DNA from: Cytophagales bacterium
GTDB lineage: Bacteria > Bacteroidota > Bacteroidia > Cytophagales > Cyclobacteriaceae
Direction of reading: 5' to 3'
Assembly: GCA_013298505.1 (NCBI GenBank)
Contig: JAAFHY010000002.1
Location: 62,001-126,000 of the forward strand
Length of the DNA stretch: 64,000 nucleotides
Below the pieces are notes generated by a model. It saw only the letters and a program-made list of their open reading frames with translations. It was not told the origin of the DNA and searched no databases. The translations under genes and the position numbers were made by a program. Shown one piece after another: positions 1 to 64,000 of the stretch; positions within the stretch are counted from its first letter, which is position 1, and each line of letters opens with the position of its first letter.

Positions 1-13
1 AACCCTTACTGTT

Positions 14-319
14 GTGACTAAAGCCGATGTAATCAATCAAATTGCCGATAAAACCGGAATCGATAAAGCAGATGTTTCTGCTTCGGTAGAGGCATTTTTT
101 AATATTGTAAAAAGCAATATGGCTTCGGGTCATAATATTTATGTGCGTGGCTTTGGCAGTTTCATCAATAAAAAAAGAAAGAAAAAAATAGCTCGCAATA
201 TTTCCAGAAATACCGCCATCGTAATTGACGAGCACTACATCCCTAGCTTTAAGCCAGCTAAGATTTTTGTGAACAAGATTAAGAACAGTGACAAGGTAAA
301 ACAATTGGCTGAAAAGTAA
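14..319 (+). CDS. HU/IHF family DNA-binding protein
   Basis: Small basic nucleoid protein that bends and compacts DNA as a dimer. The 101 residues follow the HU plan: an N-terminal helical dimerisation region (about 1-40), then the VRGFGSF turn that starts the beta-arm, a very lysine/arginine-rich arm (KKRKKKIARN) and a C-terminal helix. The arm lacks the usual GRNP motif and reads ARNISRN instead, so proline intercalation at the tip is not obvious. It begins with GTG; the frame is open to the window edge, but MTKADV is the normal HU start, so I take the gene as complete. A TPR protein gene follows on the same strand after 78 bp. HU assignment is firm; which HU/IHF paralogue it is cannot be told. 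Confidence 0.93.
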   Translation: MTKADVINQIADKTGIDKADVSASVEAFFNIVKSNMASGHNIYVRGFGSFINKKRKKKIARNISRNTAIVIDEHYIPSFKPAKIFVNKIKNSDKVKQLAEK

Positions 320-385
320 TTCGTTGTTTGTTGCTAGGTTTTCATTGTTCGCTGCCTTTTCGAATAACCAACAACCTCCAACGAA
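320..385. repeat. Imperfect inverted repeat rich in CAACGAA/TTCGTTG
   Basis: The gap between the HU and TPR genes holds an imperfect inverted repeat: left arm at 320-333 (TTCGTTGTTTGTTG) and right arm at about 369-385 (ending CCAACGAA). The wording resembles the hairpin inside the DUF6702 gene near 51446-51508. No T-tract follows, so I do not call it a terminator. Confidence 0.4.
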
Positions 386-397
386 TAACCTTCTATC

Positions 398-1213
398 ATG
401 TTAAAGACTCGAATCATTCTTTTTTTTGCCTGCGCCATCGTAATTTGGCTCATCTTCTTATTGCCCAAAGCGGTGGTAGAAAATGAAAGTCAACTAAAAG
501 CGGTTGATTCTACTCAGTCTTCAAAAGGGGCTACAGCCGCAGGCCATAGCAGTGCGCCTGTTGCTTTAACCAACGCCATCAAAAGCTTGAGAACCCAATA
601 CTTACAAGGTTCGTCAAATCAAAAAAATGCTATCTTTGCCGACTCTTTGCGAAATTTATACACGCAAGCAGGCCAATTTGATAGCGCTGCGTGGTATGCC
701 GAGCAAGCAGCAACGTTCTTTAAAACTACTGAGAGTTTTTTGAAAACAGGTAATAGCTATTACGAAGCCTACACGTTTGCCTTAGCGCCAGAAAAGCAGA
801 AAGCAATGGCAGAAAAAACGCAAGAATGGTTAGGCAAAGCTATTGAAGCAAACCCTAAAAATTTAGAAGCCAGAACAAAAATGGCAATGACTTACTTGAG
901 TTCATCATCGCCTATGAAGGGCATACAGATGATGCGCGAAGTGCTGGCCGAAGATCCAAAAAATGAATTCACGCTTTTCAATATGGGCATTTTATCTATT
1001 CAATCAGGTCAATTTGATAGAGCTATTGATCGATTAAATGAATTGATTGAAGTTAATCCTAATCATATTCAAGGCCAATTGCTGCTTGGCGTTGCGTACA
1101 TGAATAAGGGAAGCAAAGAAAAAGCAAAAACTCAGTTTGAAAAAGTAAAGAAACTAGATAATGATCCGGCTGTGCAGGCCACGGTAGATTCGTATCTGAA
1201 AGATTTAAAATAA
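398..1213 (+). CDS. Membrane-anchored tetratricopeptide repeat protein
   Basis: 271-residue protein with one N-terminal hydrophobic segment (about residues 5-23, ILFFACAIVIWLIFLLP), so it is probably inner-membrane anchored with its bulk in the periplasm. After a low-complexity linker (about 30-60) the rest is helical; residues about 150-265 carry tandem TPR-like units with the expected spacing (LGKAIEANPKNLEARTKMA, VLAEDPKNEFTLFNMG, LNELIEVNPNHIQGQLLLG). TPRs bind partner proteins, so this is likely a scaffold or assembly factor. It lies between HU and the RNase G region on the same strand. Bacteroidota often carry such a gene next to rng, but the partner is unknown. Confidence 0.8.
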   Translation: MLKTRIILFFACAIVIWLIFLLPKAVVENESQLKAVDSTQSSKGATAAGHSSAPVALTNAIKSLRTQYLQGSSNQKNAIFADSLRNLYTQAGQFDSAAWYAEQAATFFKTTESFLKTGNSYYEAYTFALAPEKQKAMAEKTQEWLGKAIEANPKNLEARTKMAMTYLSSSSPMKGIQMMREVLAEDPKNEFTLFNMGILSIQSGQFDRAIDRLNELIEVNPNHIQGQLLLGVAYMNKGSKEKAKTQFEKVKKLDNDPAVQATVDSYLKDLK

Positions 1214-1229
1214 ATTAATTGTTAAACCC

Positions 1230-1245
1230 GTCCGCCTAGGCGGAC
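1230..1245. repeat. Perfect 16-bp palindrome GTCCGCCTAGGCGGAC
   Basis: A perfect 16-bp palindrome just after the TPR gene stop and 17 bp before the small basic ORF. It is much richer in G+C than its surroundings and has no following T-tract. It looks like a dispersed intergenic repeat or protein-binding site rather than a terminator. Confidence 0.6.
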
Positions 1246-1262
1246 AAAAACCAAAAAGCATT

Positions 1263-1352
1263 ATGCCAAGTGGTAAAAAAAGAAAGAAGCACAAGATGGC
1301 TACTCACAAACGTAAAAAGCGTTTGAGAAAGAACCGCCATAAGAAAAAATAG
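1263..1352 (+). CDS. Tiny basic protein, bS22/mS38 (AURKAIP1/COX24)-like
   Basis: ATG at 1263 opens a 29-codon reading frame ending in TAG at 1350-1352. The product starts MPSGKKRKKHKMATHKRKKR and continues with LRKNRHKKK: over 60% Lys/Arg/His, no acidic residue. I recognise it as the very short conserved Bacteroidota protein annotated as an AURKAIP1/COX24-domain protein, the family of mitochondrial mS38 and actinobacterial bS22, which sit in the small ribosomal subunit near the decoding region. The basic composition and KRKKRLRKNRHK core fit. It lies immediately upstream of RNase G, and its stop codon overlaps the first base pairs of a leader hairpin. Ribosomal placement is inferred from family, not shown here. 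Confidence 0.8.
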   Translation: MPSGKKRKKHKMATHKRKKRLRKNRHKKK

Positions 1353-1380
1353 TATAGTCGCATAATTATGCGCCTATACT
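1351..1380. promoter_or_regulatory. 30-nt inverted repeat in the RNase G leader
   Basis: Seven-base arms AGTATAG and CTATACT enclose a perfect palindrome CGCATAATTATGCG, with a single T/C mismatch on each side between them, giving a nearly perfect 30-nt foldback. It starts inside the stop codon of the 29-aa gene and lies 65 bp before the RNase G start. It may be an RNA hairpin in the rng leader or a DNA operator. Confidence 0.55.
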
Positions 1381-1392
1381 CCTTACAAAGCA

Positions 1393-1415
1393 AAGCGCAT
1401 GAGAATGCGTTTTTA
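1393..1415 (+). terminator. Terminator-like GNRA hairpin before rng
   Basis: Stem of about 8 bp (AAGCGCAT with ATGCGTTT, one G-T wobble) capped by the tetraloop GAGA and running into five T residues at 1410-1414. It has intrinsic-terminator form, yet lies only about 31 bp before the RNase G start codon, so it could separate the small gene from rng or act as an attenuator. Confidence 0.5.
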
Positions 1416-1445
1416 ACTTATTATAAACATCCAATTTTTTAAGTT

Positions 1446-3032
1446 TTGAGTAACGAACTAATTATTAGTGCGACTCAGGACGGATGTCGCATAGCCCTTT
1501 TAAAGGACAAGCAACTTGCCGAGTTTCATGAAGAGCAAGACGGAAGTAAGTTTGTGGTTGGTGATATTTATCTGGGTACTGTAAAAAAAATAGTGCCCGG
1601 CCTGAATGCCGCTTTTATTGATATTGGTTATGAGAAAGATGCCTTTCTTCATTACCTCGATCTAGGAGCACAGTTCGGGTCATTGCAAAAATTCACCAAG
1701 CTTGTTCGTTCAAAGAAAATCACTGGTGGTAAGCTGGATAAATTTCAGCTAGAGAAAGACATAGATAAGCACGGCAAAATAAGCCAACAACTTTCTAAAA
1801 ATCTTCTCATTCCAGTACAAGTGGTTAAAGAGCCCATCTCAACCAAAGGGCCGCGACTTTCGTGCGAGTTATCCTTAGCCGGGCGATACCTGGTTTTGGT
1901 GCCCTTCTCATCCGGGGTAAGTATATCTAAACGGATTGCCAGTAGCGAAGAACGCAAGCGCTTGCAGCGCCTCATTCAATCTATTAAACCCGAAAACTTC
2001 GGTGTCATTATCCGCACAGTTGCCGAAGGTAAAGAAGTGGCTGAGCTTGATAAAGATATGCGCAGCCTCGTTAAAATGTGGGAAGACGGTATCGCCCGTA
2101 TGGTAGATGCCAACCCCCGCGATAAAGTGATTGGTGAGTTGAATAAAGCGTCTTCCATTCTACGTGATGTACTTAACGAGTCGTTCGACAACGTAGTGGT
2201 TGACGACAAGAAAATGTATGAAGAAGTAAAAAGCTACATCCACAACATTGCCCCCGACAAAGAGAAAATCGTTAAGCTCTATACCGGCAAGGCTAAAATT
2301 TTCGAGCACTTTGGTGTAGAAAAGCAAATTAAATCTGCGTTTGGCCAAACGGTAAGTTTACGAGGGGGAGGTTATTTGATCATTGAGCATACAGAGGCGC
2401 TGCACGTGATTGACGTAAACAGTGGGAATAAATCCAACCGCGAAGAGAGCCAAGAAACAACGGCGCTATCTGTAAACATTGAAGCCGCCAAAGAAGTAGC
2501 ACGGCAGTTTCGCTTGCGCGATATGGGCGGCATTATTGTAGTAGATTTTATTGACATGCGCGGCATGGATAATAAGAAGCTTATCTACAATACCGTAAAA
2601 GAAGAGATGGAAGCCGATAAGGCGAAGCACACCATCCTTCCACTTTCTAAATTTGGATTAATGCAAATCACCCGTGAGCGTGTGCGCCCGCAGATGAGTA
2701 TTGCCACCAAAGAAGTTTGCCCTACCTGCAATGGCAGCGGCAAGATCGAGGCTTCCATTTTGGTGACCGATAAAATCGAAGAGCACGTGCGCCACCTTTT
2801 TGAAAACCAAAACGAGAAGAAGCTTACACTTGCCTTGCACCCATTCCTCTTTGCGTACTATACAAAAGGAATTATCTCAAAGCGCATGCGCTGGTTTTTT
2901 AAATACAAAAAATCAGTAGAGTTGATCAAAGATTCATCATTAGCCATCACCGAGTATAAATTTTTGAACAAGGATGGAGAAGAGATTGAATTGGCACAAG
3001 AAAAAAGCACTCCTGTGCTGGCGGGTGATTAA
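1446..3032 (+). CDS. rng: Ribonuclease G (RNase E/G family)
   Basis: Endoribonuclease of the RNase E/G family, processing 16S rRNA precursor and degrading mRNA in the cytoplasm. 528 residues, the usual RNase G length and without the long RNase E C-terminal scaffold. Residues about 38-130 form the S1 RNA-binding domain (VGDIYLGTVKKIVPGLNAAF) carrying a family-typical insertion. The catalytic magnesium aspartates are visible at D323 (IDVNSGN) and D367 (VVDFIDM), and the Zn-link cysteines at C425 and C428 (CPTCNGSG). The start is TTG, chosen because MSNELIISATQDG is the conserved N-terminus and no in-frame ATG lies nearby. It follows the bS22-like gene and a structured leader, and a strong terminator follows at 3052. 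Confidence 0.95.
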   Translation: MSNELIISATQDGCRIALLKDKQLAEFHEEQDGSKFVVGDIYLGTVKKIVPGLNAAFIDIGYEKDAFLHYLDLGAQFGSLQKFTKLVRSKKITGGKLDKFQLEKDIDKHGKISQQLSKNLLIPVQVVKEPISTKGPRLSCELSLAGRYLVLVPFSSGVSISKRIASSEERKRLQRLIQSIKPENFGVIIRTVAEGKEVAELDKDMRSLVKMWEDGIARMVDANPRDKVIGELNKASSILRDVLNESFDNVVVDDKKMYEEVKSYIHNIAPDKEKIVKLYTGKAKIFEHFGVEKQIKSAFGQTVSLRGGGYLIIEHTEALHVIDVNSGNKSNREESQETTALSVNIEAAKEVARQFRLRDMGGIIVVDFIDMRGMDNKKLIYNTVKEEMEADKAKHTILPLSKFGLMQITRERVRPQMSIATKEVCPTCNGSGKIEASILVTDKIEEHVRHLFENQNEKKLTLALHPFLFAYYTKGIISKRMRWFFKYKKSVELIKDSSLAITEYKFLNKDGEEIELAQEKSTPVLAGD

Positions 3033-3051
3033 GCTTGTTCTAACGAAAACG

Positions 3052-3087
3052 AAAAAGCCGCTTTGAAGTAACAGAGCGGCTTTTTTT
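3052..3087 (+). terminator. Intrinsic terminator after rng
   Basis: Eleven-base stem AAAAAGCCGCT (3052-3062) pairs with AGCGGCTTTTT (3075-3085) around a 12-nt loop, and the T run continues to 3087. A textbook Rho-independent terminator 20 bp after the rng stop. Confidence 0.92.
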
Positions 3088-3161
3088 CTGCCACTCTGTC
3101 ATTTCATGTAGAGTGGAGCAATATTTGAAAAGCGGATTATCCGATAAAAACTGAATCTATT

Positions 3162-5054
3162 ATGCAAGAAAAAGGCACGATCTCCATCCACACCGAGAAC
3201 ATCTTTCCCATCATTAAAAAATTCCTTTACTCCGATCACGAAATTTTTTTACGCGAGTTGGTGAGCAATGCGGTAGACGCTACCCAAAAGTTAAAGAAGC
3301 TAGCTGCACTAGGCGAGTTCAATGGAGAGCTTGGAGACTTAAAAATCGAAGTGAGTTTCGATAAAAAGAAAAACACCATCACCGTTAGCGACAAGGGGCT
3401 GGGCATGACGGGTGAGGAAATAAAAAAATACATCAATCAAATTGCTTTTTCTGGCGCGGCTGAGTTTGTTGAAAAATTCAAGGATAAGGCTGATGCCAAA
3501 GATATTATCGGAAAGTTCGGACTCGGTTTCTACTCGGCTTTCATGGTTGCCGAAAAAGTGGAGGTCATCTCTAAGTCTTTCAAAGAAGGAACCGAAGGAG
3601 CGCGTTGGGAATGTGATGGATCTACTGAGTTTGAATTGACTTCTGATAAAAAGGAAACACGCGGCACGGATGTGGTTCTCCACATCAACAAAGATTCAGA
3701 AGAATTTTTAGACGAGTTTAGGTTGAAAGGCATTTTAGAAAAATACTGCAAGTTCTTGCCTGTTGAGATTAAGTTTGGAACAAAAGATGAAAGCGTTGAA
3801 GACGGTGTTGACAAAGATAATAAGCCAAAATATAAAACGGTAACAACCGATCGGATTATCAACAACACTTCACCCATTTGGGCAAAAGCACCACTGGAAC
3901 TGAAGGACGAAGATTACTTAAAGTTTTATAAAGAGCTATACCCTTTTTCGGAAGATCCTCTCTTCTGGATTCACCTGAACGTAGATTATCCTTTCAATCT
4001 TACTGGAGTTCTTTACTTTCCAAAGATCAAAAACGACTTTGAAATCCAACGCAACAAAATCCAATTATATTCTCGCCAAGTATTTATTACCGATGAAGTA
4101 AAAGATGTAGTGCCTGACTTCTTGATGTTGCTACACGGTGTGCTAGATTCACCTGATATTCCTTTGAATGTATCGCGTAGTTATTTGCAGACAGATGCTA
4201 ATGTAAAGAAGATCAGCTCGCACATTACAAAAAAAGTAGCCGACAAGCTCGTGGATATGTTCATCAAAGACCGAAAGGAATTTGAAAAAAAATGGGACGA
4301 CATCAGCGTGTTTGTTCGCTACGGCAATATCAGTGATGAGAAATTTTATGAGAAAGCAAAGGAGTTCTCGTTGTTAAAAAATGTGGATGGTCAATACTTC
4401 TCGCTAAATGAGTATGCTGAAAAAGTAAAAGCAAATCAAACGGATAAAGAAGGTCAAGTGATTTATCTGTACACTACCGACAAAGGAAAGCAAGATGCGT
4501 TCATCCAAGCAGCCAAAGGAAAAGCGTACGATGTGTTGGTGATGGATGGCGTGCTAGACAGTCATTACATTGGCAACCTTGAGCAAAAATTAGAGAAGAC
4601 CCAGTTGAAGCGAGTGGATAGTGATATCATCGATAAGTTGATTGTGAAAACGGACACTATCGCTAGCGTATTAAGCAAAGAAGAAGAAGAACAAGTGAAA
4701 GGCATTTTTGAAAAAGCGATCAATAACAAAGCGATGAGCTTAGCGATAGAGTCCCTTTCTCCTGATGATCTTCCTATCACCATTACCATGAGTGAGTGGA
4801 TGCGCAGAATGAAAGACATGGCACGCACAGGTGGAGGTGGTGGCATGAGTTTTATGGGCAGCATGCCCGATAACTATAATGTAGCTATTAATGGCAACCA
4901 CCACATTGTTCAAAAAATATTGAAAGCAGAAAGCGAAGAACAAAAAACCAAGTTGGCTAAACAAGCCTACGACTTAGGTTTGCTTTCGCAAAGCATGTTG
5001 ACGGGCGCAGATTTGACTGCGTTTATTAAGAGGAGTGTGGAGCTAGTAGGGTAG
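3162..5054 (+). CDS. htpG: Molecular chaperone HtpG (Hsp90)
   Basis: Cytosolic Hsp90 chaperone that uses ATP-driven clamping to remodel client proteins. 630 residues, matching the bacterial length of about 625. The N-terminal GHKL ATPase pocket shows ELVSNAVDA (catalytic Glu and Mg-binding Asn), DKGLGMT and GLGFYSAFMVA; a middle domain follows with the conserved NVSRSYLQ stretch, and a C-terminal dimerisation domain ends the protein. A glycine/methionine-rich loop (TGGGGGMSFMGSM) occurs near residue 555. It is a single transcription unit between two terminators. No CIRCE-like heat-shock operator is visible upstream. Confidence 0.97.
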   Translation: MQEKGTISIHTENIFPIIKKFLYSDHEIFLRELVSNAVDATQKLKKLAALGEFNGELGDLKIEVSFDKKKNTITVSDKGLGMTGEEIKKYINQIAFSGAAEFVEKFKDKADAKDIIGKFGLGFYSAFMVAEKVEVISKSFKEGTEGARWECDGSTEFELTSDKKETRGTDVVLHINKDSEEFLDEFRLKGILEKYCKFLPVEIKFGTKDESVEDGVDKDNKPKYKTVTTDRIINNTSPIWAKAPLELKDEDYLKFYKELYPFSEDPLFWIHLNVDYPFNLTGVLYFPKIKNDFEIQRNKIQLYSRQVFITDEVKDVVPDFLMLLHGVLDSPDIPLNVSRSYLQTDANVKKISSHITKKVADKLVDMFIKDRKEFEKKWDDISVFVRYGNISDEKFYEKAKEFSLLKNVDGQYFSLNEYAEKVKANQTDKEGQVIYLYTTDKGKQDAFIQAAKGKAYDVLVMDGVLDSHYIGNLEQKLEKTQLKRVDSDIIDKLIVKTDTIASVLSKEEEEQVKGIFEKAINNKAMSLAIESLSPDDLPITITMSEWMRRMKDMARTGGGGGMSFMGSMPDNYNVAINGNHHIVQKILKAESEEQKTKLAKQAYDLGLLSQSMLTGADLTAFIKRSVELVG

Positions 5055-5077
5055 AATACTATACCCAATCTCAACTT

Positions 5078-5110
5078 AAGCAAAGGCGTCTTCAAGACGC
5101 CTTTGCTTTT
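5078..5110. terminator. Bidirectional terminator between htpG and the NTF2-like gene
   Basis: Perfect 13-bp stem AAGCAAAGGCGTC (5078-5090) and its complement (5096-5108) with a 5-nt loop, ending in TTTT. The convergent arrangement of htpG and the next gene makes it probable that it serves both strands. Confidence 0.9.
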
Positions 5111-5119
5111 TACAATTGT

Positions 5120-5548
5120 CTAATTCTTAATTGCAAATGGCAGATCATTTATCAATTGCCATTGCCCCGCTACATTTTTTACCAAGTGATAATACGATTG
5201 AAAGGTCAAAGCCTTGCCTTTTAAAGATACTTTGACCGCGGCATTGTTCTCGGTAATGTCAACAGACAGGATTTTAACCGAGCGGCTATCGCCACCCAGC
5301 TTTCCTTCTTCCATCATCTTGATGTAAGAAGGCTTGGTTAAAAAATCCACATTCTCACTGCCAAACAATCGGTTCATTGCAATGCGGAAATCATCATGGA
5401 GTAATTTTTTGAGTTGGGCTATATCGCGCTGGTCGCCTGCTTTGGCAAATTGAATTACTACTTGCTCCACTAAGACTTTGTCTGTTTGAGCTTTGACTGC
5501 TACGCTTGTCATCATCATAAAGGTTAAAATGGTTACTAGATTTTTCAT
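5120..5548 (-). CDS. Exported NTF2-like (SnoaL/DUF4440-type) protein
   Basis: 142 residues with a clear signal peptide (about 1-20, ending VAVKA). The mature part has the order of an NTF2-like cone fold: two helices (KVLVEQVVIQFAKAGDQRDIAQLKKLL), then HDDFRIA, then beta strands (VKILSVDITENNAAVKVSLKG, FQSYYHLVKNVAGQWQLIND). Families with this fold include enzymes, immunity proteins and ligand carriers, so no reaction can be assigned. It is the last gene of a minus-strand set MarR - DOMON - this gene, with only 16 bp between it and the DOMON gene, so it may belong to the MarR-controlled operon and act in the periplasm. Confidence 0.72.
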   Translation of the reverse strand: MKNLVTILTFMMMTSVAVKAQTDKVLVEQVVIQFAKAGDQRDIAQLKKLLHDDFRIAMNRLFGSENVDFLTKPSYIKMMEEGKLGGDSRSVKILSVDITENNAAVKVSLKGKALTFQSYYHLVKNVAGQWQLINDLPFAIKN

Positions 5549-5564
5549 TGGTTTTGTTTTTTAG

Positions 5565-6083
5565 TTATAATTTGATTTTGATTGTTGTTCGCATGATAGA
5601 GTGGTGCTGAAAATCGTCTTCTTGACTAAAAGCCATTAGCACATAATATTCCTTGCCTTCATATAAGTTGTAATGAAATTTGTCATTCACCGAGAGAGGA
5701 ATAGAGAAAGAGATAGTTGTAACATCATTCTCCTCTTTGCCTGATCTATGCACCAACGCCTCTGAACCCCCTAGGTCAATAATACTTCTGTGATCGCCAG
5801 GTTTCACAATGAAGCGGTCGTCAATAGTTACGTAGTCTTGCTCCACTGCCCCCATGATCAGATTGGTGCCACTCAATTCATCTTTGGTGTTGAAGCCAAT
5901 CGCCACCCAACCTTTGGTTAGGGCAATGGCTCGGCATTGCAATTGCTCTTTATCAAACCGCCACTGAAATGTCATGCCATTGACGGTGATAGCTTTAAAA
6001 TCTTTTTTCTGCACTTCTATCGAAAAGCTTTTTGAGATTAGTAATGTCATAAGAATTAGTTTATTAATTGATATATCAATCAT
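5565..6083 (-). CDS. Exported DOMON-domain protein
   Basis: 172 residues: a short signal sequence (about 1-21, hydrophobic LILMTLLIS) then one DOMON domain covering almost all the rest, recognised from FQWRFD...IALTKGWVAIGFN, the LIMGAVEQDYVTIDDRF strand and the terminal FHYNLYEGKEYYVLMAFSQ. DOMON domains bind heme or sugars in extracytoplasmic redox proteins. The Met/His heme ligand pair cannot be assigned with certainty; H157 or H158 (FQHHSIMRTT) are candidates. It starts 13 bp after marR, and codons 2-6 overlap a copy of the proposed MarR operator. A downstream ATG at 6050 would destroy the signal peptide, so I keep 6083. Confidence 0.78.
   Translation of the reverse strand: MIDISINKLILMTLLISKSFSIEVQKKDFKAITVNGMTFQWRFDKEQLQCRAIALTKGWVAIGFNTKDELSGTNLIMGAVEQDYVTIDDRFIVKPGDHRSIIDLGGSEALVHRSGKEENDVTTISFSIPLSVNDKFHYNLYEGKEYYVLMAFSQEDDFQHHSIMRTTIKIKL
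6067..6080. promoter_or_regulatory. Proposed MarR operator, DOMON copy
   Basis: Perfect 14-bp palindrome ATTGATATATCAAT covering codons 2-6 of the DOMON gene. It shares 18 bp (TATTAATTGATATATCAA) with the site upstream of marR. MarR proteins typically bind short palindromes of this type. Binding here would block transcription into the DOMON and NTF2-like genes independently of marR. Confidence 0.6.
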
Positions 6084-6096
6084 AGCATCAAATTTT

Positions 6097-6537
6097 TTAC
6101 TCTTCTAGGTTTTTAATCATTTTTGTGAGGAGCCTTTTGATCTGCTCTTTTTCAGCCTCCGAAAAATCAATGACCCCTTGCATACGCATGGATTTTACCA
6201 TCCCTAGGACTTGTTTAAAAAACTGCTCACCCTTAGTCGTTAGGCTAAGCAAATAGTGTCTACGGTCGCCCTCTTTGGACTCCTTCTTTACTAGCTTCTT
6301 TCGTACCAAGATTTGAAGAATGCGAGTGATAGATGCAGTATCCTTAAATAAGGAGGTTGCCAACTCTACTTGATTAATTTCCTTATTGTCCCATATTTTC
6401 TTTAATACCAACCATTGATCAACGGTAATATCGTATCCGGCCTTGACAAATGCCTCTTGAGAATACCTGCGAGCCACTTTGTTGGTCTTGTCGATCAGGT
6501 AATACAGAACGTCTTCTAGTTTTTCGTCCACAGGCAT
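6097..6537 (-). CDS. MarR family transcriptional regulator
   Basis: 146-residue winged-helix repressor of the MarR family, normally a dimer released from DNA by a small phenolic ligand or oxidant. The layout is canonical: N-terminal dimerisation helix (EDVLYYLIDKTNKVARRYSQEAF), helix-turn-helix about 55-85 (NQVELATSLFKDTASITRILQILVRKKLV), wing with the D-R-R motif (KKESKEGDRRHYLLSLT), C-terminal dimerisation helix. No cysteine is present in the recognisable sensing positions, so an OhrR-type thiol sensor is unlikely. A palindrome lies 12 bp before its start and again at the start of the DOMON gene, suggesting autoregulation plus control of two exported proteins. Confidence 0.92.
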   Translation of the reverse strand: MPVDEKLEDVLYYLIDKTNKVARRYSQEAFVKAGYDITVDQWLVLKKIWDNKEINQVELATSLFKDTASITRILQILVRKKLVKKESKEGDRRHYLLSLTTKGEQFFKQVLGMVKSMRMQGVIDFSEAEKEQIKRLLTKMIKNLEE

Positions 6538-6548
6538 TTTTCTATTAA

Positions 6549-6560
6549 TTGATATATCAA
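6549..6560. promoter_or_regulatory. Proposed MarR operator, marR copy
   Basis: Perfect 12-bp palindrome TTGATATATCAA, 11 bp before the marR start codon. The flank ATTAA is identical to the copy at 6067. The position near the start and the duplicate in the same operon point to autoregulation. Confidence 0.6.
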
Positions 6561-6669
6561 CGATATAAATTAAAGCAAAGTTTCTGACAATTGAAAATAT
6601 TTTTTATTACATTTCGTTTGCTAGTGATGGGGTTCAACTTTTAGGAAATCCTATTGCCGCTTACTGTAA

Positions 6670-7479
6670 ATGAAGAATAACATTTTACTCATTTTCATCC
6701 TCTCCCCGCTTACGCTCTTGGCACAAGTACCAGAGCCTACCGTGCACGAAGGTCAGTTTACATTTGATACCGACCGCCCGTTTACTTTATTGGAATTAGA
6801 AAAAGAAGAAGAACCAATCGTAACCAAAAAGAAAAAACCCAAGCGAAAAGTTTTTTATGGAATCAAAACCAAAAAGGGATTTGCCCGAAAAGGATATGGC
6901 GATAAAGTGACCCTTGAACTATTCTATAAATTAAAAAAATCGGTAGTACCCAACACCTTTGCGCGCGATATTTACTACTACGATTACAAACGAGCTGAGG
7001 TGAGACGGGTAGAGAAATTTGACATCACAAAAGGGGTTTTGCTGCATGGTCCTTACAAAAAAATGATTGGAGCTTCAGTAGTTGAAGAGGGAATTTTTTA
7101 CATGGGTACCAAACATGGCCGATGGATGCGTCATAATCAGCAAGATTTGCTAGAAGACAAAGAAAAATATTACAAGGGATGGCCAAAGGAATCACGCATT
7201 ACTTATTACGACCCGGCAGAGAAGAAAAAAATTAAAGAGATTATGCCTGTTGAGTATGGCGAAAGAGAAGGCTACTACTATATGCTTCATGAAAATGGCC
7301 AAGTGGCGGTGCGAGGAGAATATCGATTTAATGAAAAAGTGGGCGACTGGATTGAGCATTATCCAAACGGAAAAAGAAAACGGATTATTACCTATGCCAA
7401 AGAGCCTTTTGACAAAGACACAAAGCCGTTTTTAAGAAAAGAGTGGGACGAGAAAGGCAAAGAGATATATTCAAAATAG
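6670..7479 (+). CDS. Exported protein with MORN-like (YwqK-type) repeats
   Basis: 269 residues with a signal peptide (about 1-19, ILSPLTLLAQ). A lysine-rich low-complexity stretch (KKKKPKRK) follows near residue 55. The C-terminal half contains repeats of the MORN variant class, in which Y-x-N-G-x pairs with G-x-W motifs: GPYKKM, GIFYMGTKHGRWMRH, GEREGYYYMLHENGQVAVRG, KVGDWIEHYPNGKRKR. Such proteins are abundant in Cytophagales, and databases label many as YwqK-family antitoxins, but no toxin partner is seen here and the label carries little functional weight. Most likely a periplasmic or surface beta-hairpin repeat protein. It stands alone, divergent from marR. Confidence 0.7.
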   Translation: MKNNILLIFILSPLTLLAQVPEPTVHEGQFTFDTDRPFTLLELEKEEEPIVTKKKKPKRKVFYGIKTKKGFARKGYGDKVTLELFYKLKKSVVPNTFARDIYYYDYKRAEVRRVEKFDITKGVLLHGPYKKMIGASVVEEGIFYMGTKHGRWMRHNQQDLLEDKEKYYKGWPKESRITYYDPAEKKKIKEIMPVEYGEREGYYYMLHENGQVAVRGEYRFNEKVGDWIEHYPNGKRKRIITYAKEPFDKDTKPFLRKEWDEKGKEIYSK

Positions 7480-7485
7480 ATTGAG

Positions 7486-7839
7486 TTAACAGAAGGCATC
7501 CTCGATGTGTACAATTTCAGGTTGCCCATTTTGCTTATAGATGGCCACAATATCGTAGCGAATGTTTCCCCTCCAATCGGTTTGAAAAATGTACTGCTCT
7601 GCTCCTTCCATAATTTTGGCGGCTTTCTTTTCGCTCACAAACTCTTCGGGGTAGCCAAATGCAATTGAGGTGCGCAGTTTAACTTCAACAAATACAAGGC
7701 AATTATTCTTTTCTACAATCAGGTCAATTTCTGATCGCTTGAATCGGTAATTTCTCTCCAACAGCTTGTAGCCCTTGTCGATCAGATACTGGGCCGCCAG
7801 CGCCTCGCCTTCGTTTCCTTTTTTGATTTTATCGCTCAC
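7486..7839 (-). CDS. yraN: YraN/UPF0102 family nuclease-fold protein
   Basis: 117 residues, the normal length of the UPF0102/YraN family, which has a PD-(D/E)XK-like restriction endonuclease fold and is thought to act on DNA or recombination intermediates. Motifs are intact: GNEGEALAAQYLIDKGY (helix 1), RNYRFKRSEIDLIV (catalytic E and D), LVFVEVKLRT (ExK) and KAAKIMEGAEQYI. It is divergent from the sugar-phosphate isomerase gene with 42 bp between starts, so both promoters must overlap. Confidence 0.93.
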   Translation of the reverse strand: MSDKIKKGNEGEALAAQYLIDKGYKLLERNYRFKRSEIDLIVEKNNCLVFVEVKLRTSIAFGYPEEFVSEKKAAKIMEGAEQYIFQTDWRGNIRYDIVAIYKQNGQPEIVHIEDAFC

Positions 7840-7850
7840 AATAAATAATC

Positions 7851-7858
7851 TACCTTTG
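7851..7858 (+). promoter_or_regulatory. -7 element TACCTTTG upstream of the isomerase gene
   Basis: Exact match to the Bacteroidota -7 consensus TAnnTTTG, 23 bp before the start codon at 7882. A TTTG that could be the -33 box lies 25 bp upstream (7822-7825), slightly further than usual. Confidence 0.5.
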
Positions 7859-7881
7859 AAAATCTAAGATACTAACAAACA

Positions 7882-8880
7882 ATGAAGAAATTGATCGAAG
7901 GTTTTACGCTACAATTGGCAAGCGCATTAAAAATTGGGCAGTCGGTAGATTTGGTAAGGCCTGGCAGCGACATACGCAATATATTGATTACGGGCATGGG
8001 CGGCTCAGGCATTGGTGCCAACTTAGTAGAATCACTAACCTTTGGAAGAGTGCCAATACCGATTACGGTATCGAAGGGATATAACATTCCACAATTTGTA
8101 AGCCCGCATACGCTATTCATTGCTTGTTCTTACAGTGGTGACACAGAAGAAACTTTGGCGGCCATTAACAAAGCGATGCTGAAACGCGCACACATTATTT
8201 GCATAACTTCGGGTGGTAAAATGCTTGAACTGGCAAAAGAATACAATTTGTTTTGGATTCAAATTCCAGCGGGGTCAAAAAGCCCAAGAGCCAACTTAGG
8301 TTACTTAATGGTTTCGTTGTTATCCGCGCTGTACCACACCAATTTGATTGGCGCGGCATTTATGAAAGAAACCGAAAACGCGATTGAGTATTTAGATCGC
8401 GGAGAAAAAGCCATACAAGCAGAGGCAGAACTGATCGCCAAAAAATTAAAAGGCAAACTACCCATTATCTACTGCGATGAACGATTGAAAGCAATGGCCA
8501 CTCGTTTTCAAAATCAAATCAACGAAAATGCAAAGCAGCTAGCGCATATAAACACATTTCCAGAAATGAACCACAACGAAATTGTAGGCTGGCAATTCCC
8601 CGAAAATATTTTACCACAAGCGCAAGTAGTTTATTTATACTCCGACCACGACCATGAGCGCGTAGAGAAGCGCATGGAAATCTGTAGGCCCATTTTTGAA
8701 AAACGATCGAACCCGATTATCGATATTGTGGCCGAAGGCGCATCGCTCTTAGAACAATACTATTACCTTATTCATTTAACAGACTGGATCTCGTACTTCT
8801 TAGCAAAAGAAAATGGAGTAGATGCCGACACCGTTGAAGCAAGCGATTTTTTAAAAGAAGAATTAGGCAAGTTAAAGTAG
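7882..8880 (+). CDS. Bifunctional phosphoglucose/phosphomannose isomerase
   Basis: Interconverts glucose-6-phosphate, mannose-6-phosphate and fructose-6-phosphate, feeding glycolysis and mannose-derived glycans. 332 residues in the compact dual-specific PGI/PMI family. Two SIS sugar-phosphate-binding halves are visible: ITGMGGSGIGANLVE (about 33-47) with CSYSGDTEETL (about 76-86), then GKLPIIYCDERLKAMATRFQ. The C-terminal FPEMNHNEIVGW carries the conserved Glu/His acting in ring opening and isomerisation. The next gene, lipB, starts 30 bp downstream. Confidence 0.92.
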   Translation: MKKLIEGFTLQLASALKIGQSVDLVRPGSDIRNILITGMGGSGIGANLVESLTFGRVPIPITVSKGYNIPQFVSPHTLFIACSYSGDTEETLAAINKAMLKRAHIICITSGGKMLELAKEYNLFWIQIPAGSKSPRANLGYLMVSLLSALYHTNLIGAAFMKETENAIEYLDRGEKAIQAEAELIAKKLKGKLPIIYCDERLKAMATRFQNQINENAKQLAHINTFPEMNHNEIVGWQFPENILPQAQVVYLYSDHDHERVEKRMEICRPIFEKRSNPIIDIVAEGASLLEQYYYLIHLTDWISYFLAKENGVDADTVEASDFLKEELGKLK

Positions 8881-8910
8881 TTGAATGAGGAAACTTCATG
8901 AAGTCGAAAA

Positions 8911-9633
8911 TTGAACAACACCATAAATAAACAAATCCATTTTGCCGATCTTGGCCTGATTGACTATCAAAAGGCGTGGGATTACCAAACCGATTTGTTC
9001 AATCAAATTCTCGAAATAAAAAAGCAAAACCGCGAGCTTCCAATACCCGAACAACGAACAACGAACAACTACTTAATCTTCTGCGAACACCCTCACGTTT
9101 ACACACTAGGTAAAAGCGGTGACGAGAAAAATCTTTTGGTAAAAAAAGAAGACCTACACACCATTCAAGCAAGCTACTTTCCAATTAATCGCGGAGGAGA
9201 CATTACGTATCATGGCCCAGGGCAATTGGTGGTGTACCCCATCATTGATCTTGAAAATTTTTTTACTGACATCCATCAGTACATGCGGTTGCTAGAAGAA
9301 TCGGTCATTCAAACACTTGCCCAGTTCAATATTATCAGTGGCCGAATAAAGGGACTGACGGGAGTTTGGATTGACTTTGAAAATGAAAAATCGGCCAGAA
9401 AAATTTGTGCGCTTGGTGTTAAAACAAGCCGATGGGTAACTATGCACGGTTTAGCACTAAACGTTGGTGCCGATTTAACCTATTTTAAGAACATTGTGCC
9501 TTGCGGGATAGAAGATAAGGCCGTAACCTCAATGCATACAGAACTAGCTAGTGCCGTTAATATGGATGAAGTGAAAAAAACCATGAAAGAAAAAATTACT
9601 TCTCTTTTTGGAATGGCACTCTTACCTTCGTAA
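8911..9633 (+). CDS. lipB: Octanoyl-[acyl carrier protein] transferase LipB
   Basis: Transfers octanoate from acyl carrier protein to the lipoyl domains of 2-oxoacid dehydrogenases and GcvH, the first step of lipoate synthesis. 240 residues. The acyl-binding loop RGGDITYHGPGQLVVYPI and the GLALNV stretch are intact. The catalytic pair is Lys164 (RKICALG) and Cys198 (VPCG), 34 residues apart as in characterised enzymes. The start is TTG: the nearby ATGs at 8885 and 8898 are out of frame, and NKQIHFADLGLIDYQKAW matches the family N-terminus. No lipA is in the window. Confidence 0.95.
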   Translation: MNNTINKQIHFADLGLIDYQKAWDYQTDLFNQILEIKKQNRELPIPEQRTTNNYLIFCEHPHVYTLGKSGDEKNLLVKKEDLHTIQASYFPINRGGDITYHGPGQLVVYPIIDLENFFTDIHQYMRLLEESVIQTLAQFNIISGRIKGLTGVWIDFENEKSARKICALGVKTSRWVTMHGLALNVGADLTYFKNIVPCGIEDKAVTSMHTELASAVNMDEVKKTMKEKITSLFGMALLPS

Positions 9634-9635
9634 GG

Positions 9636-10643
9636 ATGAAGTCACTTCTACTCCTCTTTTCTTTTTCCATTACACAAATTGCTTTTGCGCAACTCTCTGA
9701 TAAGAAAAAACAGAAAGGCGTTTGTTGGGTAGGTGGCCGCGAAGTAGTTACTGAAAAAGAAATTGCAGCGTTAACAAGATGCAATGCAAATTGGATTTCG
9801 CAAACACCCTTTGCTTTTCAACGCGATCCGTATAGTTCCAAGATCAGAACAAATTTTTCATCTGATCGGGTTTGGTGGGGCGAATCGGATGAGGGCATCA
9901 GTAAAACTACTGCACTCACTCGCAAGGCGGGTATTAAAACAATTTTAAAACCACATATATGGGTTGGCAAAAGTTGGCCTGGCGCCATTGAAATGAAAAG
10001 TGATACTGCCTGGCAACGGTGGTTCCGTAACTACGAAAAATTTATTCTGCATTATGCCGAGCTAGCTGAAAAAAATAAAATTGAATTGTTTTGCATTGGC
10101 ACCGAACTTCATCTTACCATAAAAAAGGAAAAAGAATGGCGCGATCTAATTTACAAAATCCGATCGGTATACAATGGAAAATTAACCTATGCGGCCAACT
10201 TCAATAAGGAATATGAAGAGGTAAGGTTTTGGGATGCGTTGGACTTTATTGGTGTTCAGGCCTATTTCTCGCTAACCAAAAGCAAAGGCCATTCATTGGG
10301 CGAATTAAAAAAAGGATGGATAGATCCTATCAAATCTATTGATCGCATTCACAAAAAATTTAACAAACCTGTTTTGTTTACTGAAATAGGTTACCGAAGC
10401 GATACCAATGCAGGCATTGAGCCGTGGGTGTGGCCAAAAGAAAATAGCGGAGCAGAAATCTCAGATGACTGTCAAGCAAATTGCTATCGGGCATTTTTTG
10501 AAACTGTTTGGAAGCAGCCTTGGATGACAGGTGTTTATTTTTGGAAGTGGTACCCACATGGAGCTAACAGAAATGCCGCTATTGACTTTACACCTCAAGG
10601 CAAAATAGCAGAAAAAGTACTAGCCGAGAATTTTAAAAATTAG
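9636..10643 (+). CDS. Exported glycoside hydrolase, GH113-like
   Basis: 335 residues with a signal peptide (about 1-18, ITQIAFAQ). The remainder is a TIM barrel resembling GH113 beta-mannanases: KGVCWVGGREVV start, KTILKPHIWVGKSWPG strand, FCIGTELHL with likely acid/base E157, DFIGVQAYFSLT, and VLFTEIGYRSD with likely nucleophile E250. Spacing of the two glutamates on strands 4 and 7 fits clan GH-A. Substrate is inferred only; many Bacteroidota homologues lack characterised activity. It starts 2 bp after lipB, and its stop overlaps the convergent aminotransferase gene by 4 bp. Confidence 0.8.
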   Translation: MKSLLLLFSFSITQIAFAQLSDKKKQKGVCWVGGREVVTEKEIAALTRCNANWISQTPFAFQRDPYSSKIRTNFSSDRVWWGESDEGISKTTALTRKAGIKTILKPHIWVGKSWPGAIEMKSDTAWQRWFRNYEKFILHYAELAEKNKIELFCIGTELHLTIKKEKEWRDLIYKIRSVYNGKLTYAANFNKEYEEVRFWDALDFIGVQAYFSLTKSKGHSLGELKKGWIDPIKSIDRIHKKFNKPVLFTEIGYRSDTNAGIEPWVWPKENSGAEISDDCQANCYRAFFETVWKQPWMTGVYFWKWYPHGANRNAAIDFTPQGKIAEKVLAENFKN

Positions 10644-11911
10644 CCTTTCGATTCTGCTGCCAATTCTTTTAATGCAGCAATAAACAAATCCAGTTCGGTA
10701 ATTGTGGTATAAAGGTTTGGGGTAATTCGACAACCGTGCACATTAGCCCCATCAATGGCTACCGTATAAATCTTGTATCTCTTAAACAATACCTCAGCCA
10801 ACACACTTGGCTTCATTCCGGCAATACCTACATTGGCTATTCCGCAAGAGCGAGAAGGATCGAAAGGGGTATTGACAATTACATTTTTCAGGGTTCTAAC
10901 TCTAGATGTCCAGTAGGTTTGCAAAAATCGTAGGCGTGATTCTTTCCTGGCCGCTCCAATTTTTTGATGGTAATCAATCGCGTTGATAATCGCCAAATCG
11001 GTATGCACCGGGTGCGTACCAGTATGGTTCAATCTATAAATATCATCTTGCTTCTTTCCTTCTTCACCAAACAATGGCCATAATTCGGCAATGATTTCTT
11101 TTTTTACATACAATATCCCAGCACCTAGCGGCACACTTAGCCACTTATGCAAACTCGCGCCATAATAATCGCAATTCAAATCAGAAATGGAAAATTGAAT
11201 GTGGGCAAAGGCATGTGCGCCATCTACCATTACCTTCACGCCTTTGGTATGTGCCATCTCGCAAATTTTCCGGATCGGCAAAATCTGCCCGGTTATATTT
11301 ATCATGTGACACACCATCAACAATTTTGTATTGGGTGTAATTGCATTGGCATAGAGAGTTACTATTTCTTCGTCAGACGCAGGGTGGTTGGGCACCGAAA
11401 TTACTTTGGTTATAACTCTATGCCTTTTGGTCACTTGTTTAAACATATCCTGCATGGCACCATAGTCTTGCTCGGCCAGCACTGCTTCATCACCAGATTT
11501 CCAATTTTGCCCAGCGATTACCGTATCAAGCGATTCGGTTGTGTTTCGCGTTATGATCAACTCTTCTGAAGAACAGCCCGCCAAGGCAGCAAGTTTTGAT
11601 GCTGCTAATTTTTTATTTTCCCATTGCACGGTGCGCATATAATACGAGCCTTGATAATTTACTTCGCGCACATGGCCAATAAAATTTTCTAACGTCTCTT
11701 GCGGAAGAAAACAATAGTACCCATTCTCTAAATTTATATAATCTGATTTGAGTTTATACCCCGCTCTTATTCCCTCCCAAAATGTTTCATCACTTGCCAG
11801 TTCATCTGGTTGAATAGTGTCGTGGGCAGAAATCCAATGGCCCAATGCATCTAATGGAAGTAGCCCTGCTAATCCAATAGCCGTGTTTTTCAGAAATGTT
11901 CGCTTATCCAT
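10640..11911 (-). CDS. PLP-dependent aminotransferase class V-fold protein, probably exported
   Basis: Fold-type I PLP enzyme of the class V/cysteine desulfurase group. The PLP lysine is in SLHKW (K256 from my start), preceded by VMVDGAHAFAH with the aspartate that binds the pyridine nitrogen, and TRNTTESL early on. I start at MDKRTFLKN (11911) rather than the in-frame ATG at 11947, because KRTFLKNTAIGLAGLLPL is a Tat-like export signal, though its second arginine is replaced by lysine (KR). Isopenicillin-N-epimerase-like homologues with such leaders are common in Bacteroidota. The substrate is unknown. It is convergent with the GH113 gene. Confidence 0.82.
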   Translation of the reverse strand: MDKRTFLKNTAIGLAGLLPLDALGHWISAHDTIQPDELASDETFWEGIRAGYKLKSDYINLENGYYCFLPQETLENFIGHVREVNYQGSYYMRTVQWENKKLAASKLAALAGCSSEELIITRNTTESLDTVIAGQNWKSGDEAVLAEQDYGAMQDMFKQVTKRHRVITKVISVPNHPASDEEIVTLYANAITPNTKLLMVCHMINITGQILPIRKICEMAHTKGVKVMVDGAHAFAHIQFSISDLNCDYYGASLHKWLSVPLGAGILYVKKEIIAELWPLFGEEGKKQDDIYRLNHTGTHPVHTDLAIINAIDYHQKIGAARKESRLRFLQTYWTSRVRTLKNVIVNTPFDPSRSCGIANVGIAGMKPSVLAEVLFKRYKIYTVAIDGANVHGCRITPNLYTTITELDLFIAALKELAAESKG

Positions 11912-12033
11912 ATCACAATATAAACAAAAGATAAATCGCATAAACATCTATTTGAAACTCCGTGGTAATGATTATTCTAAACATTAAACCACTACTATCT
12001 ATTCAAAAAATTATTATCTACGCAAAATGAATT

Positions 12034-12041
12034 TAACTTTG
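12034..12041 (+). promoter_or_regulatory. -7 element TAACTTTG
   Basis: Exact TAnnTTTG match, 20 bp before the start at 12062. No clear -33 TTTG at the expected distance. Confidence 0.4.
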
Positions 12042-12061
12042 TCTAAATTGTTAAACCAGAA

Positions 12062-12466
12062 ATGAAGAAAGACATTCAAATACCCGTTGTGGAAAATGTA
12101 ACGCTAGCGGTTGCCCGCGAACTAAATTTACTTAACCAATTCGAGTGGAAAGTGTACCTGATCAACAACAATTCCTTCGCGATTGAAAATACCTTGGTGG
12201 CGAGTAAAGGCTACGGAGAAAAAGATGGAGAGACTCAACGCACCTCAACCCTTCGTCATTTTTTAGCGACCGTACCTGCTAACACCACCATTGTTATTGA
12301 GCCTATTGACCCCACGGTATTTCACTTAAACAACGAATATTGGGTTAGCTATTATATTGGCACTCAGATTTACGACAAGAAATTTGTTTATGTACCCGAT
12401 ACAATTTGCGAAGCAAACGTTACCTTTATCAACGAGTTACAGTTAGAAGGTGTTTTACATTCCTGA
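12062..12466 (+). CDS. Conserved Bacteroidota hypothetical protein
   Basis: 134 residues, no signal peptide or membrane segment, so cytoplasmic. I recognise the pattern MKKDIQIPVVENVTLAVARE, then NNSFAIENTLVASKGYG and LNNEYWVSYYIGTQIYDKKF, as a small conserved family in Bacteroidota that some databases label, without support, as a phenylalanyl-tRNA synthetase subunit; nothing of an aminoacyl-tRNA synthetase is present. It appears mostly beta. Gene order places it 15 bp before a 3'-5' exonuclease gene, which suggests co-transcription. Function unknown. Confidence 0.75.
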   Translation: MKKDIQIPVVENVTLAVARELNLLNQFEWKVYLINNNSFAIENTLVASKGYGEKDGETQRTSTLRHFLATVPANTTIVIEPIDPTVFHLNNEYWVSYYIGTQIYDKKFVYVPDTICEANVTFINELQLEGVLHS

Positions 12467-12481
12467 TTAGATTCACCCAAT

Positions 12482-13198
12482 ATGAATCCTTCTCTTAAAG
12501 ACATTCTTTTCTTAGATATTGAAACTGTAGGCTGCGTAGAAAAGTATGATCAGCTCAACGAACGCCTTAAAACACAGTGGGCACGGAAGGCCGCTTTCTT
12601 TAAGCGCGAAGAAGGCCAAACCGATGAAGATTTATTTTACGAGAAAGCAGGCATCTATGCAGAGTTTGGAAAAATTGTAGTGATAGCTATTGGAAAATAT
12701 ATAGAAAATGAAAAAGGGGAATTGAGCTTGCGCACTAAGTATTTTGCCGAGCATGATGAAAAGAGACTACTTACTGATTTTAAATCGGCTATAGAGAAAC
12801 TAGATCCATCAACTAAATTGTGTGCTCATAACGGAAAAGAATTTGACTTCCCCTACATGAGCAGGCGCATGTTAGTAAATGATATTGCCCTGCCTAACTT
12901 ACTAGACTTGGCAGGTCGCAGGCCATGGGAAATTCCACATCTCGATACGATGGAGCTATGGAAATTTGGCGATTATAAGCATTATACTTCCCTCGATTTG
13001 CTAACCGCCATCTTTCAAATTCCATCCAGCAAAGGAAGTATGGATGGCTCGATGGTGAGCAAAGTTTATTATGGCGAAAAAGAATTAACCAAAATTGCTT
13101 TTTATTGCGTAGGAGATGTAGTCGCAATTGCGCAACTCTACTTGAAGATGAAAGGTCAACCGATCATCCCGGATTCAAACATCATACGAACGAACTGA
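12482..13198 (+). CDS. PolB-type 3'-5' exonuclease (DEDD, RNase H fold)
   Basis: 238-residue stand-alone exonuclease resembling the proofreading domain of family B DNA polymerases. Exo I is FLDIETVG (D12, E14), Exo II is CAHNGKEFDFPYM with the catalytic Asp, and Exo III is YCVGDVVAIAQL with the last Asp. The middle contains the tight DTMELWKFGDYKHYTSLDLL segment typical of this group. It probably degrades or trims DNA or RNA in repair; the exact substrate is not known. Likely transcribed with the preceding small gene. Confidence 0.87.
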   Translation: MNPSLKDILFLDIETVGCVEKYDQLNERLKTQWARKAAFFKREEGQTDEDLFYEKAGIYAEFGKIVVIAIGKYIENEKGELSLRTKYFAEHDEKRLLTDFKSAIEKLDPSTKLCAHNGKEFDFPYMSRRMLVNDIALPNLLDLAGRRPWEIPHLDTMELWKFGDYKHYTSLDLLTAIFQIPSSKGSMDGSMVSKVYYGEKELTKIAFYCVGDVVAIAQLYLKMKGQPIIPDSNIIRTN

Positions 13199-13269
13199 AG
13201 ATTATTTTGTACTTTTATTGTTGAATTTACAACCCTACATACATCTTATCCCTCACGTCCCTAAACAAT

Positions 13270-13285
13270 CCCGATAGCTATCGGG
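13270..13285. repeat. Perfect 16-bp palindrome CCCGATAGCTATCGGG
   Basis: Perfect palindrome in the 207-bp gap before RNase R, without a T-tract. It is the same length as the one at 1230, also with short G+C-rich ends, but different in sequence. The rest of this gap shows no gene. Confidence 0.6.
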
Positions 13286-13405
13286 GAAACGCACCACTAC
13301 ATTGTGGCAAAATAACAAGGCCTTTTTTTTGGCTTAAAAAAATCAAATTGAACTATTAACGTTTTGGGATAACCGAGTGGATCCAAATAAAATAAAGCTA
13401 TAACC

Positions 13406-15571
13406 ATGAGCAAAAAAAAATTTAAAGAGAATAAGGAAAAGAAGCAAAAGAAAGAGAAAAGCGGCTTATACAGCTCGCTACTTTCCTTGTTAAACGAATC
13501 AGAAAAAGGCTATACCACACAACAGTTGGTCAAAAAACTTCAAATCAAGAAAAAGTCATTGATCGAAGATTTATATCGCCTGCTTGAATCGTTATTGGAA
13601 GACGACAAGATTGAACAACTCAGCAACGCAAACTTCAGAGCAAAGCGAACCTCCTCCGGCAAAGGCGTAGTAGGCATTGTAGATCACGTAAACCCACGAT
13701 TTGCTTACGTGGCAACGGGCGAAGAAGGATCAAAGGATATTTATGTTCAATCGCGCGATCTAGGCTCTGCATTGCATGGAGACACCGTTAAAGTCGCTTT
13801 GTTGGGAAAGAAAAATGGAGCAAGTCCTGAAGGAAAAGTAATTGAGATTGTGAAGCGAGGCCGCAATCGGTTTGTGGGTAGACTTGAAGTTTCAAAATCA
13901 TTTGGCTTTATCGTACCCGACTTTAAAAAAATATATAGCGATTTTTTTGTTTATCCAGAAAATATTAACGGAGCCAAAGCAAACGACAAGGTTTTGTTTG
14001 AAGTAACCAAGTGGGCAGAAGGAGACAAAAGTGCAGAAGGGAAAGTTGTTGAAATCCTGGGAAAAGCTGGAGAAAATAATGCCGAGATACATTCCATTAT
14101 GGCAGAGTTTGATTTACCTTTCCGCTTTCCTGAATCGGTTTTAAAAGAGTCGGAAAAAATTCAAGAAGGAATAACAGCCGAAGAGGTGAAAAAACGAAGA
14201 GACTTTAGAAAAGTACTTACGTTCACCATCGACCCAGAAGATGCCAAAGATTTTGACGATGCCATTTCGTTTCAGCATTTACCAAACGGGAACTATGAAA
14301 TTGGTGTACATATTGCCGATGTAACTCACTATGTACGTCCAGGTAACGAGTTAGATGCCGATGCTTTTGATAGAGCAACTTCTGTTTATTTAGTAGATCG
14401 AACAGTACCCATGCTGCCCGAGCGATTATCTAACGCACTCTGTTCGCTTCGACCTAATGAAGATAAACTCACGTTTGCTGCCGTTTTTGAAATGGATGCA
14501 AAAGGTAAAATCCACAAGGAATGGTTTGGCCGAACGGTGATTCATTCCGACAACCGCTTTACCTACGAACAAGCCCAAGAAGTAATTGAAAGTGGGAAGG
14601 GCATTTTTGCCGAAGAAATCAAAATACTCAATGCCCTCCATCTTATTCTTCGCAAAGAAAGATTTAAAAAAGGGGCCGTAAACTTTGAAACCACCGAAGT
14701 TAAATTTAAACTCGATAAAGAAGGCAAGCCGTTAATGGTGGTACCAAAAGTTAGAAAAGAGGCACACAAGTTAATTGAAGAATTTATGTTGCTGGCCAAT
14801 CGGGCAGTAGCCACTTACATTTATAAAATGAAAAAAGGCGAAGAGAAAAATACATTTGTCTATCGCACACACGATTTTCCCAATCCCGAAAAAGTTGCCG
14901 ACTTTGCCGTATTCGCAAAGCAATTTGGCCATACGTTAGATATTGAAGAATCAGCTGTGTCCCGTTCGCTCAACAAATTAATGGATTCGATAGAAGGCAA
15001 GCCGGAACAAAATGTTTTGCAATCACTCGCTGTACGAGCCATGGCGAAGGCTAAGTACACCACTGAAGCCAAAGCTCATTTTGGGTTGGCATTTGATCAC
15101 TACACTCATTTCACTTCGCCCATTAGAAGGTATCCCGACATGATGGTGCACCGTCTGTTGCAGCATTACCTAGACGGTGGCAAATCAGTAGGCAAAAAAG
15201 AGTTTGAGGAAAAATGTATTCACTCTTCAGAAAGAGAAAAACGTGCGGCCGATGCCGAGCGTGCCAGCATTAAATACAAGCAGGTAGAATTTATGAGTCT
15301 TGCCGACAAAAAACCATACGATGGAATTATTACAGGCGTGACTGAGTTTGGGATTTTTGTTGAAATTGTTGAAACAAAATGCGAGGGCATGGTGCGCATG
15401 GCCGACATGAAAGATGACTTTTACGAATTTGATGAAAAGAACTATCGCGCCATTGGCCGTAGAAGAAAAAAAGTATACCGGCTTGGCGATAAAGTTGTGG
15501 TACAAATAAAGAAAACAGATGTGGATAGAAGACTAATTGATTTAACTTTTGAAATAAATATTTTCGAATAG
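13406..15571 (+). CDS. rnr: Ribonuclease R
   Basis: Processive 3'-5' exoribonuclease of the RNB family that degrades structured RNA. 721 residues. Order: very lysine-rich N-terminus (1-30), a winged-helix segment (SLLNESEKGYTTQQLVKKLQ), two cold-shock domains (about 80-210), the RNB catalytic domain with TIDPEDAKDFDDAIS (aspartates D276, D282, D284, D285), the HFTSPIRRYPDMMVHRLLQH signature, and a C-terminal S1 domain (DGIITGVTEFGIFVEIVE). The C-terminal lysine-rich tail of the enterobacterial enzyme is absent. A polyprenyl synthase gene starts 1 bp after the stop. Confidence 0.95.
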   Translation: MSKKKFKENKEKKQKKEKSGLYSSLLSLLNESEKGYTTQQLVKKLQIKKKSLIEDLYRLLESLLEDDKIEQLSNANFRAKRTSSGKGVVGIVDHVNPRFAYVATGEEGSKDIYVQSRDLGSALHGDTVKVALLGKKNGASPEGKVIEIVKRGRNRFVGRLEVSKSFGFIVPDFKKIYSDFFVYPENINGAKANDKVLFEVTKWAEGDKSAEGKVVEILGKAGENNAEIHSIMAEFDLPFRFPESVLKESEKIQEGITAEEVKKRRDFRKVLTFTIDPEDAKDFDDAISFQHLPNGNYEIGVHIADVTHYVRPGNELDADAFDRATSVYLVDRTVPMLPERLSNALCSLRPNEDKLTFAAVFEMDAKGKIHKEWFGRTVIHSDNRFTYEQAQEVIESGKGIFAEEIKILNALHLILRKERFKKGAVNFETTEVKFKLDKEGKPLMVVPKVRKEAHKLIEEFMLLANRAVATYIYKMKKGEEKNTFVYRTHDFPNPEKVADFAVFAKQFGHTLDIEESAVSRSLNKLMDSIEGKPEQNVLQSLAVRAMAKAKYTTEAKAHFGLAFDHYTHFTSPIRRYPDMMVHRLLQHYLDGGKSVGKKEFEEKCIHSSEREKRAADAERASIKYKQVEFMSLADKKPYDGIITGVTEFGIFVEIVETKCEGMVRMADMKDDFYEFDEKNYRAIGRRRKKVYRLGDKVVVQIKKTDVDRRLIDLTFEINIFE

Positions 15572-15572
15572 C

Positions 15573-16532
15573 ATGTTGAATACTTATAAAAAACTTATTG
15601 AAAAAGAAATCGCTTTTAAAGATTACGGAAGCCAGCCAAAATCACTTTACGAACCAATAAAGTACTTGATGACTTTAGGAGGCAAGCGACTACGTCCTTT
15701 GTTGGTTTTGCTTGCTTATTCTCTTTACAAAAAGAATCCCAAGAAAATTGTAAAGTATGCTGTTGCAGTAGAAGCGTTTCACAATTTCACGCTCATGCAC
15801 GATGACATTATGGACAAAGCTCCTTTGCGAAGGGGAAAGGCAACCGTACATGAAAAATGGAATGTAAACACCGCCATTTTATCTGGAGATGTAATGCTAG
15901 TTCGAGTGTATGATATGTTCTTATCGCTTGAGGGGAATAAATTAAAGCAAGTATTAAAAGCCTTTAATAAATGCGCTGCTGAAGTGTGCGAAGGCCAGCA
16001 GTGGGACATGGAGTTTGAGACAAAGACAAAGGTCACAGAAGAGCAGTACCTAGAAATGATTAGACTAAAAACTGCCGTTCTTCTTGGATTTAGTTTAGAG
16101 CTTGGCGCCATCTTAGCCGATGCCCCCAAGAAAGAACAAATAGCCTTGCGCAATTTTGGTGTTAACATCGGAATCGGGTTTCAGCTAAAAGACGATTTGC
16201 TGGATGTTTATGCAGACGATGAAAAATTCGGAAAACAAGTAGGCGGAGATATCATTGCAAATAAAAAAACCATGCTTCTCATTTTGGCTTTGAGATCGGC
16301 CAAAGGCAAGCAAATGCAAGAGTTGATTAAATGGATTGAAGCTAAAAAATTTAATAAAACCCAGAAAGTGAAAGCCGTCACAAAAATTTATGATTCACTC
16401 CGCATTGCTGCCCTTACCGAAACCAAAATAGAGCAATACTTCAAAAAGGGATTCAATAATCTTTCTACTATTGCCAAAAATAAAAAGTATTTAGAGGCAT
16501 TTACAAAAGACCTTATCGGCAGGCAAGCCTAA
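15573..16532 (+). CDS. Polyprenyl diphosphate synthase (trans-prenyltransferase)
   Basis: Condenses isopentenyl diphosphate onto allylic primers to build linear isoprenoids (menaquinone side chain or farnesyl/geranylgeranyl chain). 319 residues. GGKRLRPLLVLLA binds IPP; the first Asp-rich motif is DDIMD at 77-81 and the second DDLLD at 207-211. Two residues between the aspartates of the first motif mark the bacterial type. Chain length cannot be read reliably. Translation is probably coupled to rnr, whose stop lies 1 bp away; it overlaps the next gene convergently by 4 bp. Confidence 0.93.
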   Translation: MLNTYKKLIEKEIAFKDYGSQPKSLYEPIKYLMTLGGKRLRPLLVLLAYSLYKKNPKKIVKYAVAVEAFHNFTLMHDDIMDKAPLRRGKATVHEKWNVNTAILSGDVMLVRVYDMFLSLEGNKLKQVLKAFNKCAAEVCEGQQWDMEFETKTKVTEEQYLEMIRLKTAVLLGFSLELGAILADAPKKEQIALRNFGVNIGIGFQLKDDLLDVYADDEKFGKQVGGDIIANKKTMLLILALRSAKGKQMQELIKWIEAKKFNKTQKVKAVTKIYDSLRIAALTETKIEQYFKKGFNNLSTIAKNKKYLEAFTKDLIGRQA

Positions 16533-17401
16533 TTTCGTTTATAGAATAACAGCTTTCCAAGTGTATCATTTACCTTTTCGCTAAGCGTATAATATCCGCT
16601 TCCGTTTCTTGCCCACGCAATTGCTTCGCCTTGCAATTCACCATCGTATTGCAAAATTTCGTGCTTTGTAACTAGGAGCTTATCGAGCGAAAGATTATCG
16701 GTGTTTTTCCAATAGTAGACGTAGTCATAATCTTTGAGCAATACTTCTTTTCCATCTACAGAAAAATCTCCGGCCACTATTTTATGGAATGGGAGTGTAG
16801 CCACTTTTTCTGCTGTTATGATTCCTTTTGCAAAAGGATAGGCAATACGGTACAGGTTCACCGAATCTTCGAGTTTAGAAACGATGTACATATCATTATT
16901 AATCGGGTCGATCAGCAATGTTTCTGAATCGCGCACTCCATCGGGCAATGTTATTTGCAATGTATCAAAATCAGTAATTAACACTTCGGTGTTATCAAGC
17001 GATTCAGGCTCAGCAAATCGATAGATTAGTTTAACTGGGTAGCGAGCTTGGTTATCACCAATATCAGCAACATAGATGTATGTCTTTGAGGAGTCTGGGC
17101 CTTTTCCCAGTGCAATGTCTTCAAAGTCTCTATTGTCAACATCTCTTAGTTTACATGTCATTTTAATTTTTGCGGTGCTATCAAGCAAAAAAACCTCGGC
17201 AGGATTACCACTGTCGTTGAGAGTCCATAAATGACTTGCAAACTGTTTACTTTCTACTAGGCCTGAGGCCTCGTGTAATCGGTTATCGACAATGCCTCGC
17301 GAAATTCCAGCCTCAAACAAGTTGGCTACTTGATTGGCTTGTTTGTTTGCGCAAGCAAACAGTTGGCTTAGCGCGAACACTGCGATGATCAATCTACTCA
17401 T
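16529..17401 (-). CDS. Putative lipoprotein, beta-propeller-like
   Basis: 290 residues. The N-terminus is a lipoprotein signal (about 1-16, ALSQLFAC, Cys16). The mature part opens with LHEASGLVESKQFASHLWTLNDSGNPAEVFLLD, then DVDNRDFEDIALG, YIYVADIGDNQARY and RDSETLLIDPINNDMYIVSK, i.e. repeated strand-turn-strand units with DxGD-type turns as in calcium-binding beta propellers. Proteins of this sort are widespread in Bacteroidota and are often linked to extracellular signalling or hydrolysis; no active site is evident. Located 10 bp downstream of the HEAT-cyclophilin lipoprotein gene, so the two are probably one operon. Confidence 0.72.
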   Translation of the reverse strand: MSRLIIAVFALSQLFACANKQANQVANLFEAGISRGIVDNRLHEASGLVESKQFASHLWTLNDSGNPAEVFLLDSTAKIKMTCKLRDVDNRDFEDIALGKGPDSSKTYIYVADIGDNQARYPVKLIYRFAEPESLDNTEVLITDFDTLQITLPDGVRDSETLLIDPINNDMYIVSKLEDSVNLYRIAYPFAKGIITAEKVATLPFHKIVAGDFSVDGKEVLLKDYDYVYYWKNTDNLSLDKLLVTKHEILQYDGELQGEAIAWARNGSGYYTLSEKVNDTLGKLLFYKRN

Positions 17402-17411
17402 GTCTTTCTAT

Positions 17412-19313
17412 TTACTTTTCTAATCTTACCGATATGATTTGATCTCCAACCTGTAGTTGGTGTACTACCTCCATACCCTTTGTAACGATGGCAAAAATAG
17501 TGTATCGCCCATTTAGGTGAGGAGTTGGCGAATGTGTAATAAACCACTGTGTACCTTCGGTGTCTTTGCCAGCCGAAGCCATACCCACCGAACCTTCGGT
17601 ATATCTTCGTAAGGAAAATTCGGATCGAATTGAATAGTCTTCGCTTCCAAAGCCATCGCCCCGGTTGCACCCAGCTTGAATTACAAAATTAGGAACTACC
17701 CGATGAATATATTTTCTGTCAAAATATTTTTTGTTGGTTAAGTCCACAAAGTTGGCAACTGACCCCGGAGCCTCTTCTACCAACAAGCGAAGCAAGATGT
17801 TTCCCTTTGTAGTTTCAATTTTTACAAATTGTGCTTTGTCAATTTTTTGAACCTCATCCCAGTTAATGGGATGGTTAAATTCATTTTTATTTGGGATTGG
17901 TTTCTTAATTCCTTCAAAATATGCAATGGCCGCTTCGAGTGGTTGCAGGGCTTCAATATCTTTGGGCAACGAAAGTTTTGATTTTGCTTTTTGTAAAAAA
18001 GTATAATCGTTGATTACTTTTTTAAAGCCATAGGTTGAATCCGCCAATGTAGCGGCAACGATTCCAATTACACCGGGGTCGCCCTGCTCAATCATTTTTT
18101 GAAAGAGTGGCGCAAGGGAATATTTCAATTTGCTATCACTCAAGTTCGATTGCAGCATGCTCGCCAATACCAATGCTCCTGCAGATTTTATCACCAATGC
18201 TTTTGAATGGATTACCTCCTCAGCAACAAATTCGTACGATTTCGTAGCATTCACAAAAGAGTTTAGCAAATGTGCTTTGCTATACTCATTGCTGGTGCGT
18301 TGATAGAGCCGCGTAATTTCTTCAATCACTTCTTGTTTTGGATCAATAGATACGACCGTTTTGTACAAATTACTTTGAATGCGTGTATTGGTTGCCATTC
18401 GTGCGGCCTCTAGTAGTTTATCGTAAAGTTCGGCCACTGGCTTAAGGGCTTCTGAAGCAGCAATGCCAACCGCTTCATTTTTATCGTTCAGCGATTCGAT
18501 TACTTTTCGTTGAGTATTTACTGATTGCCAGCTTGCCAACGATCGCACCGCGTTCACTCGCACACGGTAATCCTTATCTGTTACTGCAACAGCCAAGATT
18601 GGAATGGCAACAGCTGAATCTAATTTTCGCATAGCACTAGCAGCGGCCATCCTCACAAAAGGAGAAGGATCTCTCAGAATTGCCGCTTCGAGCGGTTGAT
18701 ACTCTTTTCCTATTTTTAATTTTGACGATCGGCTAAAAAAATGTGCGGCTCCTAATCTGGTTTGAAGCGAAAAGCGTGGCTCTAAAAATTGCATCGCTCT
18801 TTTTGCAATAATCGAATCGGCCATTGACCGTAAGCCCAACTGATAAAAAGCCCACGCCAATCCTTCTTGCGCAAGAGTGTCTTTCGGGTTGAATTTTTTT
18901 AAGATCGGTAAATCATATTCTCTAATAGTTTTGCCCAGCGCCTCTGTCACTTCGCGAAGCACCATTCCCTCTTTGTCTTGCAGCGCAGGTATCAATGCAT
19001 TTGACGAAGCCGAGCCAGGGGTTTGGCCAAGCGCAAAGGCGGAAGCCGCCCGTGCTTCAGCTATAGGGTCTTCCAATAGCATAGATCCTAATTGCATTGA
19101 TGCGATTGAGTCTTGAACGGATGCCAATGCTTTGGCTGCGTCAATTCGATAGGTTGGATCTTTACTAAGTAGGTAATGGATAAGGCTATCGGTTTGCCTT
19201 CTATCTTGAAACTCGCCAATCTTTACTAGTGTTGCATCAGAAAATTTATTGGGGTGCGATGAACATCCCCAAATAAAAATAAGTATGAAACCTAAAATTT
19301 TTGAAGAAGGCAT
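17412..19313 (-). CDS. HEAT-repeat lipoprotein fused to cyclophilin-type peptidyl-prolyl isomerase
   Basis: 633 residues. Lipoprotein signal at 1-16 (FILIFIWGCSS), then a long array of HEAT repeats (about 30-450), e.g. DPTYRIDAAKALASVQDS, DPSPFVRMAAASAMRKLDS and DKDYRVRVNAVRSLASWQS. The C-terminal 150 residues form a cyclophilin domain: IETTKGNILLRLLVEEAPG, FDRKYIHRVVPNFVIQAG, GSVGMASAGKDTEGTQWFIT and HLNGRYTIFAIV, including the Arg of the active site (HRVVPNFVIQ). Predicted to be anchored in the envelope, where the HEAT array would hold a client and the cyclophilin isomerise prolines. Same architecture is known in Bacteroidota, but the client is unknown. Confidence 0.9.
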   Translation of the reverse strand: MPSSKILGFILIFIWGCSSHPNKFSDATLVKIGEFQDRRQTDSLIHYLLSKDPTYRIDAAKALASVQDSIASMQLGSMLLEDPIAEARAASAFALGQTPGSASSNALIPALQDKEGMVLREVTEALGKTIREYDLPILKKFNPKDTLAQEGLAWAFYQLGLRSMADSIIAKRAMQFLEPRFSLQTRLGAAHFFSRSSKLKIGKEYQPLEAAILRDPSPFVRMAAASAMRKLDSAVAIPILAVAVTDKDYRVRVNAVRSLASWQSVNTQRKVIESLNDKNEAVGIAASEALKPVAELYDKLLEAARMATNTRIQSNLYKTVVSIDPKQEVIEEITRLYQRTSNEYSKAHLLNSFVNATKSYEFVAEEVIHSKALVIKSAGALVLASMLQSNLSDSKLKYSLAPLFQKMIEQGDPGVIGIVAATLADSTYGFKKVINDYTFLQKAKSKLSLPKDIEALQPLEAAIAYFEGIKKPIPNKNEFNHPINWDEVQKIDKAQFVKIETTKGNILLRLLVEEAPGSVANFVDLTNKKYFDRKYIHRVVPNFVIQAGCNRGDGFGSEDYSIRSEFSLRRYTEGSVGMASAGKDTEGTQWFITHSPTPHLNGRYTIFAIVTKGMEVVHQLQVGDQIISVRLEK

Positions 19314-19357
19314 AGTAAAAAGATAAAATTGAAACTACCAGGCGAATGAGTTGCCCG

Positions 19358-19732
19358 CTAACTTTTAGAGGCGCGCGCTACGACATCATTAAATTCGATG
19401 TCGGCCATTTTAATGGAATATAAAAGCAGGCGTACTTCTTTGACATGGACTGTTCCATCTGCTTCTGACATCTTGTAAAGATGCACAAAGGCATCAAGCT
19501 TCTCTTCGTCTGTGCATTTGTTGATGAACTCAATCCCCTTTTGGTAAATATCGCGATCTTTCGATTTTTGCACTTCTGCCTTAAATGCTTCAAATACATT
19601 GGCAGGTATTTGCTCTTTATCGCAAATTGCTTTGAGTTGTTTTTCTTCGCTATCATCAATCACACCATCGGCACTTATTAATAGTTGAACCAAATAAAGT
19701 AAGCCAAGCTGGTAGTTAGTTCCGTGAGCCAT
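19358..19732 (-). CDS. TerB-like helical protein
   Basis: 124 residues, all helical and without a signal peptide. The EF-hand-like acidic loops of the TerB family appear twice: SADGVIDDSEEKQLKAIC near residue 20 and EADGTVHVKEVRLL near residue 90. Despite the family name, such stand-alone cytoplasmic proteins are rarely tied to tellurite. It sits between feoB and the HEAT protein but about 45 bp from the latter and 107 bp from the former, so no operon is clear. Confidence 0.82.
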   Translation of the reverse strand: MAHGTNYQLGLLYLVQLLISADGVIDDSEEKQLKAICDKEQIPANVFEAFKAEVQKSKDRDIYQKGIEFINKCTDEEKLDAFVHLYKMSEADGTVHVKEVRLLLYSIKMADIEFNDVVARASKS

Positions 19733-19785
19733 GCAAAAGTTATCTAATTTTAATTAACGGATTAAATATAGGGGTAATTGAATAA

Positions 19786-19808
19786 AGAAAAAACGCGCTT
19801 TTGCGCCA
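19786..19808 (-). terminator. Weak terminator after feoB
   Basis: On the minus strand GCGC-AAAA-GCGC (19806-19795) runs into GTTTTTT. The stem is short (4-5 bp) but G+C-only and followed by a T run, 32 bp after the feoB stop. Confidence 0.5.
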
Positions 19809-19839
19809 ATTGCCTTCACGTAAGATTTTCTTGAGAAAC

Positions 19840-21951
19840 TCAAGACATAATTTGAAAGACGATAAAAGCCGAAATGTAGGCAAGGCCTGTCATGTAGGCC
19901 AATTGAATCATCGGCCACTTCCATCCTTTGGTTTCTCTTTTTACAATCGCTAGCGTACTCATGCACTGCATGGCAAACGTATAGAAAATCAGGAGTGACA
20001 TGCCAACCGCTGGTGTATACCGCAAGCCACCCGTTTCGGGGTTGATTTCGCTGCGCAGCCGTTGCTTTATGGTGGGCTGATCTTCGGCACTACCAATGCT
20101 ATAGATGGTTGCAATGGTGCCTACAAAAACTTCGCGAGCAGCAAAAGAAGTAACTAAAGCAATTCCAATTTTCCAATCAAAGCCTAATGGGCGAATAATG
20201 GGTTCTATGCTTTTACCCAACTTGCCTGCATACGAGTGTTCAAGTTTGTAGGATGCTATTCTGTTTTGAATTTGCGCCTCCGATAAGTTCAAAGCCAACG
20301 CCTCTTCTTGAACCACTTTTTTGGCCGCATTCATTTCGTCAACCGGGCCATAGCTTGCCAGCACCCAAAGTATAATTGATATCGCCAATATTACCCGACC
20401 TGCTTCAAACACAAATGCTTTTGTTTTTTCTACAATAGTATAGCCCACGTTACTCCACTTGGGCATTCGGTAGGTGGGTAGCTCCATCATCAAAAAACTG
20501 CGTTCGGTGGTTTTGATGATAAACTTCATTGCCCAAGCTGAAAGAATAGCAGCTAAAAATCCAAGTAAATACAAACCCATTAGCACCAGACCTTGGAAAT
20601 TGAAAAAACCGAGTAGCTTAACATCGGGAATAATGAGAGCAACCAAAATAGTAAATACAGGTAGGCGTGCCGAGCAACTCATAAACGGAGTTACAAAAAT
20701 TGTAATCAACCGCTCTTTCCAATTATCAATGGTGCGGGTTGCCATAATTGCCGGAATGGCGCACGCCCAGCCCGACATTAAAGGCACTACGCTTTTTCCA
20801 TTAAGGCCAAACTTTCGCATTACCTTATCCATTAAAAAGACAACACGCGCCATGTAGCCGCTCTCTTCTAAGGTGGCAATAAATGCAAACAGAATGGCGA
20901 TTTGAGGAATGAATATAACAATGCCGCCAATGCCGGGCACAATACCTTGCGAAACCAATTCAAAGAAGGGGCCTTCGGGCAACTCGCGCGCCAGCACATT
21001 GCTAAGCTGCGCAAACGATGAGTCAATAAAATCCATGGGTATTTGCGCCCACGCAAAAATGGCCTGGAAGATGAGAAACAAAACAGCGAAGAAAATAATG
21101 TAGCCGCCCACTTTGTGCGTAAGCACTCGATCAATGCCGTGCGATACTCTTTTCCAATCGTTAGTAGATGGTTTCACAATAGCGGTGTTCAACAGCTGTT
21201 GAATAAAGCCGTACCGCATTACGGTTTCGGCACCTTGGTATTTATGTGGAAAAAAATGATGCTCTTTAGCTACCCCTTTTAGATAAGAGCGATCGTCTTC
21301 ACTTAAAAAAACCAGGTTGTCGGTTTGTTGAAGAAAATGGTAGGCTTCGTAATCAGTAGCTAAGTTGAAATGCTTTTTAACAACGGCAATCACCTCTGCC
21401 ATTTCTGTATCGATTTGATACACCGATATGGTAGATGCCTCCTGTGGCTCTGCCATCAATTGTTTTAGCTCAAACAGTCCGTGGCCTTTTCGTGCGTTGA
21501 TCATCACCACGGGCAAGCCCAACGATTTAGAGAGTTTTTTTACATCAATACTAAGCCCCGATTTTGCCGCTAAGTCCATCATGTTTAGTGCCACAATGGT
21601 GGGGATTCTCAAATCAATTAATTGAGTGAGCAACAGCAAACAATTTTTGAGGTTGGTTGCATCTGCTATCAATACTACCTTATCGGGATAGAGATTATTT
21701 TTTTGATCCGAAAATATTTCGGTAACAATTTTTTCGTCTAGCGTGCGCGGATATAAACTATAAATGCCGGGCAAATCTATGATTTCGGCTTGCGTGTTGT
21801 TATCAAGCTGACAAAAACCAATTCGTTTGTCAACTGTAACGCCTGGAAAATTTCCAATCTTTTGATTGAGCCCTGTAAGATGGTTGAACAGCGATGACTT
21901 GCCCGCGTTGGGCTTACCCGTAAGTGCTATTCTAATTCGGCTTTGTTCCAC
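19840..21951 (-). CDS. feoB: Ferrous iron transport protein B
   Basis: Inner-membrane Fe(II) importer with a cytoplasmic GTPase domain. 703 residues. G1 is GKPNAGKSS (12-20), G3 DLPG, G4 NMMD. The membrane part carries the two Gate motifs: GWACAIPAIMATRTI...TPFMSCSARLPVF and SFAAREVFVGTIATIY...FYTFAMQCMSTLAIVKRET, with the cysteines expected for the iron path. Length is typical. feoA lies directly upstream: its last base and the A of this ATG are the same position, which implies translational coupling. No Fur-like box could be identified by eye. Confidence 0.96.
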   Translation of the reverse strand: MEQSRIRIALTGKPNAGKSSLFNHLTGLNQKIGNFPGVTVDKRIGFCQLDNNTQAEIIDLPGIYSLYPRTLDEKIVTEIFSDQKNNLYPDKVVLIADATNLKNCLLLLTQLIDLRIPTIVALNMMDLAAKSGLSIDVKKLSKSLGLPVVMINARKGHGLFELKQLMAEPQEASTISVYQIDTEMAEVIAVVKKHFNLATDYEAYHFLQQTDNLVFLSEDDRSYLKGVAKEHHFFPHKYQGAETVMRYGFIQQLLNTAIVKPSTNDWKRVSHGIDRVLTHKVGGYIIFFAVLFLIFQAIFAWAQIPMDFIDSSFAQLSNVLARELPEGPFFELVSQGIVPGIGGIVIFIPQIAILFAFIATLEESGYMARVVFLMDKVMRKFGLNGKSVVPLMSGWACAIPAIMATRTIDNWKERLITIFVTPFMSCSARLPVFTILVALIIPDVKLLGFFNFQGLVLMGLYLLGFLAAILSAWAMKFIIKTTERSFLMMELPTYRMPKWSNVGYTIVEKTKAFVFEAGRVILAISIILWVLASYGPVDEMNAAKKVVQEEALALNLSEAQIQNRIASYKLEHSYAGKLGKSIEPIIRPLGFDWKIGIALVTSFAAREVFVGTIATIYSIGSAEDQPTIKQRLRSEINPETGGLRYTPAVGMSLLIFYTFAMQCMSTLAIVKRETKGWKWPMIQLAYMTGLAYISAFIVFQIMS

Positions 21952-22175
21952 TAGTTGATAATTGTAATGGTTGTTGCCTCTTCTAAGCGAAGCGATAAGT
22001 CTACATCAGAAACGCTCACACAAATCGGATCGCCAAATGGGGCAGTAAAATTGAATCGGATGGCCGTGCCAGGAAGTAATCCCATTTCTAGTAATTTCAA
22101 ACCAGTCTGTTCATCTGTAAAGCCAGCAATGACTGCTGTTTCCCCAGGCAACATCTCCGCCACATTTTTAGACAT
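21951..22175 (-). CDS. feoA: Ferrous iron transport protein A
   Basis: 74-residue SH3-like cytoplasmic partner of FeoB, thought to modulate its GTPase or transport. The family pattern is clear: LPGETAVIAGFTDEQTGLKLLEMGLLPGTAIRF followed by PFGDPICVSVSDVDLSLRLEEA. Overlaps feoB by one base. A TATATTCG sequence about 30 bp upstream differs by one base from the -7 consensus. Confidence 0.95.
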   Translation of the reverse strand: MSKNVAEMLPGETAVIAGFTDEQTGLKLLEMGLLPGTAIRFNFTAPFGDPICVSVSDVDLSLRLEEATTITIIN

Positions 22176-22267
22176 CTATTTAGACTGATTTTAAACTGTG
22201 CGAATATAGATGGCCAAGTAATGCAAAACAATGATTGCAATCAGTTTATCAATAACGTTACTGTTTC

Positions 22268-23272
22268 TTAATCTGGGCGGAACTTGGAATTTTTCAACAT
22301 CAATTGTGGGTCATTCATCTTCATTAACTTGGGAAGTGTGGATGCCGATGGATTTTGTTTTGCAAACTTATTTACAATTTGCCAGCCTATCCAAACACCA
22401 ACCCTGCCAGGGCATTGGTCTCCAATCTCAATAGTTGTGGGCCGCTCGTCTAAATATTTTTGCTTCATCAACTTAGAGGTACTGAAAAAGACTTCTCGAT
22501 CAATCAAATGTTTCCAAATCACATCTTGATTTTCGCGCGCTCCATCCATTTCTGTTGACGTGTAGCCAATAAAAACACTATCGGGCACGCAAGGCAAAAG
22601 GTGCTTGGCAAAATAATACGCTTTGCCATAAGCAATCATATCGGCTAGCACAGTGCGATCGTTAGGATTTATGATATTAATCCGGCTGTCAATGCCTAGC
22701 AACAACATGGCCGATGGCACTACAAACTCTTTAGTATACCTACGCGCCATGTACTCGTACATGTTGAGTTTATAGTTGGAGTTTTTTCCTAAGAAGTGAT
22801 CAAGTCCTACTATAATCAGCGTATCGCTTACAAACAAATCACTCTCTAAGCCAGTGATTACCGTTTCAATGCGAGGCAACTTAAATGCTGGATAGTAAAA
22901 TCGAAGATTAGTAAACGCGTCTGAGAATTCTTTATTCAATGCACTTTCATCGCCAAATACTTTCTTAGTGTCCATCAGTAATGTATCAAACGATGGGTTG
23001 CTAAAACGTTGATAGAGTTCGTTAATAAAAACCGAATCGCTTGGGTAGCCTACCCGGTTGAAGAATACATCACGCATAGTAGTATGCCGGGCAAAAAAAT
23101 CAACGAGCTCCTGCTTGGTTTTAATAGCCACGATTGAATCGGCTAATGAAGTGAAACTCAATTCAATTTTTATGTTGCTTGTTTCGGGCTGAAAGGCGCA
23201 CTCTTCCTTTGGGGACTTGCAAGCAGCCAAAAATACGATGGCAACAACAAACGAAAGGCTCAATTTCTTCAT
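22268..23272 (-). CDS. gldB: Gliding motility lipoprotein GldB-like
   Basis: 334 residues with a lipoprotein signal and lipobox cysteine at residue 18 (VFLAAC). The body matches GldB: TTMRDVFFNRVGYPSD, LIIVGLDHFLGKNSNYKLN, a YMARRYTKEFVVPSAM stretch, GKAYYFAKHLLPCVPDSVFIGY and DQCPGRVGVWIGWQIV. In gliding Bacteroidota GldB is an essential lipoprotein of the gliding/type IX secretion apparatus, but GldB-like proteins are also kept by non-gliders, so motility is not proved. In flavobacteria it is often adjacent to gldC; no gldC is seen here. Confidence 0.85.
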   Translation of the reverse strand: MKKLSLSFVVAIVFLAACKSPKEECAFQPETSNIKIELSFTSLADSIVAIKTKQELVDFFARHTTMRDVFFNRVGYPSDSVFINELYQRFSNPSFDTLLMDTKKVFGDESALNKEFSDAFTNLRFYYPAFKLPRIETVITGLESDLFVSDTLIIVGLDHFLGKNSNYKLNMYEYMARRYTKEFVVPSAMLLLGIDSRINIINPNDRTVLADMIAYGKAYYFAKHLLPCVPDSVFIGYTSTEMDGARENQDVIWKHLIDREVFFSTSKLMKQKYLDERPTTIEIGDQCPGRVGVWIGWQIVNKFAKQNPSASTLPKLMKMNDPQLMLKNSKFRPD

Positions 23273-23410
23273 ACTACAATTTATACAATTATTTCTCTGG
23301 CGCGAAGATGCTGAGAATTTTACAAAGTTGTAAACGAATCTGAATTAGCTACATTATATAAATCGCCATAAAAAGCCGACATTAGCTAATTCAACTACTG
23401 AATTTATTTT

Positions 23411-24040
23411 GTGAGTAAACTTAAACACATTGCCATTGCTGGTAATATTGGTTCTGGTAAAACTACCCTTACCGAAAAACTTTCCAAGCACTATGGATGG
23501 TTGCCGCTATACGAATCGGTTGACCACAACCCTTACCTGCGCGATTTTTATGAAGACATGACGCGCTGGGCGTTTCATTTACAAATATATTTTCTCAACA
23601 ATCGCTTCAATCAAGTTCGTCAAATCCGCGAAAGCGAAAAAACAATTATACAAGACCGTACCATTTACGAAGACGCCCATATTTTTGCAGCCAACCTGCA
23701 CAATAGTGGCCACTTGAATAACCGCGATTACCAGAGTTACCTCGATCTGTTTAATTCGATGACTAATTTCGTTCAACCACCCGATTTGCTTATTTATCTC
23801 AAAGCCGATATTCCAAAGCTTGTTCAACAAATACAGCAACGCAACCGCGATTTTGAATTCAACATTAAACTTGAATACTTAAAAACACTCAACCAGCATT
23901 ATGAAAAATGGATTGGAAATTACAAACACGGAAAGTTGCTGGTGATAGATGTGAATAAAATTGACTTTGTGGCAAACGTGGAAGACTTCTCGATGATTGT
24001 AGGAAAAGTAGATTTAGAATTGAATGGGTTGTTTGGGTAA
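23411..24040 (+). CDS. Deoxynucleoside kinase
   Basis: 209 residues of the dNK/thymidine kinase 2-like family, phosphorylating salvaged deoxynucleosides (often deoxyadenosine/deoxyguanosine in bacteria). The P-loop is GNIGSGKTTL (11-20), the substrate-binding region includes ESVDHNPYLRDFY and the catalytic DRTIYEDAHIFA, with a lid-type KTLNQHYEKWI near the end. Starts with GTG at 23411 where the reading frame MSKLKHIAIAGNIGSGK fits the family N-terminus. Divergent from gldB with 138 bp between. Specificity cannot be read. Confidence 0.92.
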   Translation: MSKLKHIAIAGNIGSGKTTLTEKLSKHYGWLPLYESVDHNPYLRDFYEDMTRWAFHLQIYFLNNRFNQVRQIRESEKTIIQDRTIYEDAHIFAANLHNSGHLNNRDYQSYLDLFNSMTNFVQPPDLLIYLKADIPKLVQQIQQRNRDFEFNIKLEYLKTLNQHYEKWIGNYKHGKLLVIDVNKIDFVANVEDFSMIVGKVDLELNGLFG

Positions 24041-24098
24041 GGCTTGATAACAAGCAAGGAGTAGGCAAAAAGAAAAGTTTGTTAAATTTGTAACTGCT

Positions 24099-24671
24099 AT
24101 GATATCTACAAGCCAAAAAAATATTTATACAGAGCAGCAATACCTTGAATTGGAGAGGAAAGCCGAATACAAAAGTGAATTCTTTCAAGGTGAAATTTTT
24201 GCGATGGCGGGCACATCGAACGCACATAACATTATTACTGGAAATATTTACGCGTTCCTGCACAACCGATTTAAAGGAAAAGGTTGCCAGCCCTATAGCT
24301 CAGATATGAGAGTTCATACTCCTATCAATTCACTTTATGCCTATCCCGATATTAGCGTAGTGTGTGGCGAAAAGAAATTTTTAGATGATGTGTTTGATAC
24401 GTTGCTCAATCCTGTTTTTATCTGTGAGGTGTTGTCTAAATCTACAGCCGACTACGACACAGGTGGAAAATTTATGCGCTACCGTTCTATCGAATCGCTA
24501 AAAGAATATTGGGTGGTGTCTTCTTTAGAATACCGATTGCAAAAATTTGTAAAACAGCCCAATGGGAATTGGTTACTGTCTGAAACCATCAACTTAGCTG
24601 ATACGGTTGAAATAGAATGTCTATCAACTGAAGTTCCGTTAAAGGAAATTTATTTTGAGGTCGAGTTTTAG
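24099..24671 (+). CDS. Uma2 family (DUF820) putative endonuclease
   Basis: 190 residues with the PD-(D/E)XK-like Uma2 core: YLELERKAEYKSEFFQGEIFAMAGTS at the start, then YPDISVVCGE (catalytic Asp), VFICEVLSKSTADYD (E.V.S) and LKEYWVVSSLEYRLQKF. These small proteins occur in many copies in cyanobacteria and Bacteroidota; a nuclease role is only predicted. Ends in a 4-bp convergent overlap with the pseudouridine synthase gene. No mobile-element signs around it. Confidence 0.87.
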   Translation: MISTSQKNIYTEQQYLELERKAEYKSEFFQGEIFAMAGTSNAHNIITGNIYAFLHNRFKGKGCQPYSSDMRVHTPINSLYAYPDISVVCGEKKFLDDVFDTLLNPVFICEVLSKSTADYDTGGKFMRYRSIESLKEYWVVSSLEYRLQKFVKQPNGNWLLSETINLADTVEIECLSTEVPLKEIYFEVEF

Positions 24672-25696
24672 TGATTCTTCACATATCCCTCCCACTTCTC
24701 TATCACTTCTTTAAAATCGAGCGGCAACTCTGAATCGAATTGTAGAAATTTTTGCGTGGCCGGATGCACAAAACCCAGCGTTTTTGCATGCAGCGCTTGG
24801 CGCGGAATAATTTTGAAACAGTTTTCTACAAATTGTTTGTACTTAGAAAACACAGTTCCCTTCAGCACTTCGTTTCCTCCATAAGTGGCATCGTTAAACA
24901 AGGTGTGGCCAATGTATTTCATGTGTGCCCGGATTTGGTGCGTGCGCCCAGTTTCTAGTTTGCATTCTAGCACAGATACATAACGCAAATCCGTTAACAA
25001 CTTGTAATGGGTAATCGCTGTTCTGCCAAAATCTCCTTCGGGAAAGGCCACGGTTATTCTGCGATCTTTTAAACTGCGGCCCACGTTTACATTAATTGTT
25101 CCCTCGACTGGTTCTGGCACGCCCCATACAATAGCGTTGTAAGTACGTTCAATGCTGTGATCAAAAAATTGCTTAGCCAACGAAGTCATTGCCAACTCTG
25201 TTTTGGCGATGACTAAAAGCCCCGAGGTATCTTTGTCGATGCGGTGTACAAGGCCTGGGCGGCCTTCATTGCCTTTCATTTCGGGCAAATTTTGAAAATG
25301 AAAAGTCAATGCATTTACCAACGTGCCGCTCCAATTTTGATAAGCCGGGTGCACCACCATACCAGCTTCTTTGTTTACCACCAGTAAGTGCTCATCTTCA
25401 AACACAATGTTGAGCGGTATGTTTTCGGGCTTAACATCCGTATCTCTTGGTGGCTCGGGCAAAACTACGGTAATAACATCTAGTGGATGAACTTTATAGT
25501 TGGGCTTAATCGCGTTGTCGTTTACTTTCACAAACCCATCGCGGATGCCATTTTGCAATTTTGATCGGGTAGCATTGGGCAACCGATCCATCAAGAATTT
25601 GTCGATGCGTAAAAGACTCTGCCCTGCATCGGCTACGATGCGATGGTGCTCAAACAATTCGTCATCTACTTCTTCGATCTCTTCGTGTACATTCAT
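24668..25696 (-). CDS. RluA-family 23S rRNA pseudouridine synthase (RluD type)
   Basis: Makes pseudouridine in large-subunit rRNA. 342 residues: N-terminal S4 RNA-binding domain (about 25-90, RIDKFLMDRLPNATRSKLQNGIRDGFVKVN), then the RluA catalytic domain with VVNKEAGMVVHP, the catalytic HRIDKDTSGLLV (Asp in the RIDKDTSG motif) and LETGRTHQIRAHM. The S4 domain plus length points to RluD, which modifies helix 69, though paralogues are hard to separate by eye. Confidence 0.92.
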   Translation of the reverse strand: MNVHEEIEEVDDELFEHHRIVADAGQSLLRIDKFLMDRLPNATRSKLQNGIRDGFVKVNDNAIKPNYKVHPLDVITVVLPEPPRDTDVKPENIPLNIVFEDEHLLVVNKEAGMVVHPAYQNWSGTLVNALTFHFQNLPEMKGNEGRPGLVHRIDKDTSGLLVIAKTELAMTSLAKQFFDHSIERTYNAIVWGVPEPVEGTINVNVGRSLKDRRITVAFPEGDFGRTAITHYKLLTDLRYVSVLECKLETGRTHQIRAHMKYIGHTLFNDATYGGNEVLKGTVFSKYKQFVENCFKIIPRQALHAKTLGFVHPATQKFLQFDSELPLDFKEVIEKWEGYVKNH

Positions 25697-25792
25697 CTAG
25701 TTCTATTTTAGCGGCTGGCGTTTCGTTATTAGGCCGTACACAAAACTAGTTTATTAATCGGGTGTTACCTTATTCTGTTTAAAAGATACAAG

Positions 25793-28144
25793 CTAACGAA
25801 GGTGCGCTTCAAACAATTTTAAAATTCGCTTGTATTCATCCGTCCAACTGCTGGGTTCTACAAAGCCGTGATCTTCTACTGGGTAAGCGGCCAATTCCCA
25901 ATTATCTTTTCCTAATTCGATTAGCCGTTGAGACAACCTTACAGCATCCTGAAAGTGTACGTTGGTATCTACCATTCCATGGCAAATAAGTAAATGCCCT
26001 TTCAGTCCTTCGGCATGATAGAGCGGAGAACTTTTCGCATACGAAAGACTATCGGTGGTTGGCTCGTTTAAAATATTCGCTGTGTACGGATGATTGTAGT
26101 GCGCCCAATCGGTAACTGGCCTTAGTGCTGCGCCCGCTGCAAAAACATCGGGTGTTGTAAACATGGCCATCAAGGTAATGAAGCCACCATACGAGCCACC
26201 ATAAATCCCTATTCTCTTTGAATCAATTCCGTGCTTATCTACCAACCACTTGGCGGCATCTTCATGATCGGTCAAATCTTTTCCACCCATAAAACGATAA
26301 ATGCCTGTGCGCCAATCTCTACCATAGCCAGCACTAGCCCGATAGTCAATATCTAAAACAGTATACCCTTTATCGGCAAGCAAATTATGAAACATATATT
26401 CTCTAAAGTAAGAGCTCCACCACTTGTGTGCGTTTTGTAAATAGCCTGCGCCATGCACAAAAATTACAGCTGCCCCATTGGGCTTTGTTGGTTTATAAAC
26501 GCGTGTGTACACATCGGCACCATCGCGAGCTTTAAAGGTAGTTACCTCTGGGTCTCTCCAATTGTATGATTTGAATTCGGTACGCAACGAGTTGGTGAGT
26601 TGCTTAGGTACTGCCCCCACTTTGTTTTCTTGGAGGTAAAGTTCCCACGGTTTGTTAGTATAGGAATAGCGAATTGCCAACCATTTTTCATCTGGCGAAA
26701 GGGTTACTTCATTGGCACCTGTAAGGGCAGTTATTTTCTCGGCCTTGCCTCCGCCAACTGGCAATTTGTAAAAATGTTTTTCTCCGGGGTGTACTTCGTT
26801 TGTTGTCAGGTAAAAGAACTTTTTATCGTTTGATAGTTGTGCTTGCTGCACCTCGTACTTGCCCGAAGTAAGTGCCTTCTTTTTTCCAGTAGTTACATCA
26901 GCTGTGTATAGGTGCGAATAGCCCGACTCTTCTGAGTGAAACCATACGGTTTTATTATCGGCCAGCCAACCCATATTTGCTGCTCCAAAAAATCCGCCTG
27001 TGCCGGGGCCACCTATCCAGGCTTCGTCATGCTGGTGATCGAGAAGTGTAAGTTTCTGTGTAGAAGGATCGAGCGATACAATCCAACGATCTTTGTTGTC
27101 TTGCGACCGAATAGAAAGGGCGTTGTATTTTCCATCGGCAGACCACACAAGTGATTGGAATGTGACTGCTCGCACGATAGCTTTTTCCTTCTTTTCTAAT
27201 TTAGTGGCCGTTGTGTAATCTTTCTTGTACTCTGGTTGCTGCGTGATAGATGCGAGTTGGTCTGTTTTAACTAAGAACACGGTATCGCGCTGAATATCAT
27301 ATACAGCAAGTTCGCTGGTGTTTTGCAAGGCTCCTACTTTTGCCCGTGCGGGTATATCTTCGGTAAAGCCCGACTCGCTTACATAATTTGGAACGATGGT
27401 AGATTTATTGGTTGCACTTTTGGTAAGCCTGTAAATTATAAACTTGCTATCGGGCGAAAGCATAAGGTTATCAACGCTTTTTTCTTCCAAGTAAATTTCT
27501 TTGGGTCTCTTAGGTTTGTCAGATTTTTGATTTCGCTCTGCTAATTTGCGGTGCTGACTCCGCTCGCGCAGCACTTCAAAATAAGCGAGCTGATCTACCT
27601 TTAACCATTTTTCTTGCTCTGAATTTTTAGTCTCGGCTTTTTTTGTTCCTTTTTTGAAGTCGGTTAGTTGTGTAAACAAACCAGTAGCAATTGCCCAACT
27701 AAACAAATTTCCGTTTGCATTAAACACTATTTTCTTTTCATCGCCAGAAAAAACAGGGTTGGCTTCCCGGTCGGTGGTGTTAGTAATTTGAGTTAGTTGC
27801 AGCGTGGCAATATCTAAAAGAAAAATATCTCCATTCTTTTCAAAGATCTTTTTTGTTCGTGCGCCATTGTACGATCCGAACTGAGAAGAAAGTTGCCTTC
27901 GGCTGGTAGGGCTCACCTTTGTAATTTTACTTTCGGGCAACACAAAGGTATAGAGTGAGTCGCTTATCTCGTTGTCCGGATTCCAATTGAAGTAAAGCAG
28001 TTTGCTGTTTTCGTGCCAAAACACATTGCTGGGAGCCACACCGATCCACTTAGGGTCGCGCATGATTTTATCTACTGTCAATTCGCCCAACTGCTGTGCG
28101 AAAGAAGAAGAACTTATCAATAGTAAGAGCAAACACTTTTTCAT
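25793..28144 (-). CDS. S9 family serine peptidase (prolyl oligopeptidase/DPP IV-like), exported
   Basis: 783 residues with a signal peptide (about 1-16, LLLISSSSFAQ). A large beta-propeller domain (about 50-530) with WD-like strands is followed by an alpha/beta-hydrolase domain (about 540-783). The nucleophile is in GIYGGSYGGFITLMAM, the catalytic histidine in VEDHGFVEP, and the intervening aspartate lies in HGMVDTNVHFQDA. A periplasmic peptidase trimming proline-containing peptides, typical of Bacteroidota that feed on protein. The gene is monocistronic, 97 bp from rluD and divergent from nothing nearby on its upstream side. Confidence 0.92.
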   Translation of the reverse strand: MKKCLLLLLISSSSFAQQLGELTVDKIMRDPKWIGVAPSNVFWHENSKLLYFNWNPDNEISDSLYTFVLPESKITKVSPTSRRQLSSQFGSYNGARTKKIFEKNGDIFLLDIATLQLTQITNTTDREANPVFSGDEKKIVFNANGNLFSWAIATGLFTQLTDFKKGTKKAETKNSEQEKWLKVDQLAYFEVLRERSQHRKLAERNQKSDKPKRPKEIYLEEKSVDNLMLSPDSKFIIYRLTKSATNKSTIVPNYVSESGFTEDIPARAKVGALQNTSELAVYDIQRDTVFLVKTDQLASITQQPEYKKDYTTATKLEKKEKAIVRAVTFQSLVWSADGKYNALSIRSQDNKDRWIVSLDPSTQKLTLLDHQHDEAWIGGPGTGGFFGAANMGWLADNKTVWFHSEESGYSHLYTADVTTGKKKALTSGKYEVQQAQLSNDKKFFYLTTNEVHPGEKHFYKLPVGGGKAEKITALTGANEVTLSPDEKWLAIRYSYTNKPWELYLQENKVGAVPKQLTNSLRTEFKSYNWRDPEVTTFKARDGADVYTRVYKPTKPNGAAVIFVHGAGYLQNAHKWWSSYFREYMFHNLLADKGYTVLDIDYRASAGYGRDWRTGIYRFMGGKDLTDHEDAAKWLVDKHGIDSKRIGIYGGSYGGFITLMAMFTTPDVFAAGAALRPVTDWAHYNHPYTANILNEPTTDSLSYAKSSPLYHAEGLKGHLLICHGMVDTNVHFQDAVRLSQRLIELGKDNWELAAYPVEDHGFVEPSSWTDEYKRILKLFEAHLR

Positions 28145-28216
28145 TTTAGAAAGTTTAGGAATGAAAAGTAAGACAAAGCAACTATCTGTTCGTATTGAAA
28201 TTATACGAGTGGCAAA

Positions 28217-28570
28217 TCAATCTCTTGCTTTCTTTTCTTTGAGAAGGTCGTTGATAATGCTGTTAAAGATGGACATGATTAAACTAAAAGCCAGCGCCCA
28301 CCAAAAGTCTTTTACATCAAAGCCCGAAACAAAATAATCTACCAATAAAATAATAATGGCGTTGATAACGAGTAAAAAAAGACCCAACGTCATTACAGTA
28401 ATCGGAATGGTAAAAACAATAAGAAGCGGTTTGATAATAACATTGGCAATCGAAAGCACCAAAGCAGCAAGCAAGGCCGTTTGGTAGTTGGTTACGTCTA
28501 CATTGGGCAATAAATAGGCGGTGGCCAATACGGCCAGCCCGTTCAGTAAAAAGCGCAGAATTATGTTCAT
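28217..28570 (-). CDS. Four-TM membrane protein (phage-holin superfamily IV-like)
   Basis: 118 residues from my start at MNIILRFLLNGL (28570); the longer in-frame ATG at 28606 adds an unlikely charged leader MDIKVEIEIKFI. Four hydrophobic segments (VLATAYLLP, ALLAALVLSIANVIIKPLLIVF, LGLFLLVINAIIILLV, FWWALAFSLIMSIFNSII) with the NVIIKPLL and typical GFDVKDFWWAL wording of the widely distributed protein called a 4-TMS phage holin. It is a chromosomal housekeeping-type family; nothing phage-like surrounds it. Confidence 0.82.
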   Translation of the reverse strand: MNIILRFLLNGLAVLATAYLLPNVDVTNYQTALLAALVLSIANVIIKPLLIVFTIPITVMTLGLFLLVINAIIILLVDYFVSGFDVKDFWWALAFSLIMSIFNSIINDLLKEKKARD

Positions 28571-28629
28571 AATAAATTTGATTTCAATTTCCACTTTTAT
28601 GTCCATTAATCAAACTGTACCTTGCAAGT

Positions 28630-30000
28630 ATGTATGCCATTGTTGATATCGAGACCACCGGAGGCTACGCTGCTCATCACCGCATTACCGAATTGGCTAT
28701 CTACCATCACGATGGCACGCGCATTACCGATCATTTTCACACCTTATTGAATCCGGGTGTTAAGATCCCATACTTTATCACAGGACTTACGGGTATTACC
28801 TCGCAAATGGTTGAAGACGCTCCTCGTTTTGATGAGATGGCCGATGAAATTGTCGGTTGGTTAAAAGATCGGATTTTTGTGGCGCACAATGCGCATTTTG
28901 ATTTTAGCTTTTTAAAGAAAGAATTTGACGCCACAAACATCAATTGGCAGCCCAAAAAGTTGTGCACGGTTCGGTTAAGCCGTAAAATAATTCCAGGATT
29001 AGAATCATATAGCCTCGGAAGGCTTGCTGAGAGTTTAGGGATTGAAATCCCTGATCGGCATAGAGCCCAAGGCGATGCGTTGGCCACCGCAAAAATATTC
29101 TCGCTGTTGCTTCAACGCGATACCACTGGCGTGATTGTAAAATCGCTGAAAAGAAATTCGGGAGAGACAACACTACCACCCAATTTACCCAAAGCAGATT
29201 TCGATAACTTGCCTGCCAAAGCGGGTGTTTATTATTTTTTAGATTCGCACGGCCAAGTTATTTATGTAGGCAAGGCATTAAACATTAAAAAGCGTATTGC
29301 CGGGCACTTTACAGGGCAAGCACGCGAGTGGAACCGCTCGAACATACGGAACGAGATCCACAACATTACTTTTGAGTTAACCGGCAGCGAGTTTATTGCG
29401 CTGATTTTAGAATCGCAAGAGATACGCAGGCTGTGGCCAAAGTATAATCTCGCACAAAAATACAAAGTAGAAGAATGGGGGATTTACGATTACGAAGATC
29501 GCAATGGTTATTTACGCTTTTGTGTAAATGCTATCACGAAAGGAGCCAAGCCATTGATTACTTTTTCTTCAAAAGGCGATGCGTGGAATTTTATGTGGGA
29601 GAAAGTGAAGGAGTTTGAACTTTGCCCCAAGTTAAGTGGGTTGCAATTAGCAAAAGGGCTTTGCTTCAGCCATCAGTCGGGGGCGTGCAAAGGGGCTTGC
29701 CAAGGTGTAGAAACGGTAAAGAAATATAACAAGCGCTCGCAAAAAGCAATCGACTCATTTTTTGAGACGGGCGAGTCGGTAGCGATTGTTGGCCAAGGAA
29801 GGAGAGCCGAGGAGAAATCGGTAGTGTTAATTGAGAACGGAAACTATATTGGCTTTGGCTTTGCGCCAAAAGAAGAAACTGTTGGCTCGATTGATTCGAT
29901 CAGAATGTTTATTAAACCAAGTAAAGATAACCGGGTGGTGCAGAACCTTGTCAATTCGTATTTACTAAACCCGCGTGGCGCAGAAGTGGTGAGTTTGTAA
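28630..30000 (+). CDS. DnaQ-like exonuclease fused to GIY-YIG (UvrC N-terminal-like) endonuclease
   Basis: 456 residues. Residues about 1-165 are a DEDDh exonuclease like DNA polymerase III epsilon (IVDIETTGG with D6 and E8; HNAHFDFSFLKKEF; HRAQGDALATAKI). Residues 195-290 are a GIY-YIG nuclease (AGVYYFLD at 198, IYVGKALNIKKRIAGHF). Then four cysteines C332, C345, C353 and C357 follow with spacing close to the cluster ligands of UvrC, and a UvrC-like helical tail with QGRRAEEKSVVLIENG. The fusion probably acts in nucleotide excision repair like Cho, with the exonuclease resecting the incised end. Confidence 0.9.
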   Translation: MYAIVDIETTGGYAAHHRITELAIYHHDGTRITDHFHTLLNPGVKIPYFITGLTGITSQMVEDAPRFDEMADEIVGWLKDRIFVAHNAHFDFSFLKKEFDATNINWQPKKLCTVRLSRKIIPGLESYSLGRLAESLGIEIPDRHRAQGDALATAKIFSLLLQRDTTGVIVKSLKRNSGETTLPPNLPKADFDNLPAKAGVYYFLDSHGQVIYVGKALNIKKRIAGHFTGQAREWNRSNIRNEIHNITFELTGSEFIALILESQEIRRLWPKYNLAQKYKVEEWGIYDYEDRNGYLRFCVNAITKGAKPLITFSSKGDAWNFMWEKVKEFELCPKLSGLQLAKGLCFSHQSGACKGACQGVETVKKYNKRSQKAIDSFFETGESVAIVGQGRRAEEKSVVLIENGNYIGFGFAPKEETVGSIDSIRMFIKPSKDNRVVQNLVNSYLLNPRGAEVVSL

Positions 30001-30014
30001 GCACAACTTTACAA

Positions 30015-30503
30015 CTACTCATCCTCTTTTAATATTCCCCACACTAATTCCGACTCGTAGCCTTTACTAATTACAAAACGCGCAATAATATTTTTTCTTT
30101 TAAACGGATTGGTTTCAAAAGTCTGTGATGATTTTTTTTTGATAAGTGCCTTTAACACTTTGTTATAATCTGATTGATCGATTTCTTTTAACCCGATTGT
30201 CACGCAGCGTTTAGTAAGGCCTAGCATTTCTAATTCTTGCTTAATTTTTAAGCGACCCCATTTTTTAATTCTAAACTTTCCGCCTGCAAAGGCTTTGGCA
30301 AATCGCTCTTCGTTCAAAAAACCTTCTTCAATTAATTTGCTTATCAACTCGTCTACTTCGCTGGCATAAAGCCCGTAGCCGAATAATTTATTTTTTACTT
30401 CCCGATGAGAGCGCTCTTGATACGCACAGTAATGTTGTATTTTGCCGTAGGCAACTGCTGCCGATAGTCTTATTTTTTTTGAAATGGGCTGTTCGTCAAA
30501 CAC
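30015..30503 (-). CDS. recX: Regulatory protein RecX
   Basis: 162-residue helical repeat protein that modulates RecA filaments. Three-helix repeats are visible: YCAYQERSHREVKNKLFGYGL, VDELISKLIEEGFLNEERFAKAFAGGKF and the C-terminal RFVISKGYESELVWGILKED. No recA nearby. GTG start at 30503, in a 45-bp divergent space with tag; both are DNA maintenance genes. Confidence 0.9.
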   Translation of the reverse strand: MFDEQPISKKIRLSAAVAYGKIQHYCAYQERSHREVKNKLFGYGLYASEVDELISKLIEEGFLNEERFAKAFAGGKFRIKKWGRLKIKQELEMLGLTKRCVTIGLKEIDQSDYNKVLKALIKKKSSQTFETNPFKRKNIIARFVISKGYESELVWGILKEDE

Positions 30504-30548
30504 AATTAAAAAGGATCAGTTATCTTTATTTTATAAACGATTTTTACA

Positions 30549-31115
30549 ATGATCGAAAAACAACGTTGTCCGTGGTGCTTAGGATTTGAGCAATATATAA
30601 AATATCACGATGAAGAGTGGGGTGTGCCCGTGCATGACGATCGCATTCATTTTGAGTTTTTGATTTTGGAAGGGGCGCAAGCGGGGCTAAGTTGGGCCAC
30701 AGTTTTAAAAAAACGCGAAGGCTACCGAAAGAATTTTGCCGATTTCGATCCAGCAAAAGTGGCGCGCTTTACTGAAAAGAAGCTAGAAAAGATTCTTCTC
30801 GACCCAAGCATTGTGCGCAACCGCTTAAAAGTTTACGCGGCCGTTACCAATGCCAAGCAGTTTCTTAAAATCCAAAAGGAGTTTGGCAGTTTCGACAATT
30901 ACATTTGGCCATTTGTGGCTGGCAAGCCGATTGTAAATAAACGCAAAACAATGAAAGAGGTGCCCGCCACTACACCAGAATCTGATGCGCTAAGCAAAGA
31001 TTTGATCAAGCGCGGATTTAAGTTTGTTGGAAGCACGGTTATTTATGCGCACATGCAAGCATGCGGATTGGTAAACGACCATTTAGTAAGTTGCCATCGC
31101 TACAAAGTGAGCTAG
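30549..31115 (+). CDS. tag: DNA-3-methyladenine glycosylase I
   Basis: Excises 3-methyladenine from alkylated DNA. 188 residues. Helix-hairpin-helix glycosylase with the TAG zinc snap: Cys7 in the RCPWC start and the terminal DHLVSCH (His then Cys four apart), plus YHDEEWGVPVHDD at the N-terminus and GLSWATVLKKREGYRKNF in the substrate pocket. Divergent from recX across 45 bp. Confidence 0.95.
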   Translation: MIEKQRCPWCLGFEQYIKYHDEEWGVPVHDDRIHFEFLILEGAQAGLSWATVLKKREGYRKNFADFDPAKVARFTEKKLEKILLDPSIVRNRLKVYAAVTNAKQFLKIQKEFGSFDNYIWPFVAGKPIVNKRKTMKEVPATTPESDALSKDLIKRGFKFVGSTVIYAHMQACGLVNDHLVSCHRYKVS

Positions 31116-31137
31116 CTTACCATTAATATCATTCTAG

Positions 31138-31680
31138 TTAGCAGCCGCCTTTGCGAGGGACACTTCTATAAATTACTTTACTATCTCGTTCTACATAGTT
31201 GCCCGCTACAATTGGATATGAATACTTTGGCGCGTACGATACAAAACGGCTTCTTATAATTATGTTGTCGTTCACTTTTAGGCTACGCAATTGCTGGAAT
31301 TCATTAGACTCTTCTAGTCCAAAACTAAGAATATAATCTTCGCTATTAATCTTCACCATTACTCCGAAACCTAATCGCGAGCCTGACGGAAGAGAAATGG
31401 AGGTGACAACAGCATCCATATTGGTAGAATCACTTATGTGGTTCTTTATTTTAGCTGCACTCGCAAGCACCTTTTGACCTTTAGGAGACGCCTCCCATTT
31501 TTTGAAATTTATGCCAGCAGGGGTAGCTTCCCATTTTTTCACTGAAGCCTTTACATCGGCAGCAGTGAGTGACTTTGGCGTTGATCTTTTAGAAGTTTCT
31601 TTTATGATTTCGCGACTAACAAATACTAGTCCACCTACCACAACTAGCGTTAAGACGAGTACATAAATAATCTTTTTCAT
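31138..31680 (-). CDS. Membrane-anchored hypothetical protein with short WEA repeat
   Basis: 180 residues; one hydrophobic segment at 5-22 (VLVLTLVVVGGLVFVS), bulk predicted outside the cytoplasm. Residues about 48-66 hold a direct repeat, KKWEATPAG then KKWEASPKG. After this comes a beta-rich part (VVTSISLPSGSRLGFGVMVKI, EDYILSFGLE) and a terminal Cys. I do not recognise a family. It is downstream of the degraded antitoxin gene on the same strand with no coupling. Confidence 0.6.
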   Translation of the reverse strand: MKKIIYVLVLTLVVVGGLVFVSREIIKETSKRSTPKSLTAADVKASVKKWEATPAGINFKKWEASPKGQKVLASAAKIKNHISDSTNMDAVVTSISLPSGSRLGFGVMVKINSEDYILSFGLEESNEFQQLRSLKVNDNIIIRSRFVSYAPKYSYPIVAGNYVERDSKVIYRSVPRKGGC

Positions 31681-31832
31681 ATTTCTTGTGGGTCTAATTA
31701 TTCAAACAAAGCTACCAGTCTTTGTGCCTGGCTTAGTAAAACGCTTGTTAAAAAATGTAAACAAAATGTTAAAGTTGCTCCAAGAACAAACCAAGGCGGT
31801 GCGGTGATAACACCGACCGTAGGCAAAATGGT

Positions 31833-32056
31833 TTAATCTTCATCGCTCAGTTTTTCAAACTCAGCCAAAACCTCCAAGGAATCCTTGGCAACGATTTTCG
31901 ATTCCTTATTCAACTGCTTTGAAAGAAGTCTACGTCTATCAAGTCCTTTGTAGAATTCGATCGCTTCGTTGATATACCTATTCCTGTTCTTTTTTACTTT
32001 GGTCACGATTTTTTTCAGTCTTCTGAAAAATGTCGTCCTAATGATAGATTTTTCAT
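31833..32056 (-). pseudogene. Degraded ribbon-helix-helix antitoxin-like gene
   Basis: No intact ORF, yet three reading frames join into one recognisable protein. ATG at 32056 gives MKNLSL; a second frame gives DDIFQKTEK; the third gives KIVTKVKKNRNRYINEAIEF (and continues to KDSLEVLAEFEKLSDED, stop at 31833). This matches CopG/RHH-type antitoxins, whose RNRYINEAIEFY helix is typical. Two lesions are needed: a short deletion after codon 6 and one extra A in a run of seven (plus-strand T7 at 32009-32015). No toxin gene follows. Either a true pseudogene or a homopolymer sequencing error plus one real lesion. Confidence 0.65.
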
Positions 32057-32128
32057 AGTATAACCTTTATTCAAAGTGTATACATATTGGATATACTCAA
32101 AATCTGTCGGATAAGCTCACCAGAAGGA

Positions 32129-32260
32129 GGCTAACGGTTTCGGGCTTTGCGTTGGTGGGCTTTTGAAACCGAAAACTGTCCGCCAGCACCAACGTTTATT
32201 AATTGCACAAATGTTTCTATGCGCACTTTACGCCCACTAACGCAAAACCCGTGTTAGCGG
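32129..32260 (-). repeat. attC-like foldback element (integron-type)
   Basis: Read on the minus strand the element starts CCGCTAAC (32260-32253) and ends CCGTTAGCC (to 32129). Its arms are an imperfect inverted repeat of about 30 nt: GCTAAC/GTTAGC, CGGG/CCCG, TTTGCGTT/AACGCAAA and GTGGGC/GCCCAC, with one mismatch and unequal bulges, and a centre of about 70 nt. Size (132 nt), GTTAGC ends and bulged arms are the layout of integron attC sites, though the ends deviate from the strict RYYYAAC/GTTRRRY consensus. Confidence 0.6.
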
Positions 32261-32269
32261 TAGTAATTT

Positions 32270-32602
32270 CTATCTTTCGTTAAACCAACTTCCTTTTTCA
32301 ACAACTTTATCTAAGTGTCCCAGAGTCACGTCCGGTCTTAGGTATTTTCGTCTGTCCTTGTTAAGTATATTTTTTAACCAGTTCAATGGTCTTGGTGCAA
32401 AGTCAACGGTTCTGTCTACATATAGGTCAACATCAAAACTTTCAGTATTCTTAATTTCAAATTCAGAAAAAAAGCTATCGATAAATGAAATTGCGTCTAA
32501 CCCATAATAGCCGATGTCTTCCGCTAGTCTCATTTCTGGTCTAATGTCGCTAGCTTTAAGATGAGTGTTCTTTACTATTAAGTCAGTTAATTTTGGATTC
32601 AT
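32270..32602 (-). CDS. DUF1493 family protein (cassette gene)
   Basis: 110 residues, soluble. Recognised as DUF1493 from the order RLAEDIGYYGLDAISFIDSFFSEF, a following FDVDLYV, PRPLNWL and the terminal LTPDVTLGHL-type motif (here RPDVTLGHLDKVVEKGSWF). The family has an acyl-carrier-protein-like helical look but no phosphopantetheine serine is obvious, and function is unknown. It is enclosed by a GTTAGCGG core site just before the start codon and an attC-like foldback 10 bp after the stop, with no room for a promoter, which is how integron cassettes are built. Its neighbours nadC and the degraded antitoxin lie on the same strand. Confidence 0.75.
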   Translation of the reverse strand: MNPKLTDLIVKNTHLKASDIRPEMRLAEDIGYYGLDAISFIDSFFSEFEIKNTESFDVDLYVDRTVDFAPRPLNWLKNILNKDRRKYLRPDVTLGHLDKVVEKGSWFNER

Positions 32603-32612
32603 GTCTTTATTC

Positions 32613-32620
32613 CGCTAACT
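32613..32620 (-). other. Cassette boundary core site GTTAGCGG
   Basis: Minus-strand GTTAGCGG, 10 bp before the DUF1493 start and 17 bp after the nadC stop. The same 8 bp occur inverted at the start of the attC-like element (32253-32260). It would be the left recombination junction (cut after G of GTT). Confidence 0.5.
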
Positions 32621-32637
32621 TTTGACTTGCAACTAAT

Positions 32638-33495
32638 TTACACCGACTTCAAACTCAAATCCAAACTCTTCACGGAGTGGGTTAAAGCTCCTATCGAAAT
32701 ATAGTTGACACCACACTCGGCCACATCCCTTAACGTCAACTCGGTTATTCCACCGCTAGCCTCGGTCTTGTATTTTCCACCAATCAATTCAATGGCTTTT
32801 TTCATTTCATCGGTAGTCATGTTATCGAGCATGATTATATCCACTCCACCTACCTGCATCACTTGCTCTACCTCTGCCAAGTTGCGCGTTTCGATTTCTA
32901 TTTTTAACGGTTTGCCTTTCTCCATCAAGTAAGTACGGGTGTTTTCTATTGCCTTGCGTATTCCGCCCGCCATATCAATATGATTGTCCTTTAGCATCAC
33001 CATGTCGTACAATGCATATCGGTGGTTCTGCCCTCCGCCAATAAGTACTGCCCACTTTTCCATCAACCGAAAATTGGGCGTTGTCTTGCGCGTATCGAGC
33101 AACTTGGCCGATGTGCCTTCAATCAGTTTACAAAGCCGATGTGTATACGTGGCAATCCCGCTCATGCGCTGCATGCAGTTCAGCACTAAGCGCTCGGCTG
33201 CAAGTATAGATCGCGCGTTACCCTTTACTTCAAAGGCAACTTCTCCTTTAGTAATTACATCGCCATCTTTTTTTAGGAAACTCAATTCGAGTGAAGGATC
33301 GACCTGAAAAAAAATTTTTCCGGCCAACTCAACGCCTGCTAAAATTCCTTTGTCTTTGATAAGAAGTCGGGCGGTACTTTTTGTGTTGATGGGAATTGCC
33401 CCAATCGAAGAGTGGTCTCCATCGCCAATATCTTCTGCCAATGCTGCTGCAATAAAAGATTGTATGGCGGCATCAGTAAGATAAGCGGGCCGCAT
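32638..33495 (-). CDS. nadC: Nicotinate-nucleotide pyrophosphorylase (quinolinate phosphoribosyltransferase)
   Basis: Converts quinolinate and PRPP into nicotinate mononucleotide in de novo NAD synthesis. 285 residues. Motifs: EDIGDGDHSS, GVELAGKIFF, ERLVLNCMQRMSGIATYT, DTRKTTPNFR (substrate Arg/Lys), VLIGGGQNHR, MLKDNHI, and the C-terminal LDNM, EASGGI and SIGALTHS of the phosphate-binding barrel. Its start codon overlaps the stop of the DUF4783 gene (TAATG), so they are translationally coupled. The cassette-like element follows immediately. Confidence 0.96.
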   Translation of the reverse strand: MRPAYLTDAAIQSFIAAALAEDIGDGDHSSIGAIPINTKSTARLLIKDKGILAGVELAGKIFFQVDPSLELSFLKKDGDVITKGEVAFEVKGNARSILAAERLVLNCMQRMSGIATYTHRLCKLIEGTSAKLLDTRKTTPNFRLMEKWAVLIGGGQNHRYALYDMVMLKDNHIDMAGGIRKAIENTRTYLMEKGKPLKIEIETRNLAEVEQVMQVGGVDIIMLDNMTTDEMKKAIELIGGKYKTEASGGITELTLRDVAECGVNYISIGALTHSVKSLDLSLKSV

Positions 33496-33887
33496 TACTC
33501 TTTAATAAAACTGATTTCGTGAACGAAGAATTTTTTATCTGACTCTTTTACGCGCATCAGTACGTTGTAGCTCACTCCTGCGCTTTGATACTTACCGATG
33601 GCGTATTTTAGTCCGCTGGGCGAAGAGCCTGTGTGGGCAATGGTAAAATCGGTAACGGGGTGCTTCTTGAAGAAATCGCCCAACACAAACTCAGCCTGTG
33701 CCTTGCTATAATTGTTTACTTCGCCTTCTATGTTAATATCTGCCGATTGATTAAAATATTTGACAGCCTCTTTTGCGTTGTTGGCTTTAATTGCTTCTTT
33801 AATGGGTGAAAAAATTTCTAGTTGAGCCATTCCTCGCCCGGAAACAAGCATACACAGCACAACGGCAATCCACTTTATCGTTCTCAT
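33495..33887 (-). CDS. Exported DUF4783 protein
   Basis: 130 residues with a signal peptide (about 1-22, ending GRGMAQ). The fold order (IKEAIKANNAKEAVKYFNQSADI, then beta strands VTDFTIAHTGSS, KYAIGKYQSAGVSYNVLMRVKE, KFFVHEISF) is NTF2-like; I recognise DUF4783, a periplasmic Bacteroidota family that is habitually next to nadC. It may bind a ligand rather than catalyse. First gene of a two-gene operon with nadC. Confidence 0.85.
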   Translation of the reverse strand: MRTIKWIAVVLCMLVSGRGMAQLEIFSPIKEAIKANNAKEAVKYFNQSADINIEGEVNNYSKAQAEFVLGDFFKKHPVTDFTIAHTGSSPSGLKYAIGKYQSAGVSYNVLMRVKESDKKFFVHEISFIKE

Positions 33888-33904
33888 AAGCTACAAGGTT
33901 AGGC

Positions 33905-33912
33905 CAAAAGTA
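33905..33912 (-). promoter_or_regulatory. -7 element TACTTTTG for DUF4783-nadC
   Basis: Exact TAnnTTTG on the minus strand, 17 bp before the DUF4783 start. TTTTC lies 19 bp upstream, one base off a -33 TTTTG. Confidence 0.5.
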
Positions 33913-33978
33913 TGCCATTATCGTCTTTTGTGAAAAGATTTATTTATTAATAATAGCAATGGCTTCAGGCCATAAATC

Positions 33979-33991
33979 ACTCCGAAGGAGT
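33979..33991. repeat. Short inverted repeat ACTCC-GAA-GGAGT
   Basis: Five-base arms with a 3-base centre in the 213-bp gap between DUF4783 and gpmI. A nearby 12-mer GCATGTAGCCTG (34039-34050) occurs again in the gap before tpiA (51982-51993), so these gaps share repeat wording. Confidence 0.35.
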
Positions 33992-34072
33992 CCTTTGGAC
34001 AGGCTTCAAGCTAGTAAGTTATCATCAATCTGCATGAGGCATGTAGCCTGTAGCCATTTCACCGAATGCCCC

Positions 34073-34080
34073 TATATTTG
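34073..34080 (+). promoter_or_regulatory. -7 element TATATTTG upstream of gpmI
   Basis: Exact TAnnTTTG, 19 bp before the gpmI start. No TTG was found at the usual -33 distance. Confidence 0.45.
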
Positions 34081-34099
34081 CACTCTATTTTAAAACGCC

Positions 34100-35629
34100 A
34101 TGAACAAAAAAGTACTCTTGATGATCTTAGATGGATGGGGTATAGCCCAAAATCTAAAGGTTTCCGCTATCGACAATGCACAAACGCCCTACATTAATTC
34201 TCTTTACAAAAAATATCCGCACAGCAAGTTGCAAGCATCGGGACTAGCGGTAGGCCTACCCGATGGACAAATGGGAAACTCGGAAGTAGGCCATATGAAC
34301 ATTGGAGCGGGTCGTGTAGTGTACCAAGATTTGGTTCGTGTAAACAAGGCCGTTGAAGAAAAAGAACTTGACACTAATTCTGTATTGGTTGAAGCTATCG
34401 AGTATGCTAAGGCCAATCAAAAATCAATACACTTAATTGGCTTGGTTAGCGATGGAGGTGTGCACTCTCACATCGAGCATCTAAAAGGGCTGTGCACCAT
34501 CGCTAAAAATAAAAACGTAAAAAATCTTTTCGTCCATGCCTTTACGGATGGAAGAGATACCGATCCCAAAGGGGGGCTTGGCTATTTAACCGATTTGCAA
34601 AAACACCTCTCTGTAACAACGGGAAAATTGGCAAGCATTGTTGGCCGATACTATGCAATGGACAGAGACAAACGTTGGGAACGGGTGAAGCTAGCGTATG
34701 ACCTGTTGGTAAAGGGAGTTGGAGAGAAGTCCACTGACCTGTTGACTTCCTTAAAAAAATCGTATGAAGCAGATGTTACTGATGAGTTTATAAAGCCGAT
34801 AGTAGCTGTAGATTCTAATCAAAATCCGATTGGCACGATTCAAGAAGGCGATGTGGTTTTATGTTTTAATTTCCGCACCGACCGTGGCCGGGAAATAACG
34901 ATGGCGCTTACTCAGCAAGATTACCCCGAGCAGGGAATGAAAAAGCTAAAACTGCATTACATTACCCTTACTAATTATGACGATAGCTTTCGCGATGTAA
35001 AAGTGATTTTCGATAAAGATAATTTGGCAAACACCCTTGGAGAAATTGTTTCAAAAGCAGGGAAAAAGCAAATCCGCATAGCCGAAACTGAAAAATATCC
35101 ACACGTTACATTTTTCTTTTCGGGCGGAAGAGAAGATACTTTTGAAGGAGAGTCTCGCTTGATGTGCCCCTCGCCAAAAGTAGCTACATACGATTTGAAG
35201 CCTGAGATGAGCGCCAACGATATCAAAGACAAAATCATACCCGAACTAGAAAGAGGGTCGGCCGATTTTATCTGTTTGAATTTTGCCAATCCCGATATGG
35301 TAGGGCACACGGGTGTCTTTTCGGCTGCCGTAAAAGCAGTTGAAACAGTTGATAAGTGTAATGAAGCTGTAACTGAGGTAGCTCGTAAAAACGGATATGC
35401 TGTTATCATTATAGCTGATCATGGCAATGCAGATATGATGATAAATGAAGACGGGTCGCCAAACACTGCACATACCACCAACCTTGTTCCTTGTATTTTG
35501 GTGGACGATTCAAAAACCTATTCTACGATTAGCGATGGGAAATTAGGCGATCTAGCTCCCACTATTCTAACGTTAATGGGCATACCCATCCCAAAAGAAA
35601 TGACAGGCGCTATACTCGTTAAAAACTAA
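34100..35629 (+). CDS. gpmI: 2,3-bisphosphoglycerate-independent phosphoglycerate mutase
   Basis: Glycolytic interconversion of 3- and 2-phosphoglycerate by a Mn-dependent phosphoserine enzyme. 509 residues. Metal ligand Asp11 in LMILDGWG; nucleophile Ser62 in MGNSEVGH; substrate loop HAFTDGRDTDPKG; and the second metal site IIADHGNAD and NTAHTTN. Length and motifs are standard. The next gene begins with the base after the stop codon. Confidence 0.97.
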   Translation: MNKKVLLMILDGWGIAQNLKVSAIDNAQTPYINSLYKKYPHSKLQASGLAVGLPDGQMGNSEVGHMNIGAGRVVYQDLVRVNKAVEEKELDTNSVLVEAIEYAKANQKSIHLIGLVSDGGVHSHIEHLKGLCTIAKNKNVKNLFVHAFTDGRDTDPKGGLGYLTDLQKHLSVTTGKLASIVGRYYAMDRDKRWERVKLAYDLLVKGVGEKSTDLLTSLKKSYEADVTDEFIKPIVAVDSNQNPIGTIQEGDVVLCFNFRTDRGREITMALTQQDYPEQGMKKLKLHYITLTNYDDSFRDVKVIFDKDNLANTLGEIVSKAGKKQIRIAETEKYPHVTFFFSGGREDTFEGESRLMCPSPKVATYDLKPEMSANDIKDKIIPELERGSADFICLNFANPDMVGHTGVFSAAVKAVETVDKCNEAVTEVARKNGYAVIIIADHGNADMMINEDGSPNTAHTTNLVPCILVDDSKTYSTISDGKLGDLAPTILTLMGIPIPKEMTGAILVKN

Positions 35630-36232
35630 ATGGCAACCATCTATCGAGGCACACTCGTTTCTGTGTTTGTTGGTTTGCTGATTAGCTGTAGGCCAGCTAA
35701 TCTAAAAGACTACGATAAACCATACGTTGATTTTGATAGCCTTATCAATAATCAAATTGCTCAACTCGCACCAGTAACAAATTCGATTCAAAAAATTTCT
35801 AGTCTGGATGCCGCGGGCGATACGGCAACTTTTAAAATTGATAGTACCCTTCTTAGCAACGAGTGGGATGTGTTTCGTCAGCTAGATGTAATCAACAAGC
35901 CCATCTTCAAAGAAAACTATAAAGTAGAAGAGCGTGCAGACGAGAAAAGTAACTTAACGATTCGATCGTATACCTTTATTGGAAACACAACACTTAAATC
36001 GCCTGTTCCCTTTGTTCGATTTTACTATCAAACGAAGTTTAGCAATCTTAAACGGATCGAATCAGAATACGAAGAGCAAGATGCCTTGTATTATACCAAT
36101 CGCAAATTGAATTTATTTTTTAACCAAACTTCAAAATCAAACCTTATTCATTATTACACCATAGAGGGTTCGCAAAAAATGATTTTTAGCAAAGCCATCA
36201 ATTTATCAATTAAAGGGACATTTGTTTTTTAA
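35630..36232 (+). CDS. Putative lipoprotein, function unknown
   Basis: 200 residues; N-terminus MATIYRGTLVSVFVGLLISC is a lipoprotein signal with Cys20. The rest looks like helix (LINNQIAQLAPVTNSIQKISSL) then beta strands (TIRSYTFIGNTTLKSPVPFVRFYYQ), ending in KGTFVF. No recognised family. It starts directly after gpmI and is followed by the ABC exporter with 1 bp between, so it belongs to that operon. Confidence 0.65.
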   Translation: MATIYRGTLVSVFVGLLISCRPANLKDYDKPYVDFDSLINNQIAQLAPVTNSIQKISSLDAAGDTATFKIDSTLLSNEWDVFRQLDVINKPIFKENYKVEERADEKSNLTIRSYTFIGNTTLKSPVPFVRFYYQTKFSNLKRIESEYEEQDALYYTNRKLNLFFNQTSKSNLIHYYTIEGSQKMIFSKAINLSIKGTFVF

Positions 36233-36233
36233 G

Positions 36234-38021
36234 ATGGCCAAAAAGAAACTGTTAGAAGAAGCTGATAAAAGGAAACTAAACAAGGAAGGCATCCGAAAAC
36301 TCCTCGGGATTTTTCGTTTTGTAATGCCTTATCGCGCAACGTTTATTTTGGGCTTGGTAGCTTTAGGTCTTTCGAGCGGCACATTGCTGTCATTCCCTTT
36401 CTTTGCCGGAAAGCTACTGGATGTTGCCCAAGGCAAAGGAGATTTTTTTCTCACCAGCATCAACCAAATTGCACTTGCGCTAATCGGTATACTGGCTATT
36501 CAAAGTGTGTTTTCGTTTATTCGAGTTTACACGTTCACCATCGTAAGCGAAAAATCATTGGCCGATTTGCGTCATGCCGTTTACAGTAAAATGGTTTGGC
36601 TCCCGCTTTCATTTTTTGATAGCCGCAGAGTAGGTGAGCTTACCAGTCGCATTACTTCTGATGTAGGCACGCTTCAAGATACTTTTACGTTTACCTTGGC
36701 AGAGCTGCTTCGGCAGTTGTTGGTCTTGCTGATTGGCATTCCGCTCATCTTCATTCTTACTCCAAAGCTTACGGTGTTTATGCTGTTAACTTTTCCGGTG
36801 TTGGTTTTATCAGCTTTGTTTTTTGGAAAATTTATTCGAAAGCTGTCTAAGAAAACACAAGACCAACTGGCCAACGCCAATGTAATAGTCGAAGAAACCC
36901 TTCAGTCCATAGCTGTTGTAAAATCTTTTACCAACGAGTTGTTTGAAATCGGTAGGTACAAAAAGTCGCTAAGTGAAGTAGTGAAAACCGCCATTCACGC
37001 ATCTAAGTACAGAGGGCTTTTTATATCGTTTACCATTGTGGCGTTGTTTGGTGGCATTGTGGCGGTTAGTTGGTATGGTGCTTACCTTCTACAAAATGGA
37101 CATTCTACTGTGGGCGAACTTTTTTCTTTTATCCTCTACACCTCGTTTATAGGCGGCTCGATTGCTGGGCTTGGTGATATTTATAGCTCGTTGCAGCGCT
37201 CTATCGGTGCTTCAGAGCGAATACTTGAGATTTTAGATGAGCCCGATGAGACTACACAGTCAACTGGAAAATTAAAACTTAGCGGAAGTGTAGAATTTAA
37301 AAATGTTTCCTTTAGCTATCCAACACGCCCCGATTTTGAAGTGCTAAAGTCGATTTCGTTTTTTGTGAAACCCGGGGATCGCATTGCCTTAGTTGGCCCA
37401 AGCGGATCGGGCAAGTCTACGATCATTAATTTGTTGATGCGCTTTTACCCTGTTAGCTCTGGCACAATTGAGGCAGATGGCAAGAGCAGCGATGGCTATA
37501 ACTTAACCGATTTTAGATCGAACATTGGCATTGTGCCACAAGAAGTGATCTTATTTGGTGGAAGCATTCGCGAAAACATTGCGTACGGAAAAGCCAATGC
37601 CACAGAGCAAGAAATTGAAGATGCCGCACGGAAAGCAAATGCGTTAGAATTTATCGAGAGTTTTCCCGAAAAGTTTGATACACTGGTTGGCGATCGGGGG
37701 GTAAAACTTTCGGGAGGCCAAAAGCAGCGGGTGGCCATTGCCCGTGCCATTTTAAAAGACCCATCCATCTTAATTTTAGATGAGGCCACCAGTTCGCTCG
37801 ATGCGAAATCAGAAAGCTTGGTGCAAGAAGCCCTCGATAAGCTAATGGAAAACCGTACTACCATTGTTATTGCCCATCGACTAAGTACCATACGGAAAGT
37901 AGACACCATTTTTGTGATTAAAGAGGGGGCAATAGCAGAATCAGGATCGCACGACTATTTGAACGCCAATGAAAGCGGCATCTATCGTAATTTGCTCAGA
38001 TTACAAGTGGAACCAAGCTAA
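36234..38021 (+). CDS. ABC transporter, MsbA/LmrA-type exporter
   Basis: 596 residues from MAKKKLLEE (36234). I prefer this start over the in-frame ATG at 36222, which would overlap the upstream gene and only add MFFK. Six transmembrane helices (about 30-320) precede the ATPase: Walker A GPSGSGKSTI, Q-loop VPQEVILFG, signature LSGGQKQR, Walker B ILILDEATS and switch IAHRLST. The intracellular loop KMVWLPLSFFDSRRVGEL is typical of homodimeric exporters for lipid A or other amphiphiles. Third gene of the gpmI operon. Confidence 0.93.
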   Translation: MAKKKLLEEADKRKLNKEGIRKLLGIFRFVMPYRATFILGLVALGLSSGTLLSFPFFAGKLLDVAQGKGDFFLTSINQIALALIGILAIQSVFSFIRVYTFTIVSEKSLADLRHAVYSKMVWLPLSFFDSRRVGELTSRITSDVGTLQDTFTFTLAELLRQLLVLLIGIPLIFILTPKLTVFMLLTFPVLVLSALFFGKFIRKLSKKTQDQLANANVIVEETLQSIAVVKSFTNELFEIGRYKKSLSEVVKTAIHASKYRGLFISFTIVALFGGIVAVSWYGAYLLQNGHSTVGELFSFILYTSFIGGSIAGLGDIYSSLQRSIGASERILEILDEPDETTQSTGKLKLSGSVEFKNVSFSYPTRPDFEVLKSISFFVKPGDRIALVGPSGSGKSTIINLLMRFYPVSSGTIEADGKSSDGYNLTDFRSNIGIVPQEVILFGGSIRENIAYGKANATEQEIEDAARKANALEFIESFPEKFDTLVGDRGVKLSGGQKQRVAIARAILKDPSILILDEATSSLDAKSESLVQEALDKLMENRTTIVIAHRLSTIRKVDTIFVIKEGAIAESGSHDYLNANESGIYRNLLRLQVEPS

Positions 38022-38126
38022 TTACTGCGCAAGATTAGCAACTAAAATTGCCAGAATTGAGGCTTTTTGGGTTTCCTTTTGTAGCAAAGAACGATGTAGT
38101 TGCTCAGGTAGGTTTTTAGTCTAAAA

Positions 38127-38142
38127 TATATTTGTAAATTTG
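38127..38142 (+). promoter_or_regulatory. Tandem -7 elements TATATTTG-TAAATTTG
   Basis: Two back-to-back exact TAnnTTTG matches (38127-38134 and 38135-38142), upstream of a tiny ORF and terC. TTG at 38100-38102 could be the -33 box at 24 bp, a little far. Confidence 0.45.
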
Positions 38143-38157
38143 CAGATTGTTTAAAAT

Positions 38158-38202
38158 ATGGCAAGTAAAAAGCCCTCTACTCTTCCTGAAACCAATCTTT
38201 AA
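38158..38202 (+). CDS. Possible 14-residue leader ORF
   Basis: ATG at 38158 encodes MASKKPSTLPETNL, stop TAA at 38200-38202, 15 bp before the terC start and 15 bp after the promoter-like boxes. It could be a leader peptide or a chance ORF; there is no homology I recognise. Confidence 0.25.
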   Translation: MASKKPSTLPETNL

Positions 38203-38219
38203 CTAAGTAATAGCGGGTG

Positions 38220-39200
38220 ATGCTCCTCTTTTCTCTGTTTAGAAATCAAAGCCATGAAGAAACTATTCTTTTTGGGGTATTTTCAGTTGTAATCTTGGTT
38301 TTTTTGCTGGTCGACCTTGGCGTATTCAACAAGTCGGCTCATAAAATCACTACTAAGTCGGCACTGTATCAATCCATTTTTTGGGTTCTCGTAAGTACTG
38401 TATTTGGCTACCTTGTCTATCTATACGATCCGGGCAAAACCGATGCAATGGTCGAGTATTTCTCGGCTTACTTAACAGAATATGCTCTTTCTGTTGATAA
38501 CATATTTGTCATACTTCTGATCTTAAAATATTTCTCAGTCAAAGAAGAGTATTACCACAAGATATTGTTCTGGGGCATATTAGGTGCGGTTGTCTTTAGA
38601 GGTGTTTTCATTTTCGTAGGCGCTTACTTTATTGCCCAATGGCATTGGATTCTTTACATCTTCGGTGTATTCTTAATCTATTCGGGTATCAAAATTTACT
38701 TTGAAGACAGCGATGAAAAAATCGACCCAGAAAAAAACCCGGTTTTAAAACTTTGCAGAAAATATTTGCCGATTACCAACGATGAAATGGGCGGAAAATT
38801 TCTGGCCAAGATCAATGGTAAGTGGATGTTTACGCCCCTGTTTTTGATTATTGTTTTAATTGAAACTACGGATTTGATTTTCGCAGTAGATTCGATCCCT
38901 GCTGCGTTTGCAATTACTCAAAACGAATTTCTGATTTATACCTCAAATATATTTGCCGTGCTTGGCTTGCGAGCGATGTTCTTCTTGTTATCGGGCATTA
39001 TCGACAAGTTTTATCTTTTGCAAAAAGGTCTTTCGATCATACTTTTCTTCATAGGGGCAAAAATGCTCTTGGAAATCATTCACTACCAAATTTCGCCACA
39101 GCTTTCCTTTGCTGTAATTCTGGTAACGCTTACCTTCTCGATCATTCTTTCTGTGGTAGTTCCGCAAAAGGAAAAAGCAGAATCGAAAGAAATTGAATAG
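38220..39200 (+). CDS. TerC/Alx family membrane protein
   Basis: 326 residues from ATG 38220 (a GTG at 38217 precedes it in frame). About nine transmembrane segments. The TerC hallmarks are present: LSVDNIFVILLI near residue 90 and IETTDLIFAVDSIPAAFA near residue 222, whose aspartates are the metal-handling residues of the family. Alx/TerC proteins export manganese or load exported metalloproteins. No yybP-ykoY-type riboswitch is recognisable upstream, and no other ter genes are present. Confidence 0.93.
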   Translation: MLLFSLFRNQSHEETILFGVFSVVILVFLLVDLGVFNKSAHKITTKSALYQSIFWVLVSTVFGYLVYLYDPGKTDAMVEYFSAYLTEYALSVDNIFVILLILKYFSVKEEYYHKILFWGILGAVVFRGVFIFVGAYFIAQWHWILYIFGVFLIYSGIKIYFEDSDEKIDPEKNPVLKLCRKYLPITNDEMGGKFLAKINGKWMFTPLFLIIVLIETTDLIFAVDSIPAAFAITQNEFLIYTSNIFAVLGLRAMFFLLSGIIDKFYLLQKGLSIILFFIGAKMLLEIIHYQISPQLSFAVILVTLTFSIILSVVVPQKEKAESKEIE

Positions 39201-39217
39201 CTGTTACTAAACGTTGC

Positions 39218-40480
39218 TTACTGAACTTCGGAGAAGAAGTTGGAAGGTAGAATCTTTAGTAAAATGGGTAACGTTAAGAAACGTTGCGGCAGCGAGATAA
39301 TAACAAAGGTTGGTATTGATTTCAACACGGCAATAAGCAACTCTTGCATCCGTTTTTTTTCAAGTTCGCTCATCTCATTGGCCTTTGCCTTTTGAAGTAG
39401 CTCCATCAATTCTTTACTCTCTTGTACTTCTTTTAACAATCGGTTTTTATTGTTGGCAGTTACGGCTGACATACGCTTGATAAATCGCTCGCTTACCTGA
39501 TTGTAGTCTTGTTTATTTTGAAGCGAACTCAATTGATCCCAATGCTCTAGCACAAAACCTTCAATGGCCATCATACTATTTTCTAAGTCATCGGCCGAAA
39601 AACCCATGTACACACAAAGTCGATTTAGAAAATCTTGCTCTTCGGTTTCTACACGCTGATCGGCCCAAATGGTAAGTATGGCCATTTCCAAAAAGTACTT
39701 TTTGAGAATCCACGAGTTATTGGTGGGCAAATTGATCTCTTCGATGGCAATGCCTTTTTCAAAAATGGCAATGGCTTCTTTCTTTCGATCGCCTGTTAAG
39801 CCAGCGCTGGTTAAGAAGAAATCTAGCAACTTCCGCTCTTCAAATTCTACAGTACGGTTGGCATGAGCTGCGGCTGCTATTACTTTTACAACCGAAAAGC
39901 GAAGCTCTTCGCGTTCGTATCTAAAGAAATCAGAAACGATCTTATCAGCATTGGTGTGTATCCATTGACCAAAAATAAAAATATCTAAGAAGAGTAAGCT
40001 GTTATGAAAAAATTGCACCCAAAAATTATCATTGTACTCTGTGGTAAGTTCTACTCTTTTATCTAAGATTCGCTCGGCCAGTTCTAACGGAGTTTTCTTT
40101 CGTCCGAAAAGTGTTTTGGTGGGCGTGGCTAATTCAGGGAAAACGTTGTTATAAAAATTGCCAATGCTTTCCAGTGTCTTTACGATTACTTCAGAAAGCT
40201 CGGCAGGGGTTTTTATTTGCTTATCGAAAAATAAAAGCGAGCTGCTCACCAAACTCTCGGCAAGCAATATTTTCATTCGATCTTTATCATTCCAATCGGT
40301 AGAGTTGGGATGGTCTAATGCTGTAACCGATTGGCCATACATAAGCCCTGTTGGCTGGATGACTCTATATAGCGATTGCTCGGGATGCGAAGCCTTCTTG
40401 CTTTCTACCGTTAGCTCTTTCAGCAACTCTTGCCGAAATTCTAGGTATTCTTTTAGCCAACCACTTTCGTCCGGCTTCAT
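39218..40480 (-). CDS. LETM1-related, TerB-like helical protein
   Basis: 420 residues, predominantly helical, no signal peptide. Middle region has TerB-like units (EFEERKLLDFFLTSAG near 215 and WADQRVETEEQDFLNRLC near 280). The C-terminus PTFVIISLPQRFLTLPILLKILPSNFF resembles the LETM1 membrane-proximal motif, and I recognise the Bacteroidota protein that databases call LETM1-related biofilm-associated protein. The role is not established. It stands between terC (convergent) and purE (92 bp). Confidence 0.75.
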   Translation of the reverse strand: MKPDESGWLKEYLEFRQELLKELTVESKKASHPEQSLYRVIQPTGLMYGQSVTALDHPNSTDWNDKDRMKILLAESLVSSSLLFFDKQIKTPAELSEVIVKTLESIGNFYNNVFPELATPTKTLFGRKKTPLELAERILDKRVELTTEYNDNFWVQFFHNSLLFLDIFIFGQWIHTNADKIVSDFFRYEREELRFSVVKVIAAAAHANRTVEFEERKLLDFFLTSAGLTGDRKKEAIAIFEKGIAIEEINLPTNNSWILKKYFLEMAILTIWADQRVETEEQDFLNRLCVYMGFSADDLENSMMAIEGFVLEHWDQLSSLQNKQDYNQVSERFIKRMSAVTANNKNRLLKEVQESKELMELLQKAKANEMSELEKKRMQELLIAVLKSIPTFVIISLPQRFLTLPILLKILPSNFFSEVQ

Positions 40481-40571
40481 TCGTTATTTTTTTGGATGAT
40501 GTAGCCCGCATACCGCTTTGGCAAGCAGCCACTAAATATCAATTGAAGATACTAGTTAATTTGGAAATGTG

Positions 40572-41084
40572 CTACTGAATTTCTTTCCAACCCTTTTTCT
40601 CTAATAAGTTGAAGGATTCTTCTACCTTTTTTCGGAGTTGAACTTTATACCGATCCAGTTTTTTAGCTATTGATTTATGGCTTGTGCCAAGTATCTGCGC
40701 GGCCAAGATGCCCGCATTTTTTGCTCCGTTCAGGGCCACGGTGGCCACTGGCACACCAGCGGGCATTTGCAAAATAGAAAGCATAGAGTCCCAACCGTCA
40801 ATAGAATTAGATGACTTGATGGGCACCCCTATCACTGGCAGCGATGTGAACGAAGCTACCATGCCAGGCAAATGAGCGGCTCCGCCAGCCCCCGCAACAA
40901 TTACTTTTAACCCACGGCTTCTGGCCGATGATGCATAAGCCACCATGCGCTCGGGTGTGCGGTGTGCAGAAACCACGGTAAGCTCGAATGCGATACCCAA
41001 TTCTTCGAGAAACTCTGCCGCTTCTCTCATAATTTTTAAATCAGATTGACTGCCCATAATGATGCTTACTAGCGGCTTGCTCAT
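40572..41084 (-). CDS. purE: N5-carboxyaminoimidazole ribonucleotide mutase
   Basis: Class I PurE, rearranging N5-CAIR to CAIR in purine synthesis. 170 residues. The GSQSDLKIM start, SAHRTPERM active-site loop (His) and [12 protein letters not shown] segment are canonical. Its start overlaps the stop of purK by 4 bp, so the pair is coupled. The C-terminal extension after the core ([20 protein letters not shown]) is slightly long. Confidence 0.97.
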
Positions 41085-42214
41085 GCTATTACTTTTAGTG
41101 TTTGTTTAACAAAGTTGGCTTTCTTTTTAAGACTTTCCACATAGGCATCTACGATCGTTACGTGCCCCATTTTACGAAATGGTTTTGTTATTTTTTTCCC
41201 GTAAAGGTGAACGTGTGTTCCAGATAACTGCAACACTTCTTGCAAGCCATCGTATTTAGCTTCGCCTGTATAGCCTTCTTCGCCCAGCAGGTTTACCATT
41301 GCGCTAGGCTGATAAGCTACGGTGCTGCCTAATGGTAAATTTAAAATAGCGCGTAAATGCTGTTCGTATTGTGAAGTAACATTTGCCTCAATGGTTTGAT
41401 GACCGCTGTTGTGTGGGCGCGGTGCCACTTCGTTTACAAGTACTTTGCCATCTTTGGTTACGAACATTTCAATGGCCAGCAACCCGACCATCTCAAGTTT
41501 TTGTATAATATCTTTTGCTATTCGATCTGCTTCTATCGCTATGGTTGGCGATATGGCCGCAGGCGAAAAAAGATACTCTACTAAATTGGCGGTAGGGTGA
41601 AAAACCATTTCTACTGCGGGATAGGAAACGATTTCCCCATTTTCATTGCGGGCAACGATCACAGCGATTTCCTTTTCAAAGTCGATGAGTTTTTCCAATA
41701 GTCCAGATTTATCAAACGCTTTGTTTAAATCTTGTTCTGTGCGAAGGATTTGTACACCACGACCATCGTAGCCCTCTTTGCCCAATTTGTTTACGGCTGG
41801 TAAAAACGAAACATGATTGGCAACTTCTTCTTTGTCTTGAACTAAAAGAAAATCAGCTGTAGGGATATTGTTCTTTTTATAAAATTCTTTTTGCGTTCGC
41901 TTATCTTGAATGAGTTCAATAATCTCTGGCTGCGGAAAAACTTTTTTGCCTTGCCTTACTAATTCTTTTAAGGCATCGACATTTACATTTTCTATTTCGA
42001 TGGTGATCAAATCACAATTCTTTCCAAAATCAATTACTGTTTTATAGTCGGTTAGTTTGCCTTGTGTGAAATTTGAAATAGTTTGACAGGGCGCACTCGC
42101 ATCAGGATCCAATACAGAAAAATTAATATTGATATCGATGCCCGATTGAATAAGCATACGGCCAAGTTGGCCTCCGCCTAGGATACCGATATGCTGGTTT
42201 ATAGATTGAGGCAT
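41081..42214 (-). CDS. purK: N5-carboxyaminoimidazole ribonucleotide synthetase
   Basis: ATP-grasp enzyme that carboxylates AIR using bicarbonate and ATP, feeding PurE. 377 residues. N-terminal [13 protein letters not shown] nucleotide-type loop, the ATP-grasp centre [27 protein letters not shown], and [18 protein letters not shown] near residue 265. Coupled to purE by a 4-bp overlap. Confidence 0.97.
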
Positions 42215-42300
42215 TGTGATATGTACGATTTGCGATGTAGGAAGTACAATTTAGCTACCTTATTTCGAGCTTCGTAAATCGTACCTCCAACTTAAACTTT

Positions 42301-44526
42301 CTAATTTTTCTTCAGCTGATCGAACTTTGTCTCAGTTGGCTTTTTAGGAAACACGTTATCGCTTAAGTTGATATCCGCTGTGGCACCGGTTGGGTCGATC
42401 ACCACATTGCTTACTTCCTTTTCTTTCAAAAATACTTTTTTCACCTCCCATTCATTCACGCGCCAAATCTCCGCAGGAATAGTTTCTGTTTCTTTGCTAC
42501 CGTCTTTATACGTCCACTCAATGATAACAGGCGTTACCAAACCGCCCTTGTTTTTTAGCGTGATCTCGTACAGATTTTTGTCGGCTATTTTCTTGCGCAC
42601 ATCGCCATCGTTTATTTTATTTTTAAACTCTCCGTAGGCTCTGTCGTCAGTGTTGATCATGGTTATTTCTTGTGGCCCAGAATTAAAGTCAGTCTTTTTA
42701 TCGGCTGGTTTTTGGTTTGGTGCTAAGTCTCCCGTCTTCGCTTTCACATTTTTATTTTCGAGGTCTTTTTGTTCGGCTTTTACCTTAAACCATTTTACTT
42801 CGTCTAATTCTACATCTACATTATCAACCGTGTAGAACCAACCTCTCCAAAACCAATCTAAATCTACTGCCGAAGCATCTTCCATAGTACGGAAAAAATC
42901 CGCAGGCTTAGGATGTTTAAATGCCCAACGTTGAGAATACTCTTTAAACGCTTTATCAAATAGCTCAGGTCCCATCACAGTTTCGCGAAGAAGAGTAAGT
43001 GCAGCGGATGGTTTGCCGTATGCATTAGGGCCAAAGTCGTTGCCTGGAATATTATCAGAATCCCACATAATGGGGCGCATCATATTTTTATCGCCTTTCA
43101 TATAGCCAGCCATTCCTTTTGGTGAGCCCCAGTTGAGGCTCACATTGGGATAGCGCTCGCGTTTAGTTTCTCTTTCCAAAAATGAATTCAAGCCTTCGTC
43201 CATCCAACTCCATTGGCGTTCGTCTGAGTTGACGATCATCGGAAAAAAATTATGCCCTACTTCGTGAACAATAACTCCGATCATTCCTTCGTAGGTTCGC
43301 TGCGAATAGGTTCCGTCAGCCTTAGGTCTCCCGCCATTGAAGCAAATCATGGGGTATTCCATTCCTTGATTGGCAGTATGTACTGAGTAGGCCGTTGGGT
43401 AAGGATAATCAAATGTGCGGGCTGAATAAACTTCTAATGTGTTTTTAATTGCCATGGTAGATTCCTTTGCCCACAGTGGATTACCTTCTTTTGGATAAAG
43501 TGATTGCGCCAAAGGTGTTTTATCATTTACCTTCACGGCCATGGCATCCCAAATAAATTTACGCGAAGTCACAAAGGCAAAATCGCGCACATTCTCAGCA
43601 TAAAATTCCCAGGTGCTCTTTTTCTTAGAGCGCTCTTTCTCTTTCTTTTTGGCCTCCTCTTCGGTTACAATAAATACAGGTTTGTCAAATGTTTTTTTGG
43701 CCGTTTCAAAACGTTCAATTTGCTCTTTACTCAATACGGCCTTTGGGTTTTGTAACATACCCGTTGCCCCAACAATATGATCAGCAGGAACGGTAATGCG
43801 CACTCTATAATTTCCGAACGTTAGTGTAAACTCACCTTGCCCTAAGAACTGTTTGTTTTGCCAGCCTTCGTAATCATCGAACACGCACATGCGTGGAAAC
43901 CACTGCGCTTCTGTGTATAGATAATTTCCGTCTGTTGGAAAATATTCATAACCACCGCGTTCGCTAAACTTCACCCGATCTTTTTCATTGTAACTCCATT
44001 CTATTTTAAAGCCATACTTATCGCCTGTTTTCATGGCCGATGGTAAATCTACCCGCAGCATAGTGTTGTTGATAATGAACGGAAGGGCTTTTCCGGTTAC
44101 CGCATCAGTCACTGACTTGATCTTAAAGCCACCTTCGTAATTGTAGGTATCGCCTACCAGCGGAAAAAATTTTGCCGGCAAAGAATCCCTCATGGAATTG
44201 TTTTCGGTCTTATCGGTCATATTGTCTTTCGACAAATTATTTTGATCGAGTTGCAACCATAAATAGCGCAACGCTTCTGGTGCATTGTTGAAATAGGTAA
44301 TCGTTTCTTTACCTATTACCAGTTGTGTGTCATCGTTCAGCTCAACGTCAATATCGTAATCGGCACGTTGCTGCCAATAGTTAACCCCGGGGGCACCCGA
44401 TGCCGAACGGTAGCTATTAGGAGTTGGTAAGGTTTGGTCGAGTTGCTCAAACTTGCCTTGCCATTTTTGCTGAGCAAATGTAGGCGTTACAAAAACGATA
44501 AGAATAGCGATAACCAAGTGCTTCAT
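42301..44526 (-). CDS. M1 family metallopeptidase, paralogue A
   Basis: 741 residues; signal peptide 1-18 (VFVTPTFAQ). Aminopeptidase-N-like. Zinc site HEVGH followed by 18 residues and Glu (WMDEG), the M1 spacing; the aminopeptidase GxMEN motif is changed to GMEYP. A C-terminal 150-residue domain rich in Lys/Glu strands follows. A second paralogue with the same organisation lies at 48379. Probably a periplasmic or outer-membrane peptidase. Upstream TACTTTTG at 44549 is a -7 match. Confidence 0.9.
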   Translation of the reverse strand: MKHLVIAILIVFVTPTFAQQKWQGKFEQLDQTLPTPNSYRSASGAPGVNYWQQRADYDIDVELNDDTQLVIGKETITYFNNAPEALRYLWLQLDQNNLSKDNMTDKTENNSMRDSLPAKFFPLVGDTYNYEGGFKIKSVTDAVTGKALPFIINNTMLRVDLPSAMKTGDKYGFKIEWSYNEKDRVKFSERGGYEYFPTDGNYLYTEAQWFPRMCVFDDYEGWQNKQFLGQGEFTLTFGNYRVRITVPADHIVGATGMLQNPKAVLSKEQIERFETAKKTFDKPVFIVTEEEAKKKEKERSKKKSTWEFYAENVRDFAFVTSRKFIWDAMAVKVNDKTPLAQSLYPKEGNPLWAKESTMAIKNTLEVYSARTFDYPYPTAYSVHTANQGMEYPMICFNGGRPKADGTYSQRTYEGMIGVIVHEVGHNFFPMIVNSDERQWSWMDEGLNSFLERETKRERYPNVSLNWGSPKGMAGYMKGDKNMMRPIMWDSDNIPGNDFGPNAYGKPSAALTLLRETVMGPELFDKAFKEYSQRWAFKHPKPADFFRTMEDASAVDLDWFWRGWFYTVDNVDVELDEVKWFKVKAEQKDLENKNVKAKTGDLAPNQKPADKKTDFNSGPQEITMINTDDRAYGEFKNKINDGDVRKKIADKNLYEITLKNKGGLVTPVIIEWTYKDGSKETETIPAEIWRVNEWEVKKVFLKEKEVSNVVIDPTGATADINLSDNVFPKKPTETKFDQLKKN

Positions 44527-44548
44527 AAGAAATTGAATTTTAAGGCCT

Positions 44549-44556
44549 CAAAAGTA
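44549..44556 (-). promoter_or_regulatory. -7 element TACTTTTG for M1 paralogue A
   Basis: Exact TAnnTTTG on the minus strand, 22 bp before the start codon at 44526. No -33 TTTG at usual distance. Confidence 0.45.
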
Positions 44557-44624
44557 ACTAAAGTTGAGAGAATGGCGAATGATTATTATTCAGCTAAAAC
44601 TTTAGTGAAAAAGACTATTGCCTA

Positions 44625-45410
44625 CTAAAAATATAGCCAATAAAATCGCAATCCGTTTGCTGAAATTTCGATCGCAGGGGCAGGGCATTTTACGATCGTT
44701 AATGGATAGGTGATTACTCGCAACCATTTACTGGAATAATGAAAGTAGTGAGGGTTTAGATCGACTGAGAACAAAATCTTTCGATAAGGGGATAAGTCCT
44801 GGGCTTCATTCTGTGCGTCTCTTCCATAAATCATACCTTCAGCTCCAATGCCAATGGCAACTGACAAAAAAGAAGGCCACCATTTTTTTTGTGGCGACCA
44901 ACTGTACCAAAACGTTTGTCCGTTGTAGTCTTTCAAAATTTCCTGAAAAAACCCATCGCCCAGCAGACTAGGGCGCAGCACGGCAAACGAAGTAAAGTGA
45001 AAAGAGAACTTTGGAAATATTTTTATGCGACTCCATAATTTAGTCTGCAAAAAAAAGAGGGTTGCTCCAATCGCATTGGCCAGCAAATCAAAAACAGAAG
45101 CACCGTAGCCAACCGAAAAGCCATCGAGTATTTCAATCGAAGAAACGATAATAAATCCTGCGATTGTTCCAACTTCTAAATAGCGTTTCAATCCGCCCCA
45201 GCGCAAAAGGCGGCCGGCCATGGCACACACATGAAAAGCCCAAAGTGCATGAGCAAACTTATCGAGTTGTTTCCACTCGGGTAGGTCGTTAAAGAAATGA
45301 AAAGGCTGCACCATTTGGTCGGCATACCAAGCTTTTGCCAATGCTACCACCAATACTAAGTACAGCAACAGCATTAGACCAATTACCCAGCTAAGCTTTG
45401 GTGTTTTCAT
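44625..45410 (-). CDS. DUF2279-type membrane/periplasmic protein
   Basis: 261 residues. N-terminal hydrophobic stretch (about 8-28, VIGLMLLLYLVLVVALAKAW), then DKFAHALWAFHVCAMAGRLL near residue 50, and two further hydrophobic segments (TIAGFIIVSSIEILDGFSVGYGASVFDLLANAIGA). The DKFxHA pattern and ASVFDLLANAIGA are the DUF2279 (predicted periplasmic lipoprotein) hallmarks. The C-terminal 130 residues contain aromatic-rich strands. No catalytic proof. It is divergent from the GH20 gene. Confidence 0.72.
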   Translation of the reverse strand: MKTPKLSWVIGLMLLLYLVLVVALAKAWYADQMVQPFHFFNDLPEWKQLDKFAHALWAFHVCAMAGRLLRWGGLKRYLEVGTIAGFIIVSSIEILDGFSVGYGASVFDLLANAIGATLFFLQTKLWSRIKIFPKFSFHFTSFAVLRPSLLGDGFFQEILKDYNGQTFWYSWSPQKKWWPSFLSVAIGIGAEGMIYGRDAQNEAQDLSPYRKILFSVDLNPHYFHYSSKWLRVITYPLTIVKCPAPAIEISANGLRFYWLYF

Positions 45411-45481
45411 TAAAATGGACTGTGGCTTTACTACTCACGCCACAAGATACAAAGTATAGCAGGTAAGCATTGAATATTTTT

Positions 45482-45489
45482 TATTTTTG
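45482..45489 (+). promoter_or_regulatory. -7 element TATTTTTG upstream of GH20
   Basis: Exact TAnnTTTG, 17 bp before the start at 45507, inside an AT-rich tract. Confidence 0.4.
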
Positions 45490-45506
45490 ACGATAGCTAA
45501 TTTTCT

Positions 45507-47120
45507 ATGATCCGCAATCTTTCATTGCTTATTGGAGCGATACTTTTGATTTCTTGTAACGGTGCCAACCGACCACGATTAGATTCGCTGCCACTTATTC
45601 CGAAGCCAGTAGAAATAAAATCTTCATCAGGAAATTTTGAATTGGTGGATAATACCGAAGTCTTTGTCGCGAGTGAGAGTAAAGAATGGAAACAGATTGC
45701 GACATCGCTCGTCAATCTACTTCGGCCAGCAACTAATTTTAAATTTTCGATAAAAACAGGAACTGGCAGTGAGGGCATTTACTTTAAATTTATAGCCGAT
45801 AATGAGTTGGGTGAAGAAGGCTATCGCATTTCGATTGAGGAAAAACTGATTACTATTTCTTCTGTGAAACCCGCAGGTGCTTTTCGCGCCATTCAAACCC
45901 TTCGACAACTGCTTCCTGCTTCTATCGAATCGACAACTGTGCAAAAAATGAAATGGACAATTCCGTGTGGAGTGGTTCGCGATTTTCCGCGCTACGAATA
46001 CCGCGGGGTGATGCTCGATGTGGCTCGCCACTTTTTTTCGGTTGAGGAGGTAAAAGAATTTATTGAGCACATCGCTATGTATAAAATCAACTATTTGCAT
46101 TTGCACTTATCTGACGACCAAGGCTGGCGAATCGAAATTAAATCGTGGCCTAATTTAACCTTGCATGGAGGCAAGACAGAAGTAGGTGGTGGCGAAGGCG
46201 GCTACTACACGCAAGAGCAATACAAGGAGATTGTTACGTACGCTCAAGAAAGACACATCACCATTGTGCCCGAAATTGATATGCCCGGCCACATTAATTC
46301 TGCCTTAGCTTCGTATGGCGAATTGAACGGAGGAACGCTTGTGCCTGTAGAGGGTAGACTTCCCATAGTCGCAAATACCAACCAAATTTTAGATGGTAAG
46401 TCAAAGCCTACTGAACTCTATACTGGTATAAAAGTAGGTTGGAGTACACTTCGGCTAGAGAAAGAAGCAACATTTCGTTTTGTGAACGATGTGATAAAAG
46501 AGATTTCTGCTATTACGCCTGGCCCTTATTTCCACATTGGTGGTGACGAAGCTCAGGTAACAAAAAAGGAAGACTACATTCAATTCATAAATCGCTTTCA
46601 ACAAATTGTAAAGGCCAACGGAAAGAAAATGATGGGCTGGGAAGAAATTGCTCAGGGAGAGATTGAGAGCGATGCGATCGTTCAGCATTGGAACTTACCT
46701 AAGTATGCACTAATGGCGGTCGAAAAGGGAAGCAAACTTTTAATGTCGCCAGCAAAAAAAGCGTACTTAGATATGAGCTATGATTCTGCTTCTTTGTTTG
46801 GGCTTCATTGGGCTGCCTATATTGAAGTAGATAGTGCCTACAATTGGGATCCGGGTTCTTTTTTGTCTGGTATTTCAGACGACAATATTATCGGTATAGA
46901 AGCCCCGCTTTGGTCAGAGACCATTTCTAACATGGATGAAGTTGAATACCTTCTATTTCCACGGTTGCCAGGCTATGCAGAAATTGGATGGTCGCAAGAG
47001 GAGGCGAGAAACTGGGACGAATACAAGATAAGGCTAGGCAAGCAAGCCGAACGGTTTAAGGTAATGCAGAGTAATTTTTATCGTTCTAAAAGAGTGCCGT
47101 GGGTAGAAGTTAATCCCTAG
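45507..47120 (+). CDS. Beta-N-acetylhexosaminidase (GH20), lipoprotein
   Basis: 537 residues with a lipoprotein signal (AILLISC, Cys17). Domain GH20b (about 35-150) then the TIM barrel: YRGVMLDVARHFFS start, LHLHLSDDQGWRIEIKSWP, VPEIDMPGHINSAL, and the catalytic Asp-Glu pair in FHIGGDEAQ. Removes terminal GlcNAc/GalNAc from glycans or chitin oligomers via substrate-assisted catalysis. Outer-membrane or periplasmic by lipidation. Monocistronic with convergent AAA/DUF4143 gene. Confidence 0.94.
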   Translation: MIRNLSLLIGAILLISCNGANRPRLDSLPLIPKPVEIKSSSGNFELVDNTEVFVASESKEWKQIATSLVNLLRPATNFKFSIKTGTGSEGIYFKFIADNELGEEGYRISIEEKLITISSVKPAGAFRAIQTLRQLLPASIESTTVQKMKWTIPCGVVRDFPRYEYRGVMLDVARHFFSVEEVKEFIEHIAMYKINYLHLHLSDDQGWRIEIKSWPNLTLHGGKTEVGGGEGGYYTQEQYKEIVTYAQERHITIVPEIDMPGHINSALASYGELNGGTLVPVEGRLPIVANTNQILDGKSKPTELYTGIKVGWSTLRLEKEATFRFVNDVIKEISAITPGPYFHIGGDEAQVTKKEDYIQFINRFQQIVKANGKKMMGWEEIAQGEIESDAIVQHWNLPKYALMAVEKGSKLLMSPAKKAYLDMSYDSASLFGLHWAAYIEVDSAYNWDPGSFLSGISDDNIIGIEAPLWSETISNMDEVEYLLFPRLPGYAEIGWSQEEARNWDEYKIRLGKQAERFKVMQSNFYRSKRVPWVEVNP

Positions 47121-47129
47121 GATTTGTTA

Positions 47130-48299
47130 TTATAATTTAGGCAGATAGCGCGAAACAAAAATGGATAACCCCACAATACGGATTTTATCCTTTGTTGCAT
47201 AGTCTACTTCAAAAGGGGTAATAACATAAACCTGCGATGGCTTTAAATCGGCAATTGAATTGTAAAATCCCTTTTTTAGAACGGGGGCTTTACTATACTT
47301 GATTTCAATGGCTGCTTTAACTTGTTCTCCTTTGGCTAGCACTAAGTCGCATTCGGCTCCAGCATGTGTTCGGTAATAATAGGCATCAAGCCGATTGTCT
47401 TTGGCATACAAAATCTGACTGATCACGTAACCTTCCCACGAAGTTCCGATTGACGGGTGATTGACTAAGTTTTTCTCGGTATGAATATCTAATAAGAAGT
47501 GAAGAATGCCAGAATCGTTGATATAAATTTTTGATGCCTTAATCAAACGTTTGCCTGAATTTCTAAAATAGGGTGCAAGTCGTTTCACAATAAAAGCGCC
47601 CTCTAGGAAATCGATATATCTTTTTAAAGTGGTTCCCGAAATATCTAACGAATTCCCAACGTTTTCTGCATTTAAAATCGCTCCGTTTATATGTGCCAAC
47701 ATACGCCATAGTCTCCTCATTACTGACGGAGAAAATTTTACATCAAACAGAAGGGGCAAATCGCGCTCTATATAAGTAGTTATAAAAGAATCCATCCAGT
47801 CTAATCGATTAGCTGTTGTTTTCATTAATAATGGGTTTGGAAACCCTCCGCGAAGCCAATGTTGTTTCAAACTAATTTTATTAGGCAACTCGTGCAGCCC
47901 TATCGGATTGAGGTAACAATACATTACTCTTCCAGCCAAACTCTCAGAAGCTCCTTTTAATAAGTCAGGTGACGCAGAACCAGTAATAATAAACCGACCT
48001 GGTGTTCTTTTCTCGTCAATCAACGATCGTAACAATGGAAACAGCTTAGGGATGCGTTGCACCTCGTCAATAATTACACATTGTTGCTGATAGGAATCAA
48101 AATATTCTTCCGGATCGCGATTAACGGCAGCTACAGAACTAGGTCGTTCTAGATCGATATAGTGCGTTTGCTTTTTTAACTTAGCAGCAAGTTGCTTTGC
48201 CAAGGTGGTTTTTCCTACTTGCCTTGGCCCTAATAAAACAACAGCTGGGAAGGCTGTTAAGCCTCTTATAACAGCACTCGCTAAAGCCCTTTCGATCAT
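47130..48299 (-). CDS. AAA ATPase with DUF4143 nuclease-like C-terminus
   Basis: 389 residues. AAA_14 ATPase at about 15-150: Walker A LLGPRQVGKTTLAKQL, Walker B VIIDEVQRIPKLF and sensor FIITGSASPDLL. A winged-helix segment follows, then DUF4143 with AGAECDLVLAKGEQVKAAIEIKYSK, whose D and ExK look like a PD-(D/E)XK nuclease. These genes are abundant, mobile, and of unknown role (possibly defence or toxin control). A promoter overlapping a perfect palindrome lies just upstream (48304-48359). Confidence 0.9.
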   Translation of the reverse strand: MIERALASAVIRGLTAFPAVVLLGPRQVGKTTLAKQLAAKLKKQTHYIDLERPSSVAAVNRDPEEYFDSYQQQCVIIDEVQRIPKLFPLLRSLIDEKRTPGRFIITGSASPDLLKGASESLAGRVMYCYLNPIGLHELPNKISLKQHWLRGGFPNPLLMKTTANRLDWMDSFITTYIERDLPLLFDVKFSPSVMRRLWRMLAHINGAILNAENVGNSLDISGTTLKRYIDFLEGAFIVKRLAPYFRNSGKRLIKASKIYINDSGILHFLLDIHTEKNLVNHPSIGTSWEGYVISQILYAKDNRLDAYYYRTHAGAECDLVLAKGEQVKAAIEIKYSKAPVLKKGFYNSIADLKPSQVYVITPFEVDYATKDKIRIVGLSIFVSRYLPKL

Positions 48300-48303
48300 A
48301 ACT

Positions 48304-48359
48304 TAAAGGTAGCACTATCCTTGAAATATTCAAATGCGATTTGAATATTTCAAGGATAG
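48304..48359 (-). promoter_or_regulatory. Promoter inside a perfect 45-bp palindrome
   Basis: A 21-bp arm (48315-48335), a 3-bp centre GCG and a perfect complementary arm (48339-48359). Each arm also contains TTGAA-ATA-TTCAA. On the minus strand TTTG (48334-48331), 19 bp, then TACCTTTA (48311-48304) gives a -33/-7 pair matching Bacteroidota consensus except the last base. Repressor binding would cover the promoter of the AAA/DUF4143 gene. Confidence 0.6.
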
Positions 48360-48378
48360 GCTATGAGAGCAACTGCCT

Positions 48379-50613
48379 TTAATTCTTTTTCTTCAACTCA
48401 TCAAATTTGCTTGGCTGTGCTACTTTCGGAAACACGTTATCTTCTATTAAAATATCGGATGTTTCTTTTTGTGGGTCGAGTACAACACTCACCACTTCTT
48501 TTTCTTTAGAAAACACTTTAGTCACTTTCGTTTCGTTGATTCTCCAAATCTCAGCGGGTAGTCTTTCAATTTCTTTGCTACCATCTTTAAATGTCCATTC
48601 TATAATTACGGGCATCACCAAACCACCTTTGTTGGTGAGGGTGATTTCGTAGAAATTTTTATTCTCCATTTTCGCCATCACTGCTTTGTCGTCAATGCGA
48701 TTGGCAAACTCTCCGTACATGCGATTGTCGGTGGGGATCACGCTGAAGTATTCAGGACCTTTGCTAAAATCGTTTGGCTTGTTGCCATCACCTTCTTTTG
48801 GCAAATCGCCTTTGGTCACTTTCTTTTCTTTGTTTTCTAAATTGATTTTGTCGGTGCGAAGCTTAAACCACTTCACATTGTCGAGCGACATATCTACGTT
48901 GTCAGTTGTGTAGAACCAACCTTTCCAAAACCAATCGAGGTCAACAGCAGAAGCGTCTTCCATGGTGCGGAAAAAATCAGCAGGCTTTGGGTGCTTGAAT
49001 GCCCAGCGCTGCGCATATTCTTTAAATGATTTGTCGAATAATTCTTTGCCCATTACCGTTTCGCGCAAAATGAAAAGCGCTGTAGCTGCTTTTTGATATT
49101 GCTCCGATCCAAAGGCAACCACCTGCTCAGAGTTAGTCATCAACGGGCGCATGATTGTTTTGTCGCCTTTCATATACGGAACTAACCCTGCCGGTTTGCC
49201 GCGGTTCCAATCTAGTTGCGGGTAGCGCTCTAACTCGGTCAACAACTGCACAAAGCTATCAATGCCCTCATCCATCCAAGTGGTTTGGCGTTCATCATTA
49301 TTGATGATCATTGGGAAGAAGTTATGACCCACCTCATGAATCACCACTCCCAGCATACGTTGAAGTGTAGTGTTATCGTAAGTGCCATCTTTTTTAGGCC
49401 GGCCGAAGTTGAAGCAAATCATTGGGTACTCCATACCGATGGATGCCGCGTGCACCGAAGTGGCGTGTGGGTACGGATAGTCGATGGTATATTTTGAATA
49501 TACTTCGATGGTATTTTTTACAGCAATAGTAGATTCCTTTTCCCATAGTGGATTTCCTTCTTTGGGATAGTACGACATGGCCAATGGAGTTTTATCACCA
49601 ATCTTCACGGCCATAGCATCCCAAATAAATTTGCGCGAAGACGCGAAAGCAAAATCGCGCACGTTGGTAGCTTCAAACTGCCACGTTCTTTTTTCTGTCG
49701 ACTTTGTTTTTTCTTTTGCTGTGGCTTCTGCTTGGGTAACGATGATTACGGGCTTGTCATAAGTAGTCTTCGCCTTTTCAAATCGCTCCAGCTCTGTTTT
49801 TGTAAGAACTTGTTGAGGGTTTTTTAATGAACCCGTTGCGCCCACCATGTGGTCGGCAGGAACCGTGATATTCACTTTGTAATTCCCGAAAGGCAAAGTA
49901 AACTCGCCTCTTCCTAAAAATTGTTTGTTTTGCCAGCCCACTACATCATCATACACACACATGCGTGGGAAAAATTGTGCGATGGTGTATACATAGTTTC
50001 CATCTTCCGGGAAAAACTCTAAGCCGCTACGGCCGCCATACAAATTGCGGTCGTTGATGTTGTAACTCCACTCTACATTGAAAGAAACTTTTGCGCCCGA
50101 TTTGAGTGGTGTGGTCAAGTCTACACGCATCATCGTTTTGTTGATGGTGTACGATAATGCCTTGCCCGAAACATCGGTAACGGATTTTACTTTATAGCCT
50201 CCTTCGTAGTCGTAGAGGTCAAATTGCCCGGCCATGGATTTTGCGGAAGACGAATCGCGGATAGAATTGGTTTGTGTTTTTGTGGTGTTGCTTTCTTTGT
50301 CCAAAATGTTTTGGTCGAGCTGCAACCATAAATATTTTAACACATCGGGCGAATTGTTAGTGTAGGTAATGGTTTCTTTACCGCTCAAACTTTGGTTAAG
50401 GTCATTTACTTCTACTGACATGTCATAATCGGCTTGTTGTTGCCAGTACTTTGGGCCTGGTGCACCTGAGCCAGAACGGTATTCGTTGGGTGTAGGTAAT
50501 GTTTGATCAAGTTGCTCAAACTTTCCTTGCCATTTGGGGGCTTCGGGCTTTTGCTCTTGGGCGAAGGCGCACACTGAAAAGATGAAGGGAGTGAGTAGTA
50601 GAAAGTGTTTCAT
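48379..50613 (-). CDS. M1 family metallopeptidase, paralogue B
   Basis: 744 residues; signal peptide (VCAFAQEQ, about 1-18). Same organisation as paralogue A: N-terminal PEAPKWQGKFEQLDQTLPTP, GMEYPMICFNFG for GxMEN, zinc site HEVGH with Glu 19 residues after the last His (WMDEG). C-terminal 150-residue strand/lysine-rich region. Paralogue A shares long identical stretches such as KWQGKFEQLDQTLPTPN and HPKPADFFRTMEDASAV, so the two arose by duplication. Context with HupE and DUF6702 on the upstream side suggests a shared envelope role. Confidence 0.9.
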   Translation of the reverse strand: MKHFLLLTPFIFSVCAFAQEQKPEAPKWQGKFEQLDQTLPTPNEYRSGSGAPGPKYWQQQADYDMSVEVNDLNQSLSGKETITYTNNSPDVLKYLWLQLDQNILDKESNTTKTQTNSIRDSSSAKSMAGQFDLYDYEGGYKVKSVTDVSGKALSYTINKTMMRVDLTTPLKSGAKVSFNVEWSYNINDRNLYGGRSGLEFFPEDGNYVYTIAQFFPRMCVYDDVVGWQNKQFLGRGEFTLPFGNYKVNITVPADHMVGATGSLKNPQQVLTKTELERFEKAKTTYDKPVIIVTQAEATAKEKTKSTEKRTWQFEATNVRDFAFASSRKFIWDAMAVKIGDKTPLAMSYYPKEGNPLWEKESTIAVKNTIEVYSKYTIDYPYPHATSVHAASIGMEYPMICFNFGRPKKDGTYDNTTLQRMLGVVIHEVGHNFFPMIINNDERQTTWMDEGIDSFVQLLTELERYPQLDWNRGKPAGLVPYMKGDKTIMRPLMTNSEQVVAFGSEQYQKAATALFILRETVMGKELFDKSFKEYAQRWAFKHPKPADFFRTMEDASAVDLDWFWKGWFYTTDNVDMSLDNVKWFKLRTDKINLENKEKKVTKGDLPKEGDGNKPNDFSKGPEYFSVIPTDNRMYGEFANRIDDKAVMAKMENKNFYEITLTNKGGLVMPVIIEWTFKDGSKEIERLPAEIWRINETKVTKVFSKEKEVVSVVLDPQKETSDILIEDNVFPKVAQPSKFDELKKKN

Positions 50614-50630
50614 AATTTTTGAGAAGAAGT

Positions 50631-50728
50631 TAGAATATAGAAGTCAAAATTTAGGAGTTAGTAGTTAGCAGAATTAGATTTAAGATTTAACTGAAAAGAA
50701 TATAGAATTTAGAAGTCAGAATTTAGAA
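50631..50728. repeat. Direct repeat of TAGAATnTAGAAGTC units
   Basis: Two near-identical 26-bp copies (50631-50656 and 50703-50728) flanking an AT-rich stretch in the 156-bp gap between paralogue B and HupE. The downstream part ends in CTTTGCGACTTTGTGT, promoter-like in wording but without an exact consensus box. Confidence 0.4.
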
Positions 50729-50769
50729 TTTTTCTTTTAGCGTTCTTTGCGACTTTGTGTGCTGAATTA

Positions 50770-51354
50770 TTAAAAAAATCTTTCCTTAATCAATATCAAA
50801 GCAATCCCAGCAATGGCTGAAGATAACACCAAGTTCCAATCGCGCCTAGCCACCTGTAACCATTTGACCAAAATATAACTGATGCCGAGGAAAAGAACTA
50901 CCACTATTATTTGACCAAACTCTAGGCCTATGTTAAAGGCTAATAGCGGTGAAAAGATATTGCTCTCTTTGCCCAATATCGCTCGCAGATAGTTAGAAAA
51001 CCCCATCCCATGGATTAACCCAAAGAACAGCGCAAACCAGTAATTGAGTTGCACGGTTTTAGTTTGCCCCAATTCTACTTTCTTAAATAAGTTGCTAACA
51101 GCTGTAATGAAAATAGTAATGGGAATGAGCAACTCTACCAATTCTGTCTTTACGGAGATGAGTTGCAGTGTGGCAAGTGCCAACGTAATAGAATGACCAA
51201 TCGTAAAGGCTGTGACTAAAATCAAAATCTTCTTCCAATCTTGGATTACGTACAGTGAACAAAGCGCTAATACAAATAAGATGTGGTCATAGCCATTGAC
51301 ATAATCAAGAATATGATCCCTGCCTAAGCCAAAATACAAAGAAAACTCGTTCAT
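50770..51354 (-). CDS. HupE/UreJ family membrane protein
   Basis: 194 residues from ATG 51354; the ORF opens one codon earlier with TTG, which I reject. About six transmembrane helices. The conserved metal-binding pattern GYDHILFVLALCSLYVI (His/Asp), then FTIGHSITLALATL and LIHGMGFSNYLRAI, marks the HupE/UreJ family of nickel (or other metal) permeases. Divergent from DUF6702, sharing a 69-bp intergenic with overlapping promoter elements. Bacteroidota often keep M1 peptidase, HupE and DUF6702 together. Confidence 0.88.
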   Translation of the reverse strand: MNEFSLYFGLGRDHILDYVNGYDHILFVLALCSLYVIQDWKKILILVTAFTIGHSITLALATLQLISVKTELVELLIPITIFITAVSNLFKKVELGQTKTVQLNYWFALFFGLIHGMGFSNYLRAILGKESNIFSPLLAFNIGLEFGQIIVVVLFLGISYILVKWLQVARRDWNLVLSSAIAGIALILIKERFF

Positions 51355-51389
51355 CAATGACGATAGAAAGATGCAAGTATAAATCTAAT

Positions 51390-51419
51390 TTTGAATTAGG
51401 GCAATTAGAAGTAGTTTTG
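51390..51419 (+). promoter_or_regulatory. Perfect -33/-7 promoter for DUF6702
   Basis: TTTG (51390-51393), 18-bp spacer, TAGTTTTG (51412-51419): both boxes and the spacing match the Bacteroidota consensus. The ATG is only 4 bp downstream (51424), so the transcript should be almost leaderless. A palindrome CTAATT-TTG-AATTAG (51385-51399) overlaps the -33 box. Confidence 0.7.
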
Positions 51420-51423
51420 CGGT

Positions 51424-51969
51424 ATGAAGAAAACCGTTATTAGTTATTGGTTGTTCGTTATAAGCGTTGCCTCATTTGCGAATAACGAACAACCAATAAC
51501 GAACAACCAACTCCACCCCATCCACCTCTCTATAACCGAAATCACGTATAGCGAGAAAGACAAGGCACTTCAAATTACCTCGCGTTTATTTATCGATGAT
51601 TTAGAACTCGCCATCCGCGCACAGCGCAAAGAAGCCGAACTGGATATTTTAGAACCGAAAAACAACCTCACCACTCAGCAACTTGTTATCAACTATCTTA
51701 GCGAGCATCTTAAAATCAAGCTAGACGGCAAGTACACTAAATTGAAATTTTTGGCGGTAGAACGTGAAGATATTTCGTTAATTGCTTACATCGAAATTGA
51801 GGGCATAAAAAAAATGAAAACACTAGAAGTTTTTAACGATGCCATTATGAGCATTCACGAAGATCAATCAAATTTAGTACACGTTACCTTCAAAAGCCCA
51901 GTGAAAAGCGTACGGCTTACGGTAAATTCGCCTTCTGAAAAATTTAATTTTGAAAAAAACGAGAGATAG
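51424..51969 (+). CDS. DUF6702 family protein
   Basis: 181 residues; hydrophobic signal peptide about 4-19 (TVISYWLFVISVASFA), cleaved near FA-NN. The mature protein begins HPIHLSITEITYSEKDKALQITSRLFIDDLELAIR, matching the DUF6702 pattern. Predicted periplasmic beta sandwich. It is next to HupE and M1 peptidases, and the three families travel together in Bacteroidota. Role unknown; metal handling or envelope metabolism is a guess. Confidence 0.8.
   Translation: MKKTVISYWLFVISVASFANNEQPITNNQLHPIHLSITEITYSEKDKALQITSRLFIDDLELAIRAQRKEAELDILEPKNNLTTQQLVINYLSEHLKIKLDGKYTKLKFLAVEREDISLIAYIEIEGIKKMKTLEVFNDAIMSIHEDQSNLVHVTFKSPVKSVRLTVNSPSEKFNFEKNER
51446..51508. repeat. Hairpin and 14-bp tandem repeat inside the DUF6702 signal peptide
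   Basis: Left arm ATTGGTTGTTCGTTAT (51446-51461) is the exact complement of 51482-51497, loop 20 nt; the right side continues as two exact 14-bp tandem copies AATAACGAACAACC (51481-51494, 51495-51508). The repeat is in frame and encodes part of the signal peptide and its junction. Confidence 0.75.
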
Positions 51970-52041
51970 AAATGGCGTGCAGCATGTAGCCTGAGGCTTG
52001 TGACCTAAAGACAAAGCATTATCAAAACTAACCCCCAAATT

Positions 52042-52803
52042 ATGCGTCAAAAAATAGTAGCTGGCAATTGGAAAATGAACAAGACATTAGAGGAAGCACA
52101 CATCTTAACTGCCGAGTTGATGGGCATGGTAGCCGATGAGGTAAAAGGGAATGTGATCACGGTATTGTGTGCCCCATTTCCTTATTTGCTTCCCATAAAA
52201 AATCAGTTAGGTAACTCGTCTATAAAAGTAGGTGCGCAAAATTGTAGCGAACACGATAGTGGTGCATATACCGGAGAAGTTTCTGCAACGATGTTAAAGT
52301 CAATGGCTATCCCTTATGTAATCATTGGCCATAGCGAACGCAGACAATATTTTGGCGAGAATGGAAAATTACTTGCCACTAAAGTAGATAAAGCCTTGGC
52401 AAATAATGTTACTCCCATTTTCTGTTGTGGCGAGCCGCTAGAGATTCGTGAGAAAGGAACGCACGAAGCATTAGTAAAACAGCAAGTAGAAGAAAGCTTG
52501 TTTCATTTGAATCAAGAAGCTATCCAAAAAGTAGTAGTTGCCTATGAGCCTGTATGGGCCATTGGTACAGGCAAAACAGCTACCTCACAACAAGCACAAG
52601 ATATGCATGCGGTAATCCGCCAGCACATTGCCGCAAAGTACGGTTCGGCTACAGCCGATAAAATTTCAATATTGTATGGAGGCAGTGTTAAAGCAGACAA
52701 TGCAAAAGAATTGTTCGCTTGCGCGGATGTTGATGGAGGGCTAGTGGGCGGTGCTTCGTTAAAGTCGAGAGAGTTTGTAGAGATTGTTAAAGCGATAGGA
52801 TGA
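52042..52803 (+). CDS. tpiA: Triosephosphate isomerase
   Basis: Glycolytic isomerase, cytoplasmic dimer. 253 residues. Catalytic Lys in AGNWKMN (about 11), His in IGHSERR, Glu in VAYEPVWAIGTG, and phosphate loop LYGGSV and GGLVGGASL. Standard in length and motif. A repeat-rich gap of 72 bp separates it from the DUF6702 gene. Confidence 0.98.
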   Translation: MRQKIVAGNWKMNKTLEEAHILTAELMGMVADEVKGNVITVLCAPFPYLLPIKNQLGNSSIKVGAQNCSEHDSGAYTGEVSATMLKSMAIPYVIIGHSERRQYFGENGKLLATKVDKALANNVTPIFCCGEPLEIREKGTHEALVKQQVEESLFHLNQEAIQKVVVAYEPVWAIGTGKTATSQQAQDMHAVIRQHIAAKYGSATADKISILYGGSVKADNAKELFACADVDGGLVGGASLKSREFVEIVKAIG

Positions 52804-52934
52804 TTTGCCAATTCGTTGATTCGGTAATTGCATGATCCGATGATGAAAGAAGCGTATCAGAATCGAATTAGCGCACATACTTCCCAGTTCAAAATCATCA
52901 ACGAATTAAGTCATTAGCAAATCACTGAATCAAT

Positions 52935-53762
52935 ATGTACTATACCCGCCTTCAAGTTGTTTGCGATCCTGCGTTTTCGGAAATACTGATGGCCGAAATT
53001 GGGGAAGTGGGCTTTGATACCTTTATGGAAAACGACAACGGATTTGAAGCCTATGTCGAAGAACAAAAGTTTAATGAGCCACAACTTGAAGCGGTAAAAG
53101 AAAAATATAAAACGGTCAATCCATTGCTCTTCTTTTGGGATAAAATCCAAAAACAAAATTGGAACGAACAATGGGAAAAAAGTTTGGATCCCATTGTCGT
53201 AGACGATCGTTGCCTAATTCGAGCAGAGTTTCATAAAATCGAAACAAAATATCCTTACGAAATCATCATCACACCCAAAATGTCGTTTGGTACTGGTCAT
53301 CACCAAACTACTTACCTGATGATCAAAAATCAACTCGATCTAGATCACGAAAACAAGCGCGTGATGGATGCGGGGTGTGGCACAGCCATACTATCGATCA
53401 TGGCATCAAAGCGAAAGGCACGAGAAGTGATTGCTTTTGATATTGACGAGTGGAGTGTAATAAATGGCAAAGAGAACATTGAAAACAATGCGTGTACTAA
53501 TATTGAAATCTACCAAGGAACGATTGCCGAAGTAAAGCCTACTGGCTCGTTTGAAATCATTCTCGCAAACATCAATAAAAATGTACTGCTTAGTGAAATG
53601 AAGCGCTATGCCGATTACCTAACTCCCAATGGCCATTTGCTATTAAGTGGATTTTATGTAAAAGATATTGCCGATTTACTGGCCGAAGCGAAGCAACATC
53701 AACTTACCGAAGTGCACCGCAGCGAGAGAGAAGAGTGGGCATCATTGCTTTTAAAGAAATAA
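52935..53762 (+). CDS. prmA: Ribosomal protein L11 methyltransferase
   Basis: 275 residues. N-terminal region (about 1-120) binds L11, then the SAM domain: KMSFGTGHHQTTYLM, VMDAGCGTAILSIMASKR (motif I), AFDIDEWSVINGKENIENNAC, LANINKNVL. The WDKIQKQNWNEQWEKSLDP stretch is characteristic of PrmA. Preceded by a 131-bp gap with imperfect inverted repeats. Confidence 0.95.
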   Translation: MYYTRLQVVCDPAFSEILMAEIGEVGFDTFMENDNGFEAYVEEQKFNEPQLEAVKEKYKTVNPLLFFWDKIQKQNWNEQWEKSLDPIVVDDRCLIRAEFHKIETKYPYEIIITPKMSFGTGHHQTTYLMIKNQLDLDHENKRVMDAGCGTAILSIMASKRKAREVIAFDIDEWSVINGKENIENNACTNIEIYQGTIAEVKPTGSFEIILANINKNVLLSEMKRYADYLTPNGHLLLSGFYVKDIADLLAEAKQHQLTEVHRSEREEWASLLLKK

Positions 53763-53831
53763 TTACCCGCACTTATCGTTCTTGTCCATTAGAACTTTCG
53801 CTATTTATTTCCGAATTTTCGGTTTAGCATT

Positions 53832-56800
53832 GTGAAAACCCGCTTCTCAACCTTTATATTGGCATTGATGGCTTACCTACCAGGGTTCGCCCAACAAAAT
53901 GTCCAAGATGCAGCCTATCAATTGGGGTTTCAAGATAGCATTCGGGTGCTTTACAATAACACAAAAGCCATGGAGGTAATGGCAATTGGTGATGGCTTTG
54001 CAGCTGCTTGGGCAAATCTCGGCCCCGAGCAACAGATGCAAATTAAAAGGCAATCTTTTAGAATGAAAAAGAAGGGCTATAAGTTGCGTTCTCATTTCAT
54101 AAATTATTTCGGCTCTATGGTGGCAGCCTTGGCAACCGAAAAAATGGAAGCCAATAAGTTCGGAGAATTTTTAACCGTTGTCGATAAAGTAATAGCAAAA
54201 GAAAATAGCAATCAAGCCAACGTATTCTTTCAACAGGCGCGCGATTTTTTCGAGCATCACTCGCTCACCTATCAAAAGTTTTTTCGGTTGCACGCCCTTG
54301 ATGATAATTACTCGTTCGTTTACCGAGAGCCGGCTATTCCAGATACTGCTCAAACTTATTCGCCACCTGCAGAGCCAGACACTACTTCCATTTTATTGCC
54401 CAACTGGAAGCAGCCCATTGTGCAGCCCGAAGTTTTTGGTGCTGCGATTGAGTTCACTAAAGTCACATTGAATTTTGTTACGCCCTATGATTCTGCTTTT
54501 CTCAAAGAAACTAACGGCACTTTTTTTCTGCGAGATAAATTATTTCTGGGCGAAGGAGGTCGTTTTGATTGGACTACGGCCGGTCTGTCTGCCGATTCGG
54601 TAAACTGCGAATTGAATAAGTATCATTTCAAAACCACACAGCCCAACCTAAAGGCAGAGCAAAGCAAGCTACTATACGTTGGCAAACTTGCTGGGCGTGT
54701 TTCGGGTGTATTTGAATTCAAGAGCATTAATCATAAAAAAGGGAAACCGACTATCTACCCTCGGTTTAGATCGTACGAAAACAATGTGCCTATTCTTGGG
54801 CTTGGCTCACCGTATTTGTTTTATAGCGGTGGTGTAGGCATGGCGGGGGCAACCATAAACAGCACATCAGTAGCAGGAGATATAGCCACACTTGAATTGC
54901 GTGGCGAAGCGGATAAACGATTTAAAGCGCAATCACTTTCTTTTGCCTTTAAAGATTCGGTTATTCTTTCTTCAAGCGCCAAGGTGGCAATCTACCAAGA
55001 CAACGATTCACTCACGCACCAATCCATGCAAGTAAGATTGGATTTGAGCAAGCAGAAAATCACTCTCACAAAAGATAAAACCTCGCTACGGAAAGCCCCA
55101 TTTGTCTCATCTTATTTTGGCATTGAGTTTACGGCCGATGTGATTGATTGGAATTTGAAATCCGACAGCCTTACGATTAATGTTGAAGGAAGTGGCGGGG
55201 TATCACCGATGGTTATCGAATCAAACGATTTTTATGATCCATACGATTACGAGCAATTAAAAGGCGTAGGCTTTGGTTTCCATGCACTCGCCTACTTTGT
55301 TAATTACGCCAAACGAAACAACACGCAAGATTTTTTTGTGTATGATTTGGCCGATGCTACCCGGAGCACAGAAAAAATTAGAATGGCCGCAGATTTTCTA
55401 TCGCAAAAAGGAATGATCCTTTACGATGCGCGTACAGGCAAAGTACACCTGAAAGATAAAGCCTTGCACGTGGCCGAATCGGTAAAAGGCAATGCCGATT
55501 ATGATAACATGAAGTTGCACTCGTTGACTGATACGGTCTCTAATGCCATGCTAAGTCTAAAAGAACGGAGCATGGTGGTGCATGGCGTAGAAGAATTTAA
55601 TGTGAGTGATTCGCTGAACGTGGTGATAAAGCCGGACAGTGCTGTTGTAAAATTTTTGCGAAACCGTGATATAAAATTCAATGGCACGATCAACGCGGGC
55701 AACTTTGAAATTACCGGAAAAGATTTTACCCTCAAGTACGATAGCTTCTTTATTAACCTCAATCATATCGACTCAATTCGGTTTTATATAACCGAAAAAA
55801 ATGGGACTCGCAGAAGGGTAAATAACTCGATGGTAGGTGCCGATTCTACTGCGGCTGCAGCGGGCGGCCTCCAAACAGGTGCCAACAAAACTTCGGGAAC
55901 TCTATTTATCAATCGACCCGATAATAAATCGGGGAGGGCAAAGATCCCTAACTATCCGCGCTTGGATGCTACTGCTGGTGGTGTGATTTATTTCGATCGT
56001 GAAGAAGTGCTGGATGGCGCATACGATAAGTCTGTATTTTTTGTAGTGCCTCCTTTTAAGTTAGATAGTTTGAACGATGCCGATCCAGGCTCTATCAATT
56101 TTGAAGGCACATTTATTTCAAGCGGAATGTTTCCGGCATTCAAAGAGAAACTGCATACCATGCCCGATAAGTCGCTTGGGTTTACACACGCAGTACCCGT
56201 GAAGGGATATAATCTCTATCAAGGAGAAGGCAAACTATTTGGAGGCATGAATTTAGACAATGCCGGCATCCACGCAAGTGGAAGCATTGAATACCTAGCT
56301 GCTAAAGTTAATGCGGATGACTTTGTGTTTTATCCTGATTCGGTGCTCTCGAAAGGAAAAACAGGTGAGATAAAAGAGAAAAAAGTAGGCAGTGTTAATT
56401 TCCCTCAAATGAGTTTTACCGATTATCATTTGAAGTGGTTTCCCAAACAGGATAAGTTCAAACTCAAAAATTTAAAAGAACCTTTTTCGCTTTACAAAAA
56501 CACAGCCACACTAAACGGCATTGTTACGGTATCAAAAAGTGGTGTGGCCGGAAGCGGTAAGTTGAGTACGCGTGGATCTGAAGTGTCTTCAAGAGAAATG
56601 ACGTTTGCATCGAAAGATTTAGGTGCCAGACACGCACGGTTTGAAGTGAAAACCGGAAACCCCGATAAGCCCGCATTGGCCGGTAGTGATGTGCGCCTGA
56701 AATTTGACCTTGCTAATAATACTGCTACGATTAGTCCTGAGATAGAAGGCGTTGCCGCAATTGATTTTCCGTATGCGCAATTCAAAACGTCTATACCTCA

Positions 56801-58523
56801 AGCAAAATGGGACTTGACCACACAGAAAATTGTAATGACCAAGGCGGCTGATGTGCCTATTGAAAATTCTTATTTCTACACCACTCGCAAAGAACTAGAC
56901 TCGCTAAATTTTAGTGCGGAAAAAGCGGAGTATGATATTCAAACACAACAGCTAAAAGTGAGTGGTATACCATTCATTATTGTTGCCGATGCAAAAATTA
57001 CTCCTGAAAATAATGAAGTGCTTATTCTTGAAAATGCTAAAATCGGGCAACTGAAAAACACCACCATTATATTAGACACACTCAATGGCTACCATCGCCT
57101 TATCAACGGTGTGGTAGATATTGTATCTAGAAAGGAATTTACTGGCTATGCAACCTATCAATATGTAAATGCCGCTAACGATACGTTCAAAATTAAAATG
57201 ACCGATTTTCATTTGGAAGCAATTGAGACGGAAGGGAAATCACGAAAGAAAAATGTTAAGGCTACACAGCAGACTGTTGGGAATGGGGCCGTTGTTGATA
57301 CCGATAAAATATTAGTAGCCCCCCGCATATTTTACAAGGGCGATATGGTTATGTATGCCACCCGCCCTGCGTTACAATTAAAAGGTTTTGTGAAGCTCGA
57401 TTTAAAAAAACTAAAAAACTATAATACATGGCTTAGCTACAACCAGAGTGGTGACGAGAAGGAAATTTACCTCGACTTTGATAACACCACCACGGACGAA
57501 GGCAAACGAGCCACTGCGGGATTGCACTTTGCCCAAGACAACAGTCTTTACATCACCTTTGTTTTTGATAAGAAAGACGAAGGCGATGATGATTTCTTCT
57601 TACCGAGCGGCTCGCTATTTTTTGATAAAGAGAGTGGTCAATTTAAAATTGAAGACAGACAGAAAGCAGCTGGCCAAAAGCTATCAGGAAAAGTATTTGC
57701 TTACAATGAAGATAAGCAAGAAGTAAGCTTTGAAGGCCCAGTTACATTTTTTAAAAATCAGAAGGAATTAACACTGACAGCTTCTGCTATTGGTTCGGGA
57801 AGTTTGGCAACCAACGATATAAAAATGAATACGTTGGTCATGACAAAGATGAATATTCCTGATGCCGCGTATCAACTAATGGCCACTAATTTGCAAGAGG
57901 TAATTAAAAACGAGGGAGCTAACGAAGGCTTGGGCGATCAAACGGAATTGCTTTACAAAATGGCAAACCTTGTGGGTGAAAAAGTTACTAAAGATTACGA
58001 GCAGAAGGCCCAGCAGGGTTATGTATCGTTGGGCACGGTGCAAGGATTCGTTCAGCCGATTGTATTTTCAAACGTAAACCTGAAGTGGTCGCAAGATAAA
58101 AAAGCCTTTTATAGCGAGGGAGCTTTAGGGATTAGCAATGTAAATCGCAGCGATATCAATGGTGCATTTGAAGGGTTTATGGAGATTAGAAAAAATGAAG
58201 ATGGGGCACCGGTGTTTCACGTATTCTTTAAAGCATCGCCTGATGCGTGGTACTATTTTGGTTTTGAAGATAATCGCTTGATGGTTCACTCTTCTCACCA
58301 GCCATTTAATGATTTAATTTCTAAGAAGACCAACGCCAGCAAGGCGAAAGTAGGCGAGTTAGTATTTATTCCTGGGAGTGATGATGAAACACTTTCTTTT
58401 ATAAATCGATTCCGAATGAATTATTATGGAATAGAAGCTCCCTACGATTTATCGAGTGGCAGCGAATCTGCCAAGAAGAAAGAAAAGAAGAAAGAAGAAA
58501 AGAAAGAAGACGATGGATTCTAG
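53832..58523 (+). CDS. Giant exported protein of unknown function
   Basis: 1563 residues, GTG start (signal peptide about 1-20, LALMAYLPGFAQQ). Residues about 25-180 are helical; from about 210 to 1520 the protein looks entirely beta, with many strands of alternating hydrophobic residues and repeated phrases such as GVIYFDREEVLDG, GSINFEGTFISSGMFP and GVVDIVSRKEFTGYATYQY. The end is a low-complexity basic/acidic tail (SAKKKEKKKEEKKEDDGF). No transmembrane helix beyond the signal. This resembles large periplasmic beta-rich proteins conserved in Cytophagales; I do not recognise a named family. Lipid- or glycan-bridging is speculation. Confidence 0.7.
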   Translation: MKTRFSTFILALMAYLPGFAQQNVQDAAYQLGFQDSIRVLYNNTKAMEVMAIGDGFAAAWANLGPEQQMQIKRQSFRMKKKGYKLRSHFINYFGSMVAALATEKMEANKFGEFLTVVDKVIAKENSNQANVFFQQARDFFEHHSLTYQKFFRLHALDDNYSFVYREPAIPDTAQTYSPPAEPDTTSILLPNWKQPIVQPEVFGAAIEFTKVTLNFVTPYDSAFLKETNGTFFLRDKLFLGEGGRFDWTTAGLSADSVNCELNKYHFKTTQPNLKAEQSKLLYVGKLAGRVSGVFEFKSINHKKGKPTIYPRFRSYENNVPILGLGSPYLFYSGGVGMAGATINSTSVAGDIATLELRGEADKRFKAQSLSFAFKDSVILSSSAKVAIYQDNDSLTHQSMQVRLDLSKQKITLTKDKTSLRKAPFVSSYFGIEFTADVIDWNLKSDSLTINVEGSGGVSPMVIESNDFYDPYDYEQLKGVGFGFHALAYFVNYAKRNNTQDFFVYDLADATRSTEKIRMAADFLSQKGMILYDARTGKVHLKDKALHVAESVKGNADYDNMKLHSLTDTVSNAMLSLKERSMVVHGVEEFNVSDSLNVVIKPDSAVVKFLRNRDIKFNGTINAGNFEITGKDFTLKYDSFFINLNHIDSIRFYITEKNGTRRRVNNSMVGADSTAAAAGGLQTGANKTSGTLFINRPDNKSGRAKIPNYPRLDATAGGVIYFDREEVLDGAYDKSVFFVVPPFKLDSLNDADPGSINFEGTFISSGMFPAFKEKLHTMPDKSLGFTHAVPVKGYNLYQGEGKLFGGMNLDNAGIHASGSIEYLAAKVNADDFVFYPDSVLSKGKTGEIKEKKVGSVNFPQMSFTDYHLKWFPKQDKFKLKNLKEPFSLYKNTATLNGIVTVSKSGVAGSGKLSTRGSEVSSREMTFASKDLGARHARFEVKTGNPDKPALAGSDVRLKFDLANNTATISPEIEGVAAIDFPYAQFKTSIPQAKWDLTTQKIVMTKAADVPIENSYFYTTRKELDSLNFSAEKAEYDIQTQQLKVSGIPFIIVADAKITPENNEVLILENAKIGQLKNTTIILDTLNGYHRLINGVVDIVSRKEFTGYATYQYVNAANDTFKIKMTDFHLEAIETEGKSRKKNVKATQQTVGNGAVVDTDKILVAPRIFYKGDMVMYATRPALQLKGFVKLDLKKLKNYNTWLSYNQSGDEKEIYLDFDNTTTDEGKRATAGLHFAQDNSLYITFVFDKKDEGDDDFFLPSGSLFFDKESGQFKIEDRQKAAGQKLSGKVFAYNEDKQEVSFEGPVTFFKNQKELTLTASAIGSGSLATNDIKMNTLVMTKMNIPDAAYQLMATNLQEVIKNEGANEGLGDQTELLYKMANLVGEKVTKDYEQKAQQGYVSLGTVQGFVQPIVFSNVNLKWSQDKKAFYSEGALGISNVNRSDINGAFEGFMEIRKNEDGAPVFHVFFKASPDAWYYFGFEDNRLMVHSSHQPFNDLISKKTNASKAKVGELVFIPGSDDETLSFINRFRMNYYGIEAPYDLSSGSESAKKKEKKKEEKKEDDGF

Positions 58524-58534
58524 TTTATCAAACC

Positions 58535-59299
58535 TCAGTCTGTAGCATTTTGATTTTGTTCTGTCAATTTTTTTCGCTCTCTATCAACATGCCTCCCATG
58601 AAAAATCATAACAGGCGTATATAGAAAATAGGTAAAGCCCCCGAGCATACCCGCGAGCCAATGGCCTCGAAAGCAAAATGCAACAAGAACAGAAATTAGT
58701 GGAATAAGACTCATCAATAAACTCGACCTTACTTTTACTTTTGTTTCAAACCGTTCAAGTTCACTCAGGTCTAATTCATCTGCTTGTTGATGCGCATAGC
58801 GATACATAAGCATCAAGACAAAAAATACACCAGAGGCACCGAGTCCATAAATAATCATCAGATCGGCCATGTCTTCGCCTCGAATCATTTTAGCCAAATC
58901 GTCCATAATCGATTGTTCGTTTACTAAGTAGCCAATTGGGTATAGGATCAGCTTGGTAAGAAACTTTAAAGGATAAACATAGAATAACACAATCACCAAG
59001 AATAAGGTGTTGAGTACAATGATCTTTCCGTTGCGTAATCCGTATCGTAAGAAATAAACATAGTGCTCGTGCCAAATTGAAATAATCAAAGCGATGCAAA
59101 GTAAAAATGGAATTAGCTCAAACGAAAAGCGTTTTATCTGTTCAAAATTAGTTGGTGGTGTTGTAGAGATAAGTAAAAGAGTAACGGCCAAAGCAAAAAC
59201 TGCATCGCTGAAATTTTCTAACCGACCCGGCTCTTTGCCACGAAACCGAAACCCTTCATTAGTTGCTTTCTTATTATTTATAATTAGTTCTCGCATCAT
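58535..59299 (-). CDS. TMEM175 family potassium channel-like membrane protein
   Basis: 254 residues from MMRELI (ATG at 59299; an ATG one codon later is equal). Six transmembrane helices: about 28-46 (NFSDAVFALAVTLLLIS), 56-75, 88-112, 148-166, 195-212, 215-235. The TMEM175 signature R-x-x-x-FSD is R26-x3-F30-S31-D32, followed by the pore-lining TM1. In bacteria these form tetrameric potassium channels. Its ATG is one base after the stop of the BLUF gene, so translation is coupled: a sensor and a channel in one message. Confidence 0.88.
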   Translation of the reverse strand: MMRELIINNKKATNEGFRFRGKEPGRLENFSDAVFALAVTLLLISTTPPTNFEQIKRFSFELIPFLLCIALIISIWHEHYVYFLRYGLRNGKIIVLNTLFLVIVLFYVYPLKFLTKLILYPIGYLVNEQSIMDDLAKMIRGEDMADLMIIYGLGASGVFFVLMLMYRYAHQQADELDLSELERFETKVKVRSSLLMSLIPLISVLVAFCFRGHWLAGMLGGFTYFLYTPVMIFHGRHVDRERKKLTEQNQNATD

Positions 59300-59300
59300 C

Positions 59301-59741
59301 TTATAAAATAGATTCGGGGTAATCGATAATGTTTTTTTTATAAAATAATTTCAAGAAAACGAGTACTAAGCTAGTAGCCTCTGCATTGTTTCTGCTCTCA
59401 AAAAAATAATCTAAATCGGAAAACCCTGCCAGTGATTGAAATTCGTGATCGCCTAATCTTTTGAAGCCCATCGCCCAGTCTTTAAAAATTCGCTCTTCCG
59501 ATTCGCCTTCCATCACCATCGTGATTTTTTTGTGCCGATCGTCTTGTTCAATTTTAGTATAGAGGTTATTGACAACCGACTTTTCCCCTTCTAGCACTTG
59601 AATGAATTTACCTCTTGTATGTATCAACATTCCTGTGATGCCTATTTTCTTATTTGTCCCTCGACTTTGGTTGAGCAGATCAATTAGATCTTCTTCAGAA
59701 AAATGGGTGACGGCAGTGCTTGTATAAACTAAGTAATACAT
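59301..59741 (-). CDS. BLUF-domain blue-light sensor protein
   Basis: 146 residues. BLUF domain 1-95, FAD-binding blue-light sensor. All AppA-type photochemistry residues are present with exact spacing: Tyr6 (YTS), Asn30 (TNKK), Gln48 (FIQVLEGE), Trp89 (DWAMGF) and Met91. Short C-terminal helical extension (95-146). Because BLUF alone has no output, the partner is expected to be another protein: TMEM175, encoded 1 bp downstream. PrsW lies 39 bp upstream on the same strand. Confidence 0.93.
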   Translation of the reverse strand: MYYLVYTSTAVTHFSEEDLIDLLNQSRGTNKKIGITGMLIHTRGKFIQVLEGEKSVVNNLYTKIEQDDRHKKITMVMEGESEERIFKDWAMGFKRLGDHEFQSLAGFSDLDYFFESRNNAEATSLVLVFLKLFYKKNIIDYPESIL

Positions 59742-59780
59742 AGATCGAATTTACTAAATAGCCAGCTAGCAGCCAAAATT

Positions 59781-60470
59781 CTATTCTGTAGATTTATTGA
59801 TAAAAGGGGATGCGTCTTGATGAATGCGCATAGCTCTTCGCGATAGGAATACGCCAATGCTGAGCGATAGTATAGCTCCGATCCAAATGCCAGGCACATA
59901 CGAGATAAACCAAAAATAGTCATAGGCTCCATGGAAAAGTGCAGCAACGCCAAGCGCATAAATTGCATAGTGCGATTTTCTATGTTCAAATTTTGCTTTT
60001 CCTAAAAAGTAGCCCATCAATACACCAAACGTAGCATGAGCAGGCACCGCAGTAAACATTCGTAAAATGGCAGTCTCAACTCCACCGTTGCTGATGTATA
60101 AAATGTTTTCGAGGCCTGCAAAACCTAAACTCACAACTACCGAGTATACAATTCCATCGTACGGCTCGTTAAAATTTTTGTTGGGATAGAGAATCCAATA
60201 AACAAAGATGAATTTACTGAACTCTTCAATTAAAGCAACCAATAAAAATGCGTGTACGGCTTGTTGACTAATACTAGTTGGATCGATTGGAATAAAATGA
60301 TTAATGGGCCAACTCATTAATAATGTAATAACCGTGCTGATAGCACCAAAGAAAAAACTTTGAATCAAAAGCCCAATAGGCTCACGCTCGTGTTTGTCTT
60401 TAAGATAAATATACAAGCCAATGGCCGCACCGGGAGCCAATGCGAGGGCGAGCAGAAAAAGAATATTCAT
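59781..60470 (-). CDS. PrsW-like intramembrane metalloprotease
   Basis: 229 residues with about seven transmembrane segments. The metal-binding motifs of the PrsW/CPBP type are seen: EEFSKFIFVYWILY, AHATFGVLMGYFLGKA and ALFHGAYDYFWF. PrsW in Bacillus starts cleavage of an anti-sigma factor, but in other bacteria substrates are unknown. It is the first gene of the set PrsW - BLUF - TMEM175, with a -7 match upstream. Confidence 0.82.
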   Translation of the reverse strand: MNILFLLALALAPGAAIGLYIYLKDKHEREPIGLLIQSFFFGAISTVITLLMSWPINHFIPIDPTSISQQAVHAFLLVALIEEFSKFIFVYWILYPNKNFNEPYDGIVYSVVVSLGFAGLENILYISNGGVETAILRMFTAVPAHATFGVLMGYFLGKAKFEHRKSHYAIYALGVAALFHGAYDYFWFISYVPGIWIGAILSLSIGVFLSRRAMRIHQDASPFINKSTE

Positions 60471-60489
60471 GCAACGGTTGATTGATGTT

Positions 60490-60497
60490 CAAAGGTA
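60490..60497 (-). promoter_or_regulatory. -7 element TACCTTTG for prsW-BLUF-TMEM175
   Basis: Exact TAnnTTTG on the minus strand, 19 bp before the PrsW start. No clear TTTG at -33; the nearest T-rich run is 16 bp upstream. Confidence 0.5.
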
Positions 60498-60517
60498 CAA
60501 TAACGGATTACATTAAA

Positions 60518-60563
60518 AGATACTGGATACTAGATGCTGGAATGGTGCTAGTATCCAGTATCT
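60518..60563 (-). terminator. 16-bp stem hairpin after coaX
   Basis: Perfect 16-bp inverted repeat (AGATACTGGATACTAG at 60518-60533 and complement at 60548-60563) with a 14-nt loop; on the minus strand it is followed by TTTTAA. It would terminate coaX before the prsW promoter. The A+T-rich stem and repeated TACTGGATAC words also suggest a dispersed repeat. Confidence 0.6.
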
Positions 60564-60586
60564 AGAAACCAGTACCTAGAAACTAT

Positions 60587-61354
60587 TTAAATTTTTACCC
60601 GCTCCCCAATATACCTCAACCCATCTAGTGTCAACTCTGGATCGATGGAGTGGAAGAAATCTTTCAAGGGTGAAATCACAAAAGATAAACCACCCGTTGC
60701 GATGGCTGGGCAATCTTCTTTCAACTCTTCGCGAATGGCCGACACCATTTTTCTGACCAAGCCTTCATAGCCGATTACAATTCCAGATTGAATAGCGGTA
60801 ACGGTGCTGGTGCCCAAGGCTGACTTCGGAATTTCCAACGGAACATCAAATAGTTTAGCTGCATTTTGAGTGAGTGCTTTCAATGCCGTTCGTAAGCCAG
60901 GTACAATGGATACACCTAAAATTTTTCCTTCCTTCGATATAGTCGTAAAGGTAAGTGCTGTGCCAAAATCAACCACAATGCAAGTTTGATGGTACTTGGT
61001 ATAAGCACCCATGGCATTGGCCACAAGGTCTGACCCAATTTCGTAAGGATTCAAAATTTTAATAGGAAGCTGTTCATAAATCTTTGGCCCTACCACTATT
61101 GGATCTTTTTGAAAAAATGTTCGCACCACACTTCGTATTTTATCAGTAAGAGCTGGCACTACGCTGCTTAGCACAATTGTGGTAACCTGTTCGGGTTCTT
61201 CAGACGACTCCAAAAAGTAGTCGCGCATTTTTACGCCATAAAATAATTCTGGCTGGTCGGGCTTGGAAGGAATGCGCCAATGGTATTTCCATTTTTCACC
61301 CGACCATAACCCGATGGTGATATCACTGTTGCCAATGTCGATTGCTAATAGCAT
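60587..61354 (-). CDS. coaX: Type III pantothenate kinase
   Basis: First enzyme of coenzyme A synthesis. 255 residues. Acetate/sugar-kinase fold: LLAIDIGNSDITIGLW phosphate loop, GSDLVANAMGAY, VVDFGTALTFTTIS (motif with catalytic Asp), and GAIVIGYEGL-like SGIVIGYEGLVRKM. Starts 39 bp downstream of the STN/repeat gene stop, same strand. Confidence 0.95.
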   Translation of the reverse strand: MLLAIDIGNSDITIGLWSGEKWKYHWRIPSKPDQPELFYGVKMRDYFLESSEEPEQVTTIVLSSVVPALTDKIRSVVRTFFQKDPIVVGPKIYEQLPIKILNPYEIGSDLVANAMGAYTKYHQTCIVVDFGTALTFTTISKEGKILGVSIVPGLRTALKALTQNAAKLFDVPLEIPKSALGTSTVTAIQSGIVIGYEGLVRKMVSAIREELKEDCPAIATGGLSFVISPLKDFFHSIDPELTLDGLRYIGERVKI

Positions 61355-61392
61355 GCAGCAATCTAAGGATATTCATCAAAAAATCGAAAATT

Positions 61393-63198
61393 TTAAAAAA
61401 ACCGTAACGCAACTTTTGCGCCCCACCAAGAAGCAAGATTGTAGGTAGTATCTAAGGGCTGATTGTAGAAGAATGCCGGCAGATAATGTGTGAAGACTTG
61501 TGGTTTCTCTGCTGCTGAAATTTCGGTAATGTACCCATTAAGTGTTACACCTCCGTAAATCCAAAATTTTCGCGCCAGCTTAAAGTCAAGACCGAGATGA
61601 AGTTTGCTTAATAAACTCATAGACGAGGTAAAATCTCGAGCTGAAACATGTTGTGAAGTAACATCGATATTGAAGTGAATTCCAGACGAAATTCTTCTTG
61701 CAGTACCAAGGCCATACCCAAATGTCCAATTATAATTAGTAACACTTAGTTGATTCGGTTGAATGCCTACTAGGATGATATTATAAAATTTGCGAACACC
61801 CGTACGAAAGGCCAGGTTTGAATAAAACACCTCGTCTGCTGATAACTCTAAGCGATGATATCCATGATTTACATAGCTGATCACCCCAATCGGCATACCA
61901 CCCAAGCTATCGGCATAGTTTACTATTCCAATTTGCGTGCCTCGCACATTTTTACCATAATTAAACGCTGCTGAAATTTGAGAGCCTCTTACTTTTTTTG
62001 TAGCAATGTTACTGACTCCTGCAAGTTGAGATCCCGAAATCTTTCCAGTCACTACATTTACAGCCCCCGCCAATTGCATTCCATTAAGTTGCCCTGTCAT
62101 AATATTTGCTCCTGCTGCAATTTGAAGTCCGCGTGATCTTTTGTTTGCATAATTTGCAACACCAGCTATTTGCAATCCGTTGAGCGATCGTAAGCTAGCA
62201 TTTCCAAAAGCACCAATTTGTAATCCATTTGTTTGACCACGATTGCCATTGAATGACGATAGTTGCAAACCAGTTAAGTTGCCGCCATTAATATTGGCAA
62301 AGCCCGAAGCTTGAATACCTTCTACATTTCTACCAACCAAATTACTAACTCCGGCTATCTGTAACCAACTCACATCGCCTCTATCAATATTAAAGAAAAA
62401 CCCCAATTCAATTTCTCTTGTGCCCAGTGAATAGCCTCCTAAAAAATTGATAGAATAGTCATTAATCATATTTCCACTTAACCCTTTGTTTGTGCCTATG
62501 TAAGGAAGGAAAGAAAGTTGAATGTCGCGATAAATAGTATCGCTTATGTTTTGCACGTTTGGGTTTGATTCATACGGAAGTTGAAATGGTTCTTCTTGTT
62601 TGATTGAATCCACTATCAATGGAACCTTTATTTTCTTGGGATTCAATCTAATGTTAATTGAGGTTTGGCTTTGAGGCGGTAAAACCAATATGCTATCTAC
62701 ATATCCACCCTTACTTATCGACAAATGAATGGAGTCGGTTTGCTTGTTGAACTTCATGTAAAAGTACCCCCATTCATCGGTTAAAACAGAGTTGATTAAT
62801 TCTTTATCGTATACACTTACATCTTTTAATTTTTCACCAGACGCAGCATTTTCTACAAAGCCTGCCATTATAAACTGCGATGGCTTGGGAGCAAGTACTA
62901 CCTTCTTTAAAATAATGTAACGCTCTTTAGCTTTGAAACTTACCGATCCGTTAAATAAGTCGGTAAGAATAACACCAATGGGACGATCAATGGCGTACAG
63001 CGTAACCAATTGTGTGTCGGAAATAATGGAGCTGTTATACGTAAATGAAAAATTGCCTGCCTTGCTAATTTGATTCAACGCCTCTGGCATTGTTACTTCC
63101 ACTACGCTAATGGATATTCGCTTATCTAGTAACAAAGGCTGTGCTCCTGCCGGATATAAAAATAAAAACAAAATGACTGCGCACGCTATCGCCTTCAT
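61393..63198 (-). CDS. STN / carboxypeptidase-regulatory domain protein with surface repeats
   Basis: 601 residues, signal peptide 1-19 (FLYPAGAQ). STN domain about 20-100 (LNQISKAGNFSFTYNSSII), carboxypeptidase-regulatory-like beta sandwich about 110-195 (MAGFVENAASGEKLKDVSVYD), then a beta-barrel-like C-terminus with repeated GLQIAGVANY/GMQLAGAVNV/GSQLAGVSNI units (about 280-430), the LA_2272-type surface repeat. It lacks a TonB plug, so it may be a signalling outer-membrane protein paired with FecR encoded 10 bp upstream. Confidence 0.82.
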   Translation of the reverse strand: MKAIACAVILFLFLYPAGAQPLLLDKRISISVVEVTMPEALNQISKAGNFSFTYNSSIISDTQLVTLYAIDRPIGVILTDLFNGSVSFKAKERYIILKKVVLAPKPSQFIMAGFVENAASGEKLKDVSVYDKELINSVLTDEWGYFYMKFNKQTDSIHLSISKGGYVDSILVLPPQSQTSINIRLNPKKIKVPLIVDSIKQEEPFQLPYESNPNVQNISDTIYRDIQLSFLPYIGTNKGLSGNMINDYSINFLGGYSLGTREIELGFFFNIDRGDVSWLQIAGVSNLVGRNVEGIQASGFANINGGNLTGLQLSSFNGNRGQTNGLQIGAFGNASLRSLNGLQIAGVANYANKRSRGLQIAAGANIMTGQLNGMQLAGAVNVVTGKISGSQLAGVSNIATKKVRGSQISAAFNYGKNVRGTQIGIVNYADSLGGMPIGVISYVNHGYHRLELSADEVFYSNLAFRTGVRKFYNIILVGIQPNQLSVTNYNWTFGYGLGTARRISSGIHFNIDVTSQHVSARDFTSSMSLLSKLHLGLDFKLARKFWIYGGVTLNGYITEISAAEKPQVFTHYLPAFFYNQPLDTTYNLASWWGAKVALRFF

Positions 63199-63207
63199 AA
63201 AAACAGG

Positions 63208-64000
63208 TTAGTGAATGTTGCAGCCTAACCCCTCCAAATAAATTTTATCATCCTTTCTATTGATGGTAAGATTCATCGTTTCGGCAATCACTTCCATAAT
63301 GGTGTTAGGGTCATCTTCAAAAAATTGAGCCGTTAGTTGACAATCTTTAATAGCCGTGGCAAGTGAAATGTTAGTATTGTATATTTCGTTTAGCAGCTTA
63401 ATTACTAACTTCAATTCTGTATTCTTAAAATTAAAAATCTTTGTTTTGTAGGCAAGCACATTTGTGTCTGATTTCATTAGCCGATGAAATTCTTTTCTAG
63501 ATTTAAGGTAGAGCGCACTTTCTCCAGTTTTCAAATTTAAGCCAGCATTTTTTAAGGTATAAAACTGAACTTCACCCTCTGTTACTGTTATCTCTATCGT
63601 GTCTTTTTCAGGATATGCCTTAAGGTTAAACTGTGTACCAATATCGCGGACCAACACATCGGCTACTTCGATAACAAACGGACTTGCTTCCTCATGTTTC
63701 ACAGCGAAGAAAGCCTCGCCTTTAAATTTTACTTTACGCTGGCCAGAAGTTCGATTAAACGAAAAACTAACTTCCGACTTCTTGTTCAAAAAAACCCTAG
63801 ACCCATCGGGTAACGTATCATTTTGTGTTTGGGTAGATGAAGAAATAGTAATTATGGGTAACGTTTTTTCGGTGGTGAGATAAAACAACTCACTTACACC
63901 TACAACCATCGCTATTACTGCGGCAATTCGCCAATCGAAATGAAGTGCTCTGATTTTTGTTTCTTTATTTCGACTATTCAATCTGGATTTTACATTGAGC
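63208..64000 (-). CDS. FecR family anti-sigma factor (5' end beyond window)
   Basis: Minus-strand frame stays open to base 64000, so the gene is truncated at its N-terminus; only the C-terminal 264 residues are here. A transmembrane helix (IAAVIAMVVGVSELFYL) follows SRLNSRNKETKIRALHFDW, then the FecR domain (DTLPDGSRVFLNKKSEVSFS, FKGEAFFAVKHEEASPFVIEVADVLVRDIGTQFNLKAY) and the DUF4974 C-terminal part ending in NRKDDKIYLEGLGCNI. Signals from an outer-membrane protein to an ECF sigma factor. The TTG at 63981 is not a real start. The sigma gene should lie just right of the window. Confidence 0.88.
   Translation of the reverse strand, partial: LNVKSRLNSRNKETKIRALHFDWRIAAVIAMVVGVSELFYLTTEKTLPIITISSSTQTQNDTLPDGSRVFLNKKSEVSFSFNRTSGQRKVKFKGEAFFAVKHEEASPFVIEVADVLVRDIGTQFNLKAYPEKDTIEITVTEGEVQFYTLKNAGLNLKTGESALYLKSRKEFHRLMKSDTNVLAYKTKIFNFKNTELKLVIKLLNEIYNTNISLATAIKDCQLTAQFFEDDPNTIMEVIAETMNLTINRKDDKIYLEGLGCNIH

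Follow-up and report, generated by a model that had tools for sequence, protein, structure and literature searches.

A conserved gene order joining a PrsW-family protease, a short BLUF photoreceptor and a TMEM175-type channel in one genus of Cyclobacteriaceae

Structures of bacterial TMEM175 channels are known, and to our knowledge no role has been assigned to them; we likewise know of no partner for most short BLUF photoreceptors. A locus in which genes of these two kinds lie one base pair apart therefore raises the question of whether a light sensor acts on the channel encoded beside it, and of what part is played by the gene for an intramembrane protease that precedes both. The locus lies in a stretch of 64 000 nucleotides (the window, throughout at its full length) from a bacterium whose group is known mainly from environmental DNA. 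If conserved, an operon joining BLUF and TMEM175 to an intramembrane protease offers a concrete and testable set of partners for both.

In the window the genes lie on the minus strand in the order coaX, PrsW-family protease, BLUF and TMEM175, and the coordinates and reading frames, when checked, were as the preliminary description had given them. The PrsW-family (PF13367) protease of 229 amino acids is encoded at 59781..60470 (Pfam 1.7e-37), the BLUF protein (PF04940) of 146 amino acids at 59301..59741 (9.7e-31) and a long-form bacterial TMEM175 channel (PF06736) of 254 amino acids at 58535..59299 (3.8e-11); all three exceed their Pfam cut-offs. The BLUF stop codon TAA (59301-59303) is followed one base on by the ATG ATG of TMEM175, which gives the junction TAA-G-ATG (59297..59303) with a gap of 1 bp, and the gap of 39 bp between PrsW and BLUF was confirmed from the coordinates. 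The coaX gene (type III pantothenate kinase by Pfam search, 60587..61354) ends 116 bp upstream of PrsW and belongs to the flank, outside the cassette. On the other side a gene of 1563 codons (53832-58523, plus strand) converges with TMEM175 and ends 11 bp from it; it gave no Pfam match at 0.01, and its relatives (family f4) were present in many of the loci examined.

An exact -7 box had also been claimed upstream of PrsW. The sequence TACCTTTG is indeed present at 60490..60497 on the minus strand, and resembles the -7 box consensus of Bacteroidota. Its conservation did not follow: TAnnTTTG occurred no more than 60 nt from the PrsW start in 4 of 46 PrsW loci against 1.4 expected from shuffles. 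A conserved -7 box was thus not found upstream of PrsW in these 46 loci, in a rough comparison that took the first methionine as the start; in 17 of the loci this methionine was over 15 codons inside the frame.

Conservation of the layout was assessed in a sample of 62 genomes of the genus, including the window genome (G000). TMEM175 was called as the long form at E<1e-10 and BLUF at 100 bits or more, a threshold that omits the fragments in G482 and the distant BLUFs of G429, G484 and G557. TMEM175 was present in 23 genomes, BLUF in 21 and both in 11. The three genes were adjacent on one strand in the order PrsW-BLUF-TMEM175 in 10 of these 11 genomes (G000, G064, G407, G502, G508, G518, G527, in which BLUF is frame-shifted, G528, G534 and G549), while in the eleventh, G476, they lie on three contigs. 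The layout, noted at first in a single genome, is therefore shared by ten. With starts set by the conserved N-terminus, the gap between BLUF and TMEM175 measured 1-7 bp in 8 of the 10 three-gene loci, and relative to the window the nine other genomes encode BLUFs 46-65% and channels 57-68% identical. The cassette was found behind coaX in six cases (G000, G064 with one gene between, G508, G518, G527 and G528), behind a gene of family f3 in G502, G534 and G549, and behind neither in G407. The ten loci represent at least two gene contexts, so that the flanking genes vary and the cassette itself remains intact. With its shared order and short spacing, the three-gene layout is more than chance. We regard it as a conserved PrsW-BLUF-TMEM175 operon in which, from the 1-bp junction and the conserved order, BLUF and TMEM175 are probably co-translated; the preliminary description had called this almost sure. 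Its author also knew of no such layout in the literature, and literature searches found no paper pairing BLUF with TMEM175, DUF1211 or PrsW, or concerned with such a genomic context.

Association between the genes was then counted at the 45 PrsW loci of the genus, of which 10 have both BLUF and TMEM175, 10 BLUF only, 10 TMEM175 only and 15 neither (Fisher odds ratio 1.5, p 0.56). The p value was 1.0 without two loci that end at a contig end directly behind PrsW (G530 and G557) and a second PrsW copy (G555p), all three in the class with neither gene, and 0.50 when loci with broken or frame-shifted genes were also excluded. Co-retention of BLUF and channel was thus not found at the locus, and genome-wide it was weak (11 of 62 with both, Fisher p 0.098). 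This split indicates that BLUF and the channel are each kept or missing without the other. PrsW-adjoining BLUFs without TMEM175 were intact in eight loci and broken in G479 and G482, the former with a second, intact BLUF elsewhere. The 10 PrsW-TMEM175 loci without BLUF include seven with an unbroken channel and three in which it is broken or frame-shifted (G523, G525 and G555); in this arrangement TMEM175 often overlaps PrsW by 4 bp (G362, G452, G490, G496, G525 and G555).

PrsW was the more regular companion. Within the genus, 20 loci have BLUF next to PrsW, the BLUF gene being broken in two of them, G479 and G482, and frame-shifted in G527. By genome, among the 62, PrsW accompanies BLUF in 20 of 21 (Fisher 0.006) and TMEM175 in 21 of 23 (Fisher 0.017), neither value corrected for kinship; the former fell to 0.13 in the subset of 44 more complete genomes. 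Since 15 of the 45 PrsW loci show neither gene, PrsW appears to work without these accessories. No residues specific to channel-linked BLUFs were found beyond shuffles, the largest MI being reached in 128 of 300. For TMEM175 the largest MI was reached in 26 of 300 shuffles and the summed MI exceeded all 300, with kinship uncorrected. A single clade of PrsW-linked BLUFs was ruled out (p-AU 0.0006), which fits old linkage with later unlinking. In two members of the genus (L114 and L128, from G476 and G561) the gene immediately before TMEM175 belongs to a class-V aminotransferase family (f32).

Outside the genus the arrangement changes. In a sample of 194 genomes of the order, searched at E 0.001, BLUF was found in 61, TMEM175 in 71 and PrsW in 46; BLUF and TMEM175 occurred together in 30 and were adjacent in two, both of the window's genus, with the next nearest pair 12.7 kb apart. 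For the family, with 390 genomes, the closest BLUF-TMEM175 pair beyond the genus among the matches listed, judged by eye, was separated by 13 kb. The best 80 of at least 285 confirmed matches gave 79 named TMEM175 loci from many phyla, with BLUF nearby in 5 and PrsW nearby in 11, and those bearing BLUF or PrsW were all labelled Cyclobacteriaceae, Flammeovirgaceae or Bacteroidetes. As the order, family and named-locus samples show none beyond it, direct BLUF-TMEM175 adjacency is seen in one genus only. In these samples the adjacency was not found to be widespread in Bacteroidota or beyond (two of the 30 order genomes with both families, and 5 of 79 named loci from the best 80 matches). The co-occurrence that the preliminary description had proposed to look for in Bacteroidota thus held within the genus, with its ten adjacent pairs, and was not found outside it as adjacency in the samples covered. 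By inspection of the match tables, a long TMEM175 is encoded somewhere in 17 of the 20 genomes from other genera that have a BLUF of at least 100 bits.

Each accessory was found with PrsW in other genera. A second genus, g125, has PrsW-BLUF in 5 of 5 genomes examined; its TMEM175 lies elsewhere, 13-92 kb off in three genomes with both on one contig, and no PrsW was seen beside TMEM175 in the three genomes looked at. In genus g2, all 6 of the genomes examined (G019, G078, G333, G373, G388 and G401) have PrsW before TMEM175, and PrsW-TMEM175 was also seen in g108 (G280). Six BLUF regions of g2 were inspected, in which another PrsW lies one gene upstream in G019 and G333 and three genes upstream in G388, with none among the genes shown for G078, G401 and G465. 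Fifteen more TMEM175 loci from other genera of the family had no PrsW among their neighbours (of 20 regions, that of G275 being clipped at its upstream end). PrsW is the constant member, with PrsW-BLUF recurring in a second genus and PrsW-TMEM175 in two further genera. G019 and G333 each have a PrsW-family gene next to TMEM175 and a second one close to BLUF (L246 and L247 against G019:C11 and L283), as if each copy had retained one accessory. The aminotransferase family f32 is also represented in four g2 genomes (L246-L249), where its gene either adjoins PrsW and BLUF or separates them.

The BLUF protein scored 106.2 bits against a Pfam cut-off of 25. Tyr6, Asn30, Gln48, Trp89 and Met91 were in the places claimed for them, and His70 was likewise present; these are residues with known roles in BLUF photochemistry. 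In 24 aligned BLUFs all six were kept in every intact copy, except for one change of His70 to Asn (G549), and they are kept also in BLUFs from loci that lack the channel. The AF2 model had a pLDDT of 81, with a lower C-terminal part (pLDDT 57-68), and its best PDB folds were those of PixD (1x0p, 8i98 and 2hfn), with BlsA (6w72) lower in the list. Model and fold matches agree with the earlier view that the protein has no output domain: like PixD (Tll0078/Slr1694) and BlsA it has ~145 amino acids, a BLUF domain with C-terminal helices and the same photo-residues, and it is predicted to be photoactive. The setting is different, as PixD acts on PixE and the window BLUF adjoins genes for a membrane protease and a channel. 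BlsA too differs in this respect, being described, in the accessible part of its source, as acting through Fur (PMC5955987).

The channel matches MtTMEM175 of Marivirga (6hd8) by sequence over residues 12-247 at 3e-55. Its AF2 model (pLDDT 74) matched 6swr and 6hd8 in Foldseek at 1e-13 to 4e-13, with TMq 0.74-0.75, so that the likeness covers nearly the whole sequence and the fold. The R-x3-FSD signature described previously was present as R26-x3-F30-S31-D32, and the pore and gate residues are Thr40 and Leu37 respectively. Thr40 was found in 25 of the 28 aligned relatives that have a residue there. With residue roles taken from the accessible part of PMC7176437, Arg24, Asp30, Ala34, Leu35, Thr38 and Trp74 of MtTMEM175 correspond to R26, D32, A36, L37, T40 and W76 of the window channel. 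The same source describes MtTMEM175 (from Marivirga tractuosa) as a potassium channel on the basis of currents in transfected HEK293 cells; the window channel differs in being encoded 1 bp behind BLUF and behind PrsW, neither of which that part of the source mentions. Two further, shorter TMEM175 genes are present in the window genome (G000:C196:19466-19741 and G000:C1:179134-179406), and both outscore the window TMEM175 on PF06736.

PrsW proteins carry the motifs EExxK, FxxxE and HxxxD, whose residues have known roles, and the window protein has them as EEFSK at 82, FAGLE at 117 and HGAYD at 180. The E, E and K, F and E, and H and D of the three motifs were identical in 48 of 48 aligned relatives. 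The Pfam score was 129.3 bits against a cut-off of 23.5, while the NCBIfam PrsW equivalog NF033739 gave 168.7 bits, below its cut-off of 225; the protein is for this reason assigned to the PrsW family and not called a PrsW equivalog. Both it and the channel would be expected to be active. It shares PF13367 and the glutamate and histidine motifs with PrsW of Bacillus subtilis, but differs in the equivalog score and in having BLUF and TMEM175 as neighbours. According to the accessible part of PMC3498285, the B. subtilis protein is a site-1 protease acting on the anti-sigma factor RsiW. A FecR-type anti-sigma factor gene, clipped by the window end (63208..63999, minus strand; PF04773 1.1e-14), is found upstream of coaX here and in six more coaX-context loci, and its family (f9) was present in 7 of 41 loci, all with coaX-PrsW. 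By analogy with RsiW, and from its position upstream of coaX, its product is one possible candidate for a PrsW substrate. Genes of a sigma-factor-like family (f11, recognised by eye) lie three genes beyond PrsW in four loci that have PrsW alone (L228, L232, L233 and L239, from G419, G536, G512 and G492), and f9 and f11 genes, of anti-sigma and sigma type, are found near paired BLUF genes, without PrsW, in g128 (L258 and L261, from G463 and G468).

A rhodopsin gene (PF01036 over the cut-off) was found in 17 of the 62 genomes of the genus; that of the window genome is a piece of 82 codons at a contig end, and the genome also has two photolyase-type genes. BLUF was present in 13 of the 17 rhodopsin genomes and 8 of the 45 others (p 3e-5, kinship uncorrected), compared with 6 of 17 and 17 of 45 for TMEM175 (p 1.0). 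BLUF presence tracks rhodopsin and TMEM175 does not, and a gene set for life in the light is possible. The link rests on few independent events: on the PrsW tree of 45 rows, independent pairs for BLUF and rhodopsin numbered 2.1 the same way against 0.4 opposite, and those for BLUF and TMEM175 3.0 against 0.9. As neither is significant, the kinship-corrected test, too small to confirm the rhodopsin link, favours neither as the partner of BLUF. The BLUF dN/dS was 0.03-0.09 in four pairs including a channel-bearing genome (G508/G528, G518/G547, G518/G520 and G518/G527), with dS >1.3 in two of the four and two further pairs saturated, and 0.27 in G547/G520, the sole usable pair without a channel. 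Together with the two broken BLUFs (G479 and G482), this rate hints that BLUF is of less importance in lineages that have lost the channel.

The reading that we prefer, tentatively and with its probability put a little short of even, is of a membrane operon anchored by PrsW with two optional accessories, a PixD-like BLUF and a TMEM175 cation channel, serving one response. PrsW, BLUF and TMEM175 would most likely be co-transcribed from one operon; BLUF would sense light, PrsW would perform a site-1-like membrane proteolysis and TMEM175 would provide a potassium/proton leak, all in the service of a single response, of the envelope or of membrane energy, in cells exposed to light. The genes, their motifs, the conserved order and the separability of BLUF and channel are observed, and from them we infer co-transcription and a link between BLUF and PrsW. 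Because BLUF adjoins PrsW where the channel is absent, PrsW or its pathway would be the likelier direct partner of BLUF, if it has one in the operon. Against this, other genes separate PrsW and BLUF in g2, or PrsW is not nearby; a third of the PrsW loci (15 of 45) have neither accessory; the BLUF-rhodopsin link rests on few independent events, and in the paired test BLUF-TMEM175 fares about as well; the window PrsW falls below the equivalog cut-off; and the dN/dS values and broken BLUFs hint at a tie to the channel. A possible but less probable explanation is plain operon inheritance: genes for stress or housekeeping functions would be read from a common promoter, behind coaX or other genes, and neither BLUF nor TMEM175 would be tied in function to PrsW or to the other. 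Housekeeping genes are found in some flanks (coaX, and nadC- and tpiA-like neighbours recognised by eye), 15 of the 45 PrsW loci lack both accessories, BLUF and channel come and go independently, and the clusters found are all within one bacterial family. Yet the three genes remain side by side where both flanks differ, PrsW-BLUF recurs in another context in g125 and PrsW-TMEM175 in g2 and g108, and within the genus nearly every genome with either accessory also has PrsW (20 of 21 and 21 of 23).

That the free-standing BLUF protein is a natural flavin-based switch which in blue light controls the PrsW protease, and TMEM175 where present, so that light would set membrane proteolysis and cation leak in rhodopsin-bearing Cyclobacteriaceae, is a stronger version which we consider unlikely. 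Most improbable of all is the reading closest to that of the preliminary description, that BLUF binds TMEM175 and blue light gates the channel, setting potassium flux and membrane potential. The conserved operon on which it was built stands, as do the 1-7 bp spacing in 8 of 10 loci and an adjacency retained in nine other genomes despite the divergence of both proteins; the channel-less BLUFs that are broken (G479 and G482) or faster (G547/G520), and the 17 of 20 BLUF genomes outside the genus that hold a long TMEM175, also speak for it. The accessible part of PMC12627116 describes hyperpolarisation by blue light through potassium channels in bacteria. A BLUF dedicated to the channel is not supported, however: eight loci have an intact, PrsW-linked BLUF and no channel, ten have a channel (three of them broken or frame-shifted) and no BLUF, and the two are independent at the locus (p 0.56, 0.50-1.0 in variants). 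Adjacency in one genus, the lack of linkage-specific residues among the BLUFs compared and the identification of the closest solved homologue, MtTMEM175, as a potassium channel by HEK293 currents in the accessible part of PMC7176437 argue further against it. The step from co-translated genes to a light-gated channel, though possible, gains no support from the presence and absence of the two genes.

Blue light does control potassium conductance through a BLUF protein in an engineered silencer made of a photoactivated adenylyl cyclase and a small potassium channel, according to the accessible part of PMC6218482. The window offers a partial analogy in pairing BLUF and channel genes, although the silencer is synthetic and the window holds a natural gene pair with no cyclase. 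The silencer reportedly works through cAMP. If light acted on either membrane protein of the operon, BLUF would reach membrane proteins by a natural route that needs no cyclic nucleotide, which would be useful to photobiology and optogenetics.

No BLUF-TMEM175 gene fusion was present among the matches listed, in which the longest BLUF frame was one of 529 codons (L266; G453:C286, 18000-24000) joining a BLUF domain to an AIR-synthase-like domain pair. We know of no such fusion in the literature. Its domains matched PF04940 at 1.1e-25, PF00586 at 1.8e-11 and PF02769 at 6.3e-11.
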